This document shows positions 1 through 47,933 of a stretch of 47,933 bases of DNA, one piece after another (positions within the stretch are counted from its first letter, which is position 1; the number at the start of each line of letters is the position of its first letter). The notes beneath the pieces were generated by a model, which worked only from the letters and a program-made list of their open reading frames with translations, searched no databases and was not told the DNA's origin. Origin of the DNA: an uncultured Granulosicoccaceae bacterium (GTDB taxonomy: Bacteria; Pseudomonadota; Gammaproteobacteria; Granulosicoccales; Granulosicoccaceae); assembly GCA_937923745.1 (NCBI GenBank), contig CALDUO010000049.1, forward strand, positions 1 through 47,933. Reading direction: 5' to 3'. The translations under genes were made by a program, and so were the position numbers.

Positions 1-654
1 TGGCGGCTCTTTACCGAACACAAAATGTATGAGCCTGCGTTTTATTCCACCATTGTGCAGGACTGGGGCACCAACTACCTGATCGCCAATGAGCTCGGCC
101 CCAAAGCCAGTTGCCTCGTTGATCTGGGTCACCACGCGCCTAACGTCAATATTGAAATGATCGTCTCCCGCCTCGCCCGCTTCGGCAAACTCGGTGGCTT
201 TCATTTTAATGACTCAAAATACGGTGACGACGATCTCGACTCAGGCGCGATTGATCCCTACCGACTGTTTTTGGTGTTTAACGAATTGGTTGATATCGAG
301 CAACAACACAGTGGTGCCTTTAACCCGGCTTATATGCTGGATCAGTCGCATAACGTCACTGACCCGATTGAAAGCCTCATGACCAGTGCTATTGAAGTAC
401 AGCGATCTTACGTGCAGGCATTGTTGGTTGATCGCGCGGCACTGGCCGAGTATCAGCAAAACAATGATGCACTGATGGCAACACAAACACTCAAGCAAGC
501 GTTCCGCACTGACGTTGACCCCATTTTGAAACGGGCACGTCAGTCACACGGCGGTGCTGTGGACCCTGTTGGTACCTACCGACACTCTCAATACCGCCAA
601 TCAGTCGCCAAAGAGCGACCCGCCGTCACTGGTGCTGGCGGCGGCATTGTATAA
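1..654 (+). CDS. rhaI: L-rhamnose isomerase (RhaI-type), C-terminal part
   Basis: The reading frame is open to the left window edge, so this is the C-terminal ~217 residues of a protein that should be about 430 aa. It matches the Pseudomonas stutzeri/Streptomyces-type L-rhamnose isomerases (xylose-isomerase-like TIM barrel), which convert L-rhamnose to L-rhamnulose in the cytoplasm. Seen in the sequence: the stretch DLGHHAPNVNIE and the run HFNDSKYGDDDLDSG, both of which carry metal-binding Asp/His residues in the family. An internal ATG at base 25 is not the real start. A hairpin 26 nt after the stop probably terminates the transcript. The rest of the rhamnose pathway should lie to the left of the window. 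The family call is confident; substrate breadth (other aldoses) cannot be told from sequence. Confidence 0.88.
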   Translation, partial: WRLFTEHKMYEPAFYSTIVQDWGTNYLIANELGPKASCLVDLGHHAPNVNIEMIVSRLARFGKLGGFHFNDSKYGDDDLDSGAIDPYRLFLVFNELVDIEQQHSGAFNPAYMLDQSHNVTDPIESLMTSAIEVQRSYVQALLVDRAALAEYQQNNDALMATQTLKQAFRTDVDPILKRARQSHGGAVDPVGTYRHSQYRQSVAKERPAVTGAGGGIV

Positions 655-679
655 GTACGTTTCTCTATTCCTCCGGTTT

Positions 680-706
680 GGTGTATCAATCTGATACACC
701 GTTTTC
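680..706 (+). terminator. Probable intrinsic terminator after the rhamnose isomerase gene
   Basis: Perfect 9-bp stem GGTGTATCA / TGATACACC with an ATC loop (680-700), followed by GTTTTC. It starts 26 nt after the stop codon. The T tract is short, so termination may be partial. Confidence 0.6.
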
Positions 707-740
707 TGGTTACCACCTGCGACGTTATCTTGCCCTGCTT

Positions 741-790
741 ACGCGAAGTCACGTGAAATCACTTGGGGTCACCGGGAGTCACCGGGAGTC
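741..790. repeat. 10-bp tandem repeat, five units
   Basis: Five contiguous 10-bp units: ACGCGAAGTC, ACGTGAAATC, ACTTGGGGTC, ACCGGGAGTC, ACCGGGAGTC. The last two are identical and the array decays leftward. It lies between the rhamnose isomerase terminator and the 3' end of the NERD gene, in non-coding DNA. One of several unrelated short arrays in this window. Confidence 0.85.
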
Positions 791-801
791 GTGACTGCAC
801 G

Positions 802-1800
802 CTAACCGGTTGCAACACCTCTCACCCGTCTGCGACGTAACAGCCAGTCAAAGTGTTTGGCACCATCAGGATCTGTTATCTGATTGCGCGACAGATCGAT
901 CGGGGCGCACCTTTCAAAATATTGTACAACCCGATCACGTGCTGCTTTATCAGTGATTTCTCCCAAACGGTTTTTTAGAAACTTACCGCGTTTGGGATTG
1001 ATCACCAGGATGTCTGTTGCGGCCGGTTTACCGCATTCGATAAACCAACCCGGTATAGCCACTACAGGCACAACCTTAAAACTAACACCTGTTTTGGCCT
1101 TAATGTCTTTCGCCAGATAGTTGGCATGACCGCGCGCCTGAGTCAGCGCCCTGCTGTCCTTAAAGTGGGGGAAATACAGACGGTCAGCGTCATATGTCAT
1201 GCTGGCTTCTTTGGCTGCGGCAGTACCGGCTTTGAGCGGTTTACGAACTGCCTTGGTCTCCACCGCGTAGATCACATTATTACCAACGACAACGTGATCA
1301 ATATTGCCACTGTGATACGGGATGTCGTGAAATACAAACGCCCGCTCTCTCATGAGATAGTTTAGCTCTTGCCCCGTGTACAACTCACCCTCGTAACCCA
1401 AGCGAACGTTTTGTGCACGTTGGAACATGTTGTTCAGTCGGTACGCAAACAATGACAACAGGAGCCCTGCCAAGGAGACCAGCACAAGGTTTTGACCCAA
1501 TGGTGTGCGAGTTATAAACAGCATAAACACCGCCAAACAAAAAGCGAAGCCAACTACCCTAAGTGAAAAAATCAGACACAAATCATAGAACTGATCGCTC
1601 AGCGCATGACCTGGCGGGCGCAAGGTACGCTCATTAAACGGCGAGAACCGTCTCCGACGTCGCGCAACCAGCACACAGAGGTTCAGCGTTAGCAAAAAAC
1701 CTGTCACGCAAAACAAAAAAAACAGCAGCATATCAGTCACTGAAAACAATGTTTTTTTCCACAGTAGCGTTGTCAACACAACGAACACCGCATGAATCAT
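802..1800 (-). CDS. Membrane protein with NERD (nuclease-related) domain
   Basis: 332 aa. The N-terminal ~130 residues hold about three hydrophobic segments (around residues 20-45 and 78-115) with an Arg-rich loop (ARRRRRF). A NERD domain follows from about residue 135, recognisable by GYEGELYTGQEL, then NIDHVVV and YAVETKAV, the D...E-x-K arrangement of the nuclease-like fold. NERD domains are predicted to act on DNA, but the substrate is generally unknown. The protein is probably anchored in the inner membrane with the NERD domain in the cytoplasm. The gene stands alone; a good sigma70-type promoter and a small hairpin lie upstream. The start at 1800 (ATG) has no clear Shine-Dalgarno sequence. 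Domain call is good; biological role unknown. Confidence 0.8.
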   Translation of the reverse strand: MIHAVFVVLTTLLWKKTLFSVTDMLLFFLFCVTGFLLTLNLCVLVARRRRRFSPFNERTLRPPGHALSDQFYDLCLIFSLRVVGFAFCLAVFMLFITRTPLGQNLVLVSLAGLLLSLFAYRLNNMFQRAQNVRLGYEGELYTGQELNYLMRERAFVFHDIPYHSGNIDHVVVGNNVIYAVETKAVRKPLKAGTAAAKEASMTYDADRLYFPHFKDSRALTQARGHANYLAKDIKAKTGVSFKVVPVVAIPGWFIECGKPAATDILVINPKRGKFLKNRLGEITDKAARDRVVQYFERCAPIDLSRNQITDPDGAKHFDWLLRRRRVRGVATG

Positions 1801-2191
1801 TCACACAGCTACTTGTTGTTACGACGACTACAGCTGTCGTCTTAAGGCTACAAGGGTCAAAGTGACAAACTTGAGTAGATTAATGCGCCAGGCGTTATAG
1901 TTTGGTGGTGATATTTGTCACACGGTCCCACAGCTTCACTCAGATCTTACTCCATAGCCGGTCCCATCACTCATTCCGGCTCTCAACCTGAAGCCTGTTC
2001 AAAAAGTCTGGTATGGCGACGGGTTCAACCAGTTGACACGGCTTATTTACGCAAGCGATAGATATGGGCTACTGCGCTGTGGGTTTGATACAAGACGTTT
2101 GATACCGGCTGATTTATACCGGGAGACTGCCTGGTTGACTGGCTTCGCCGCGAGGTTGGTCGGGACGACCGGCATTACTTTCTGCGGCGTG
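1801..2191. other. Gene-free interval between NERD and reductase genes
   Basis: No credible coding frame. It holds the NERD promoter and leader hairpin at its left end. The remainder, which follows the 3' end of the reductase gene on the right, shows no recognised element. Confidence 0.6.
1894..1921 (-). promoter_or_regulatory. Sigma70-like promoter for the NERD gene
   Basis: Read on the minus strand: -35 GTGACA (1916-1921), 16-bp spacer, -10 TATAAC (1894-1899). Each hexamer differs from consensus at one position. The predicted start would leave a leader of roughly 85 nt before the NERD ATG. That leader contains GACGAC / GTCGTC arms (1823-1841), a possible small hairpin. Confidence 0.5.
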
Positions 2192-3223
2192 CTACACAGA
2201 CTCTGAAGATGCGGCCCACAGATTAATGTTTTCCTCTACTGCGGTCGCGTCTATTTCTTTGAGCTCAGCGTCGGTGAACTCAAGATTGTGTATGGCACCG
2301 ACACAATCGACAATCTGCGATGCTTTCGATGCGCCAATGAGCGCGGTAGTAATGCCCTCTCCCCGGAGCACCCACGCAATTGCCATCTGCGCGAGTGTTT
2401 GGCCACGCCGCTCGGCAATATCATTCAGTTTACGTATACTGTCCAACGCCTCGTCCGATAAAAATTCGGGGCGTAATGACTTGCCTTGTGCCGCACGACT
2501 GGTCTCGGGTACGCCACCGAGATACTTATTCGTTAACATACCTTGCGCCAACGGCGTAAATGCAATTGAGCCGACCCCCAGCTCCTGGAGTGTGTCTTTG
2601 AGACCATCGCGCTCAACCCATCGGTTGATCATGTTATAGCTTGGCTGATGAATGACACAGGGTGTGCCCAAAGACTCCAGAATGGCGACAGCTTCTCGCG
2701 TGCGCTGAGAGTTATATGAGGAAATACCGGCATACAGTGCCTTGCCGGATCGCACGATGGAATCCAGCGCACCCATGGTCTCTTCGAGTGGGGTTTCGGG
2801 GTCAAAACGATGTGAATAAAAAATATCGACGTAATCAAGCCCCATGCGTTGCAGACTTTGATCGCACGATGCAATCAGATACTTACGACTCCCAAGTTCA
2901 CCATAGGGGCCGGGCCACATCATATAACCCGCCTTCGAAGAAATAATCAGTTCATCACGATAGCCCGCAAAGTCGGTTTTAAGAATCTCACCAAACGCGA
3001 GTTCAGCAGAACCTGGCGGCGGCCCGTAGTTGTTCGCCAAATCAAAATGTGTAATACCGTGATCGAACGCGGTACGGCAGATGTCCTGCTTAACATCGTG
3101 GGGTGTATCACCCCCAAAGTTATGCCACAGCCCCAACGACAGTGCAGGCAGCTTGAGACCGGAACGCCCACAACGGCGGTACGGCATTGACTCATAACGA
3201 TTGTCGGCTGGTGTGTAAGTCAT
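2192..3223 (-). CDS. yghZ: Aldo-keto reductase, YghZ / L-glyceraldehyde 3-phosphate reductase type
   Basis: 343 aa, the usual length for YghZ (Gpr, AKR14), an NADPH-dependent reductase of L-glyceraldehyde 3-phosphate and methylglyoxal. The AKR tetrad is visible: Asp and Tyr in HFDLANNYGPPPG, Lys in SSKAGY, His in DIFYSHR. The stretches WPGPYG, GSRKYL and GKALYAGISSY closely follow the E. coli protein, as does the C-terminal NLWAASS. The ATG at 3223 has only a distant AAGG as ribosome site. The gene is monocistronic. Its proximity to a rhamnose isomerase gene may reflect shared sugar/aldehyde metabolism, but that is inference. The enzyme family is clear; the physiological substrate is not shown by the sequence. 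Confidence 0.88.
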   Translation of the reverse strand: MTYTPADNRYESMPYRRCGRSGLKLPALSLGLWHNFGGDTPHDVKQDICRTAFDHGITHFDLANNYGPPPGSAELAFGEILKTDFAGYRDELIISSKAGYMMWPGPYGELGSRKYLIASCDQSLQRMGLDYVDIFYSHRFDPETPLEETMGALDSIVRSGKALYAGISSYNSQRTREAVAILESLGTPCVIHQPSYNMINRWVERDGLKDTLQELGVGSIAFTPLAQGMLTNKYLGGVPETSRAAQGKSLRPEFLSDEALDSIRKLNDIAERRGQTLAQMAIAWVLRGEGITTALIGASKASQIVDCVGAIHNLEFTDAELKEIDATAVEENINLWAASSESV

Positions 3224-3333
3224 GATTGAGGTTGCCTTAAAAACTACCCGCTAAAACAATGCGAGGGTTGATAACAAGAAAATATCCGAAAACTAAAGGC
3301 CCTGTCAGCCCAACTGAATGGCCCACATTTCAG

Positions 3334-3385
3334 AAGCAGATGCCAACAGCAGATGCCAAAAGCAGATGACAGAAACAGATCACGG
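3334..3385. repeat. 13-bp tandem repeat, four units
   Basis: Units AAGCAGATGCCAA, CAGCAGATGCCAA, AAGCAGATGACAG, AAACAGATCACGG lie head to tail in the gap between the reductase start and the DUF2058 stop. The period is not a multiple of three, consistent with a non-coding position. Confidence 0.85.
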
Positions 3386-3404
3386 GCGCAGTTGTGAGTC
3401 AGCG

Positions 3405-3953
3405 TTACCACATCAGGTCGTCAGGCACCTGATAGTCAGCGTATTCGTCATCAATAGGCTCTTCTTCATCACGCTGGTTATGCAGCACGATAGCCGTACT
3501 GTCACGCTCGGCAATTTTTTCTACCACTTTGGCCGACACCAGCTCTACCCGTTCACTGTGTTCTTGACTGCCCGCTCTGACCAGTGCCAACTGGCCGTTG
3601 ACCAACCCCTTCTGTTGGCGGGGTGTGACCATAATGGTACGAATCACAGACTCTGCCGTGTAACTAAATTCGACATCGCCTCGTTCTTCGAGGCGGTTCA
3701 ACTCGATGAGCTGAATGATCTGGGCCTGTATAGCGCGCGCCTCCAGCTGCTGCTGCTTTTCACGGTTGAGCTGCCGGTCTTTCTCGGCCTTCTCCTCAGC
3801 TGCCGCTTTCACCCGCTGCGCGGCCTCGTCATCCACTGCTTTGCCCGAGGCCTTCAATTTTTGTTTGTTGTTCAGGGCCTTACGGGCTTTGACACCCTGC
3901 TTTTTATTTGCCAACCCGGCCCGAAGTAGCTGATCCTGTAACGAGTTGCCCAC
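3405..3953 (-). CDS. yaiL: DUF2058 family protein (YaiL-like)
   Basis: 182 aa from a GTG start at 3953, close to the E. coli YaiL length (179 aa). I chose this start because GAGAGG (3964-3969, minus strand) sits 10 nt upstream and the product then begins GNSLQDQLLRAGL, the family's usual N-terminus; the longer frame to 4052 lacks family resemblance. The N-terminal half is a highly charged Lys/Glu/Gln-rich helix (about residues 15-90), probably coiled coil. The C-terminal half is a compact domain ending in DDEYADYQVPDDLMW. YaiL is described as nucleoprotein/polynucleotide-associated with no firmly established function. Divergent from ybiT. Confidence 0.82.
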   Translation of the reverse strand: MGNSLQDQLLRAGLANKKQGVKARKALNNKQKLKASGKAVDDEAAQRVKAAAEEKAEKDRQLNREKQQQLEARAIQAQIIQLIELNRLEERGDVEFSYTAESVIRTIMVTPRQQKGLVNGQLALVRAGSQEHSERVELVSAKVVEKIAERDSTAIVLHNQRDEEEPIDDEYADYQVPDDLMW

Positions 3954-4156
3954 GGAGCTTACGCCTCTCTGGTTTACGATGGCCCAGTGTATCGCTTTCA
4001 TCCCTGATTTGCAGGTCCAAGCGTGTGACGCAAGTGCTTTTTTTGGCCACATTACAGTCGTCAGAGAAGCCCCGCTGGCAGTCGTAAATTAGGCATTTAT
4101 GATACAATAGTGGGTTATCTTCGCTCTAAACAGCTATCTCCACTCAGGATTCCACA

Positions 4157-5764
4157 TTGATTTCAGCCGCTAACATCACCATGCAATTCGGCGCCAAGCC
4201 GCTGTTTGAAAATATTTCAGTCAAGTTCGGCGATGGCAACCGTTACGGCCTGATCGGCGCCAACGGTTGCGGCAAGTCCACGTTCATGAATATTCTGAGC
4301 GGCGAGCTTGAGCCCAGCTCCGGTAACGTCTCGGTCACGCCCAACGAAAGAATTGGCAAACTTAACCAGGATCAGTTTGCGTTCGAGCAATACTCGGTTG
4401 TTGATACCGTCATCATGGGGCACACCGAGCTCTGGAAAGTCAAACAGGAACGCGAACGGCTCTACGCGCTTCCGGAAATGTCAGAAGACGAAGGCATGCA
4501 GGTCGCAGAACTCGAAGTGCAGTTTGCCGAAATGGATGGCTACACCGCCGAGAGCCGGGCCGCTGAATTTCTGAGTGGCGCCGGTATCGAAGAAGCACTG
4601 CACTTCGGACCCATGACAGAAGTGGCGCCCGGTTGGAAGTTACGCGTGTTACTTGCACAAGCGCTTTTTTCAGAGCCAGACATTCTGTTGCTCGACGAAC
4701 CCACCAACAACCTCGACATCAATGCTATCCGTTGGTTGGAGGGTGTGCTGCGAAACCAAAAAAGCACCATGGTCATCATTTCGCACGATCGGCACTTTCT
4801 AAATGAGGTCTGCACGCATATGGCTGACATCGATTATGGCGAGTTGCGCGTCTACCCCGGCAACTACGATGATTTCATGATTGCCTCTACTCAAGCCAGA
4901 GAACTGCTGCAATCGGAGAACGCCAAAAAGAAATCACAAATTGCAGACCTGCAACAGTTTGTCAGCCGCTTCTCTGCCAATGCATCCAAAGCAAAACAGG
5001 CAACCTCGCGAGCCAAACAAATTGAAAAAATTCAGTTGGCCGACATCAAACCGTCCAGCCGCGTTAGTCCTTATATACGATTCACTCAAGAGAAAAAGCT
5101 GCATCGTCTGGCGATCACCATTGAAAATCTCTCACACGGTTTTGATGAAGGCCCACTCTTTATCAACGGTAGCTTTATGCTCGAAGCCGGTTCAAGGCTG
5201 GCCATTATCGGGGAAAACGGTGTGGGTAAAACTACGCTGCTCCGATGTCTTCTGAACGAACTGGAGCCCAATGGCGGGCGCGTACAATGGGCAGAGAATG
5301 CCACTCAGGGCTATTGCCCCCAGGATAACACCGAAGACTTCAATACCGACCTGACGTTGTTTGACTGGATGAGCCAATGGCGAAAACCCACCCATGACGA
5401 TCAAATTGTCAGAAGCACACTGGGTCGTTTGCTGTTCTCCTCTGAAGATTTCAAAAAGAAGGTTAGGGTTTGCTCGGGTGGAGAGAAAAACCGCCTGCTC
5501 TTTGGCAAGCTCACCATGCTTGAACCCAATGTGCTGGTCCTCGACGAACCGACCAACCACCTCGACATGGAATCCATCGAATCGCTGAACCTTGCGCTCA
5601 CGTACTACGAAGGCACCATTATTTTTGTGAGCCACGATCGCGAATTCGTCTCGTCGCTTGCAACCCATATCGTCGAAATCAAAGATGAACGCATGCAGCT
5701 CTTTGCGGGCACCTACGATGAATTTCTGTCCACCCAAAAAGCACTGGCCAAAAAGACCGGGTAA
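4157..5764 (+). CDS. ybiT: ABC-F family ATPase YbiT
   Basis: 535 aa (E. coli YbiT 530 aa), with near-identical landmarks along the whole length. It has two ABC cassettes: Walker [10 protein letters not shown] and GENGVGKTT, Walker [12 protein letters not shown] and [11 protein letters not shown], with a linker of the P-site tRNA interaction motif type between them (about residues 240-310, [12 protein letters not shown]...). ABC-F proteins of this kind act on ribosomes in the cytoplasm and modulate translation; they have no membrane domain. The start is TTG at 4157 (product [12 protein letters not shown]), preceded by AGGA seven bases upstream, matching the E. coli N-terminus. A weak -10-like TACAAT lies near 4103. 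Monocistronic. Confidence 0.95.
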
Positions 5765-5850
5765 ACCGGGTACAAGGGAGCCCTGCCCAATTCGGAACAT
5801 ATCCTGCTAACGATACGGCAACACTCCGTTACAGGCTATGAAGCACCGGT

Positions 5851-6693
5851 ATGACCAGAACCAAGACACCCTCGGTAGAAATCATTCTGCCGGTGTACAT
5901 CGCGCGTGGTGACCGAACCGTCGAATGGCTCAACCAGGCGATCACCAGTGTCTTTGAACAATCCTACGACAACTGGCACCTGACCCTCGTCGATGACGGC
6001 TCGCCGTTTGATATCGAACCGCTGTTGGCCAAATGGACATCGGACTATCCAAGACTCATCAGTTATATGATGAACGAAGGTGAAAACGGTGCGTCCAAAG
6101 CACGCATGCTGGCAGCACGACACAGTGCCCGTGATATTGTGATGTTTCTTGACCAGGACGACCGGTACCACCCCGAAAAAGTAGCGCGCCAGGTTGAGTT
6201 TATGCAACAGCATCCGTCAGTGAGCGCGGTTCATACCAACATTGAAATCATCGATGAACGCGGTGATCCGGTTGACGGCGTTGCCGACAGGGAAAACCAG
6301 ATGCGTTCTGACATTGACTATCTCGCACTCAGTAAACAGGACCTTGCGTCTTCCCTGTTCGCCCGCAACAGCATCCGTATTATTTCCGGTGCCTTCAAAC
6401 GCTCTGATTTTATGATGATTGGCGGATACGACTGCGAACTCAATGGTGGCGAAGACTGGGAATTATGGGTACGGTTTGCAGACAGCTACCGTATTGGCCA
6501 CTTGGGAGCGAATCTGCTGCAAAGACGTGTGCACAATGGCAACACATCAAAAACACAAATCACCACCCGTGCCGCCGGTATGATCAAAGCCATGGAAAAA
6601 ATGATACAGCACCATGGTTACCTGCAGCCCCTTGAGACTGACAAACGGGCTCAGCTTGAAGCCAAACTGAACAAGCTCACCCACGCCGCATAA
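5851..6693 (+). CDS. Family 2 glycosyltransferase
   Basis: 280 aa, GT-A fold. Seen: the nucleotide-sugar binding start EIILPVYIARGD, then VDDGSP, the DxD-type motif FLDQDDRYHP, and the acceptor-side GGEDWELWVRF. It probably transfers one sugar to a surface polysaccharide or glycolipid at the inner membrane; donor and linkage cannot be read. It converges with the TPR-sulfotransferase gene (stops only 3 nt apart). Together with the two sulfotransferase genes that follow, it probably belongs functionally to the exopolysaccharide locus further right, although separated from it by the DUF1800/DUF1501 pair. Confidence 0.85.
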   Translation: MTRTKTPSVEIILPVYIARGDRTVEWLNQAITSVFEQSYDNWHLTLVDDGSPFDIEPLLAKWTSDYPRLISYMMNEGENGASKARMLAARHSARDIVMFLDQDDRYHPEKVARQVEFMQQHPSVSAVHTNIEIIDERGDPVDGVADRENQMRSDIDYLALSKQDLASSLFARNSIRIISGAFKRSDFMMIGGYDCELNGGEDWELWVRFADSYRIGHLGANLLQRRVHNGNTSKTQITTRAAGMIKAMEKMIQHHGYLQPLETDKRAQLEAKLNKLTHAA

Positions 6694-6696
6694 CCG

Positions 6697-8004
6697 CTAA
6701 CACGCAATATCAACAGGCGGAAATTGCCGGTAGAAGCGTTCCTTAAGCGCTTCGAACACAGCCTGCACGTCGTCGTTTTGGTCAATATAATCTATATCTT
6801 TCTGAGGCAGTAACACAGGCTTTAACGGTTTGATACAAGCCGCTGCCGGATCAGACTTGACCGCCTGTGTCAGTAGCCGGTTTCCACCAAAATAATGCTG
6901 TGCGTCAGCTGTCACAGCTGCGCTGTTTGGCCTTGTGTGGTTAACGTCACTCGCTGTCGCCAGTGGTGACAAACCCAGCGCTGCTGCCAAATCTGCAATA
7001 GAGGTTGGGTTATCGCAAATCGCATCAAAAAACACAAACTGTTGTACGCCAATGTTTTGAAAGTCGTGAAGATACGCGGCATAAACATCTACCCATTTGC
7101 GCGCCCAGTCTTTAATGTCACTTTGAGGATGCATACCCTCAGTGTTGTTCAACACCTTACGGTAATTAGAGTACCAGGATTGCAGTGGGCTCTTGAATAA
7201 CACCAGTAAATCAAAGCGCAACTGCGGATCAAATTCTCGATATTTTATCGGTGTTTTATCACTGCTGATCAGCGTGTGCGTATTGAGCTGCTGCGCAATT
7301 TGATAATACCAATTGGCCGGATTCTGCTGAAGCGCGCGTCTGAATGCGGTGGTAATCACCGGACAGTGCTCACCACAGTGATGACACACTGGCGTATTGC
7401 CGGTGAGGGGCTGATCAAAATCAATAGCGGCCGTGCCATTATCGGTGCGACACTGGGTCAACCACCCGGTCTCTCCTATATTTTTAACACCCGGCAGTTG
7501 TCCCAACTGATAGGCCAGTACCGTACTGCCGCAGTAGGACGTGCCCGCAATGGCGATATGTTGTAATGACCAGTCAGGCTCAGGTGCTTCACTGTGTATT
7601 CGCTGTACTCGTAACGCGGGTAGCTGTCGCGCTGGTTCCGGATGCGACGCATCGAGTTCGAGCAATCGCTCATAGGCGTCTATTGCCTGTCGATACTCAC
7701 CAGTCACACGATACAGCCGCGCTAACTGCAATGATGATTCCGGTTTGTCAGGGAGCTTGGCTCTGACTATCTCCCATTGTGTGATAGCTTTTTGGGGCTC
7801 TTGAGTTCGTGTGTACACCCTCGCCAATAACGCATTGGCGTTCACCGACGGCATAAAACCGGCGGTGGTTTGGGTGTCGCTTAAGTTGACGTACGCCAGC
7901 TGTAACAGACAAGCCCTGGCTTCGTCCCAGTGGCTTTCAGCGAAGGCCTCCTTTGCCCGTAAGTAACAAGCCTGTCTTTCCAATGATGTGCGTGGTCGTG
8001 ACAT
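6697..8004 (-). CDS. TPR-sulfotransferase fusion with Cys-rich insert
   Basis: 435 aa. The N-terminal ~140 residues are TPR-like helical repeats (for example the run around RLYRVTGEYRQAIDAYE). The rest is a PAPS-dependent sulfotransferase-like domain: P-loop IAGTSYCGSTVLAYQLG (5'-phosphosulfate binding), DKTPIKYREF, and FKSPLQSWYSNYRK in the 3'-phosphate-binding region. A compact Cys/His cluster, CHHCGEHC, is inserted after the P-loop; many bacterial sulfotransferases carry a similar C-x-C-G...C insert, likely zinc-binding. No signal peptide, so cytoplasmic. It lies 5 nt downstream of a second sulfotransferase gene on the same strand, so the two are probably co-transcribed. The natural substrate is unknown; a polysaccharide or glycolipid is inferred from the neighbours. 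Confidence 0.75.
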   Translation of the reverse strand: MSRPRTSLERQACYLRAKEAFAESHWDEARACLLQLAYVNLSDTQTTAGFMPSVNANALLARVYTRTQEPQKAITQWEIVRAKLPDKPESSLQLARLYRVTGEYRQAIDAYERLLELDASHPEPARQLPALRVQRIHSEAPEPDWSLQHIAIAGTSYCGSTVLAYQLGQLPGVKNIGETGWLTQCRTDNGTAAIDFDQPLTGNTPVCHHCGEHCPVITTAFRRALQQNPANWYYQIAQQLNTHTLISSDKTPIKYREFDPQLRFDLLVLFKSPLQSWYSNYRKVLNNTEGMHPQSDIKDWARKWVDVYAAYLHDFQNIGVQQFVFFDAICDNPTSIADLAAALGLSPLATASDVNHTRPNSAAVTADAQHYFGGNRLLTQAVKSDPAAACIKPLKPVLLPQKDIDYIDQNDDVQAVFEALKERFYRQFPPVDIAC

Positions 8005-8009
8005 CCGGA

Positions 8010-8927
8010 TCAGGCCGCTATCGACGCTGCAGATGCAGCCCCGTAGTAATGGCGCAGCATCGCAGATGTGCGTAATTTTTGCGTGGCCATTTCATTGAGT
8101 TCCGCATTGTTTCGATGCGCCATATGACGGGATGCATCAATGTCCTGCGCCAGCTCGTCCACAGTGCTGAGCCGTGTCGTCACGTCTTCAGGCGTATTCG
8201 CAAACTCCAGTAACCGGTGTAATGACGCACCCGGTATCGTCAGCAGATCTTCATAGGTCAGTGTTAATTGCTGATGACTGTCGAGTGTCGCACAGCTCCT
8301 ATGGCACTGCTGTACATACTGCTCCCAAAGTTCAAATGCACGGTCATAGTCAAGACAACGTACCGATCGTGCCGGACTGTCAAACCGAAACTTTCGTCGT
8401 TGCTCACGAGTGACCAGACTCGCTGCGACATCGACACCGTGTCTGACTACATGAACGACTTTGGCCCGTGGAAACAGCCGCAGCCATAACGGTAGCGTGT
8501 AACTGGTACGGGGGTCTTTCCAGCCCCACGAAGTTGATTGAGCATTTCTCGGGTCGTGGCCAGGTTGACCGGCGACTGCCGCATCGCCGGCACTTTGCCC
8601 TACAAAATCATCCCCTGCGACATGCTCCCCGACAAAATGATCCCCGTAAAAATGATCCCGGAATTGGTCGAGGTCAAATTCGCTGCGCAGAGTGTCGATA
8701 ACGCCGTCGAGCAGCGCGGCATCGCGCATCATCCAGTCGACGGGCTGCGGGTTGTCCCACGACGCATGTGCCAGTGCAAAAATACGTTTATTGATGGCAA
8801 GGAAGCACTGTGACTCGCTATGCCCACCAGACAGATTTGCACCCATAAATACACCGGCATCACGAAGCTTTCGGGACACAAGACTGGTGCCCGATCGGTG
8901 CATTCCGACGATAATGAGAGGATACAT
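8010..8927 (-). CDS. Sulfotransferase family protein with pentapeptide-repeat insert
   Basis: 305 aa. P-loop IIVGMHRSGTSLVSRKL at the N-terminus binds the 5'-phosphosulfate of PAPS; PRAKVVHVVRHGVDVAASLV is the 3'-phosphate-binding strand-helix. Between them, roughly residues 88-115, is an unusual stretch of five-residue repeats (xGDHF-like: YGDHF, VGEHV, AGDDF) encoded by a 15-bp tandem array at 8601-8660. This insert is not a normal part of the fold and is probably a surface loop. It is the first gene of a two-gene operon with the TPR-sulfotransferase. The enzyme family is clear; the acceptor is unknown. Confidence 0.78.
   Translation of the reverse strand: MYPLIIVGMHRSGTSLVSRKLRDAGVFMGANLSGGHSESQCFLAINKRIFALAHASWDNPQPVDWMMRDAALLDGVIDTLRSEFDLDQFRDHFYGDHFVGEHVAGDDFVGQSAGDAAVAGQPGHDPRNAQSTSWGWKDPRTSYTLPLWLRLFPRAKVVHVVRHGVDVAASLVTREQRRKFRFDSPARSVRCLDYDRAFELWEQYVQQCHRSCATLDSHQQLTLTYEDLLTIPGASLHRLLEFANTPEDVTTRLSTVDELAQDIDASRHMAHRNNAELNEMATQKLRTSAMLRHYYGAASAASIAA
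8601..8660. repeat. 15-bp tandem repeat inside sulfotransferase gene, four units
   Basis: Plus-strand units: TACAAAATCATCCCC, TGCGACATGCTCCCC, GACAAAATGATCCCC, GTAAAAATGATCCCG. Period 15 keeps the sulfotransferase frame and yields pentapeptide repeats rich in Asp, His, Phe and Gly. Confidence 0.85.
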
Positions 8928-9429
8928 GTATTCGACACGCTACGACTGAACAACGATCTACGGTTGAAGCAAGGTTTACGCCGGGCCATCCGCGCACACG
9001 CCGGCCATTCATCGAGCAAATCTGTCATCACCCTGTAACGCAGCTACCGTTGATCTGGAATGAATTCTGATGGCTGTTGTTGTCGATACTGACTATCGTT
9101 TGCCGAGCGCTCGTCAACTCGCACTCTGTTGCCAGCGACGGATGTGCCGGATGGCCTTTTCTGGGCGACCTGTGCCGCGCTGAGTGCTCGACTGCCCATG
9201 CCCGATCCGCGACACTGGACGCAAGGTCATCGGCTGGCGGTACCGGGCTCACGGTGCTGTGCAAGTTGTAGCTGAACCGTTGAAAATAGGCAGCTGTAGT
9301 TGCGCGGGTCTATATAGATAATGCCTGACAACCGGTTATGAAGGCCCGGCGGTTTGGGCCCTCGGTAAAAAGCCTGCGACATGCCACAAGCGATACTGTT
9401 GGTGTTGGTGGTATTCTGTCGGTGTCGCA
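8928..9429. other. Gene-free divergent interval before the DUF1800 gene
   Basis: About 500 bp with only short frames lacking recognisable features. It should contain promoters for the leftward sulfotransferase pair and the rightward DUF1800/DUF1501 pair. A TATATAGAT-like AT-rich box occurs near 9310. A short stem GGCCC / GGGCC lies at 9343-9360. A 10-bp inverted repeat begins at 9376. Confidence 0.5.
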
Positions 9430-9447
9430 ATGGCAGCGGCATGTCGC
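9376..9447. repeat. 10-bp inverted repeat, 52-nt spacer
   Basis: Arms GCGACATGCC (9376-9385) and GGCATGTCGC (9438-9447) are perfect reverse complements. The right arm overlaps the most upstream possible start of the DUF1800 gene. This suggests either a regulatory structure in the leader, with translation starting further downstream, or coincidence. Confidence 0.5.
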
Positions 9448-12423
9448 TCGATACCCATAATGATTTATGCTCGCAAGTTAGTGTTAGGCCGAAGGGATAA
9501 TTCTGTGCTCAAAGGCTGTTGCCCCCAATCCATTAGCAGCGATGACCCCGGTCGCCCCATACTTGATCACCCGGTAGCCACTTGTCCCTTGCCCACTTGT
9601 CCCTTGCCCACTTGTCCTGTGCCCACTTGTCCTGTACCCAGTCGTCCGGTACCCCGTCGTCTCGCACCACGCAGCCGTGCACCCAATCGCGACAAAATCC
9701 GCGTCTTCAGGCGTGCAGTGATAGGTAGCTGCATTGGCCTGTCACTGCTAACAGCAGCCTGTGCGTCCTCGCCGCAGCGACAGGCGATACCGTCTGCGTC
9801 GACATCAAAAACAACTGACAACGCAATGTTAAGTGACGAGTCCAGACCGGAACCATCGTACCCAGCCGGGCAACTGCTCAAGACGTCAACTGCCACTAAA
9901 ATCAATGCAGGGGTCTCAGCCAGTGATGCAGAGAATATTAGCGCGCATCTTGATCAACCACTTGACCATACCGACCTCCGTCACCTCACCCAAAGGACAG
10001 GTTTTGGTACATCAGCCCACCAGTTCGACGCATTAATCGGGCTCACCCGCCAAACGGCTATCGACGCAATTGTAGAGGGTCTGGCAACAACACCACAAAC
10101 ACCAATGCCTGCGTGGACATCAAAACCAGCGCCCCGCTTCTGGTCGCTGAATGATTATGAGTCCGACGAACTGCAACGCTTTCATGAACAACGTGATCTC
10201 GAACTTGGCGAACTGCGTCAGTGGTGGTTGGCTGAAATGCTACAGAGCAGTAGCCCGCAAACCGAGCGACTGGTGCTGTTTTGGCATGACCACTTTGCGA
10301 CCAGTTATCACGACATCAATCGTCAGTCGATTGCGATGGCGCGCCAGAACGCCACGTTTCGAAAACTGGGCTCTGGTTCTTATCGGACGTTACTCAAAGC
10401 CATGATCCGTGATCCGGCATTGCTGAACTACCTCGACAATACCAGCAACAAGGCAGAAGCACCCAACGAAAATTTTGGGCGCGAATTACTGGAGCTTTTT
10501 ACACTGGGTGAAGGTAATTTCACAGAGCTTGACGTCAAAAATGCAGCACGGGCACTCACGGGTTACCACGTTGCGGCGCCATATAACCTACAGTTCAGGA
10601 AAGCACTGTGGAACCACGACAGCGGTGAGAAGTCGCTGTTTAATCGAACAGGACCATTCGATGGCGATGACTTGATTGACCTTATCTTGCAACAACCTGC
10701 TGCTGCGCAACACTTGGCTAAAAAATTTTGGCACACCTTTGTCAGCGATGCCCCGCCTGATCAACAGGTGATCAATGCGTGGGCCGCAGCCTTTATCAAA
10801 TCAGACTATAACCTCACCACGCTGTATCGCACCGTACTCGAGTCCGATGCATTTTGGTCGGCCAACCATCGCGCCAGTATCATCAAGTCACCGGTGCAGT
10901 TGCTGGTAGGTACGGCGCGATCACTGGAATTCCCGAAAGTGCATTGGCAGTCCCTGAGTGCTGCCAGCGCTAAGCTCGGTATGGAACTCTTTGCACCACC
11001 TAACGTCGCGGGATGGTCAGCAGGACCTGCTTTTGTTACATCCGGACACCTGTTGTCGCGATATCAAATTCTTGGCAACCTGTTAAACCCCACAGCACAA
11101 CCAACGGCCGACGGCGGCATGATGATGAACGCCGATAACACAGCAATGGCAACGACGGACAATGCCGCGCAGCCGATGCAAGGCGACACAAACAAAGACG
11201 CGTGGCTGACAGTAACAGCCGCTGCCGAATCCTATCGGGGTGATGTCGACTACCGTGTCGATCTTGAAAATGACACCGGCGTCTTGTGGTCTTCGGGTGT
11301 GCTGACTTTTACGCAAGGCTATAACACCGAGCTGTTCGGACAGGTGCAATACCGAACCGAACTGCCGTGGCGTGTCCTTCGGTTTACGCCACCAGCCTCA
11401 CTCAAATCACAAGTGAACAGAGCACGCATCTATTTTCTGAACGATGCGGCAAGTGATGCCGGCGACCGTAATCTCTACATCTCGGGCATAGAGCACGACG
11501 GTCGGTGGGTGGACAGCGCTACTGCTGAGCAAGACAGCGGGTGTCCGCCGAACAACAGCAAAGACAATGGCAACCTGTACTGTGAAGGGTTTATTACGTT
11601 GGCGCTGCCTGAAAATTCAGCGCTTGCCAGCACGAGCGATACAGCCAGTAGCGATACTGCCAGTAGCGATACAGCGAGTGACTATACCGCAGAGTCAGCC
11701 CATATCTGGTGGGCCAATCATCAGGGCGATGGATTTCAGAACACGTTGTCCGTCACACTACAGGGCATGCAGGGCCCAAGCTCATTACACCAGACATTGG
11801 GTTTTACGTTGCGCCGCGACATTGATGGCAGCATAGCGCTACGCATGCAACGTTACAGCTGTTGGCCAGAGTGCGTCGACCCATGGCCCGCATGCAGTTG
11901 GCGAAATGCAGTGACGCCACCAACGCTGACCGTGTCGTTCCCGTTTTCGCGGCAACACAGTAACGACGATATCGACTGTCACTACACATCGCTGTCACTC
12001 GCTGACCAACAAAGAGTTGATGTGTTGTGGAATAACATTGACATTATTATTGATGCACTAAAGCAAACCCGGCGGGCTGCAGAATTTAGCACAGCGTTAG
12101 CCGACTGGTCGCGGTGGCTTCGGAAACTCCGTGTGGACTACCCCAATTCGAGATATGCAGCATCAGACATGACACTCAGCATTAACAAAAAACAAACCAC
12201 AGCAGCACCACTCGTGCGCACCGACATTCAGCCACCTGTTGTCTCTCGCGACATCATCGAACGACTCGGTGGCATTATGGACCAACACAACATGACGCTC
12301 GCAGACTGGTTACTGGCAGGGCTAGACCTCAGTCAATTTACCGACTTTGCCAGCCTGACCGACCTGCCGCTGGATCAACAGATCCAGCAACTGATCACTC
12401 ACCCTGTGCTGCAAGTGCAATAA
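9430..12423 (+). CDS. DUF1800 lipoprotein with embedded CBM60-like module
   Basis: Up to 997 aa. A lipobox (LLTAAC, Cys ~111 of the longest frame) marks a lipoprotein signal, so the real start is probably inside or after the 15-bp repeats at 9580-9669 (TTG 9589/9604 and GTG 9619 are candidates); the ATG at 9430 would give an improbably long N-region. DUF1800 hallmarks follow: LVLFWHDHFATS, ENFGRELLELFTLGEG and the C-terminal ITHPVLQ. Between them, about residues 590-730, is a CBM60-like carbohydrate-binding region (YFLNDA, GDRNLYISGIEHDGRW, LYCEGFI). A Ser/Thr/Asp linker of 15-bp repeats (11635-11679) follows. DUF1800 proteins are exported, of unknown function, and typically paired with DUF1501 proteins, as here (17-nt gap). 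Confidence 0.78.
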   Translation: MAAACRSIPIMIYARKLVLGRRDNSVLKGCCPQSISSDDPGRPILDHPVATCPLPTCPLPTCPVPTCPVPSRPVPRRLAPRSRAPNRDKIRVFRRAVIGSCIGLSLLTAACASSPQRQAIPSASTSKTTDNAMLSDESRPEPSYPAGQLLKTSTATKINAGVSASDAENISAHLDQPLDHTDLRHLTQRTGFGTSAHQFDALIGLTRQTAIDAIVEGLATTPQTPMPAWTSKPAPRFWSLNDYESDELQRFHEQRDLELGELRQWWLAEMLQSSSPQTERLVLFWHDHFATSYHDINRQSIAMARQNATFRKLGSGSYRTLLKAMIRDPALLNYLDNTSNKAEAPNENFGRELLELFTLGEGNFTELDVKNAARALTGYHVAAPYNLQFRKALWNHDSGEKSLFNRTGPFDGDDLIDLILQQPAAAQHLAKKFWHTFVSDAPPDQQVINAWAAAFIKSDYNLTTLYRTVLESDAFWSANHRASIIKSPVQLLVGTARSLEFPKVHWQSLSAASAKLGMELFAPPNVAGWSAGPAFVTSGHLLSRYQILGNLLNPTAQPTADGGMMMNADNTAMATTDNAAQPMQGDTNKDAWLTVTAAAESYRGDVDYRVDLENDTGVLWSSGVLTFTQGYNTELFGQVQYRTELPWRVLRFTPPASLKSQVNRARIYFLNDAASDAGDRNLYISGIEHDGRWVDSATAEQDSGCPPNNSKDNGNLYCEGFITLALPENSALASTSDTASSDTASSDTASDYTAESAHIWWANHQGDGFQNTLSVTLQGMQGPSSLHQTLGFTLRRDIDGSIALRMQRYSCWPECVDPWPACSWRNAVTPPTLTVSFPFSRQHSNDDIDCHYTSLSLADQQRVDVLWNNIDIIIDALKQTRRAAEFSTALADWSRWLRKLRVDYPNSRYAASDMTLSINKKQTTAAPLVRTDIQPPVVSRDIIERLGGIMDQHNMTLADWLLAGLDLSQFTDFASLTDLPLDQQIQQLITHPVLQVQ
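9580..9669. repeat. 15-bp tandem repeat, six units, at the 5' end of the DUF1800 frame
   Basis: Units ACTTGTCCCTTGCCC (twice, identical), ACTTGTCCTGTGCCC, ACTTGTCCTGTACCC, AGTCGTCCGGTACCC, CGTCGTCTCGCACCA. In the DUF1800 frame they read TCPLP / TCPVP / SRPVP / RRLAP, just before the lipoprotein signal. They may be untranslated leader, or encode a variable basic N-region. Confidence 0.9.
11635..11694. repeat. 15-bp tandem repeat in the DUF1800 gene, three units plus a degenerate fourth
   Basis: Units AGCGATACAGCCAGT, AGCGATACTGCCAGT, AGCGATACAGCGAGT, then GACTATACCGCAGAG. Encodes a SDTAS-repeat linker directly after the CBM60-like module. Confidence 0.85.
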
Positions 12424-12440
12424 CATAACGGTGTATTGAT

Positions 12441-13670
12441 ATGAGCAGACGAGAATTTCTGAAAACCTCACTGACATACGCGTCGGGTGCAGCAGCCGGG
12501 CTGGCAATGAGCACACGCAGTGGTTTGTTGCACGCAGCATCGACCCGCGCCAATACACACCGACGTCGCTTGGTACTCATAGAGCTTGCAGGTGCCAACG
12601 ATGGCTTAAACACCCTCGTGCCCTACACCAATGATCATTATTATGCGTTACGCCCGACGCTTGCCATCCCGGCACAACAGGTCATTACGCTCAACAACCA
12701 TGTCGGTATACACCCGGAACTGTCACCACTGATGCCACTGTGGGACAACGGCGATCTTGCGTGGGTGCAGGGATTGGGTTATCCAAAACCCAACCGGTCA
12801 CACTTCAAGTCTATTCGACTTTGGGAAACAGGCAGTGACGGCCACCGCGAGCGTGTTGACGGTTGGTTAACGCATTCGATGGAGCATGCGTTACACCGGG
12901 TCATCACCGATGCACATGGCATTAGTCTGAAAGGGTCTCTGGGACTGTTCGCCAGCGACGGCGGGCGCTGGCTATCGATGGATTCACCCGGTCAGTTTGA
13001 GCAGGCATTATTGCCAGACACTGCATTGCCAGACACTGCATTACCAGATCATGCATTGCCAGATCAGACTGTACAGTTTGCAAACCCAAGTTTGGCTGCA
13101 GTCGCACGCAATCAACAGGATTTAAACAGCGCCTTGACCAGCATACGTCAACGCCTGAATCAGACACCTTCCTCCAAACCTATAACCAACAGTCAACTCG
13201 GTCAGCAACTAAGCCATGTGTTACGTCTGATAAACGCCGGGGTCGATACACCCGTGTATCGGGTGCAGCACACAGGGTTTGATACTCACGAAAATCAGGC
13301 CGGACGTCACGCTCGCTTACTCAATACCCTTGCCAGCGCGATACGAGCGTTTCGCACAGAGCTAGTGACAATGGGCGAGTGGAACAACACGGTGATTATG
13401 ACTTACTCGGAGTTTGGTCGCCGTGCTGCGGAGAATCGGTCGTTCGGTACTGATCACGGCACTGCAGCGCCGCACTTGATTACCGGTGGTAACGTCAAGG
13501 GTGGCATATACGGCGTTCAACCCGATCTTGCCGTACTGACCGAAGGTGATCCTGTGCACACACTCGATTACCGCTCACTCTATCAAGCCGTGCTATCACA
13601 GTGGTTCCTGGCCACAGACAATCCGTTTAAACAGCACCGCGACAGGGCAGTATCGCGCCTGTTCAGTTAA
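12441..13670 (+). CDS. DUF1501 family Tat-exported protein
   Basis: 409 aa. A twin-arginine signal (SRREFLK, then a hydrophobic stretch ending near LLHAAS) predicts folded export to the periplasm or beyond. The body is a DUF1501 (sulfatase/alkaline-phosphatase-like fold) protein: LVLIELAGANDGLNTLVPY at the start of the domain, then DTHENQ, TYSEFGRRAAEN and DHGTAAPH. An insert around residue 190 (LPDTA/LPDHA pentapeptides) comes from a 15-bp tandem array. DUF1501 genes are usually adjacent to DUF1800 genes and are presumed to work with them at the cell surface; the biochemical role is unknown. A terminator-like hairpin follows at 13738. Confidence 0.85.
   Translation: MSRREFLKTSLTYASGAAAGLAMSTRSGLLHAASTRANTHRRRLVLIELAGANDGLNTLVPYTNDHYYALRPTLAIPAQQVITLNNHVGIHPELSPLMPLWDNGDLAWVQGLGYPKPNRSHFKSIRLWETGSDGHRERVDGWLTHSMEHALHRVITDAHGISLKGSLGLFASDGGRWLSMDSPGQFEQALLPDTALPDTALPDHALPDQTVQFANPSLAAVARNQQDLNSALTSIRQRLNQTPSSKPITNSQLGQQLSHVLRLINAGVDTPVYRVQHTGFDTHENQAGRHARLLNTLASAIRAFRTELVTMGEWNNTVIMTYSEFGRRAAENRSFGTDHGTAAPHLITGGNVKGGIYGVQPDLAVLTEGDPVHTLDYRSLYQAVLSQWFLATDNPFKQHRDRAVSRLFS
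13011..13070. repeat. 15-bp tandem repeat in the DUF1501 gene, four units
   Basis: Units TTGCCAGACACTGCA (twice, identical), TTACCAGATCATGCA, TTGCCAGATCAGACT. Encodes LPDTA, LPDTA, LPDHA, LPDQT in frame. Confidence 0.9.
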
Positions 13671-13737
13671 ACATTGCACACGTCCATTTATGAAGCATCC
13701 ATACTTTACCACCCGGTCACAATTCAATTAACTGCAC

Positions 13738-13769
13738 GGTCACCCTGCCGTTGTGACCCTGTTTTCTTT
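13738..13769 (+). terminator. Probable intrinsic terminator after DUF1501
   Basis: Stem GGTCAC / GTGACC (13738-13743, 13753-13758) with a 9-nt loop, followed by CT and GTTTTCTTT. It lies about 68 nt past the DUF1501 stop and before the phosphatase gene, so it should separate the two units. Confidence 0.55.
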
Positions 13770-13853
13770 GACTCACTGCTCGTTATTCGGGGCTTGAGTC
13801 GCCGATACCTCTCACACGTCTTGACCAACAATAATAATAAAAGGACTTAAGGC

Positions 13854-15068
13854 ATGGATGCTCTTGTCGTAGAATGCGACGAGTATTCGGGAAGACTGCA
13901 GCAACTCGCGCTATCAAAGTTCGGGTTCACGTGCTCGCTGGCAAAGGATTTCGCCAGCGCGAGCACAAGGATTCAACACGAATCATTTGATCTCGTGTCA
14001 ATCGATGCTGACTGCCCGGAACTCGATTACAAAAAGTTGTGTGACCTGATTAACGTGAATCAGTCAGCACACTACACGCACATCCTGATTTCATCGAAAT
14101 CATCGGTTACTGACCCCGAATTCGAGACACTGCAGGAACTGGCTACCGACACGCTACTCCGGCCGTTAACAGCGCTTGATCTTGAGGCACGTTTTCGTTC
14201 CGCAAAAAACTTCATTGAAACCGCCCGGCGTTTCTCTAATCAACACGAGCAATTAACCGCCGATCTTGATATTGCTGTGACTCGTAATGTGGAGCTGACC
14301 GCCGACTTACAACTGGCAGCCAAACTGCAACAACAGCTGTTACCCAGCGCCGCGCATTTTGGCACAGTAGAGGCCAGTGGTTACATCAACCCCGCGCAGT
14401 TCATTGCAGGTGATGCATTCGACTATTTTAAGCTCGATGAGAACATCTTCGCGTTTTATATTGTCGATGTCATGGGCCACGGTGCCGCATCAGCCATGAT
14501 TTCATTTTCGATTCATAGCCACCTGAATCCAAAACAGCACGGTCTCTGTCGACGGGTTTACGACAGCATGCCCACGCATGAGGCGGCTGTGGTCGCGACG
14601 GTTCGCGAACTTAACCGTGAATTTCAGGACGGTACTGACGAGTGTCGGTATTTTACGATGACGTACGGTCTGCTCGATTGCACCACCGGCACGCTGACAC
14701 TCTGTAATGCCGGACATCCGCCGGCAATCCACCATGTCAGCAAGACCAACGAATCACACTATTTGGGTGAAGGCGGCTTTCCGGTAGGTCTGTTTGAAGA
14801 AGCGACCTATCACGCCACCACCTGTCAGCTTGCCGAGAATGATCGTTTAGTGTTGTATTCTGACGGCGCGACCGAATGCGAATCACCCGAGGGCGAGCAA
14901 TTTGGAGAACACAGGTTGGTTAATACGATTGCGGAGACCTCGACGATGCCAGTGCACTCCTCGGTGAAGCTGATAGACGACTCACTGAATCAATGGAGCC
15001 AGAACTCAGCGTTTGATGACGACGTATCGTTGTTGTATCTCGCTTACGTCGGGCAGCAAGTGGCCTAA
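13854..15068 (+). CDS. Response regulator with PP2C (SpoIIE/RsbU-type) phosphatase
   Basis: 404 aa. The N-terminal receiver-like domain (residues 1-118) has the acidic patch VVECDE and a candidate phospho-acceptor Asp51 (VSIDADCP). A helical linker follows (about 125-165, with LAAKLQQQLLPS typical of RsbU-like proteins), then a SpoIIE-type Ser phosphatase with metal-binding AGDAFDYF, DVMGHGAAS, YSDGATE and FDDDVSLLYL. Such proteins dephosphorylate a STAS anti-anti-sigma factor. The likely targets here are the STAS protein encoded at 23625, with the kinase encoded at 15198 as its opponent. This resembles the REC and phosphatase parts of Vibrio SypE and Pseudomonas HsbR. Start ATG at 13854 with AAAGGA upstream. 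Confidence 0.87.
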   Translation: MDALVVECDEYSGRLQQLALSKFGFTCSLAKDFASASTRIQHESFDLVSIDADCPELDYKKLCDLINVNQSAHYTHILISSKSSVTDPEFETLQELATDTLLRPLTALDLEARFRSAKNFIETARRFSNQHEQLTADLDIAVTRNVELTADLQLAAKLQQQLLPSAAHFGTVEASGYINPAQFIAGDAFDYFKLDENIFAFYIVDVMGHGAASAMISFSIHSHLNPKQHGLCRRVYDSMPTHEAAVVATVRELNREFQDGTDECRYFTMTYGLLDCTTGTLTLCNAGHPPAIHHVSKTNESHYLGEGGFPVGLFEEATYHATTCQLAENDRLVLYSDGATECESPEGEQFGEHRLVNTIAETSTMPVHSSVKLIDDSLNQWSQNSAFDDDVSLLYLAYVGQQVA

Positions 15069-15118
15069 ACGCGCATTTAAGGCGCAAGGTTCATAAACAA
15101 TCACAAAGTGTGTCGTGC

Positions 15119-15166
15119 ATCAAGAAACCAGCCTGGTAAGGACCACCGGAGTGTACGTTTCTTGAT
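15119..15166. repeat. 10-bp inverted repeat between phosphatase and kinase genes
   Basis: Perfect arms ATCAAGAAAC (15119-15128) and GTTTCTTGAT (15157-15166) with a 28-nt spacer, lying 31 nt before the kinase start. Without a T tract it is not a simple terminator; it could be an mRNA stem or a regulator site. Confidence 0.6.
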
Positions 15167-15197
15167 TGTCTGTGACCACAGTTTGCAAGGAAGCAAT

Positions 15198-15737
15198 ATG
15201 TATTCTGTCAATGGAAGTTACTCCATCGAAAACAGGAATTCGTATACCCCAATGCAACCAGAGAAACAGCACCCCGAGTTTGCAGGGGCACCGTCTCAGA
15301 CACTGATGCTGACCGATAGCATTGAAAGCAGACGGGAGAATATTGCGCGCGTTGAAGCCGCTCTTGAGGCCATCTGCACCGATGCAAACATTGCGAAAAA
15401 GCGCGTTTTTTTTATTACGCTCGCAACCTCAGAGGCACTGTGTAATATTATTGAGCACGGTTATGCGTTTGAAACCGGCCACCAGATTGACATAGCAGTG
15501 TATCGCACACCTAACAACACACTCGAAGTGGCACTCAGCGATAACGCCCGTGAAATGCCACCGCCACTTGTCACCAAACTTACCAGTCGGCATTGCCAAA
15601 TGCCGGATACTGATACCTCGCTGGAACAACTGCCGGAATCCAACTGGGGCACCAATCTCATTGGACACACGACCTCTGAGGTCCGTTACGACCGCACCGA
15701 CGGCAAAAATCATCTGACCCTGTGTTTTACGCTGTAA
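15198..15737 (+). CDS. RsbW/SpoIIAB-like anti-sigma kinase (HATPase)
   Basis: 179 aa from the ATG at 15198, chosen because AAGGAA sits six bases upstream; the longer frame from 15108 runs through an inverted repeat. After ~50 less ordered residues comes a GHKL ATPase domain: N-box SEALCNIIEHGY, a modified G1 box VALSDNA (instead of DxGxG), and a G2-like WGTNLIGHTTSEV. These kinases phosphorylate STAS antagonists and/or bind sigma factors. With the upstream PP2C and the STAS protein at 23625 it completes a partner-switching set next to the polysaccharide genes. No sigma factor or other downstream target is encoded in the window. The altered G1 box makes ATP binding slightly uncertain. Confidence 0.8.
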   Translation: MYSVNGSYSIENRNSYTPMQPEKQHPEFAGAPSQTLMLTDSIESRRENIARVEAALEAICTDANIAKKRVFFITLATSEALCNIIEHGYAFETGHQIDIAVYRTPNNTLEVALSDNAREMPPPLVTKLTSRHCQMPDTDTSLEQLPESNWGTNLIGHTTSEVRYDRTDGKNHLTLCFTL

Positions 15738-15875
15738 GGTAACGCCACGCACTGTTAAGCGTCATGGCAGATCCACATCGTGGATTGCTATCGTTTATTG
15801 CAACAGTGAAGAAGCGGCCTGCCCCGACTGTGCTCTGTGTGCCAACAGAGCACGGTCCCACGCGGCATCGAAATT

Positions 15876-15943
15876 ACAGGGCAGCACATCGCACAGGTCG
15901 GTACATCGCGCAGGGCAGCACATCACACAGGGCAGCACATCGC
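15876..15943. repeat. 17-bp tandem repeat, four units
   Basis: Units ACAGGGCAGCACATCGC, ACAGGTCGGTACATCGC, GCAGGGCAGCACATCAC, ACAGGGCAGCACATCGC; the first and last are identical. The non-triplet period supports a non-coding location. Confidence 0.92.
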
Positions 15944-15998
15944 AGTCGTCACGTGAACGCCTGTTCTATACAGACTCGAACCATCACGTACCTGAATT

Positions 15999-16034
15999 GC
16001 AACCCATGCCGCAACCCATGCTGCCACCTATGCA
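15999..16034. repeat. 12-bp tandem repeat, three units
   Basis: Units GCAACCCATGCC, GCAACCCATGCT, GCCACCTATGCA, only 55 bp from the 17-bp array but unrelated to it in sequence. Confidence 0.8.
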
Positions 16035-16312
16035 GTCTCATTAGGCGCTAGCCAAATCATCAAAAAGATCACCTGTCAGTTAGCAATCCTTATAACCGAC
16101 CCAAATAACCAGCCTGGCTAACCAATCCAGAACTGTGGCGCATTAACACCTGTAAAATCGAAGGGTCATAAAGGTAAGGTCGAGATAACCACCCTCCTAT
16201 TGAAGGGGCTACCCTGAGATTGCGGATACAGTCAGAAATCTTGCCTGCTGTTTTGTGTTTGCCGCCCTACGCGTAACGCTGGTGCAGACGCACACTTCAT
16301 GCATCAGGCAGG

Positions 16313-17899
16313 CTAATGAGCCTTTGCGATATTACCGTCTGAGTTCATTGAGTCTGACACTGATGGCGCTGTATTGGCGGCACGGCTTTGCCATGCCCGC
16401 GCACAGAAGAGCGCTTTGGTCGCATCGACCAGCACCTGCAACGATCGTTTCCAGTCACGCGTGCTACTGAATACCGTATCTGATATCAACCGTTCTTCCA
16501 GTGCGGCGTCTGCACCCAGCACCAGCTGAGTCGGGCCGAGCAATCCGGAAGGCACTGTGTCACACACCCGTTGCCAGCGTTCGTCACGCCCCACTAATTC
16601 TGCAGGCTGATACAGTGACACCCCCACCAACCGTATACGACCGGTCACGACCGATAGAAGTCGTGGTAAGTTATCAAGCACCGGCACCCCGGTGACAAAC
16701 TGATAGGCTCTAAACGGTGATTTCGCATCGGTGCCAGTCTGACGCGCATTCCCCTGCAGCACCACTGATGTACAGGGTTTACCACGTGTTCGTTTCAGTG
16801 ACAGCACAACCGCAACCGGCCACAAGGGTAACGAAGCCAACAACAGCGCAAGACCACCAAGACTGTGCACCAACCCACCCAAATGCACATCGTAAAAACT
16901 ATGCCCCAGATCGGCAAGCAGGAAGTTGTCAGAGAGTTCAAGCACGATATTGCTGTCAACTCTGATTAGCAGGTTTTTCCACACGATAGAATTACGGATA
17001 TTCAGATACTCGCCAACATAGGTGTTGTCCAGAATGACCGAGTCTGTAATTGACGTATGCCGGTCCACCACAACCCGGTCGCTGATGACCACAGTACCGC
17101 TCAGCGATGCGCGCGAATTGACTTGCGAGTGCTGCCCTGCGACCACACTACCGTACTTGATGCTGCGCGGTGACACACTGGTGTACTGCCCGGTTATGAG
17201 CCCCAGCGCGCGCTGCCGACCCCGAAAGGTCAGATGCTGACAACCACCGGCAACCAGCACCATATTCGCTGCATGGTAGCCCTGCAGTGTAGTCACATCC
17301 AACACCTTCACGTCACCCAAAGGGTGGGAGTGCGTAATTGGCTGAACATCACTGGCTTGCATGTCCTCAGCTACGTGACGTTCTGCGGCCTGATGTTCGG
17401 TCACTCCTGGTTCACTGATCAGCGTGAATGGTTTTAACGCGTACAAACCGGTATGGCCAGACTCACACTGCGCCACTGTCTTTGCTGCATCATACGCCAA
17501 CGTTTGTCGATAAAAATCACTGACAGAGAAATCGCGTATCTTCGCGCAGTCAAGCACCAGCACCGGTTTACCACTGTTTGCCCACACCCTCCGTATCAGC
17601 TCGTCGCCATCGGCAAACCCTGACCGGGTAATCACCTCCAACTGTATACCCCATCGTGTGCCTTCACCCACAAACTGCTTTAACTCTGCCACGAACGGCG
17701 CTGCTATGACCGTGACTTTGGCAGGGTTCAGCGCGGCAACCGATTCGATAACGTGCTCAATAATCTTTTTGCCACCGATTGTCAGCAGTGGCAGGCAGGT
17801 TATGTCGGACAGCGGCTTTAAACCCTCACCATCCTGATCAGCAATAATAATGACGTCGGGTATCTCGTTATCTGACAACGGCATTGGTTGGTTGTCCAT
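16313..17899 (-). CDS. Multi-module protein: degenerate nucleotidyltransferase, left-handed beta-helix, degenerate sugar transferase
   Basis: 528 aa. Residues ~14-200 align with sugar-phosphate nucleotidyltransferases, but the GGxGTRLxP signature reads ADQDGEGLKPLS and the following PKPLLP reads CLPLLT, so key residues are missing. Residues ~225-330 show hexapeptide-like repeats of a left-handed beta-helix (SGTVVISDRVVV, TSITDSVILDN, GEYLNIRNSIVW). A hydrophobic segment (345-368) follows, then a C-terminal region resembling bacterial sugar transferases (PGT), with VLDNLPRLLSVVTG where active enzymes have the IDELPQL type; Asp is kept but Glu is Asn, and PRP reads VSL. It is probably a non-catalytic or altered-function membrane protein of polysaccharide assembly. 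It starts 2 nt after the upstream gene's stop, so the two are co-translated. Confidence 0.65.
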   Translation of the reverse strand: MDNQPMPLSDNEIPDVIIIADQDGEGLKPLSDITCLPLLTIGGKKIIEHVIESVAALNPAKVTVIAAPFVAELKQFVGEGTRWGIQLEVITRSGFADGDELIRRVWANSGKPVLVLDCAKIRDFSVSDFYRQTLAYDAAKTVAQCESGHTGLYALKPFTLISEPGVTEHQAAERHVAEDMQASDVQPITHSHPLGDVKVLDVTTLQGYHAANMVLVAGGCQHLTFRGRQRALGLITGQYTSVSPRSIKYGSVVAGQHSQVNSRASLSGTVVISDRVVVDRHTSITDSVILDNTYVGEYLNIRNSIVWKNLLIRVDSNIVLELSDNFLLADLGHSFYDVHLGGLVHSLGGLALLLASLPLWPVAVVLSLKRTRGKPCTSVVLQGNARQTGTDAKSPFRAYQFVTGVPVLDNLPRLLSVVTGRIRLVGVSLYQPAELVGRDERWQRVCDTVPSGLLGPTQLVLGADAALEERLISDTVFSSTRDWKRSLQVLVDATKALFCARAWQSRAANTAPSVSDSMNSDGNIAKAH

Positions 17900-17901
17900 C
17901 G

Positions 17902-20037
17902 TTAATAGGCTCCTTTGCCCATCAGTACCGCAGGAATGGTTTTCAGTAGAATTTTGATATCCTGAAAAAAGCTCTGCGACTCTATATATTCAACATCCAA
18001 CTGTACCTGTTGATCAAACGGTATCTCAGAACGCCCGGACACCTGCCAGATACACGTGATGCCCGGCACAACCTCCAACCGACGCCGATCTTCAATGCTG
18101 TATTCATTCACTTCAGACGGTAATGGCGGGCGCGGTCCTACCAACGACATATCACCGCACAATACATTGAGCAATTGCGGTAACTCGTCAATGGAATACT
18201 TACGAATAAATGATCCGACGCGCGTGATTCTGGGATCTGATTTCATCTTAAAAATCACCCCGCCCGCCATTTCGTTGGTTTTCAGAAGCTCGGCTTTTCG
18301 TGCCTCCGCATCGACATACATGGATCGAAACTTATACATTTTGAAAAATGCACCCCAGCGTCCAACACGCTGTTGGCTGAAAAATACAGGACCGGGTGAT
18401 TCCAGTTTGATCGCGGCGACTACGACAAGACAGACCGGTGACAACAGCAAAAGCGCCACAGACGCACCGACGATATCGGTCAGGCGTTTGCAGACATAGG
18501 TCAGCTTAACCAGTACATTCCACGCCAGATGCCTGAGTCGGTATCGGATGCCAAACGTTTTTCGTGCGCCTTCGCCCTTGGCAAATCGGCGAACGACACG
18601 AGACACAGAATTATTCCGCGCTTGTCTGAACACCCGAAATAAAAACACCGGATTTCCAAGAATGTACCGACGCCACATACGCGATGGCTCCTGCATCAGA
18701 CGCCAAACCCACTCCAGCCCAACATCTTGCATCCACCGTGGTGATCTTGCTATGCGTCCTGAATAAAAATCAAGCAAGCCGCCTACACCCATCTGTACAT
18801 GCGGTGCCAAACGATCATGATGCCGGTCGATCCATTGCTCTTGCTTGGGCACACCAAATGCGACCAGTAAAATATCGGCACCTGACGCATTGATATCGTC
18901 GATCACACCGTCTTCTTCATCAGCTTGAAAAAAACCGTCGCGGGTTCCTTTGAATTCAAGACCGGGATAGCGATCAACCATGGTTGCAGCGGCAGCCTCG
19001 GCAACACCGGGTTGACCACCCAGTAAATAGATCGACCACTGGTTTTTTACGCAATGCTCACACAATAGCGGGAACAGATCCGTACCGTTCACATTCGCTT
19101 TCATCTGAACACCCAGCATACGACTCCCGATGAGTAACCCGATGCCATCGGGCAACACAAAACCCTGTTCTTCCAGGATGCGATTGTACTCGGGGTTGAT
19201 AGTCGCTTCGTTAAGACACGCAGGATTAACAAATGCAACACGCGTTTTAGCACGGGTATTAATAGCCGTGCCAATGCGCTCCAACGCACCCTGCATGGTT
19301 GTGTTCAACACGTTCACGCCCAAAATCGTAAACTGATCCGGACGAGACAATGCACCGTCAGCAGACAATTGCCGGGCAACGACGTAGCGCGCCATTATAC
19401 CGAGAGATTCTGCCAGAGTATGATCAGGATACGCAGCAGGTGTCACCACCTGTTGATAATCGGTGCCGGTCATTCGCCTGAGTTGATGCACCGATATCAG
19501 ACCCGGCTTAACTCGATACAGCCCATGGTTCGGGTTATGGCGGGTTGAATCACGCAACAACACAGAAGGTCCGACAAACGATAAATCACCGGCAATAATA
19601 TTCAGCAACATGGCAAGCCGTCTACCGCGCCACGTACCGGCAAAGCGGTATAGCTCAAAGCTTCTGGCATCTGCCGAATCTGCGATGCGCGTTGCGCGCC
19701 TACATGGCGCTAACGCCGTCTGCCGGTCAAATACCCGCCCGGTTTGCGCGCGGGCCACTGCGGCTCGCAGTACGATAATGGGTAGCGCAGCCAGCACAAT
19801 CAGGGCAGCAATGACTCGATCTGCAATCGCCCGTGCCCGGTTATGTTCTGGCAACGGCGCAACCCTGTCTGATGTTTCCTGAACACCACGGTTATCATTT
19901 GGTTTATAAAAATGTTCAGCATTGGCAGGCTGCCCGTCAACAATGACGACAGACTCAATCAGCCTCTGCTGTCCGGTTGCCACAACACTGACACTATTGC
20001 CCGTGTCGTGCTCTACTGCCACTTTTTGAATATTCAT
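17902..20037 (-). CDS. Triple-module sugar transferase: degenerate PGT, WecG/TagA GT26, canonical PGT
   Basis: 711 aa. Residues ~62-200: a PGT-like module (AGDLSFVGP, GLYRVKPGLISV) in which the catalytic Asp-Glu is replaced by Arg-Arg (GRRLAMLLN) and PRP by PSV. Residues ~235-460: WecG/TagA/CpsF glycosyltransferase (GT26), with FVNPACLNEA, VLPDGIGLLIGSRMLG, NGTDLFPLL, YLLGGQPGV and VAFGVPKQEQW. Residues ~510-711: an intact polyprenyl-phosphate sugar-1-phosphate transferase with a hydrophobic segment, KMYKFRSM, IDELPQLLNVLCGD, SLVGPRPPLP and PGITCIWQVSGR. The C-terminal module would load the first sugar-phosphate onto undecaprenyl phosphate and the GT26 module could add the next sugar, so one polypeptide may perform the first two steps of repeat-unit synthesis at the inner membrane. 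Confidence 0.82.
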   Translation of the reverse strand: MNIQKVAVEHDTGNSVSVVATGQQRLIESVVIVDGQPANAEHFYKPNDNRGVQETSDRVAPLPEHNRARAIADRVIAALIVLAALPIIVLRAAVARAQTGRVFDRQTALAPCRRATRIADSADARSFELYRFAGTWRGRRLAMLLNIIAGDLSFVGPSVLLRDSTRHNPNHGLYRVKPGLISVHQLRRMTGTDYQQVVTPAAYPDHTLAESLGIMARYVVARQLSADGALSRPDQFTILGVNVLNTTMQGALERIGTAINTRAKTRVAFVNPACLNEATINPEYNRILEEQGFVLPDGIGLLIGSRMLGVQMKANVNGTDLFPLLCEHCVKNQWSIYLLGGQPGVAEAAAATMVDRYPGLEFKGTRDGFFQADEEDGVIDDINASGADILLVAFGVPKQEQWIDRHHDRLAPHVQMGVGGLLDFYSGRIARSPRWMQDVGLEWVWRLMQEPSRMWRRYILGNPVFLFRVFRQARNNSVSRVVRRFAKGEGARKTFGIRYRLRHLAWNVLVKLTYVCKRLTDIVGASVALLLLSPVCLVVVAAIKLESPGPVFFSQQRVGRWGAFFKMYKFRSMYVDAEARKAELLKTNEMAGGVIFKMKSDPRITRVGSFIRKYSIDELPQLLNVLCGDMSLVGPRPPLPSEVNEYSIEDRRRLEVVPGITCIWQVSGRSEIPFDQQVQLDVEYIESQSFFQDIKILLKTIPAVLMGKGAY

Positions 20038-20120
20038 GTTAGCCTGTCTGTTCCATCAACACAGTCACTTTCGTCAGTCGCTCGCTATCACTACCTTGTT
20101 GAATCAGTTCGTCCATGACT

Positions 20121-20969
20121 TTAGCGATAACCGTAACGGTTTATATACCGGCTTAACGTGAGCTTTACCAAGAGCTTTTGCAACAATCCAAGCCGCCCTT
20201 TTTTCGCCCGCGCAAACCCTTCTGGCTCTACCACCTTATGGCCATTTTTGATCGCGAATTCTCCGTATTTTTTCAGCTCAAATTCGGTATTAAGCATGGT
20301 GTGTCGAACCGCATCAGAGCTATCGAGACCAACAAAATCCAGCACTTGCCGAAGCACTGTCTCGGTCTCTTTTTTAAGGTCTTCATACCGAATCAACAGT
20401 ATTGTCTCAGGATTGGCCAACGCATAATCGCGTGTGCCTTTACTGACAAAATAGCTGTATTGGCGAATCGCTTTGATGATATTGCCCGGCGCCCAGTTAC
20501 TGCCCCAGGACGCCGAGGCACTTAACATAGATTCGATGACATCAGCCGGGCTGCGGATCATATAGATAATTTTGGCGTCAGGAAGAATACGACTGATATG
20601 GTCCATGTTACGAATATGATCAGGTGTTTTCTCCAAAAATATCGGGTAACGATGATATTCATCTGCCCGCGACAACACGGAGTGCACCACGCCTTCCAGC
20701 ATGGTTAAAAACTCAACTTCCGTTTGGTAGGCTGGTAATCCGATACCACCACGACCATCCTGAAACGACAGCATATGATCCCAAGATTCGACCATCGGAC
20801 CCAAAAAATGATTAAACAAATGTGACTCTTGCGCTGTCCCTATATCCGGGTGATTGCCCAGCAGTGACTGCAACCACGTTGTGCCACTGCGTGGCGGTCC
20901 CACCAAAAACAGAAGCTGAGGTTTGTCTTTGCGTGAGTGCGTTGTTTTTCTGCCGTTACTATCAGTCAT
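20121..20969 (-). CDS. Sulfotransferase of the polysaccharide operon
   Basis: 282 aa from the ATG at 20969, chosen because it falls just after the upstream gene's stop (20972); the frame can be extended to 21041 but that would overlap the GT2 gene by 70 bp. PAPS-binding P-loop LFLVGPPRSGTTWLQSLL, then EKTPDHI and the 3'-phosphate region PDAKIIYMIRSPADVIESML. A cytosolic PAPS-dependent sulfotransferase family member. Its place between glycosyltransferase and sugar-transferase genes suggests that it sulfates a sugar of the repeat unit on its lipid carrier before flipping; this is inference from context. Confidence 0.85.
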   Translation of the reverse strand: MTDSNGRKTTHSRKDKPQLLFLVGPPRSGTTWLQSLLGNHPDIGTAQESHLFNHFLGPMVESWDHMLSFQDGRGGIGLPAYQTEVEFLTMLEGVVHSVLSRADEYHRYPIFLEKTPDHIRNMDHISRILPDAKIIYMIRSPADVIESMLSASASWGSNWAPGNIIKAIRQYSYFVSKGTRDYALANPETILLIRYEDLKKETETVLRQVLDFVGLDSSDAVRHTMLNTEFELKKYGEFAIKNGHKVVEPEGFARAKKGRLGLLQKLLVKLTLSRYINRYGYR

Positions 20970-20971
20970 AA

Positions 20972-22024
20972 CTACTGCCTGCTCGTAACCGGCGACGGGC
21001 TGACTATCTCTGCGGCATTGATGCGCAACCGCTGTATCCACCCCGTCATTTTCACAGCCGCAGGCTCAATCAGACTGTACACCGGTGTCGGCAACACAAA
21101 GAGCAGATACGCAGCACCCAGCGTGACCAGAGTACGAGCCGGCTCTCTGATGAGTATTTGTGGCTTACAGGCAATAGACTGGTGGCACATCGACACCGCC
21201 ATCTTGCCGTCTTTCAGACGAATGGCCTGTCGTGCCAGATAACGCAACTGAAATGCGCGTGCCAGACCGCCCCACTGTTGAATCAGCTCAGGTGCATAAC
21301 CGCGCGTTTTTTCAACGACGGCCTCCCAGGTGGCCAATTGCTTGGGAATGTTGGCAGACAGGCCGCCACCATTGAGCCGATAGAGCGTCAACGGCTCAGA
21401 CAGTCCCGCTATTTTCCAGTCGGTAGTGACCGCGATTCGAATCCAGCATTCAATATCTTCGGACTGACGAAATTGATCATCGAAATAGAATTTTTCGATG
21501 TCGCCATAGAGGTTATCCTCAAACGCTATCTCGTCGAACACCGCGCGTCGCACTACCGGTGCAGACCCGTTACCAATGGGGTTTCGGCACAAGTAATATC
21601 CGGGATCAACCGGATCCAGCGATGGCATCTGATACGCATTGAGTGGCGTGCCATGCTCATCGATAAACGCAGAGCGCGAGAAGCTGATACCCACATCGGG
21701 GTTATTGTCGAGGTGTTTCACATGCAGTGAGAGCTTGTCAGGCGCCCAGAGATCATCGGAGTCGAGCAGTGCGATATAGTCGCCTGTTGCTTCACGAATA
21801 CCCGTATTACGCGCACCTGCCAACCCGCGGTTCTCGCTATGTTGCACAATACGCAGCCGTGAATCATCGAACGCTCGACAGATGTTGATACTGTTATCCG
21901 GTGACAGATCGTCGACAACTATTAGTTCAAATTCGGTGAACGTTTGTGCTAACACTGACTCTATGGCAGCACCCACAAACCGCTCGACACCATAGACGGG
22001 CATGACTACCGAGACCTTTGGCAT
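20972..22024 (-). CDS. Family 2 glycosyltransferase (polysaccharide operon)
   Basis: 350 aa. The GT-A domain in the first ~230 residues: SVVMPVYGVERFV, VVDDLSPDNS, LLDSDDLWAPDK (DxD-type metal site), and SEDIECWIRIA. A C-terminal helical extension has a hydrophobic segment near residues 300-325 (TLGAAYLLFVLPTPVYSL), which may peripherally anchor it in the inner membrane. It adds one sugar to the lipid-linked repeat unit; sugar unknown. It lies between the flippase (2-nt gap) and the sulfotransferase, clearly in one leftward operon. Confidence 0.87.
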   Translation of the reverse strand: MPKVSVVMPVYGVERFVGAAIESVLAQTFTEFELIVVDDLSPDNSINICRAFDDSRLRIVQHSENRGLAGARNTGIREATGDYIALLDSDDLWAPDKLSLHVKHLDNNPDVGISFSRSAFIDEHGTPLNAYQMPSLDPVDPGYYLCRNPIGNGSAPVVRRAVFDEIAFEDNLYGDIEKFYFDDQFRQSEDIECWIRIAVTTDWKIAGLSEPLTLYRLNGGGLSANIPKQLATWEAVVEKTRGYAPELIQQWGGLARAFQLRYLARQAIRLKDGKMAVSMCHQSIACKPQILIREPARTLVTLGAAYLLFVLPTPVYSLIEPAAVKMTGWIQRLRINAAEIVSPSPVTSRQ

Positions 22025-22026
22025 TT

Positions 22027-23319
22027 CTACACTCCTTTGTAGACCACATCATCTTCACTGAAAACTTCAGCATCGATTTTGGGTTTGATCTGAATAAAAT
22101 AATAAACAGGCACCATAAACACCTGCACCAACAACACGGCTGCAGCGACACCTACAATACCGAAGCTCAGTCCAAGCCCTATCGCAGACACAAACACAAG
22201 CGTAAACAAACAATGCCACTGTAGGTCATCCTGCGGACGACCAATGGCTCGTAAAAATTGTGACCCCGCCTCAGAGAAAGCGATGGGAATACCCGAAAGA
22301 CACACGAGCATCAGTATGGGCACAGCACCATCTTCCACCCAACGAGCGCCAAAGACCCACGGCACATAAATGGGTGCCAGTGCTGCCTGCGCCAGTATTA
22401 GCGGACACATAGACAGCGCAAGCGCTTTGAGACCAAACCGAAACCGCTTTTTGAGCTGCTCTTTGTCATCGGTTGCGCACAGGTAAGGAAACAACGCGTT
22501 ATTCATACCATTGATCAGACCGCGTGTGATACCAAGACCCGCGTTATAGGCAAAATAGTAGATACCCAGCGATGTCACACCCAAAAAATAACCGACGAGT
22601 ATGTAGTCGATATTGGCACGAAACGCACCCAATAGATCAACGCCCAAAACACGTTTGGTATAGGTCAGAATATCGCCTGCAGCCGAAAACGTTGGTCGGG
22701 ATGGGGCTTTCCATGTCACCGCTTTTCGGTGGGTCATTATCCACAGCGGTATCACCAGCACCTTGGGTAATACCAATGCCCACATACCAAAACCTGCCAG
22801 CGCGAACAACACGGTCAATACGCCATCGCCTATCGCTTGTCGCACTTCCGAGCGTGCGACGACATTGAGCCTGTTAGCCCGAATATTCAAAGCGGCATGC
22901 ACCATGGCGGTCGGTAACATGAGATACGACAATGCCAATACACAAACGGGCAGAATCAGGGCATCGTTGTCGTACCAGAGCGCCATTGGAAACGCAATCA
23001 GACACTGAACCACAAAGAGCGTACCGCCAATTCCCCAATTGAGGTAATAGGCCGTATTGGCAATAGTCGAGAGTTCTTTCTCTGTTGCCTGAACAATTCG
23101 GCTGGCCGTACCTGCACGTGCAAACACGTGCGCAAACTCATTTACCACCAACACGATAGCCGCAAGACCATAGTGCTCAGGCGTCAGGATACGGGCGACA
23201 ACAATGGTCGACAGGAGTCGGGAAATTCGAGTAAGGAACTGAGCCATACCCAACCAGCTCATATTCGTGAGTAGTTGGTTGCCGAGTAACCTCTGCATCA
23301 AACGAGAAGCCATTTTCAT
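22027..23319 (-). CDS. Wzx-like polysaccharide flippase (MOP superfamily)
   Basis: 430 aa of mostly hydrophobic sequence with about 12 predicted membrane helices. The N-terminal pattern LTNMSWLGMAQFLTRISRLL and VVARILTPEHYGLAAIV is typical of the polysaccharide-transport (PST) branch of the MOP family, as is DYILVGYFLGVTSLGIYYFAYN. It would move undecaprenyl-linked repeat units across the inner membrane. It is the first gene of the leftward arm, divergent from the STAS-export operon across a 305-bp control region. Substrate specificity (for example for sulfated units) cannot be judged. Confidence 0.88.
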   Translation of the reverse strand: MKMASRLMQRLLGNQLLTNMSWLGMAQFLTRISRLLSTIVVARILTPEHYGLAAIVLVVNEFAHVFARAGTASRIVQATEKELSTIANTAYYLNWGIGGTLFVVQCLIAFPMALWYDNDALILPVCVLALSYLMLPTAMVHAALNIRANRLNVVARSEVRQAIGDGVLTVLFALAGFGMWALVLPKVLVIPLWIMTHRKAVTWKAPSRPTFSAAGDILTYTKRVLGVDLLGAFRANIDYILVGYFLGVTSLGIYYFAYNAGLGITRGLINGMNNALFPYLCATDDKEQLKKRFRFGLKALALSMCPLILAQAALAPIYVPWVFGARWVEDGAVPILMLVCLSGIPIAFSEAGSQFLRAIGRPQDDLQWHCLFTLVFVSAIGLGLSFGIVGVAAAVLLVQVFMVPVYYFIQIKPKIDAEVFSEDDVVYKGV

Positions 23320-23624
23320 CCCTGAAAGTAGTGAAGCGGTTCAACCTTTGCCTGTCATCAATGCTTCGAGGTGACCGACACTGAACCGGCGCAGCCCGGA
23401 ATAAACCCGCTAGCGCCCCCATACTTCGGCTGCGTTCCGGTTTTTTTAAATGAATTGCCATCAAAGTATGAATTGACCTACAGGAACAGGGGTCACCCGT
23501 CGCTAAAAGAGCAGAGGCAAATCGACCCGCAAAACCGGGCACCGTTTACGGGCCACGCTTTTTTGCCTTATAGCACTCACTGTCACCGGGGTTGTGACAG
23601 ATTTATCAATTTGGATGGATTCAA
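23320..23624. other. Divergent control region between the two polysaccharide operons
   Basis: 305 bp without a credible gene. It should hold the promoters of both arms. A clear sigma70 pair was not found in either direction. It contains an attenuator-like set of alternative stems (23388-23447) and, nearer the STAS gene, a region framed by GGCAAA (23516-23521) and TTTGCC (23562-23567) with inner GC-rich stems such as CCCG / CGGG. Confidence 0.6.
23388..23447 (+). promoter_or_regulatory. Attenuator-like alternative stems ending in a T tract
   Basis: Three pairings compete: GGCGC (23388-23392) with GCGCC (23413-23417); CGCAGCC (23390-23396) with GGCTGCG (23428-23434); CCGGAA (23396-23401) with TTCCGG (23435-23440), which is immediately followed by seven T. 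The arms overlap, so only one can form at a time. Orientation suits the rightward STAS-export operon. No known riboswitch consensus was recognised. Confidence 0.4.
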
Positions 23625-23963
23625 ATGTTAACGATCAGGCACACCACCACTCACGGCGTAGATTTTATTTCCCTGTCTGGCCGACTGGGCTCGGCCGACG
23701 TCTCCCGCGCCACCGATCATATTCAGCAGGTACTTGAGGGCGGCAGCACCTTAATTACCTTTGACATGCAAGAACTTGAATTCATTGATTCAAGTGGTCT
23801 CTCCGTCCTTGTGTCGACACTCAAAAAAACCAGACGCAACGGTGGCAACGTCGTCCTTGCGAATGTGAATGATCGCATTATGGCACTGCTCGAACTCACA
23901 AGGCTCCACGAAATTTTTGATATCTACGACAACGAGCAGGTTGTTCTGGCGCGCTTTGGCTAA
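23625..23963 (+). CDS. STAS-domain anti-anti-sigma factor (SypA-like)
   Basis: 112 aa, the standard length of single-domain STAS antagonists (SpoIIAA, RsbV, SypA). The phosphorylation motif FIDSSGLSVLVSTLK is present, with the serine pair expected to be the kinase target; VVLANVNDRIMALLELTRL and FDIYDN complete the fold. A GGATGG ribosome site precedes the ATG. As the first gene of the export operon its position equals that of sypA in the Vibrio fischeri syp locus, where the unphosphorylated STAS protein promotes biofilm polysaccharide production. Its kinase and phosphatase are probably the proteins encoded at 15198 and 13854, about 8 kb away on the other side of the leftward operon. Confidence 0.9.
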   Translation: MLTIRHTTTHGVDFISLSGRLGSADVSRATDHIQQVLEGGSTLITFDMQELEFIDSSGLSVLVSTLKKTRRNGGNVVLANVNDRIMALLELTRLHEIFDIYDNEQVVLARFG

Positions 23964-23998
23964 CGCCTGACTCACCGCCACCACCGGAAACTACCATC

Positions 23999-25747
23999 GT
24001 GACAAGACTTCTGATCATTGCGTTGTGTGTCGTCACCATGACGCTGAGCGGCTGTCGTGCTATGTACACTCACGACCTTGATGCCTCGCCTTATCACAAC
24101 GAGTGGGGGCGAGACTTCTATGCACGTGAAAAAGAAGCAAGCGTTAACCTGATCAACAGCTATTCCTATCGGTATCGCTCAGGCGATCTCATTGGTCATT
24201 GCAGACAGGTGCCAGAAACCTTTTTAAAAAAGTCGGCCTCAGGTACTGTCAAGGCACTGGAACGCACACCTGGTGATCTGATCGTGGATACGGTCTCAAT
24301 CTCTGCCACGCCGTATTTTCAAACAGATAAATCCACACTGACGCAACAGGGAACTCAGGCGCTTGATGATTTGCTCACACGCATTGGCCGCTACGATGAT
24401 GTGAAACTGATTGCCATCACAGGCTTTACCGACAGCCGACATACCGTCGCATATAACCAGAGTCTGTCGGAGCGACGTTCTCAAACCGTATTTGAATACC
24501 TCCAACACACGCACCCAAAGGTCGAACGACTGACAAAATCACTGGGGGAACTGGCTCCGGTTGCAACCAATGACACCGCCCCCGGCCGCCAATTAAACCG
24601 ACACGTGGAAGTTCAGGTTATCGCTAAAGACGTTAATCTGAAAAATGCTGATAACACACTGTGTCAAAAAGAGCTGCGAGGTTATCAAAAAACTTACTTC
24701 GAGACGTCTCCGGCAGATGGCATTGCCGAACGACGTGTGGCATCACTGACCACCCCTATTCCTGCCGAAATGCCACTGTCCGTCGGCGATAGAGTGTCGG
24801 TTCGTATTCCGGAGGGTGAGGAGTTTTCGGGTATTTTTGAAATTTCAATCGGTGGCACGCTGCAGATACCTCATGTCGGCGGGTTGCAGGTGAACGGCTT
24901 TACACCGGATAACATCCAGACACTGGTAGCCGATCAGATGGTCGAAAAAGAACTGTTCCGCGCCCACACTATCTCCGTTAGTGTCACCGTACAACAATGG
25001 GCACCGATTGATGTTTTCGTCAGTGGTGCGACGTTTGCGCCAGGTCGCGTCACGATCAATCATCAACGCCCCGATCAGCTTAATTTTAAACAGACACAGG
25101 TCTCCGGCGACGGTGGACGTGACCGACTGCTGACTACTGCGCTTCAGGCCGCCGGTGGTATCAGACCCGATGCCGATATCCGTAATATTCAGGTGATACG
25201 CGGCGGGCGTACGTTTGAGGTTGATCTCAGCGGCGTGTTTGACGGACGCACTGCCAGCGATTTTGCATTGGCGTCAGGTGATCAGGTTGTGGTGCCAAGT
25301 GTTGGCTTTTTTCAAAAAGACCTGGTCCGGCCTACACAAATGACACCTCCGGGTATTCGCGTCTTTATGTCTAACCTGACCACTCCGGCCAGCTCCAACT
25401 CACTGTCGGCGATTGGTAACGATGCGACGAAAGTGCCTTATGGCACGCGATTTTTGCGTGGCGTTGTCTCGTCAAACTGCGTCGGTGGTACCCAGATGAC
25501 CAACGCTGCAAGACGTGCTGTGTTAATCAGCACCAATCCGCTCACCGGTAAAACAGAAGTCATTGAACGCTCGATACAACAGCTGGTCAGTGACCCGGAT
25601 CGTGATGATATCAACCCGTTTTTGATGCCCAACGACGGTATTGCCTGTTACGACTCAAGCGTGACCAACATGCGCGATATCGCCAAGACTTTTTCTGACT
25701 TGCTGAATCCGTTTGTCAGCTACGCTGACATCATTCGTGCCCGCTAG
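23999..25747 (+). CDS. OmpA-Wza fusion: outer-membrane polysaccharide export lipoprotein
   Basis: 582 aa, GTG start. Lipobox LSGC (Cys19) predicts a lipoprotein. Residues ~99-209 are an OmpA-like peptidoglycan-binding domain (GFTDSRHTVAYNQSLSERR, and GRQLNRHVEVQV with the conserved Asp and Arg). Residues ~258-330 are a Poly_export/Wza domain (LSVGDRVSVRIPEGEEF, GGTLQIPHVGGLQVNG), then an SLBB-like domain (PIDVFVSGATFAPGRV, LQAAGGIRPDADI) and a ~150-residue tail. Wza proteins form the outer-membrane exit channel for capsule/EPS; OmpA domains tether proteins to the cell wall. In syp loci these are two genes (sypB OmpA-like, sypC Wza-like); here they are one reading frame with no stop or frameshift. 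Confidence 0.87.
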   Translation: MTRLLIIALCVVTMTLSGCRAMYTHDLDASPYHNEWGRDFYAREKEASVNLINSYSYRYRSGDLIGHCRQVPETFLKKSASGTVKALERTPGDLIVDTVSISATPYFQTDKSTLTQQGTQALDDLLTRIGRYDDVKLIAITGFTDSRHTVAYNQSLSERRSQTVFEYLQHTHPKVERLTKSLGELAPVATNDTAPGRQLNRHVEVQVIAKDVNLKNADNTLCQKELRGYQKTYFETSPADGIAERRVASLTTPIPAEMPLSVGDRVSVRIPEGEEFSGIFEISIGGTLQIPHVGGLQVNGFTPDNIQTLVADQMVEKELFRAHTISVSVTVQQWAPIDVFVSGATFAPGRVTINHQRPDQLNFKQTQVSGDGGRDRLLTTALQAAGGIRPDADIRNIQVIRGGRTFEVDLSGVFDGRTASDFALASGDQVVVPSVGFFQKDLVRPTQMTPPGIRVFMSNLTTPASSNSLSAIGNDATKVPYGTRFLRGVVSSNCVGGTQMTNAARRAVLISTNPLTGKTEVIERSIQQLVSDPDRDDINPFLMPNDGIACYDSSVTNMRDIAKTFSDLLNPFVSYADIIRAR

Positions 25748-25769
25748 TTGACACCGACAGAACAAGGGC

Positions 25770-27146
25770 ATGTTAAAAAACAACAAGGACGACCGGAATC
25801 GAAAGCGTAATCGGCGTATTGCCCGATACCTGATTCTGTACATACTGAATCTCGGCCTGATCTGGACACCGATCATGGGTTATGTGATGTATGCCCCGGT
25901 GACTTACAAAAGCACCTGGAGCCTGATACTGCCAGGCTCCGGTACCGGCTCCAACGTGAACCTTGATAACCTCGGTCAGGCCAGCACGTCAGTGGCGTCT
26001 GCCTATGCCAGCACCAGCGTTGATCCCAAGGTGAATTACAAGGCCATCGCGATGAGCAATCCCGTGATAAAACGGGCAGCGGAATATGCCGCGATTACAC
26101 CCTCTGAATTTGGCAAACCAGTCATCAAGCTGGTGGATCAAACGGCCATTATCGAATTCACGCATGTTGCCAATTCAGCAGAATTGGCCCATGCAAAATC
26201 CAGCAGCCTGCTCGATGCATTTACCGAGGAGCTGGATAACCTTCGGGATAACGAAGTGCAAACCCGACGTGACGGGAGTTTGTCGAGTATGTCTGTGTAT
26301 CGCGAAAATGTCAGACTCGCACAGGACGCTCTGCTTGATTTTAAAACCAATTCCAATCTGGTCTCGGCCGAGCAGTTCAACACGCTCTCGTCGAATATCG
26401 AAGATATCCTGAGACAACAGACCGAAGCCAAAGTGGAAGCGTCAAGCCTCGACGCCCAACTCAATGAATTTTTAAATTCACTGAATATAGGTGTCAGACA
26501 GGCAGTGGACGCCATCAGGCTGCAAAACGATCCCATCTTTCAGTCGCATCTTTTGGCACTGTCCGAGGTCAATAAGGAACTCGTTGACAACATGGCTATC
26601 TGGGGTAATAAGCACCCCAAAGTCCGTATGGTACGGGCGCGTGAGCTCGAATCACGCCAAGCGTTACTCAGGCGCGCCCGTGAATTCACCACCATTAATG
26701 ATATGGCGGACATTGGTGCACTGGTGGTCAATGGCGGCAGTGAATCCGCCACACTGTACCGCACGGTTATCGAACTGTTGGCCGCTAAAACTGCCGCCAA
26801 AACCCGCATTAATACCTACGATGAACAAATCACGGAGCTTGAAAAAAGGCTCAAAGAGCACGCATTGAGCACCGCGAAGCTCGAAGACCTGGAACGATCA
26901 CATCAAGTCGCTACCGCAGTCTTTGTCTCCGCGCTTGCCAAAACCGACCTCGGTCGTTCAGATATTTATGCGTCTTATCCGATGACGCAGATTCTTGTCG
27001 CACCCACGTTGCCTCAGGAACCTGAAAAACTATTTAAGGTATTTGCCATCCTCGGTGCGTTCGCCGGGTCTCTCTTTATTCTCGCAGCGTTGTTTGTGAT
27101 GTGGAAACGAAGTCAATTAATCCACAGAATTTTGAAGAAAAACTAG
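25770..27146 (+). CDS. Wzz-type chain-length determinant (no kinase domain)
   Basis: 458 aa. Two membrane segments, at about residues 20-43 (LILYILNLGLIWTPIMGYVM) and 430-450 (FAILGAFAGSLFILAALFVM), flank a long periplasmic part with predicted coiled coils (about 180-300 and 340-390). The pre-TM2 Pro-rich stretch APTLPQEPEKL is typical of Wzz/Wzc proteins. There is no Walker A or Tyr-rich tail, so it lacks a BY-kinase; the kinase may be separate or absent. It would regulate polymer length and connect polymerisation with the OmpA-Wza exit channel made by the previous gene. The next gene overlaps its 3' end by 46 bp. Confidence 0.85.
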   Translation: MLKNNKDDRNRKRNRRIARYLILYILNLGLIWTPIMGYVMYAPVTYKSTWSLILPGSGTGSNVNLDNLGQASTSVASAYASTSVDPKVNYKAIAMSNPVIKRAAEYAAITPSEFGKPVIKLVDQTAIIEFTHVANSAELAHAKSSSLLDAFTEELDNLRDNEVQTRRDGSLSSMSVYRENVRLAQDALLDFKTNSNLVSAEQFNTLSSNIEDILRQQTEAKVEASSLDAQLNEFLNSLNIGVRQAVDAIRLQNDPIFQSHLLALSEVNKELVDNMAIWGNKHPKVRMVRARELESRQALLRRAREFTTINDMADIGALVVNGGSESATLYRTVIELLAAKTAAKTRINTYDEQITELEKRLKEHALSTAKLEDLERSHQVATAVFVSALAKTDLGRSDIYASYPMTQILVAPTLPQEPEKLFKVFAILGAFAGSLFILAALFVMWKRSQLIHRILKKN

Positions 27147-28372
27147 TCTGGTATTCCATTACCGGCACCTATGTTTTTTACCTGTTCGGTGCGCTCGTCG
27201 TGGTCGCACCGGTTATCGCGTGGGTGTTGTTTTTCTATGGCCTCAAGAAACTGTCCATGGAATACATTGAAGGCGATGAATACGCCTCTTTCGGTCTTCC
27301 GTTGTCAGTTCTGGTTTGGTTTATCGGTATGTTTATGATGCTGGTGGCCCTGATCCTTGGGCACATCAATCACGGCATCGGTCTTGGCGGTATCATAAAA
27401 TCGATGATCGGATGGGCCAAAGGATGGGCCTTGCTCGCGATCTTTCCCTTTATTGGCTGTCTCGATATCCGACCGGCACTGATCTATCGCGCCGCATGCG
27501 TTGTCTGTTTCCATACGTTACTGCTGTTACCCCTGTTTATTGGAGCCGCCGTGGTCGGACTACCACAGTCAATTTATGTCTCTCCATTGAAAGTGCTGGG
27601 TCCTGGTCCCGAATTCTATTCACTGAACCTTTACGAAATTGATCCAGAGGGAGCACCGCGCTGGCGCTTCTTTACGCCGTGGGCCCCGGCGATTGGTTTT
27701 GTGGCCAACATCTATTTTATTTTTGCGATGATGGAAAAAGAATGGAAATGGAAACTCGCCGGTATCTCGGGGTGCCTGGTCATGATTCTGCTTTCCAAGT
27801 CGAGATTGGCGCTGGTGGCGATTGTCACGGTCTGGGGAATCACTTGGTTTTTGTCGAATTTTAGGAAACCGTTCGTACTTTACCTGTGCGGATTGGGTTC
27901 AGCCCTAATAGGATGTGTTGCGCTGCCGATAGCTGCTGCAATGGAACAGGCTATGGCGACCTTCAAAGCTGCGAGAGCAGATTCGTCGAGGGTCCGGTCT
28001 GCGCTGGGACGCATTGCTGTAGACAGATGGTCGCGTGAAGCTCCGATATTTGGACACGGAGTGGTAGAACGCGGACCCCACCTCGTGGAATACATGCCTA
28101 TCGGCTCTCACCATTCGTGGTTTGGGTTGTTGTTTGTTAAGGGCATCGTCGGCTTTATATCCCTCGCAGTACCGATGATCGTGAGCTTTTTAACCCTGTG
28201 GTACCGCTCACACGATCACGAACCCGCAAAGGTCGGTATAGCAGTATTGATGATTCTATTTTTATATACCTTTGGTGAGAATCTTGAGATTCTCGCTTAT
28301 TTGGTATGGCCAGGATTGCTATTTTTAGGCATGGGAGTTAATGCCAGATGTCAACGATCACACGATCTGTAA
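27101..28372 (+). CDS. Wzy polymerase / O-antigen-ligase-like membrane protein
   Basis: 423 aa from a GTG at 27101 that overlaps the Wzz gene; a later start is possible since no strong ribosome site is visible. About 10-11 membrane helices surround a large loop. The WaaL/Wzy-family region includes LSKSRLALVAIVTVWG, the loop RVRSALGRIAVDRWSREAPIFGHG (split here: RVRSALGRIAV, REAPIFGHGV) and GSHHSWFGLLFVKG, whose His residues are typical of the ligase/polymerase family. It probably polymerises repeat units in the periplasm. Counterpart of sypL-type genes. Polymerase versus ligase cannot be decided by sequence alone; polymerase is favoured because no other Wzy candidate is encoded here. Confidence 0.78.
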   Translation: METKSINPQNFEEKLVWYSITGTYVFYLFGALVVVAPVIAWVLFFYGLKKLSMEYIEGDEYASFGLPLSVLVWFIGMFMMLVALILGHINHGIGLGGIIKSMIGWAKGWALLAIFPFIGCLDIRPALIYRAACVVCFHTLLLLPLFIGAAVVGLPQSIYVSPLKVLGPGPEFYSLNLYEIDPEGAPRWRFFTPWAPAIGFVANIYFIFAMMEKEWKWKLAGISGCLVMILLSKSRLALVAIVTVWGITWFLSNFRKPFVLYLCGLGSALIGCVALPIAAAMEQAMATFKAARADSSRVRSALGRIAVDRWSREAPIFGHGVVERGPHLVEYMPIGSHHSWFGLLFVKGIVGFISLAVPMIVSFLTLWYRSHDHEPAKVGIAVLMILFLYTFGENLEILAYLVWPGLLFLGMGVNARCQRSHDL

Positions 28373-29673
28373 ACGGACAAACAGAACAACACTCTTTTCA
28401 ACGCGTTGATCCTTTATTGTGGGTACCACGGTATTGGCCCTCGGTGGGTGGCGCTGAATTACACGCACGCAGACTGGCGCAAGAGCTCTCCACCAAAGCC
28501 GACGTGGGCGTTATCACACACTGTGATCAGACGGGCGTAGATCTTACTATCGCGACCAGCGAGGCCTGTCAGAACACCACACTGGATGGCGCGGTCACCC
28601 GCTACATGACCGGCATCTCAGGCGTACGGGGCAGTGCCTTACAGAAAATGGCAAAAAAAGCCGTCGTCAAACAGGAAGAGAAAACCTTGTTTGGTCGCTG
28701 CTTCAAGAGCTTCTACGCACCTCAGGTCAAGTCCATAGCTGCACGTTATGGCGTAATTCATTATATCCATAACGGGTTTGTCGAGAGTGCCGAGCTCGCA
28801 GCCGATACCGCCGAAAGTCTTGACCTGCCGTTTGTTATCACACCCCTCATCCACACCAACGTGGCGCCGGATACCGGCTGGGACTCTGCGCGGTTCAGAA
28901 GACTCTACGAGCGTGCCAACGCCATCATTACGTTGACCAAACACGAAAAAGACTGGCTGATCGAACGCGACGTTCGCGCCAACAAAATACACATTGCACC
29001 ATATGGTCCACTGGTGAGCAAAGAGGGTGATGGCAAACGATTTCGTGCGCAACAAGGGTTAGACAACGAACCTGTTGTTCTGTTTTTGTCTCGTGTCACC
29101 CGCGAGAAAGGTTGTCATGCATTACTGGATGCAGCAGGTTCGATATGGGCAGAGCACCCCGACACCCGCATTGTGTTTGTAGGACCTCAAGATAATGAGG
29201 CACGCAGCGCGCTGGAGGCCTGTGAAGACAAACGCATCATCACCATCGAGACAATCACCGAAAACGGCAAGTCTGATGCACTGGCCGCCTGTGATCTTAT
29301 GTGTATGCCGTCGCAGGGAGAAAGCCTGGGCGTGCCGTACCTCGAAGCATGGCATTTCTCTAAACCTGTTGTGGCGTTGGATATACCGGTGTTACGGGAA
29401 GTTATCACAGATGAAGTCAACGGGCTGCTGACACAACCCGACTCCGAGAGTATCGCAACGGCTGTTAACCGACTGATCGCAAGCCCTGCCAGGCGCGAGG
29501 TCATGGGAGACGCTGGACGACAGGAGGTGCTGATGCGCTACAGTTGGGAGAAACTCGGCTCACATCTGCAAATGATTTACGAAAAAGTGTTGCCGCTGGA
29601 GAAACAGGCTGGCATCAGCCCGGCTGCCTCAAGACAGAACTTTGCGGTCAGACCCATCATCGACGTTCGTTAG
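28348..29673 (+). CDS. Family 4 glycosyltransferase (GT-B)
   Basis: 441 aa. N-terminal acceptor domain with VPRYWPSVGGAELHARRLAQ; C-terminal GT4 domain with VVLFLSRVTREKGCHALLDA, MPSQGESLGVPYLEAW (the E-x7-E motif) and KPVVALDIPVLREV. A retaining transferase using a nucleotide sugar, acting at the cytoplasmic face of the inner membrane. It overlaps the preceding gene by 25 bp and ends the rightward export operon. Donor sugar unknown. Confidence 0.88.
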   Translation: MSTITRSVNGQTEQHSFQRVDPLLWVPRYWPSVGGAELHARRLAQELSTKADVGVITHCDQTGVDLTIATSEACQNTTLDGAVTRYMTGISGVRGSALQKMAKKAVVKQEEKTLFGRCFKSFYAPQVKSIAARYGVIHYIHNGFVESAELAADTAESLDLPFVITPLIHTNVAPDTGWDSARFRRLYERANAIITLTKHEKDWLIERDVRANKIHIAPYGPLVSKEGDGKRFRAQQGLDNEPVVLFLSRVTREKGCHALLDAAGSIWAEHPDTRIVFVGPQDNEARSALEACEDKRIITIETITENGKSDALAACDLMCMPSQGESLGVPYLEAWHFSKPVVALDIPVLREVITDEVNGLLTQPDSESIATAVNRLIASPARREVMGDAGRQEVLMRYSWEKLGSHLQMIYEKVLPLEKQAGISPAASRQNFAVRPIIDVR

Positions 29674-29689
29674 CTGACACACATCAATG

Positions 29690-29736
29690 CGGCAGACTGA
29701 TTGGTTTGCCGGCATCATGACGACGCCAGTCTGCCG
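29690..29736. repeat. 10-bp inverted repeat downstream of the polysaccharide operon
   Basis: Perfect arms CGGCAGACTG (29690-29699) and CAGTCTGCCG (29727-29736), 27-nt spacer, 16 nt after the GT4 stop. A second direct partial copy (CGTCTGCCG) follows the right arm. No T tract; it may act as a 3' mRNA structure. Confidence 0.6.
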
Positions 29737-29822
29737 TCGTCTGCCGATCAAGGCACAGGTGGGTGCAATTTCTTTGCAGTTAGCGGTAGTATGGGGGCTC
29801 ACACTCACCAAGCTTTGCTGCC

Positions 29823-30278
29823 ATGCTAAAAAGTATCAGCCCACATCTCAGCGCCGACATTCTGCACGCTCTGCGCGCAATGGGACACGGTGACTGCATT
29901 GTTATCTGTGACACCAACTTTCCGGCCGATTCCGTGGCGCGACACACCACGGTTGGCAAGCCACTACCGATGGGCGGTACCACCGCAGCACAAGCGGCCG
30001 ATGCGGTGTTGTCGCTATTGCCACTCGATACCTTTGTAGCATCGCCAGCCGAATGCATGGCAGTCGTTGACGCACCCGACACCAAGCTCGACGTGCAGGC
30101 AGAAGTACAGGCCGTCATTGATCACTACCAGACCGCCGACACACCACTCAACCCGCTTGAGCGTTTTGCTTTTTACGAGCGGGCTAAAAATGCCTATGCG
30201 GTGATTGTCTCCGGTGAGCGTCGTTTTTACGGGTGTTTTATCTTCATGAAAGGAGTAATTCCACCCGATGCCAACTGA
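29823..30278 (+). CDS. FucU/RbsD family sugar mutarotase
   Basis: 151 aa. FucU/RbsD proteins interconvert sugar anomers (fucose or ribose/pyranose forms). Seen: LRAMGHGDCIVICDTNFP with the family His-Gly-Asp, and the C-terminal FYERAKNAYAVIVSGERRFYG, which is closer to FucU than RbsD. It overlaps the ribokinase gene by 11 bp, the arrangement expected of an RbsD-RbsK pair; substrate (ribose or fucose) is therefore ambiguous. No sugar transporter or regulator lies beside it. Cytoplasmic. Confidence 0.83.
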   Translation: MLKSISPHLSADILHALRAMGHGDCIVICDTNFPADSVARHTTVGKPLPMGGTTAAQAADAVLSLLPLDTFVASPAECMAVVDAPDTKLDVQAEVQAVIDHYQTADTPLNPLERFAFYERAKNAYAVIVSGERRFYGCFIFMKGVIPPDAN

Positions 30279-31212
30279 CAACAGCACCACTGGCCAAAGC
30301 GGGGTTTCCATACTCGGCGTTTTTGTCGCCGATGCCACTTACCACGCTGCGCGACAACCCAACATTGGCGAAACAGTGCTTGGTAACGACTTTGCGTTGG
30401 GTCCGGGTGGCAAGGGATCGAATCAGTCAGTGGCAGCAGCAAGGGCCGGTGCAGATGTCACCTTTATTACCCGCTTGGGCGATGATGCATTTGCACGCAT
30501 GGCCTTTGATCTGTGGAAATCTGCCGGCATCACCCCTCGGGTTGAACAGCTGCAAGACAGCTACACCGGCTCAGCGTTTATCTATATACAGGAAGGCACT
30601 GGTGATAACGCTATTATTGTGTGTCCAGGCGCTGCAGCAACACTGTCGGCTGACTATGTTGAATCTGTTAAAGACAGCATTATTCAGTCACGGGTTTTTA
30701 TCACCCAACTCGAACAACCAATTGATGCCGCCAGACAAGCCTTGTCTATTGCCCGTGAGCATAATGTCATTACCATCCTGAACACCGCACCGGCAGAAGC
30801 AATTCCTGACGATATCTTTGCACTGTGCGACTACGTAACGCCCAACGAAACCGAAACAGAAACCTACACCGGTATTGCAGTCCACTCGGTAGAAGATGCT
30901 GCCAAGGCCGCCGATGTGTTGCTTGAGAAAGGGGTTGGCACCGCACTGATTACACTGGGGGAACGCGGCGCGTTATTGCACAACCGTGATCAGTCAGTGT
31001 TGATACCGGCGTTCCATGCAGGTGCCGTGAAAGAGACAACCGGCGCGGGAGATGCGTTAAACGGCGGCTTTGCAACCGCACTGGCCGAAGGCATGTCACC
31101 GACTGACGCTGTTCGCTTTGGCTGTGCTACAGCAGGACTGGCTGTCACCCGTCCGGGCGCTGCGGCATCCATGCCTACGCGCGCTGAAATTGATGCACTT
31201 ATGGCGCAGTAA
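30268..31212 (+). CDS. rbsK: Ribokinase (PfkB family)
   Basis: 314 aa. Phosphorylates ribose at O5 using ATP. PfkB landmarks: the N-terminal LGPGGKGSNQSVAAARAG, the C-terminal signature TTGAGDALNGGFATAL with the catalytic Asp, and TPNETET. The ATG at 30268 has AAAGGAG upstream inside the end of the mutarotase gene, so the two are translationally coupled. Its 3' end overlaps the convergent YtoQ gene by 14 bp. Specificity for ribose over related sugars is inferred from overall similarity. Confidence 0.87.
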   Translation: MPTDNSTTGQSGVSILGVFVADATYHAARQPNIGETVLGNDFALGPGGKGSNQSVAAARAGADVTFITRLGDDAFARMAFDLWKSAGITPRVEQLQDSYTGSAFIYIQEGTGDNAIIVCPGAAATLSADYVESVKDSIIQSRVFITQLEQPIDAARQALSIAREHNVITILNTAPAEAIPDDIFALCDYVTPNETETETYTGIAVHSVEDAAKAADVLLEKGVGTALITLGERGALLHNRDQSVLIPAFHAGAVKETTGAGDALNGGFATALAEGMSPTDAVRFGCATAGLAVTRPGAAASMPTRAEIDALMAQ

Positions 31213-31657
31213 CGTAACGCAATATCTCCAGCACCTGATCCGTGGTTTGTGCCCAGGCCATAGCAGCACCGTCCACTTCTTTGAGCGGGTGAATAATGGC
31301 AGGGTCGTGTAGCGTGATATATGGCGTACCCAATGCAGAGCACACACCGGCATCAAACGCAGCATTCCACTGTTTGTACTGATCACCAAATCGCACCACC
31401 GCCAGATCACATTGTTCGATCAGCGTGCGTGTGCGAATACCGTTAACCTTAGATGACTTGTGATCCCGCCAAAAGGGTTTTTCGGTAGCATCATCGTCGT
31501 CACCGGTGCGTAACATATCACCGGCGGCATCACTGGCCGCGTGGTCTGTCACCGCTGAGGTGAATTCGACCGGCAACTCAAGCCGCTCAGCGCCCTGCAT
31601 TATCTGTTGACGCCAGTCTGTGTGTATTTCGCCTGACAGGTATACGTTCCAGATCAT
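31199..31657 (-). CDS. YtoQ family protein
   Basis: 152 aa from the ATG at 31657, preferred over the GTG at 31669 because that GTG is part of the ribosome site GTGGAG (31664-31669). N-terminal WNVYLSGEIHTDWRQQI and central ATEKPFWRDHKSSKVNGIRT are the YtoQ signature. The fold is believed to resemble nucleoside 2-deoxyribosyltransferases; function not established. Downstream of the sodium channel gene (23-nt gap), probably in one transcript with it. Confidence 0.82.
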   Translation of the reverse strand: MIWNVYLSGEIHTDWRQQIMQGAERLELPVEFTSAVTDHAASDAAGDMLRTGDDDDATEKPFWRDHKSSKVNGIRTRTLIEQCDLAVVRFGDQYKQWNAAFDAGVCSALGTPYITLHDPAIIHPLKEVDGAAMAWAQTTDQVLEILRYVTAP

Positions 31658-31680
31658 TTGTGACTCCACGTTAATGTAAG

Positions 31681-32451
31681 TTATTGACTATTCAATTTGC
31701 TGCGGATAGCGGCCAATTCGTCGAGAATTTGTTGTTGGGTAACCTGCAAATCATGGCGCTCCTGGCTTGCCTCACCCTCGTGCTCAGCCTGCATCGCCGA
31801 CACAATGATACCGATGAACAGGTTTAGCACGGTAAACGAGGTGCACAGTATAAAAATGATAAAGAAGACCCACGCGAACGGAAAGGAGTCCATGACCGGG
31901 CGCACAATGCCCATTGACCAGCTTTCGAGTGTCATGATTTGGAACAAACTGTAGGCAGAGGCACCCAGCGAGCCAAACCACTCGGGAAAAGCGGTGCCGT
32001 AAAGACTGGTTGCCATAACCGAGAATACATAAAACACCAACGACAGCAGCATGGTGATGGAACCCATACCGGGCAATGCCGCAATGAGCCCGCCGACGAC
32101 GCGCCGCAGTGATGGCACCACACTGATCAAACGCAACACACGTAGAATGCGCAATGCCCGCAGCACAGACAGGCTACCCGATGTCGGAATTAACGCAATG
32201 GCTACGATAACGAAGTCGAAAACACGCCACGGGTCTTTCCAGAACGACAACCGATAGACGAACAGACGTGCGATCAGTTCAACGGTAAACACCACCAGAA
32301 TCAGCGTGTCCAACATAGCCATGAAGCCGCCAAAACGCGCCATCATTCGGGGATCGGTCTCAAGGCCAAGCACAATAGCGTTGATCACAATCAACACCAT
32401 AATCGCGTACTCGAAGCGTCGGCTCTCGAGCAATACACGCAGTTTTTCCAT
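31681..32451 (-). CDS. Bacterial voltage-gated sodium channel (NaChBac/NavAb-like)
   Basis: 256 aa from ATG 32451 (GTG at 32469 also possible). A single six-helix unit that forms tetramers in the inner membrane. S4 carries regularly spaced arginines (LRALRILRVLRLISVVP); the pore has the selectivity filter TLESWSM, identical to that of NavAb and NavMs; FPEWFGSLG and MGIVRP flank it. S6 (FTVLNLFIGIIVSAMQ) is followed by a C-terminal coiled coil (VTQQQILDELAAIRSKL) that stabilises the tetramer. Such channels pass Na+ on depolarisation and are common in marine and alkaline-habitat bacteria. Co-transcribed with ytoQ; divergent from the GNAT gene. Confidence 0.93.
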   Translation of the reverse strand: MEKLRVLLESRRFEYAIMVLIVINAIVLGLETDPRMMARFGGFMAMLDTLILVVFTVELIARLFVYRLSFWKDPWRVFDFVIVAIALIPTSGSLSVLRALRILRVLRLISVVPSLRRVVGGLIAALPGMGSITMLLSLVFYVFSVMATSLYGTAFPEWFGSLGASAYSLFQIMTLESWSMGIVRPVMDSFPFAWVFFIIFILCTSFTVLNLFIGIIVSAMQAEHEGEASQERHDLQVTQQQILDELAAIRSKLNSQ

Positions 32452-32614
32452 ATCGGTAGATCGCCTCACAACGACGAAAGTAGAGAATGTCTGAAGTATA
32501 GCCGGTCGTTGCAGAGAGCAGGCAGTCGGGACCGACAGGTATGTCCGTTATTGGCTTGCACTCTGGTAACCACTGTGGCCGAATAACCCCCTGTCCGCTA
32601 ACTCTGGATCTGCC

Positions 32615-33079
32615 ATGACTGTTGCCATCCGCGCCGCCACCCACGAAGACCGTGACGCAATGATTACTCTGTTGCCGCGCTTGGCAGACTTTGATATCCC
32701 GCCTGGCCGAAACCCTGAGCACCTGTGGTCCGGCGACCGCGATATGCTGCTGAGCTGGCTCGATGGCAAAGCACCTAACGTCTCCGCACTGGTCGCCACC
32801 GATGACGATACATTATTGGGTTTTACACTACTGTCGTTCCGGGAAGAGATGCTGAGCCACGAACCCAGTGCGCACCTGGAGGTGCTTGTGTTGGCCAAAG
32901 AAGCCGAAGGTCGAGGCGTGGGTAAAGCGCTGATCGCGTCAACCGAAACGCTTGCCATTGATGGCGGTGCAACCAGTATGAGCTTACATGTCTTCGCCCG
33001 TAACACACGAGCCAGAGGGCTCTATGAGCGCATGGGGTTCGACGGTGAGCTATTGCGTTATTACAAACCGTTGGTCTAG
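32615..33079 (+). CDS. GNAT family N-acetyltransferase
   Basis: 154 aa, one GNAT domain. The acetyl-CoA pyrophosphate-binding motif is EAEGRGVGKALI; preceding strand HLEVLVLA and the following SMSLHVFARNTRARGLYERMGF are typical. The acceptor (amine, amino acid or protein) cannot be told. It stands alone; a perfect 18-bp palindrome lies 4 nt after the stop. Confidence 0.85.
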   Translation: MTVAIRAATHEDRDAMITLLPRLADFDIPPGRNPEHLWSGDRDMLLSWLDGKAPNVSALVATDDDTLLGFTLLSFREEMLSHEPSAHLEVLVLAKEAEGRGVGKALIASTETLAIDGGATSMSLHVFARNTRARGLYERMGFDGELLRYYKPLV

Positions 33080-33082
33080 CCT

Positions 33083-33100
33083 GCTTTCATTCATGAAAGC
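33083..33100. repeat. 18-bp palindrome after the GNAT gene
   Basis: GCTTTCAT-TC-ATGAAAGC, arms of 8 bp. It could fold as a hairpin at the mRNA 3' end or serve as a dimeric protein's operator. No T tract follows. Confidence 0.6.
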
Positions 33101-33341
33101 AATGAGTCCAACAAAATTGATAGTCCACGTTACAATCCGCTGCCCCGTTAACACCGGTCTCGCCTTCGTGAACAACGCAGGTTAGCCACTTGATTCAGTC
33201 ATCCAGGCGCTCAGGCAGCAAAGACAAGGCACCGATTCAATGTCTGGTCCTATGGGCAGTTCAGTTTCAGGTTCAGGTACCACCACCACGTTAAGTCGAC
33301 TATTGTGTTGAGTCTTTGACTTACCCGTTACGCTAATCACC

Positions 33342-34280
33342 GTGTCTCTTAAACTCATGCCACCATCGTCTATCAACACGCACATGTCACTCGGCGACTG
33401 GGGGCTACTGGTCACATTAGCCGCCATCTGGGGTGGCTCTTTTTTTCTGGTTGAGATTGCACTAACCGGCCTACCGCCGCTGACCATCGTCTGGTTGCGG
33501 GTAGGGTTGGCGGCCATGGCGTTATGGATACTACTGATTGCCAGCGGCCGACGCCCGCCACGCGACCTGCGGTTGTGGCTGGCTTTTGGGATGATGGGCA
33601 CTCTGAACAATGTCATACCATTTTCACTGATTGTCTGGGGCCAAACACATATCGGCTCGGGCCTCGCATCTATTCTGAACGCCACTACCCCGGTTTTTAC
33701 TGTGTTGGTCGCAGGCGTATGGTTGCAGGACGAACGCTTTACTACCCGCAAATTCATAGGTGTGCTGCTCGGTTTTGCAGGCGTTGCAGCTATGCTGATA
33801 CCGTCACTGTCGGGCGGGTTGAGCGCAAGCTTTGTAGGGCAACTGGCCATTTTGGGCGCCGCTATCAGTTACGCGTTTGCAGCCGTGTTTGGTCGTCGCT
33901 TTAAACAATGGAGCGTGCCACCACTGCTGACAGCAGCGGGCCAGGTGACCGCTTCTACGCTGATCCTGTTACCGCTTGTGCTGTGGATAGACCGACCGTG
34001 GCAGCTTTACCACCAACCTGTGGGCGTCTGGTTATCAGTGGCAGGGCTTGCGCTGATCTGTACAGCCCTTGCGTATATCCTCTATTTCAGAATACTCTCA
34101 AGTGCCGGGGCGACAAACCTGGCCCTGGTCACGCTACTGGTGCCGGTTACCGCCATACTGCTGGGCGTGGTATTTCTTCACGAGACACTGCTCGCCATAC
34201 ATTGGACAGGTATGTTAATTATTGCGCTGTCGTTAGCCATTATCGACGGGCGTCTGTTAGCCAAGTTTGGTGTAGGATAA
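33342..34280 (+). CDS. EamA/DMT family transporter
   Basis: 312 aa with about ten membrane helices in two EamA halves (residues ~20-150 and ~160-300). LAAIWGGSFFLVEIAL and LFSLI-type helix ends (GTLNNVIPFSLIVWGQ) are typical of the drug/metabolite transporter superfamily. Exports or imports a small metabolite. Start uncertain: GTG 33342 or in-frame ATG at 33357 or 33384; none has a good ribosome site. First gene of a seven-gene operon (5 nt before the aminotransferase). The preceding 260 bp contain only the palindrome and presumably the operon promoter. Confidence 0.85.
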   Translation: MSLKLMPPSSINTHMSLGDWGLLVTLAAIWGGSFFLVEIALTGLPPLTIVWLRVGLAAMALWILLIASGRRPPRDLRLWLAFGMMGTLNNVIPFSLIVWGQTHIGSGLASILNATTPVFTVLVAGVWLQDERFTTRKFIGVLLGFAGVAAMLIPSLSGGLSASFVGQLAILGAAISYAFAAVFGRRFKQWSVPPLLTAAGQVTASTLILLPLVLWIDRPWQLYHQPVGVWLSVAGLALICTALAYILYFRILSSAGATNLALVTLLVPVTAILLGVVFLHETLLAIHWTGMLIIALSLAIIDGRLLAKFGVG

Positions 34281-34285
34281 AGCGT

Positions 34286-35689
34286 ATGACAGAACCGACT
34301 AACTTAACCACAGAACTGTTGCAGTCACTGGACAGCCAGTTTATTCACCCGTGGGAAGACATGCAGGAAATCGGTGTGCAAAAACGCACCATGCTGTCGC
34401 ATTCTGATGGCATCTACGTCTATGACTCCGACGGCAATAAGCTCATGGATGCCCCCGCCGGCATGTGGTGCCTGAACATTGGACATCAGGTCCGGGAAAT
34501 GGCCGATGCCATTCACGCACAGGTAATGCAGCTGCCCTACAACAGCCCGTGGAATTTAGCCAGCCAACCTGCTGCACTGTTGGCCAGCAAACTTGCCGAA
34601 TTATCCCCCGGTGATCTAAACCACGTCTTTTTTACGACCGGTGGCTCGACTGCTGTCGATTCAGCGTTACGGTTTGTCGGCTTTTATAACAACCTGCGTG
34701 GCAAGCCAAACAAGCGTCATATTCTCAGTCATGAGAACGGCTATCACGGCAGCACCTTTTTGGCGTCATCGGCGTCGGGTAAAGCCGGTGACAAAAAACA
34801 CCTGAATCTTGATACCACGCATTTTCATCAACTCCGAAACCCAAACTATCACGCCAACCACCGCGACCTTCCACAACACAAAGCCGGTCAGCCCGAACAC
34901 AGTATTGACGAGGCAGCATTCTGCGATGTGCTCATTGAAGAACTGCATCAACGCATCAACTCGTTGGGCGCTGAAAACATTGCTGCATTTATCGCAGAAC
35001 CAGTGCTCGCATCCGGTGGTGTCGTCGTAACACCCGAGGGTTATCTGAAACGTTGCGCACAAGTGTGCCGCGCCAACGATATCCTGGTCATTGCCGACGA
35101 GGTGGTCACCGCCTTTGGTCGACTCGGACACTTCTTTGCCAGTGAAGACGTCTTTGGCATCACACCCGATCTCATCACCACAGCCAAAGGCATTACCTCC
35201 GGTTACATCCCTTTGGGTGCCCTGTTAATTTCTGATCGTCTACTCGACGAGTTGGCCAGTATTGATACCGAACACTCAGTATTTGCCAACGGGTTTACCT
35301 ATTCCGGACATCCGGTTGCGTGTGCGGCTGCGTTAAAAAACATCGATATTATCGAACGTCAGGGTCTCCTTGATAATGTGCAAAACCTTGCCCCCTACTT
35401 TCAGCAACAACTGCGTACCCTGAATGACATCCCGATCGTGAACAATGTGCGTGGCATGGGTCTAATGGCTTGTGTCGAGTGCGTTGAAATTGAGGTACCC
35501 GGTGATACACGCACCATCGGCGAGCGCATTGATCAGTACTGCCAGGCGGCAGGTTTGATCGTGCGACCAATCTATAATATGTGTGTGATGTCACCGCCAC
35601 TTACCATCAACAAAACACAAATTGACGACCTGGTGCGTATGTTACGGGCAGGTATTGAACAAGCCTGCCGTGACGTTATGCCAAAATGA
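34286..35689 (+). CDS. Class III aminotransferase (polyamine/omega-amino acid type)
   Basis: 467 aa from ATG 34286; the frame extends upstream to 33908 but that part overlaps the EamA gene in another frame and is not protein-like. PLP fold type I: FFTTGGSTAVDSALR (phosphate-binding), YHGSTFLASS, VIADEVVTAFGRLG with the cofactor Asp, and TTAKGITSGYIPLGA with the Schiff-base Lys. The family includes putrescine-pyruvate (SpuC-like) and other omega-transaminases. Since the following genes encode a Pot-type transporter, a polyamine or related diamine is the likely substrate (inference). Stop overlaps the next start by 4 bp. Confidence 0.87.
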   Translation: MTEPTNLTTELLQSLDSQFIHPWEDMQEIGVQKRTMLSHSDGIYVYDSDGNKLMDAPAGMWCLNIGHQVREMADAIHAQVMQLPYNSPWNLASQPAALLASKLAELSPGDLNHVFFTTGGSTAVDSALRFVGFYNNLRGKPNKRHILSHENGYHGSTFLASSASGKAGDKKHLNLDTTHFHQLRNPNYHANHRDLPQHKAGQPEHSIDEAAFCDVLIEELHQRINSLGAENIAAFIAEPVLASGGVVVTPEGYLKRCAQVCRANDILVIADEVVTAFGRLGHFFASEDVFGITPDLITTAKGITSGYIPLGALLISDRLLDELASIDTEHSVFANGFTYSGHPVACAAALKNIDIIERQGLLDNVQNLAPYFQQQLRTLNDIPIVNNVRGMGLMACVECVEIEVPGDTRTIGERIDQYCQAAGLIVRPIYNMCVMSPPLTINKTQIDDLVRMLRAGIEQACRDVMPK

Positions 35690-36963
35690 ACCAACCGCAC
35701 CACCGACCTGACCCGTACACAGAGAGGCCGTGGCTGAACCCGGCAATTTCACCCTTTATTCAGATTCAGGGTGTCACCAAACGGTTTGGTGATTTCACTG
35801 CGGTCAATGCAGTTGACCTGGCAATTTATCAAGGCGAGCTGTTTGCACTGTTGGGCGGATCGGGTTGTGGCAAGACCACACTGTTACGCATGCTCGCAGG
35901 GTTTGAAACTCCCACGGAGGGTCGGATCATTATTGACGGCTTGGATATGACCGAGGTACCGCCGTACGAGCGTCCCGTCAATATGATGTTTCAGTCCTAC
36001 GCGTTGTTTCCGCACATGAATGTGTTTAACAACATTGCCTATGGACTTCGCCGCGACGGCATTAAATCCGACGAACTCAAGCGCCGGGTCAACGACATCA
36101 TAGACATGGTGGAGCTGAACCCGTTGACCCATCGCCGCCCCCATCAACTGTCTGGTGGTCAGCGCCAACGTGTGGCACTCGCACGTGCGCTGGTCAAACA
36201 GCCCAAAGTCTTACTGCTCGACGAACCGCTCGCCGCGCTCGACAAACGCCTTCGCGAACAGACCCAGTTTGAGCTTATGAACATTCAGGACCAACTGGGT
36301 ATTACGTTTGTGGTTGTCACACACGACCAGGAAGAAGCCATGACACTGGCAACACGAATTGCGGTAATGGGTGCCGGTCAGTTCGAACAGGTGGGTACAC
36401 CTGCTGACATCTACGAAAACCCCCAAACCCGTTTTATTGCCGGGTTTATCGGTTCTGCCAACCTGCTCAGTGGCACCGTGCAAGACTGTCAGCCAGAAAA
36501 GGGCACAGACGATGCGCCTGACACCTCTCGGGTACAGATTGTCACCGATGAAGGCAACCAACTACTCTCAGTGAGCACCGACAGAGTCGTCGCCGCCGGC
36601 GATGCCGTGACACTTGCGATACGCCCTGAAAAAATCAGTGTCACCCTGCAAGACTCAGCCGTGAGCGATACCGCTGACAAGGTGCCCGATAACGCGCCCA
36701 ATACCGTTTCCAATAACGGTTCTGGCACTGTTCCCGGTTATGTTTCCGGTAATGTTCCCGAAAATGTTTTATGGGGGACCGTGCAGGAAATGGCGTACCT
36801 CGGCAGACTGTCAACCTTTCGCATCAAGACCGATGCAGGCCCCACACTGGAAGTCACTGCACCCAACCAACGCCGTGTGCTCGACAACCGGCATCTCATT
36901 GACTGGGATGACAGAGTGCGCCTGACCTTCTCGTCTGACAGTGCCGTGTTACTCACCCGTTAG
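35686..36963 (+). CDS. Polyamine-type ABC transporter ATP-binding protein (PotA/PotG-like)
   Basis: 425 aa, longer than the usual ~370-380. Walker A LLGGSGCGKTTLL, Q-loop MFQSYALFPHM, signature LSGGQRQRVALARAL, Walker B LLLDEPLAALD and switch His in VVTHDQEEAM, followed by a TOBE region (FIGSANLLSG, AIRPEKISV, LWGTVQEMAYLGR). Inside the TOBE part, about residues 325-365, lies an Asn/Val/Pro/Gly-rich insert encoded by a 12-bp tandem array, which accounts for the extra length. It energises the two permeases encoded next. No periplasmic binding protein gene is adjacent. Confidence 0.9.
   Translation: MNQPHHRPDPYTERPWLNPAISPFIQIQGVTKRFGDFTAVNAVDLAIYQGELFALLGGSGCGKTTLLRMLAGFETPTEGRIIIDGLDMTEVPPYERPVNMMFQSYALFPHMNVFNNIAYGLRRDGIKSDELKRRVNDIIDMVELNPLTHRRPHQLSGGQRQRVALARALVKQPKVLLLDEPLAALDKRLREQTQFELMNIQDQLGITFVVVTHDQEEAMTLATRIAVMGAGQFEQVGTPADIYENPQTRFIAGFIGSANLLSGTVQDCQPEKGTDDAPDTSRVQIVTDEGNQLLSVSTDRVVAAGDAVTLAIRPEKISVTLQDSAVSDTADKVPDNAPNTVSNNGSGTVPGYVSGNVPENVLWGTVQEMAYLGRLSTFRIKTDAGPTLEVTAPNQRRVLDNRHLIDWDDRVRLTFSSDSAVLLTR
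36681..36764. repeat. 12-bp tandem repeat in the PotA-like gene, seven units
   Basis: Units from 36681: GGTGCCCGATAA, CGCGCCCAATAC, CGTTTCCAATAA, CGGTTCTGGCAC, TGTTCCCGGTTA, TGTTTCCGGTAA, TGTTCCCGAAAA. Encodes an imperfect four-residue repeat (V-P/S-x-N-like) within the TOBE domain, in frame. Confidence 0.8.
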
Positions 36964-36967
36964 CAAG

Positions 36968-37906
36968 ATGGGCCACGCCGACAAACACCGTATTGGCGAC
37001 CTGTTGCAGCGTAATTGGAAGACGCTGGTCACAGCACTGCCGTTTATTTGGTTATTGCTGTTTTTTCTTGCGCCCTTTTTTATCGTACTCAAAATCAGTG
37101 TTGCCGAGTCACTGATCGCCAGCCCGCCGTTTTCGGCGCTGCTCGACTGGAGCGATGGCGGGTTTCCGTCCATGACGATTAACACTGATAATTATGCCTA
37201 TCTGTGGGAAGACGAGCTGTATCTGCGTACCTACCTGAACTCCCTAAAAATTGCCGCAATCAGTACACTGCTGTGTTTGCTGATTGGGTACCCGATGGCG
37301 TACGGCATTGTGCGCACCAGCGGCACCACACGTTATCTTTTATTACTGTTGGTCATTTTACCGTTTTGGACGTCGTTCCTGCTGCGTGTGTATGCGTGGA
37401 TTGGACTGTTGACCGATCAGGGCACCATTAATGATGTACTGCTTTGGCTTGGGTTAACAGACAAACCTATTCGACTGATGTATTCAGAGTTTGCCGTGTA
37501 TGTCGGCATTGTCTACTCCTACCTGCCGTTTATGATTCTGCCGCTGTACGCCAACATGGAAAAACTGGACTTGGCATTAAATGAAGCGGCCGGTGATTTG
37601 GGGGCCAAACCACTGACTGCGTTTCTGACCGTCACACTACCACTCACGCTGCCAGGCATCATTGCCGGCTGTCTGCTCGTTTTTATTCCGGCCACCGGCG
37701 AATTTGTGATACCCGATTTACTCGGGGGCGGCAACGTGTTGATGATTGGACGATTATTATCCAGTGAATTTAATGCAAATCACGACTGGCCCGTGGCATC
37801 GGCCGTCGCCGTTGTCCTGTTGATACTGCTGGTTATACCCATGATGCTTTATCATCGTGTGCAGTCGAGAAGCACCAACGCACAACCGTCAGCTGAGACA
37901 GCATGA
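36968..37906 (+). CDS. ABC transporter permease (PotB/PotH-like)
   Basis: 312 aa from ATG 36968; an in-frame ATG at 36941 would overlap the ATPase gene and adds nine residues unlike the family. Six membrane helices; N-terminal helix LPFIWLLLFFLAPFFIVLKISVA split by a periplasmic loop. The EAA loop that docks onto the ATPase is NEAAGDLGAKPLTAFLTVTL. Typical of spermidine/putrescine permeases. Works as a heterodimer with the next gene's product. Confidence 0.9.
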   Translation: MGHADKHRIGDLLQRNWKTLVTALPFIWLLLFFLAPFFIVLKISVAESLIASPPFSALLDWSDGGFPSMTINTDNYAYLWEDELYLRTYLNSLKIAAISTLLCLLIGYPMAYGIVRTSGTTRYLLLLLVILPFWTSFLLRVYAWIGLLTDQGTINDVLLWLGLTDKPIRLMYSEFAVYVGIVYSYLPFMILPLYANMEKLDLALNEAAGDLGAKPLTAFLTVTLPLTLPGIIAGCLLVFIPATGEFVIPDLLGGGNVLMIGRLLSSEFNANHDWPVASAVAVVLLILLVIPMMLYHRVQSRSTNAQPSAETA

Positions 37907-38742
37907 AACGCAGACGTTCGATACTGTTGATCAGCGTGTTGTGTTTCGGGTATGCGTTTTTGTACATACCCATTATCCTGATGATCATTTATTCGTTTAA
38001 CGACTCTGTGCTGTTACCAGTGTGGGGTGGTTTTTCGACACGCTGGTACACAACGCTTTTTAACAGTGAAGAGATTTGGTCTGCAACACTGCTGAGCTTT
38101 CAGATCGCGATCACAACAGCGACCTTTGCCACCTTGCTCGGCACACTGGCCGGTTTGGCACTCGCGCGGTTCAGGCGTTTTCGGGGACGCACAGTTTTTA
38201 CCGGTATGATTTCTGCGCCGCTGGTCATGCCCGAGGTGATCACAGGCTTGTCGCTACTGCTGCTGTTTATTACGCTGCAACAGCTCATTGGTTGGCCGGG
38301 CAACCGGGGCATGACTACCATCACCATTGCCCACATCACGTTTGCCATGGCTTATGTTGCCATTGTGATTCAGTCGCGACTCACCGGTGCCGACCAGTCT
38401 CTCGAAGAGGCCGCACTGGACCTCGGCGCCAAACCGTTTCGGGTACTCATTGATATCACGCTACCGCTGATTGCACCCGGCATGGTCGCGGGTTGGCTGT
38501 TGGCATTCACACTGTCACTCGATGACCTGGTGATCGCCACGTTTGTATCGGGCCCCGGTAGTACAACATTACCCATGCTGATATATTCACGCGTGAGACT
38601 CGGCCTAAAACCTGATATTAATGCGCTGGCCACGATGCTTATCGTGATAGTAGCCCTGGGTGTGATCATCGCCGGGTACCTCATTATTCGACAACAACGA
38701 CAGCTCGAACGCGACCGTCAATTAGCGGCCACGGGGGAATAA
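37903..38742 (+). CDS. ABC transporter permease (PotC/PotI-like)
   Basis: 279 aa, six membrane helices. N-terminal YAFLYIPIILMIIYSFNDS is characteristic of PotC/PotI; EAA loop EEAALDLGAKPFRVLIDI; LSLDDLVIATFVSGPGSTTLP is the conserved pore-region stretch. Overlaps the preceding gene by 4 bp. Confidence 0.92.
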   Translation: MKRRRSILLISVLCFGYAFLYIPIILMIIYSFNDSVLLPVWGGFSTRWYTTLFNSEEIWSATLLSFQIAITTATFATLLGTLAGLALARFRRFRGRTVFTGMISAPLVMPEVITGLSLLLLFITLQQLIGWPGNRGMTTITIAHITFAMAYVAIVIQSRLTGADQSLEEAALDLGAKPFRVLIDITLPLIAPGMVAGWLLAFTLSLDDLVIATFVSGPGSTTLPMLIYSRVRLGLKPDINALATMLIVIVALGVIIAGYLIIRQQRQLERDRQLAATGE

Positions 38743-38746
38743 CGCC

Positions 38747-39571
38747 ATGAACTCCCATTCAGTCTCTCTCACCGACTGGCAACAACACGGTATTGTCTAC
38801 CCGCTGACCGCGTTGTCACAAGACGAGGCACGCAACGCGGTCCCGCAGTTTCAATCGCTACAGCGCCACTTGGCTGATCGCGTCGATGCCCCGCAATACC
38901 CGAAAGTGAATGTCGCCTCGCAATTCGCCTGTGATCTTGTGTGTAACACCCATATTCTTGATGCAGTAGAGTGCTTGATTGGGCCTGATATTCTGTGTTG
39001 GAGCGCCACGTTCTTTGCAAAACCTGCAAAACACCCATCGTTTGTCGGGTGGCACCAGGACTGCACTTACTGGGGTCTGTCACCGGTCGATGACGTGGTA
39101 ACCGTGTGGCTGGGCCTGACTGACAGTCAAATCGATAACGGTTGTATGCAGAGTATTCACGGTACGCATACCCTCGGGCAGCTCGATCATCAGCAGCACA
39201 CCGATACTCCAAACCTGCTGCAATCTGGCCAAGAGGTCAGTATGAGCGTGACCCAAGAGATGATTACAGATATAGAGCTGGCGCCCGGGCAGTTTTCCAT
39301 TCACCATAGCCGGTTGTTGCACGGGTCTGCCCCGAATCATTCAGACCGTGACCGAATCGGGTTGTCGATTAACTATATCGCAGCCCACGTGCAACAGACG
39401 AGTGGCACTGATAGCGCTATGTTGGTCAGAGGGAAATCACCGGGTCATTTTCTGCCCGAGCCCAAACCGGCTGGCGAATGTACAGAGCAGACCTTAACAG
39501 CATGGCTCAAGGCGCTTAAATCACCCAGTGGACTGGGGCGTTCAGCCAAGCATAAAGAGACCAAAGTATGA
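38747..39571 (+). CDS. Phytanoyl-CoA dioxygenase (PhyH) family protein
   Basis: 274 aa. A non-haem Fe(II)/2-oxoglutarate-dependent oxygenase of the PhyH family. The metal triad is visible as HQD in GWHQDCTYWGL and the distal His in HHSRLLHGS; the Asp is present, so a hydroxylase rather than a halogenase is expected. DNGCMQSIHGTH is a typical strand. A GGGGGA ribosome site precedes ATG 38747. Its place in the transporter operon suggests that it hydroxylates the imported compound or its product; the substrate is unknown. Overlaps the next gene by 4 bp. Confidence 0.83.
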   Translation: MNSHSVSLTDWQQHGIVYPLTALSQDEARNAVPQFQSLQRHLADRVDAPQYPKVNVASQFACDLVCNTHILDAVECLIGPDILCWSATFFAKPAKHPSFVGWHQDCTYWGLSPVDDVVTVWLGLTDSQIDNGCMQSIHGTHTLGQLDHQQHTDTPNLLQSGQEVSMSVTQEMITDIELAPGQFSIHHSRLLHGSAPNHSDRDRIGLSINYIAAHVQQTSGTDSAMLVRGKSPGHFLPEPKPAGECTEQTLTAWLKALKSPSGLGRSAKHKETKV

Positions 39572-40290
39572 CAGACACCAATCCTGACACGGTTCAGGAA
39601 CGCAAGCCGAGACCGCTGATCGACCTGCTGGTCAGCGTCGTTGTTCCATCGCTTATTCTGATGAAGCTCAGTGGCGACGACAAACTCGGCGCTACCGGCG
39701 GCTTGTTGCTCGCACTGGCGTTTCCGATTGGTTGGGGACTCTACGAGCTGATCACGCATAAAAAGAAAAACTATATCGCGTTACTGGGCGTGATCAGTGT
39801 GCTGCTCACCGGTGGTATCGGACTCCTTGAGCTCGACCCGCAATGGTTGGCCGTGAAAGAGGCTGCCATACCGGCCGTGATCGGTATTGGTGTACTGGTG
39901 TCGGCCAAACTCGGCTTTCCACTGGTCAAGAAAGTGTTGTTTAACCCGGCAGTGATGGACGTTGATCGTATTGATCAGGAACTGGAGAAAAAAGGCAACC
40001 GCGAGACATTTGACAAACGCCTTGATAACGCCAACTATCTGCTCGCAGGTACTTTTGGTTTTTCGGCGGTAATGAATTACGTTCTGGCCAAACGAATTGT
40101 CGTCAGCGATGCAGGCACCACAGCGTTTAACGAAGAACTCGGGCGAATGATGGCGCTCAGTTATCCGGTGATCGCCATTCCGTCCATGATTATGATGATG
40201 GGTATTTTCTACTTTCTCTGGCGAACCGTTAGCCAACTGACCGGGCTAAAGCTTGAAGAGATCATCCCCGATAGCGAGACAGAAAAATAG
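39568..40290 (+). CDS. VC0807-like integral membrane protein
   Basis: 240 aa with about six hydrophobic segments. The pattern PLIDLLVSVVVPSLILMKL, then ALAFPIGWGLYELI and NYLLAGTFGFSAVMNYVLA matches the VC0807 family found in many gammaproteobacteria (related in appearance to intracellular septation protein A-like proteins). Function unknown. Last gene of the operon; followed after 30 nt by a strong terminator. Confidence 0.75.
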   Translation: MTDTNPDTVQERKPRPLIDLLVSVVVPSLILMKLSGDDKLGATGGLLLALAFPIGWGLYELITHKKKNYIALLGVISVLLTGGIGLLELDPQWLAVKEAAIPAVIGIGVLVSAKLGFPLVKKVLFNPAVMDVDRIDQELEKKGNRETFDKRLDNANYLLAGTFGFSAVMNYVLAKRIVVSDAGTTAFNEELGRMMALSYPVIAIPSMIMMMGIFYFLWRTVSQLTGLKLEEIIPDSETEK

Positions 40291-40312
40291 GTCTTTATCC
40301 AAATTAACTGCC

Positions 40313-40342
40313 AAAAAAAAGCCTCCCGAACCGGGAGGCTTT
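40313..40342. terminator. Bidirectional intrinsic terminator
   Basis: GCCTCCCG-AAC-CGGGAGGC (40321-40339) flanked by eight A on the left and TTT on the right. Read on the minus strand it has an eight-base T tract, ideal for the DegP-like gene; on the plus strand the T tract is short but usable for the operon ending at 40290. Confidence 0.9.
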
Positions 40343-40371
40343 GTCGTGTTACCTGCAAACCTCTGCAGTGG

Positions 40372-41868
40372 CTATTCGTTATTTGCCGGGATCTTTATCG
40401 CTCTGAAAACCGATGCACCGTCACGTTGCACCAACACCGGAAACGATTTGCCACTGGGCAGTGACTGCACCAGTGCTTCAAACGATTCGACATCCTTGAC
40501 GTCTTTTCGATTGAGCGATACCACAACGTCACCTGTCATCAAACCGGCTTCAGCTGCCGGGCTACCGGCTTCGACCTCAGCGATCACCACGCCGCTCTTA
40601 ACACCCAAACTATCAGCAAGCTCAGCGGTCAGCCCCTGCACCGTCAAACCCAACAGATCATCCTGCATATTGTCGCTGACCTGAATTTCGCGCTTGTCAG
40701 ATGCCAGTTCGGCAATGGTCACGTCGATAACGGTCTCATCACCATCTCGCAGTACCGTCACCGGGACCGTCGAACCAACCGGGACCGCGCCAACCATCGG
40801 TGGTAGTTTGCCGGAATGGGTAACCGGTGAACCGTCAAACTCTACAATGATGTCACCACGCTCAAGCCCGGCTTTCTCGGCAGGACTATCGTCAGTTACA
40901 TCAGCAACCAGTGCACCTTCGGGTTTGGTTAATCCAAAGGATTCGGCCAATGCCTGATCCACATCCTGGATCAACACACCCAACCAGCCACGACTGGCGT
41001 AACCTTTGATTTTGATTTGCTCGGCAATATTGGTCGCGACGTTAATAGGAATCGCGAACGATAAACCCTGATAGCCGCCTGAGCGTGAATAGATTTGTGA
41101 ATTAACACCAACCACTTTGCCATCGGTATTAAATAACGGACCGCCTGAATTACCCGGATTTACCGCAACGTCTGTCTGGATAAACGGCACATAAGTATCG
41201 GCAGGTAAATTACGCGCTACCGCCGAGACAATACCTTGCGTGGCTGAGTACTCGAAGCCGAATGGCGAACCAATTGCCAACACCCACTCGCCAACCTTCA
41301 CGTCATCAGAATCACCCAATTGCACTACCGGTAAATTTTGCGCATCGAGTTTTAGCAACGCTATGTCGGAAGGCTTGTCCATACCAATAAGCTCAGCGGT
41401 GTACTCACGACGGTCAATCAGGCCCACGGTGATTTCGGTCGCGTTATCGACCACATGCGCGTTGGTGATGACATAGCCATCTTCAGAGATGATGAAACCC
41501 GAGCCAAAGCCTTGACCACGGCGCGGTGTCGGGTCCTGAAACTGTGGAAACTGCTCAAAAAACCGGCGCTGGGATTCGGGCAGCTGGTCGAGATCGAAGC
41601 CCTGTGATTCAGTGCTGGCCGTCACACTGGTGGTGACACTGATCTTCACGACTGCATCACCCTCTTCCTCAATCAGTGTGCTGAAGTCAGGCAAAGAGCC
41701 CGCAAATACGTTAGAAGCCCACAATAATGACAGTGATATTACCCATACCACTGGATTTCGATATACACTCTGTAATGTTGCACTTGTGGCGTATGCACCG
41801 TTTCTGTCGGTGGCGTTTGCCGAAACAAGCGTTCCGGGTCCGGAATTACCTGTTAAGTTAAATGTCAT
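40372..41868 (-). CDS. Periplasmic serine protease DegP/DegQ/MucD family
   Basis: 498 aa. Trypsin-like HtrA protease with triad His138 (TNAHVVD), Asp168 (PSDIALLKLD) and Ser241 (NPGNSGGPLF), followed by two PDZ domains (about 285-375 and 400-495; GWLGVLIQDV, GLERGDIIVEFDG, GLMTGDVVVSL). It degrades and refolds misfolded envelope proteins. The start at 41868 is supported by a strong AGGAGGG at 41873-41879. It gives an unusually long signal-peptide N-region (~37 residues) before the hydrophobic VVWVISLSLLWASNVFAG. Divergent from a two-component system, 115 bp apart. Confidence 0.93.
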   Translation of the reverse strand: MTFNLTGNSGPGTLVSANATDRNGAYATSATLQSVYRNPVVWVISLSLLWASNVFAGSLPDFSTLIEEEGDAVVKISVTTSVTASTESQGFDLDQLPESQRRFFEQFPQFQDPTPRRGQGFGSGFIISEDGYVITNAHVVDNATEITVGLIDRREYTAELIGMDKPSDIALLKLDAQNLPVVQLGDSDDVKVGEWVLAIGSPFGFEYSATQGIVSAVARNLPADTYVPFIQTDVAVNPGNSGGPLFNTDGKVVGVNSQIYSRSGGYQGLSFAIPINVATNIAEQIKIKGYASRGWLGVLIQDVDQALAESFGLTKPEGALVADVTDDSPAEKAGLERGDIIVEFDGSPVTHSGKLPPMVGAVPVGSTVPVTVLRDGDETVIDVTIAELASDKREIQVSDNMQDDLLGLTVQGLTAELADSLGVKSGVVIAEVEAGSPAAEAGLMTGDVVVSLNRKDVKDVESFEALVQSLPSGKSFPVLVQRDGASVFRAIKIPANNE

Positions 41869-41872
41869 ATAT

Positions 41873-41879
41873 CCCTCCT
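41873..41879 (-). promoter_or_regulatory. Strong Shine-Dalgarno for the DegP-like gene
   Basis: AGGAGGG on the minus strand, four bases before the ATG at 41868. It fixes this start rather than one nearer the hydrophobic core of the signal peptide. Confidence 0.75.
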
Positions 41880-41983
41880 GGGGGGTTACTTTTCTGGATC
41901 AACAGACAGAGGCGTTTGACTCAATGTTGCATTACAGATCCGTCACTCATGTCTGTCAGTTTCGGGGATAATATGGGGATCTT

Positions 41984-42679
41984 ATGAGAATATTACTAGT
42001 TGAAGACGACAAAGAAGCGGCGACGTACCTTGTCAAAGGACTCACCGAAAGCGGACACACTGTCGAGCATGCAGCAGATGGCGACACCGGTTTGCAGCTT
42101 GCAATGGAAAACGCCTACGACGCAATGATTGTCGATCGCATGTTGCCACGCCGGGACGGCTTGTCACTCATTGAAGAGATTCGTAAAAGCGGCAACAACA
42201 CACCGGTACTTATTTTGTCCGCACTCGATAACGTCGACGAACGCATCACAGGCCTCAAAGCCGGTGGCGACGATTATCTGACCAAACCCTATTCGTTGAG
42301 TGAACTCACCGCACGACTTTTTGCACTAACACGGCGCGCTCAATCAGGCACGTCAGAGACCGTGTTGCGTGTCGGCGATCTCTCACTTGATCTAATCAAG
42401 CATAAAGTCACACGTGCCGGTGAAAATATAAACCTACAACCGCGCGAGTTCAGGTTGCTTGAATACCTCATGCAACATACCGGTCAGGTTGTCACGCGCA
42501 GCATGCTGCTCGAAAATGTATGGGACTATCATTTCGATCCACAAACCAATGTTATTGATGTGCAGATCAGCAGACTGCGTAGCAAAATAGACAAAGACTT
42601 CGACACACCGCTGTTACACACAGTACGCGGAGCAGGCTACAAACTGCAGGAAGAAAGTCGCGGCATCAGCATGTCTTAA
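41984..42679 (+). CDS. OmpR-family response regulator
   Basis: 231 aa. Receiver domain with the acidic pair VEDD, phospho-acceptor Asp51 (MIVDRMLPRRDG) and switch Lys (YLTKPYSL); C-terminal winged-helix DNA-binding domain (LQPREFRLLEYLMQHTGQVVTR split as LQPREFRLLEYL and VVTRSMLLENVW, then VIDVQISRLRSKI). Probably activated by the histidine kinase encoded 150 bp downstream. A possible -10 (ATAATAT near 41968) lies very close to the start. Divergent from the DegP-like gene, which may be a target (inference). Confidence 0.92.
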   Translation: MRILLVEDDKEAATYLVKGLTESGHTVEHAADGDTGLQLAMENAYDAMIVDRMLPRRDGLSLIEEIRKSGNNTPVLILSALDNVDERITGLKAGGDDYLTKPYSLSELTARLFALTRRAQSGTSETVLRVGDLSLDLIKHKVTRAGENINLQPREFRLLEYLMQHTGQVVTRSMLLENVWDYHFDPQTNVIDVQISRLRSKIDKDFDTPLLHTVRGAGYKLQEESRGISMS

Positions 42680-42690
42680 CTTGGTGCTGT

Positions 42691-42729
42691 AATTTGGGGT
42701 TATAATTTGTTGTCGCAATTTGTTGTCGT
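42691..42729. repeat. 13-bp tandem repeat, three units
   Basis: AATTTGGGGTTAT, AATTTGTTGTCGC, AATTTGTTGTCGT, between the response regulator and kinase genes, in non-coding DNA. Confidence 0.8.
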
Positions 42730-42789
42730 GGTTAGGCTACCAACATGAACATCACTAACTGCTGATCACTAAACTGCTTTTTTGATATA

Positions 42790-42810
42790 CCCGCCAGCCA
42801 CTCTGGCGGG
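42790..42810. repeat. GC-rich hairpin before the histidine kinase gene
   Basis: CCCGCCAG-CCACT-CTGGCGGG, perfect 8-bp stem with a 5-nt loop, 21 nt before the kinase ATG. No T tract on the plus strand; may act as a partial attenuator or mRNA processing/stability element inside the two-component operon. Confidence 0.6.
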
Positions 42811-42831
42811 TTAACACACGTCACTGGTTCA

Positions 42832-44412
42832 ATGGCCTTCAATGAATCAACAACACCCTCCACTGATCTTGCGCATGTATCCAAAGTGACAGACACGGTC
42901 TCTTCAGTGACTGCGGGCTCCGCATCGAACGCCGCCGTCCCAAAAACACAGTCAGATACCCAAGACCCAACCATTGAAAACACACCCCGCTGGAAATCAT
43001 TTATTCCCAGTGAACGACTGTTTCGAACCTCAGCTTTCAGGCTCGCGCTACTCTACGCCACACTTTTCAGTGCACTTTCTGCGGCCACGCTTGGGTTTAT
43101 CTACTGGTCAACCCGCGATCAAATTGAATCGCAAGTAGACGCCCGCCTACGGTTAGAAACAGATTACCTGATCAACCTCTACAAGTCGGGCGCACTACCT
43201 GAACTACTCGATGCGATACAGCGCCGAAACCAAATTGATACTTACGGCCGGTTTTATTACCTGGCCAATAACGAAGGAAGCCCGGCTAACGACACCGAAG
43301 AAGATCTTCCGATGCGGCTCAAGTCAGTTCGCGCACACAGCACCCGAAACATGGGTGATGTTGCCGACCTTGCGCCCGGAAGCCCACGGGCGTTCAACCC
43401 GGTGCGCGTCGCAGAAACACAATTGTCCAATGGGCTGAAGCTCACAATCGGACACGAGATCAGTGATGAAAAGGCATTACTTGATCACACCTTTGCGCTC
43501 GTGGTGGGCGCAACCGCGCTGACCCTACTGTTCTCGTTGATTGGTGGCGTCTGGATCGGCACCAGTGTACTCAGGCGTATCGATTCGGTCAGCCGCACCG
43601 CGTCTGAAATCATGAGCGGCGACCTGTCGCAACGTCTGTCAGTGACAGAACGTGATGATGAATTTGACGAGATATCGTCCAAACTCAATCAAATGCTCAA
43701 TCGCATAGAAGACCTCATGAGTGGCATGCAACAGGTCACCAACAATGTCGCACACGATCTCAGAAGCCCGCTAACACGCCTGAAAAACAGACTCGAAGTC
43801 ACGTTGCTTGAAGAGCGCGACACAGAAAGTTATCGCGCTGTTATGGAAGAAGCCATAGGTGATGCAGACAGTCTGATTCATACCTTTAATGCCATGCTCA
43901 GTATTGCCCGCCTCGAAGCCGGCATCGACTCAACACAATGGACCGACACACCCATGGGTGATCTCGCAGATGAGTTGGCGGAACTATACACCGCTGTGGC
44001 TGAAGACGACGGGCTGACCTTTAAGGCCCACATCGTGAATAACCCGGTCTACTACTGCAACCGCCACCTGATTGCACAGGCCATCACCAATCTGCTCGAC
44101 AATGCCATAAAATACACACCTGTGCCTGGCACCGTGACGCTCTCTGTGGTCGGCGACGACGAGAAGTTTGTGATTTCGGTCTGTGACACGGGGCCAGGCA
44201 TTGCAGTACAACACAGAGAACGCGTGCTGGAGCGTTTTGTTCGTCTGGAAAACGAACGTAACTCACCGGGCAACGGACTCGGACTGAGCCTGGTACAGGC
44301 GGTTATTCGTCTGCACGGGGCAGTACTGACCCTCGAAGACAATCGTCCAGGTTTAAAAGCCAATGTCACGTTTCACAAAAGCAAACGGCGACACGACGAA
44401 CACCTCGCCTAG
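42832..44412 (+). CDS. Sensor histidine kinase with long N-terminal extension
   Basis: 526 aa. About 68 polar, Ser/Thr-rich residues precede TM1 (69-91); a ~125-residue periplasmic sensor region follows, then TM2 (~220-245), HAMP, a DHp domain with His308 (NNVAHDLRSPLTRLKNRLE) and a GHKL ATPase (N-box NLLDNAIKYTP, GPGIAV, GNGLGLSL). It autophosphorylates and signals to the OmpR-type regulator encoded upstream. The N-terminal extension is unusual; no better-supported internal start is evident. The signal is unknown. Converges with the PNPOx-like gene. Confidence 0.9.
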   Translation: MAFNESTTPSTDLAHVSKVTDTVSSVTAGSASNAAVPKTQSDTQDPTIENTPRWKSFIPSERLFRTSAFRLALLYATLFSALSAATLGFIYWSTRDQIESQVDARLRLETDYLINLYKSGALPELLDAIQRRNQIDTYGRFYYLANNEGSPANDTEEDLPMRLKSVRAHSTRNMGDVADLAPGSPRAFNPVRVAETQLSNGLKLTIGHEISDEKALLDHTFALVVGATALTLLFSLIGGVWIGTSVLRRIDSVSRTASEIMSGDLSQRLSVTERDDEFDEISSKLNQMLNRIEDLMSGMQQVTNNVAHDLRSPLTRLKNRLEVTLLEERDTESYRAVMEEAIGDADSLIHTFNAMLSIARLEAGIDSTQWTDTPMGDLADELAELYTAVAEDDGLTFKAHIVNNPVYYCNRHLIAQAITNLLDNAIKYTPVPGTVTLSVVGDDEKFVISVCDTGPGIAVQHRERVLERFVRLENERNSPGNGLGLSLVQAVIRLHGAVLTLEDNRPGLKANVTFHKSKRRHDEHLA

Positions 44413-44447
44413 GACCGACACCTGCCAAAACCTGCTGCCAAGCGCCG

Positions 44448-44996
44448 TTAGCCGTTGTTAACAATACCAGTGTCGAAGCCGTCAAGACTGACCGCGTTAC
44501 GGTCTTTTTGATACTGCTCCACTCCGTCGCGGCCTTTTTTCTCCGCCCATTGACGCAACACAGGTCGCTCGCCCTTGAGCTCGTAAAACGGCACTGCAAA
44601 ACCACACGATGTCTGTACTGACTCAATAGACAGCTCGAAGACCTGCCGTGCTCCCGTGTATGACGGAAACAGGGCGGTCAGCTGTTCCCAACGCTCGTCA
44701 TAAGCATGGGTAACGCTCGCCTTGCCGTACAGCCTTAAGATAAGCGGCTGCGCATCGAAGGAACAAAACATCACTGTCATGCGCGGCAGCAGTTTAATGT
44801 GTGCCGCTGACTCGTTACCGCTACCGGTTAGGTTTAACCAACACACGGACGAATGATTTTGTACCCGAAGGCTATCCATGCCCTTTGGCGAGATATTAAC
44901 CAAACCTTCCGGTGCTGCAGTACCCACAAAATACAGATGTTGTTTTTCAATAAATGACACATGCTCGTCATTGAGTTTTTCAAACAAGGTACCCAT
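44448..44996 (-). CDS. Pyridoxamine 5'-phosphate oxidase-like protein
   Basis: 182 aa from ATG 44996 (GTG at 45008 also possible). FMN-binding split-barrel family: the N-terminal EKQHLYFVGTAAPEGLVNIS and the strand PKGMDSLRV are typical of this branch of PNPOx-like proteins. The true PdxH substrate pocket is not recognisable, so the protein is better called family member than PdxH. It lies 36 nt downstream of a PLP-dependent enzyme gene on the same strand. Confidence 0.8.
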   Translation of the reverse strand: MGTLFEKLNDEHVSFIEKQHLYFVGTAAPEGLVNISPKGMDSLRVQNHSSVCWLNLTGSGNESAAHIKLLPRMTVMFCSFDAQPLILRLYGKASVTHAYDERWEQLTALFPSYTGARQVFELSIESVQTSCGFAVPFYELKGERPVLRQWAEKKGRDGVEQYQKDRNAVSLDGFDTGIVNNG

Positions 44997-45032
44997 TACT
45001 GCCACCACTGTTGGTTAGAAAACTGATTGGTT

Positions 45033-46445
45033 TTAAATACTGTTGATTGCCTTTCGTGCTGCCACAAACGCCTCTACACTACGCACTATATCGGCTTCAG
45101 TGGTTTTCCACGAACATACGCTTATCCGTATCACGTTTTGCCCCTGCCACACCGAGCCACCGACCCAACACACACCCGATTGCTGCACCTGTTCAATGAG
45201 CTGTTGTGTCTCTTGCGTGTTGTTACCGACCACAACCACCTGGTTAAACACGACCTCATTCAGGACACTGAAACCTGCTTGTACCAGTAAGTCAGCCATC
45301 TGTACGGCGCGCTGATGCAAACCCGTAATCAGTTCGTCGACACCTTGTCGCCCCAGATACTTCAAGGTCGCCCAAAGCTCGATACCACGTGCACGTTTTG
45401 ACATCTCGGGTGTATACAGCATACTGTCGCGCTGCTCTGAATACAAAATATAGGAACCGGTAGTCTGTAGTGAACCCACCAACGCATCACGATCGGCGCA
45501 GAGTGTGATGCCGCTGTCATACGGTGTGTTCAGTGTTTTATGCGCATCGACCGACCATGAGTCGGCCAGTGACATACCGCGTGTCAGATACGACAAGCTG
45601 CTGCTGGCCGCCGCCCAAAGCCCAAACGCGCCATCTACATGTACCCACGCACCGGAGGCTTTTGCTGCACGGCACACGGGTTCGAATGCATCGAACGCCC
45701 CTGAGTTGACGTTCCCCGCTTGCAAAACAACCAGGCAATGTTCATCCAGTGGCGGTAGTGCATCCTCGCGGATTCTGCCTTGATCATCGCACGGTACATA
45801 TTCAATACAGTTGAGCCCAAGCCCCAGAAAAGTCACAGCTTTTTTTACCGTGGCATGGCACTGCTCGCCGGTGATTACCCTGAGTGGCGGTGCGCCATTG
45901 AGTCCCTGTTGATTCACGTCCCATCCGGCGTTGTGCAGCAAACGATACCGACCCGCGGCAAGACCACAACAGATAGACATGGATGTGCCACTGACAAACC
46001 CTGCCACCACCGTCGACGGTAACCCAAGGAGTTCGGTTAGCCACGACTCACAGACAGATTCGAGTTTCGCCGTCACCGGTGACATTACATACAACGCGCT
46101 GTTCTGATCCCAAATATCAGACAACCAGCGCACTGCCAGTGCCGCCGGGACCACACCGCCGTTAACGAACCCAAAATATCGCCCGCCAGTTTGCGCCACA
46201 GTGGCAGGACCGCCCAGCGTGTTCAGTTGATCAACAATGTCCACCGCAGAACCCATATGCTCCGGCATCGGCTCATCAAACAATGCCAGTGCAGCGAGTG
46301 CTTCTTCAGTGGGCGCGACGGCACGCGCGTCTATCGTCTGCGCATAACGATAGGCATGCTCTTTCGCACGCTCAAATGCATCGAGCGACTCAAAGTCATC
46401 ACGCATGGTCTGTCGTATGGTATCGCTCACACTGGTTTTACTCAC
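45033..46445 (-). CDS. PLP-dependent group II decarboxylase family protein
   Basis: 470 aa, the length of group II (aromatic/glutamate/diaminobutyrate-type) decarboxylases. Seen: GRYFGFVNGGVVPAAL, FVSGTSMSICCGLAAGRYRLL (phosphate-binding side; read as FVSGTSMSICCGLAAGR), the Asp of VHVDGAFGLWAA and the cofactor Lys in SVDAHKTLNTPYDSG. The substrate amino acid cannot be assigned. Aspartate/tyrosine/aromatic-type decarboxylase and related lyase activities are possible. Probably co-transcribed with the PNPOx-like gene. Confidence 0.85.
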   Translation of the reverse strand: MSKTSVSDTIRQTMRDDFESLDAFERAKEHAYRYAQTIDARAVAPTEEALAALALFDEPMPEHMGSAVDIVDQLNTLGGPATVAQTGGRYFGFVNGGVVPAALAVRWLSDIWDQNSALYVMSPVTAKLESVCESWLTELLGLPSTVVAGFVSGTSMSICCGLAAGRYRLLHNAGWDVNQQGLNGAPPLRVITGEQCHATVKKAVTFLGLGLNCIEYVPCDDQGRIREDALPPLDEHCLVVLQAGNVNSGAFDAFEPVCRAAKASGAWVHVDGAFGLWAAASSSLSYLTRGMSLADSWSVDAHKTLNTPYDSGITLCADRDALVGSLQTTGSYILYSEQRDSMLYTPEMSKRARGIELWATLKYLGRQGVDELITGLHQRAVQMADLLVQAGFSVLNEVVFNQVVVVGNNTQETQQLIEQVQQSGVCWVGGSVWQGQNVIRISVCSWKTTEADIVRSVEAFVAARKAINSI

Positions 46446-46469
46446 TTATCGGTAGATACTATCAAGTGT

Positions 46470-46934
46470 CTATTCCGGCGTATTCCCGGCACCTTGATCG
46501 GGTACTCGTTTTTTGGCTATGTCGTTTTGTGCGTCTGTCTGAGGTAGTGCCAGCTCTACCAACGTGTCATTTTGCCGCTGCAGACCGGCAAGCCATAGCA
46601 CCCGCGAACCAGCCACCCTTGGTGCCGCGTTAACCACAATAGATTGAGCTTGTGCGAGTGGCGGATCAGCCGATTGAATCGTCGTGTAATCAACAACACT
46701 GAGACGAACACCGCGAGAGCGCCCTTCCACAATCAGCCACAGATAATGCTGTCCCTCACCACCGGACTTTACTTCGGACAGCCCTTTGAAGTCGCCGTGC
46801 AGCTCAATCGCCTCAGACATCAGCAAGGCACCCTCGCGCTGCGACTGCTCACCGTTGTAATAAATGTATAGCCCACCCACCAGCATGAGCACGGGAAGTG
46901 CGGTCAGCACGGAATGTATGCGACTTTTCGCCAT
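46470..46934 (-). CDS. Small membrane-anchored protein of unknown function
   Basis: 154 aa from the ATG at 46934 (an earlier ATG at 46991 would add 19 Pro/Gln-rich residues). One N-terminal membrane helix (about residues 8-26, LTALPVLMLVGGLYIYY) is followed by a soluble domain of mixed strands (GDFKGLSEVKSGGEGQHYLW, RGVRLSVVDY) and a polar tail. The topology suggests an inner-membrane anchor with a periplasmic domain. I recognise no family. It lies 24 nt upstream of the decarboxylase start on the same strand and may be in its operon. Confidence 0.6.
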   Translation of the reverse strand: MAKSRIHSVLTALPVLMLVGGLYIYYNGEQSQREGALLMSEAIELHGDFKGLSEVKSGGEGQHYLWLIVEGRSRGVRLSVVDYTTIQSADPPLAQAQSIVVNAAPRVAGSRVLWLAGLQRQNDTLVELALPQTDAQNDIAKKRVPDQGAGNTPE

Positions 46935-47157
46935 GAAGGTTCTCGGGGTAAGAGGCTGTTGCAGCCGGGGCATGTTAACCGTGTTCGTCACCGGTGAAAA
47001 CCGTTGGTGTCACCTAACGGGGCACCGACAGCTATGCCAGATGACCGATAGGCAGTCAGTCTCTACAACCCACTGCATGGCTCGCAGAAAACAGGCGGAT
47101 CACCGAATTACTGGGTATACTCCGTGACATACTGTCAAATTAACTCCCGGGAACACC

Positions 47158-47933
47158 ATGGATTCTGATTTTAGTCAGCTCCTCGAACAAACAGGGCTCT
47201 CCAAGCAAGAGACCGCGATGCTATGTGGCGTTAGCGCTCGCACTATCCACCGCTGGGAAAAGGGCGAATGCCCGCCCCACCCGCTAGCCACCGAAAAACT
47301 GCAGCAGATCAGACAAGCCGGCGCACGTCAGCATGAGCTGCCGCTGCCAGAGTTTCGGTTTATCGACTTATTCGCCGGTATCGGTGGATTCAGAAAGGCC
47401 TTCGATGCCATTGGTGGGCAGTGTGTATTTACCAGTGAGTGGGACAAAAACTGCCGCAAAACCTATTTGGCCAATTTTGACTGCGACCATCCCATCGCCG
47501 GTGATATTCGCGACTATACCGCCAGTGACACAGCACTCGATACCATTCCAGAACACGATGTGCTGGTTGCAGGTTTTCCGTGCCAACCGTTTTCTATTGC
47601 CGGTGTCTCGAAAAAAAATGCCATGGGTCGATTACACGGGTTTAAATGCGACACCCAGGGTACGCTCTTTTTCGATATCGCCCGAATCATCGAACATCAT
47701 CGTCCCAAAGCGTTTTTGCTCGAAAACGTGAAAAACCTGATGAGCCATGACAAAGGCCAGACGTTCAGGGTTATCAAGCGCACACTCGAAGAAGAACTCG
47801 GTTATCACATCAGCTTTAGGGTTATTGATGGCAGTAGCTGGGTACCACAAAAACGCAAACGTATACTGATTGCCGGTTTTCGAGAAGACGTGGGCTTTAG
47901 TTTCGACGATCTGCCGGTTCCGCCTGTCGAGGC
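47158..47933 (+). CDS. DNA cytosine-5 methyltransferase with N-terminal HTH, 5' part
   Basis: The first ~258 codons; the gene runs off the right window edge. Start ATG 47158. Residues ~8-52 form a helix-turn-helix (LSKQETAMLCGVSARTIHRW) like XRE/phage-repressor domains. From residue 66 the C5-methylase motifs appear in order: I FIDLFAGIGGFRKAF, IV GFPCQPFSIAG with catalytic Cys142, VI FLLENVKNL, and VIII QKRKRILIAGF. It transfers a methyl group from SAM to cytosine. The arrangement resembles M.EcoRII/Dcm-type enzymes that carry an N-terminal regulatory HTH. Whether a restriction enzyme or Vsr gene follows cannot be seen. A -10-like TATACT is at 47116. Confidence 0.9.
   Translation, partial: MDSDFSQLLEQTGLSKQETAMLCGVSARTIHRWEKGECPPHPLATEKLQQIRQAGARQHELPLPEFRFIDLFAGIGGFRKAFDAIGGQCVFTSEWDKNCRKTYLANFDCDHPIAGDIRDYTASDTALDTIPEHDVLVAGFPCQPFSIAGVSKKNAMGRLHGFKCDTQGTLFFDIARIIEHHRPKAFLLENVKNLMSHDKGQTFRVIKRTLEEELGYHISFRVIDGSSWVPQKRKRILIAGFREDVGFSFDDLPVPPVE

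Follow-up and report, generated by a model that had tools for sequence, protein, structure and literature searches.

What could a protein contribute to polysaccharide synthesis when it is assembled from enzymes that appear to be inactivated? The question is raised by a reverse-strand gene in the window, a stretch of 47,933 nucleotides from an uncultured Granulosicoccaceae bacterium. The length, coordinates and open frame given for its 528-residue product in the original prediction were confirmed: there is no internal stop, the ATG lies 2 bp past the stop codon of an upstream gene for a 711-residue protein, an AAAGGAG sequence precedes it within the 3′ end of that gene, and codon-position GC is similar to that of the neighbouring genes. 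We favour, with a probability of roughly 0.6, the reading that this gene encodes a conserved pseudoenzyme, anchored to the membrane, which acts as a non-catalytic subunit of a PGT–WecG complex that starts a Wzx/Wzy-type exopolysaccharide (EPS). The features on which the argument draws are listed in Table 1.

Table 1. Position, strand and basis of assignment of the features discussed, in coordinates of the whole window.
Feature	Position	Strand	Basis
528-residue pseudoenzyme: nucleotidyltransferase-like (~aa 15–200), left-handed beta-helix (~228–320), PGT-like (~326–505), variable tail	16313..17899	−	sequence and predicted structure
Nucleotidyltransferase-like domain (~aa 15–200) without GxGxR, Lys and NGD Asp	17299..17857	−	sequence alignment
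Left-handed beta-helix, LbH (~aa 228–320), module common to every member	16940..17218	−	sequence and full-length model
PGT-like domain (from aa 326 to the end), which retains the Pro-broken membrane helix but has lost the catalytic segment	16313..16924	−	alignment and model
711-residue partner with three parts: a degenerate PGT at the N-terminus, a WecG/TagA glycosyltransferase and, at the C-terminus, an active PGT with the Asp-Glu dyad	17902..20037	−	sequence
N-terminal PGT domain (aa 68–225) of the partner, degenerate and homologous to the PGT-like domain of the pseudoenzyme	19363..19836	−	profile comparison
Same-strand upstream genes: sulfotransferase, GT2, Wzx-type flippase	20121..23319	−	sequence
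Divergent EPS genes: OmpA-OPX, Wzc-like, Wzy-like, GT4	23999..29673	+	sequence
Response regulator–SpoIIE phosphatase and HATPase_c_2 (RsbW-like), convergent neighbours	13854..15737	+	sequence

The proposed fusion of three domains is upheld by both sequence and predicted structure. NCBIfam and Pfam matches to the window's copy are weak (nucleotidyltransferases at residues 16–117, LbH at ~201–321, Bac_transf at 408–497); relatives score above the Pfam thresholds of both NTP_transferase and Bac_transf, and this establishes where the two end modules come from. A full-length model (25 sequences, pLDDT 78, predicted as a monomer) shows a GMPP/AGPase/UGPase fold over residues ~10–330, with PDB matches to UGPase tlr0611, GMPP, the GMPPA/GMPPB complex, AGPase and eIF2B, and Foldseek E values of 1e-17 to 1e-10 against UGPase, GMPP, AGPase and MurU. 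Modelled alone (pLDDT 74.5), the C-terminal part matches PglC (8e37, 8g1n) and WbaP (8t53) at probability 1.00 and TM ~0.6; these four chains are its only structure matches with E < 0.001. A helix of the membrane type, interrupted at a conserved Leu-Pro, is retained in the model. The protein therefore has its N-terminal fold in common with MurU, GMPP and UGPase (PF00483, whose Pfam cut-off relatives exceed), and its C-terminal fold and Pro-broken helix in common with the monotopic PGTs PglC and WbaP (PF02397).

What separates it from both groups is the loss of their catalytic residues. Unlike MurU, GMPP and UGPase, all members have lost the GxGxR motif and its Lys: the set is kept in 0 of 43 (39 distinct full-length and four short sequences). 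The predicted absence of GGxGTRL and the following Lys is borne out in the window's copy, where the G, G, R and K positions are occupied by Q, G, G and L, and the phosphate-loop Arg is replaced by Glu in 29 of the 39 full-length members. At the site of the second Mg-binding Asp, towards the end of the domain, the alignment is unreliable, its reference sequences having no LbH. The predicted Asp-Asn in place of the Asp-Glu of PGTs was likewise found by alignment, and the loss is larger than had been thought. The PGT-like part lacks some 60 residues of the catalytic region, as well as the KFR and GPRP residues of PglC and WbaP; the Asp-Glu dyad, present in 26/26 active PGTs compared, occurs in no full-length member, and the Glu in no homologue. 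The KFR Lys has become Glu in 32/39 and the dyad Asp has become Arg in 30/39 full-length members. All 39 distinct full-length homologues thus lack the same catalytic residues, and the substitutes are often conserved themselves. The claim that every enzymatic module is damaged fits two of the three modules, because the LbH need never have been enzymatic.

Homologues were found by genome searches in the same family of organisms and in its order, class and phylum; in the class and phylum the best four candidates per genome were scored for the pseudoenzyme family, so that absences there are soft. A contig scan built on five closer relatives gave 25 named loci from Competibacteraceae, Thiocapsa, Methylococcus capsulatus Texas, Parabeggiatoa, Thiomargarita and other Thiotrichaceae, while the same scan with the window protein alone as query returned no relative. 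Carriers include M. capsulatus and Thiocapsa roseopersicina. One Competibacteraceae-like copy stands in a locus labelled as a Phycisphaerales MAG (JACSSB010000192.1) and is probably binning contamination. The PGT-like part is missing in L008, L039–L041, L092 and L094–L096, and is therefore not required everywhere; L008 and L039–L041, together with relatives whose nucleotidyltransferase part is shortened (L005–L007, L134), identify the LbH as the constant core. The short pseudoenzymes of L092 and L094–L096 nevertheless lie directly 3′ of WecG and PGT genes.

The relatives evolve under purifying selection. Whole-gene dN/dS (Nei–Gojobori) is 0.115–0.218 in 11 close pairs, and every domain stays below 0.29 in the same pairs; the adjoining active PGT gene has values of 0.008–0.125. 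These figures describe relatives only, since the window's lineage is too divergent, its nearest homologues being ~35% identical. The selection for a non-catalytic role that had been postulated is supported by this low dN/dS in relatives together with the conserved motif losses.

The degenerate N-terminal PGT domain of the 711-residue WecG protein is conserved in the relatives examined; profile comparison relates it to the PGT-like part of the pseudoenzyme (E 1.4e-12) and links both to active PGTs. Of the three PGT domains encoded by a full-length locus, two are thus dead and one is active. Where enough upstream DNA is available, the pseudoenzyme gene nearly always lies immediately 3′ of genes for WecG and an active PGT, with PGT-to-pseudoenzyme gaps mostly of −14 to 31 bp; in Competibacteraceae WecG, PGT and pseudoenzyme are three separate proteins. 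The clear exceptions are the Thiotrichaceae loci L084 and L085, as well as L083, which have the pseudoenzyme on its own. Across the order, pseudoenzyme and pseudoPGT-WecG occur in the same 11 of 48 genomes, a match that would have a chance of ~4e-11 among independent genomes; these genomes are related, however, and shared ancestry accounts for part of it. In the class, where the best 10 candidates per genome were scored for the WecG N-terminal domain, all eight genomes with a full pseudoPGT-WecG also carry the pseudoenzyme; three further genomes have the pseudoenzyme only, at contig ends or in fragmentary form. In two genomes (G211 and G317) the two genes are on different contigs, with no WecG or PGT gene in the DNA around the pseudoenzyme, yet they co-occur, and there co-occurrence is not a by-product of linkage. 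Synteny and co-occurrence with pseudoPGT-WecG and PGT genes favour the suggested partnership with the neighbouring PGT.

Taken together, the shared loss of catalytic residues, the purifying selection, the folds, the helix that anchors the protein and its dependence on partners suggest a non-catalytic subunit of a PGT–WecG initiation complex, which is the most likely role for a dead protein that selection maintains across many Gammaproteobacteria, always in genomes with the same partner enzymes. We infer that it binds the PGT or WecG protein and may affect their activity. The PGT-like domain and the LbH would bind the active PGT, the degenerate PGT domain of the WecG protein, or both; sugar-1-phosphate transfer to undecaprenyl phosphate and transfer of the second sugar would then occur in one assembly, which the pseudoenzyme may hold together as a scaffold or switch allosterically. 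Precedents are GMPPA, discussed below, the WbaP dimer (PMC10942596) and, in Myxococcus xanthus, the non-catalytic EpsW, which activates the initiating PGT EpsZ (PMC12802240), although EpsW is a single-domain response regulator of a different fold. A bolder and less probable elaboration is an initiation complex with three PGT folds, of which only one is active: at the membrane, the degenerate domains of WecG and of the pseudoenzyme would associate with the active PGT and act as a gate for the first committed step, perhaps governed by the adjacent phosphatase/kinase switch and H-NOX sensor.

How bacteria control the PGT step, for which undecaprenyl phosphate and sugar nucleotides are taken from shared supplies, is not settled (PMC12802240); if confirmed, a pseudo-subunit dedicated to this step and widely conserved would make its control directly testable. 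No description of a pseudoenzyme PGT, of an NTase–PGT fusion or of the family of the 528-residue protein was found in the open-access literature. Because relatives pass nucleotidyltransferase and sugar transferase cut-offs in Pfam, automatic annotation likely lists these pseudoenzymes as enzymes.

Among other readings, the one that survives best, unlikely as we consider it, is a sugar-nucleotide sensor, in which the dead nucleotidyltransferase pocket would bind a UDP- or GDP-sugar and regulate the PGT by feedback, much as GMPPB is regulated by GMPPA, an inhibitor that binds GDP-mannose and has no catalytic activity (PMC11228364). Like the pseudo-subunits of AGPase and eIF2B, GMPPA joins a nucleotidyltransferase to an LbH, has lost catalysis and is kept as a regulatory or structural subunit. 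The pseudoenzyme has the same fold as GMPPA/GMPPB and a GMPPA-like conserved loss of catalytic residues under selection, and the Mg-binding NGD Asp and a Glu are kept in 32 and 28 of 39 members, the Asp also in the Competibacteraceae type. However, the window's copy has lost this Asp (Ala in its place), the Glu and the phosphate loop, and the nucleotidyltransferase part is ~30–40 residues shorter in its closer relatives L005–L007 and L134. In contrast to GMPPA, the pseudoenzyme also has no evident active nucleotidyltransferase paralogue as partner, has a PGT-like membrane domain in addition, and is found alongside PGT and WecG. A GMPPA-like role is possible in relatives with the NGD Asp and less likely for the window's copy; of the three functions first suggested (scaffold, sensor, allosteric partner), it is the sensor that is weakened here, nearly all nucleotide-pocket residues tested being lost.

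It is rather improbable that the protein is a regulatory receiver, coupling the response-regulator/SpoIIE phosphatase and RsbW-like kinase, with H-NOX in three relatives, to activity of the initiating PGT. Such a phosphatase and kinase lie beside the pseudoenzyme gene in seven of 12 related genomes examined, where 7/12 strong SpoIIE genes are within ~3 kb of it. In the Methylococcus-type locus L097, pseudoenzyme, phosphatase and kinase genes follow one another on one strand with gaps of 0 and 4 bp, and M. capsulatus Texas (L082) has the same order. A haem-NO-binding (H-NOX) gene adjoins the SpoIIE/HATPase pair in L086 (7290–7841), L087 (8298–8852) and L088 (12337–12873), which suggests gas sensing near EPS control. 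Against this reading, four members (G014, G024, G030 and G782) have no strong SpoIIE gene, and SpoIIE/RsbW-type modules usually act on sigma factors. A phosphatase/kinase switch is likewise tied to a polysaccharide locus in the SypA/SypE partner switching of Vibrio fischeri syp (PMC4517449), a likeness of role; unlike there, no STAS gene was identified next to the pseudoenzyme gene, and positions 15738–16312 hold only unconvincing small open reading frames.

We judge it very unlikely that the protein is a neofunctionalised enzyme whose altered sites or LbH run another reaction, such as acyl transfer. The substitute residues are conserved rather than random, and LbH folds do include acyltransferases. 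However, a search of the LbH columns for a His present in most members found none, the only one being His209 in the linker before the LbH, and an acyltransferase was dropped on this ground; the PGT-like part, moreover, has no catalytic segment. A decaying pseudogene of a former bifunctional enzyme, as the many motif losses and the weak Pfam scores of the window's own copy might indicate, is hardly credible given the intact frame, the synteny, the same losses in all homologues and the purifying selection in relatives (whole-gene dN/dS 0.12–0.22), and shared losses with low dN/dS lead us to reject decay for the family.

The locus in which we place the non-catalytic subunit has features of its own. 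The gene at 23999–25747 encodes an OmpA domain fused to a polysaccharide export (OPX/SLBB) protein, an arrangement also seen in several relatives. Two sulfotransferases are encoded in the window, one within the EPS gene run (20121–21041) and the other at 8010–8927, and they hint at a sulfated exopolysaccharide.
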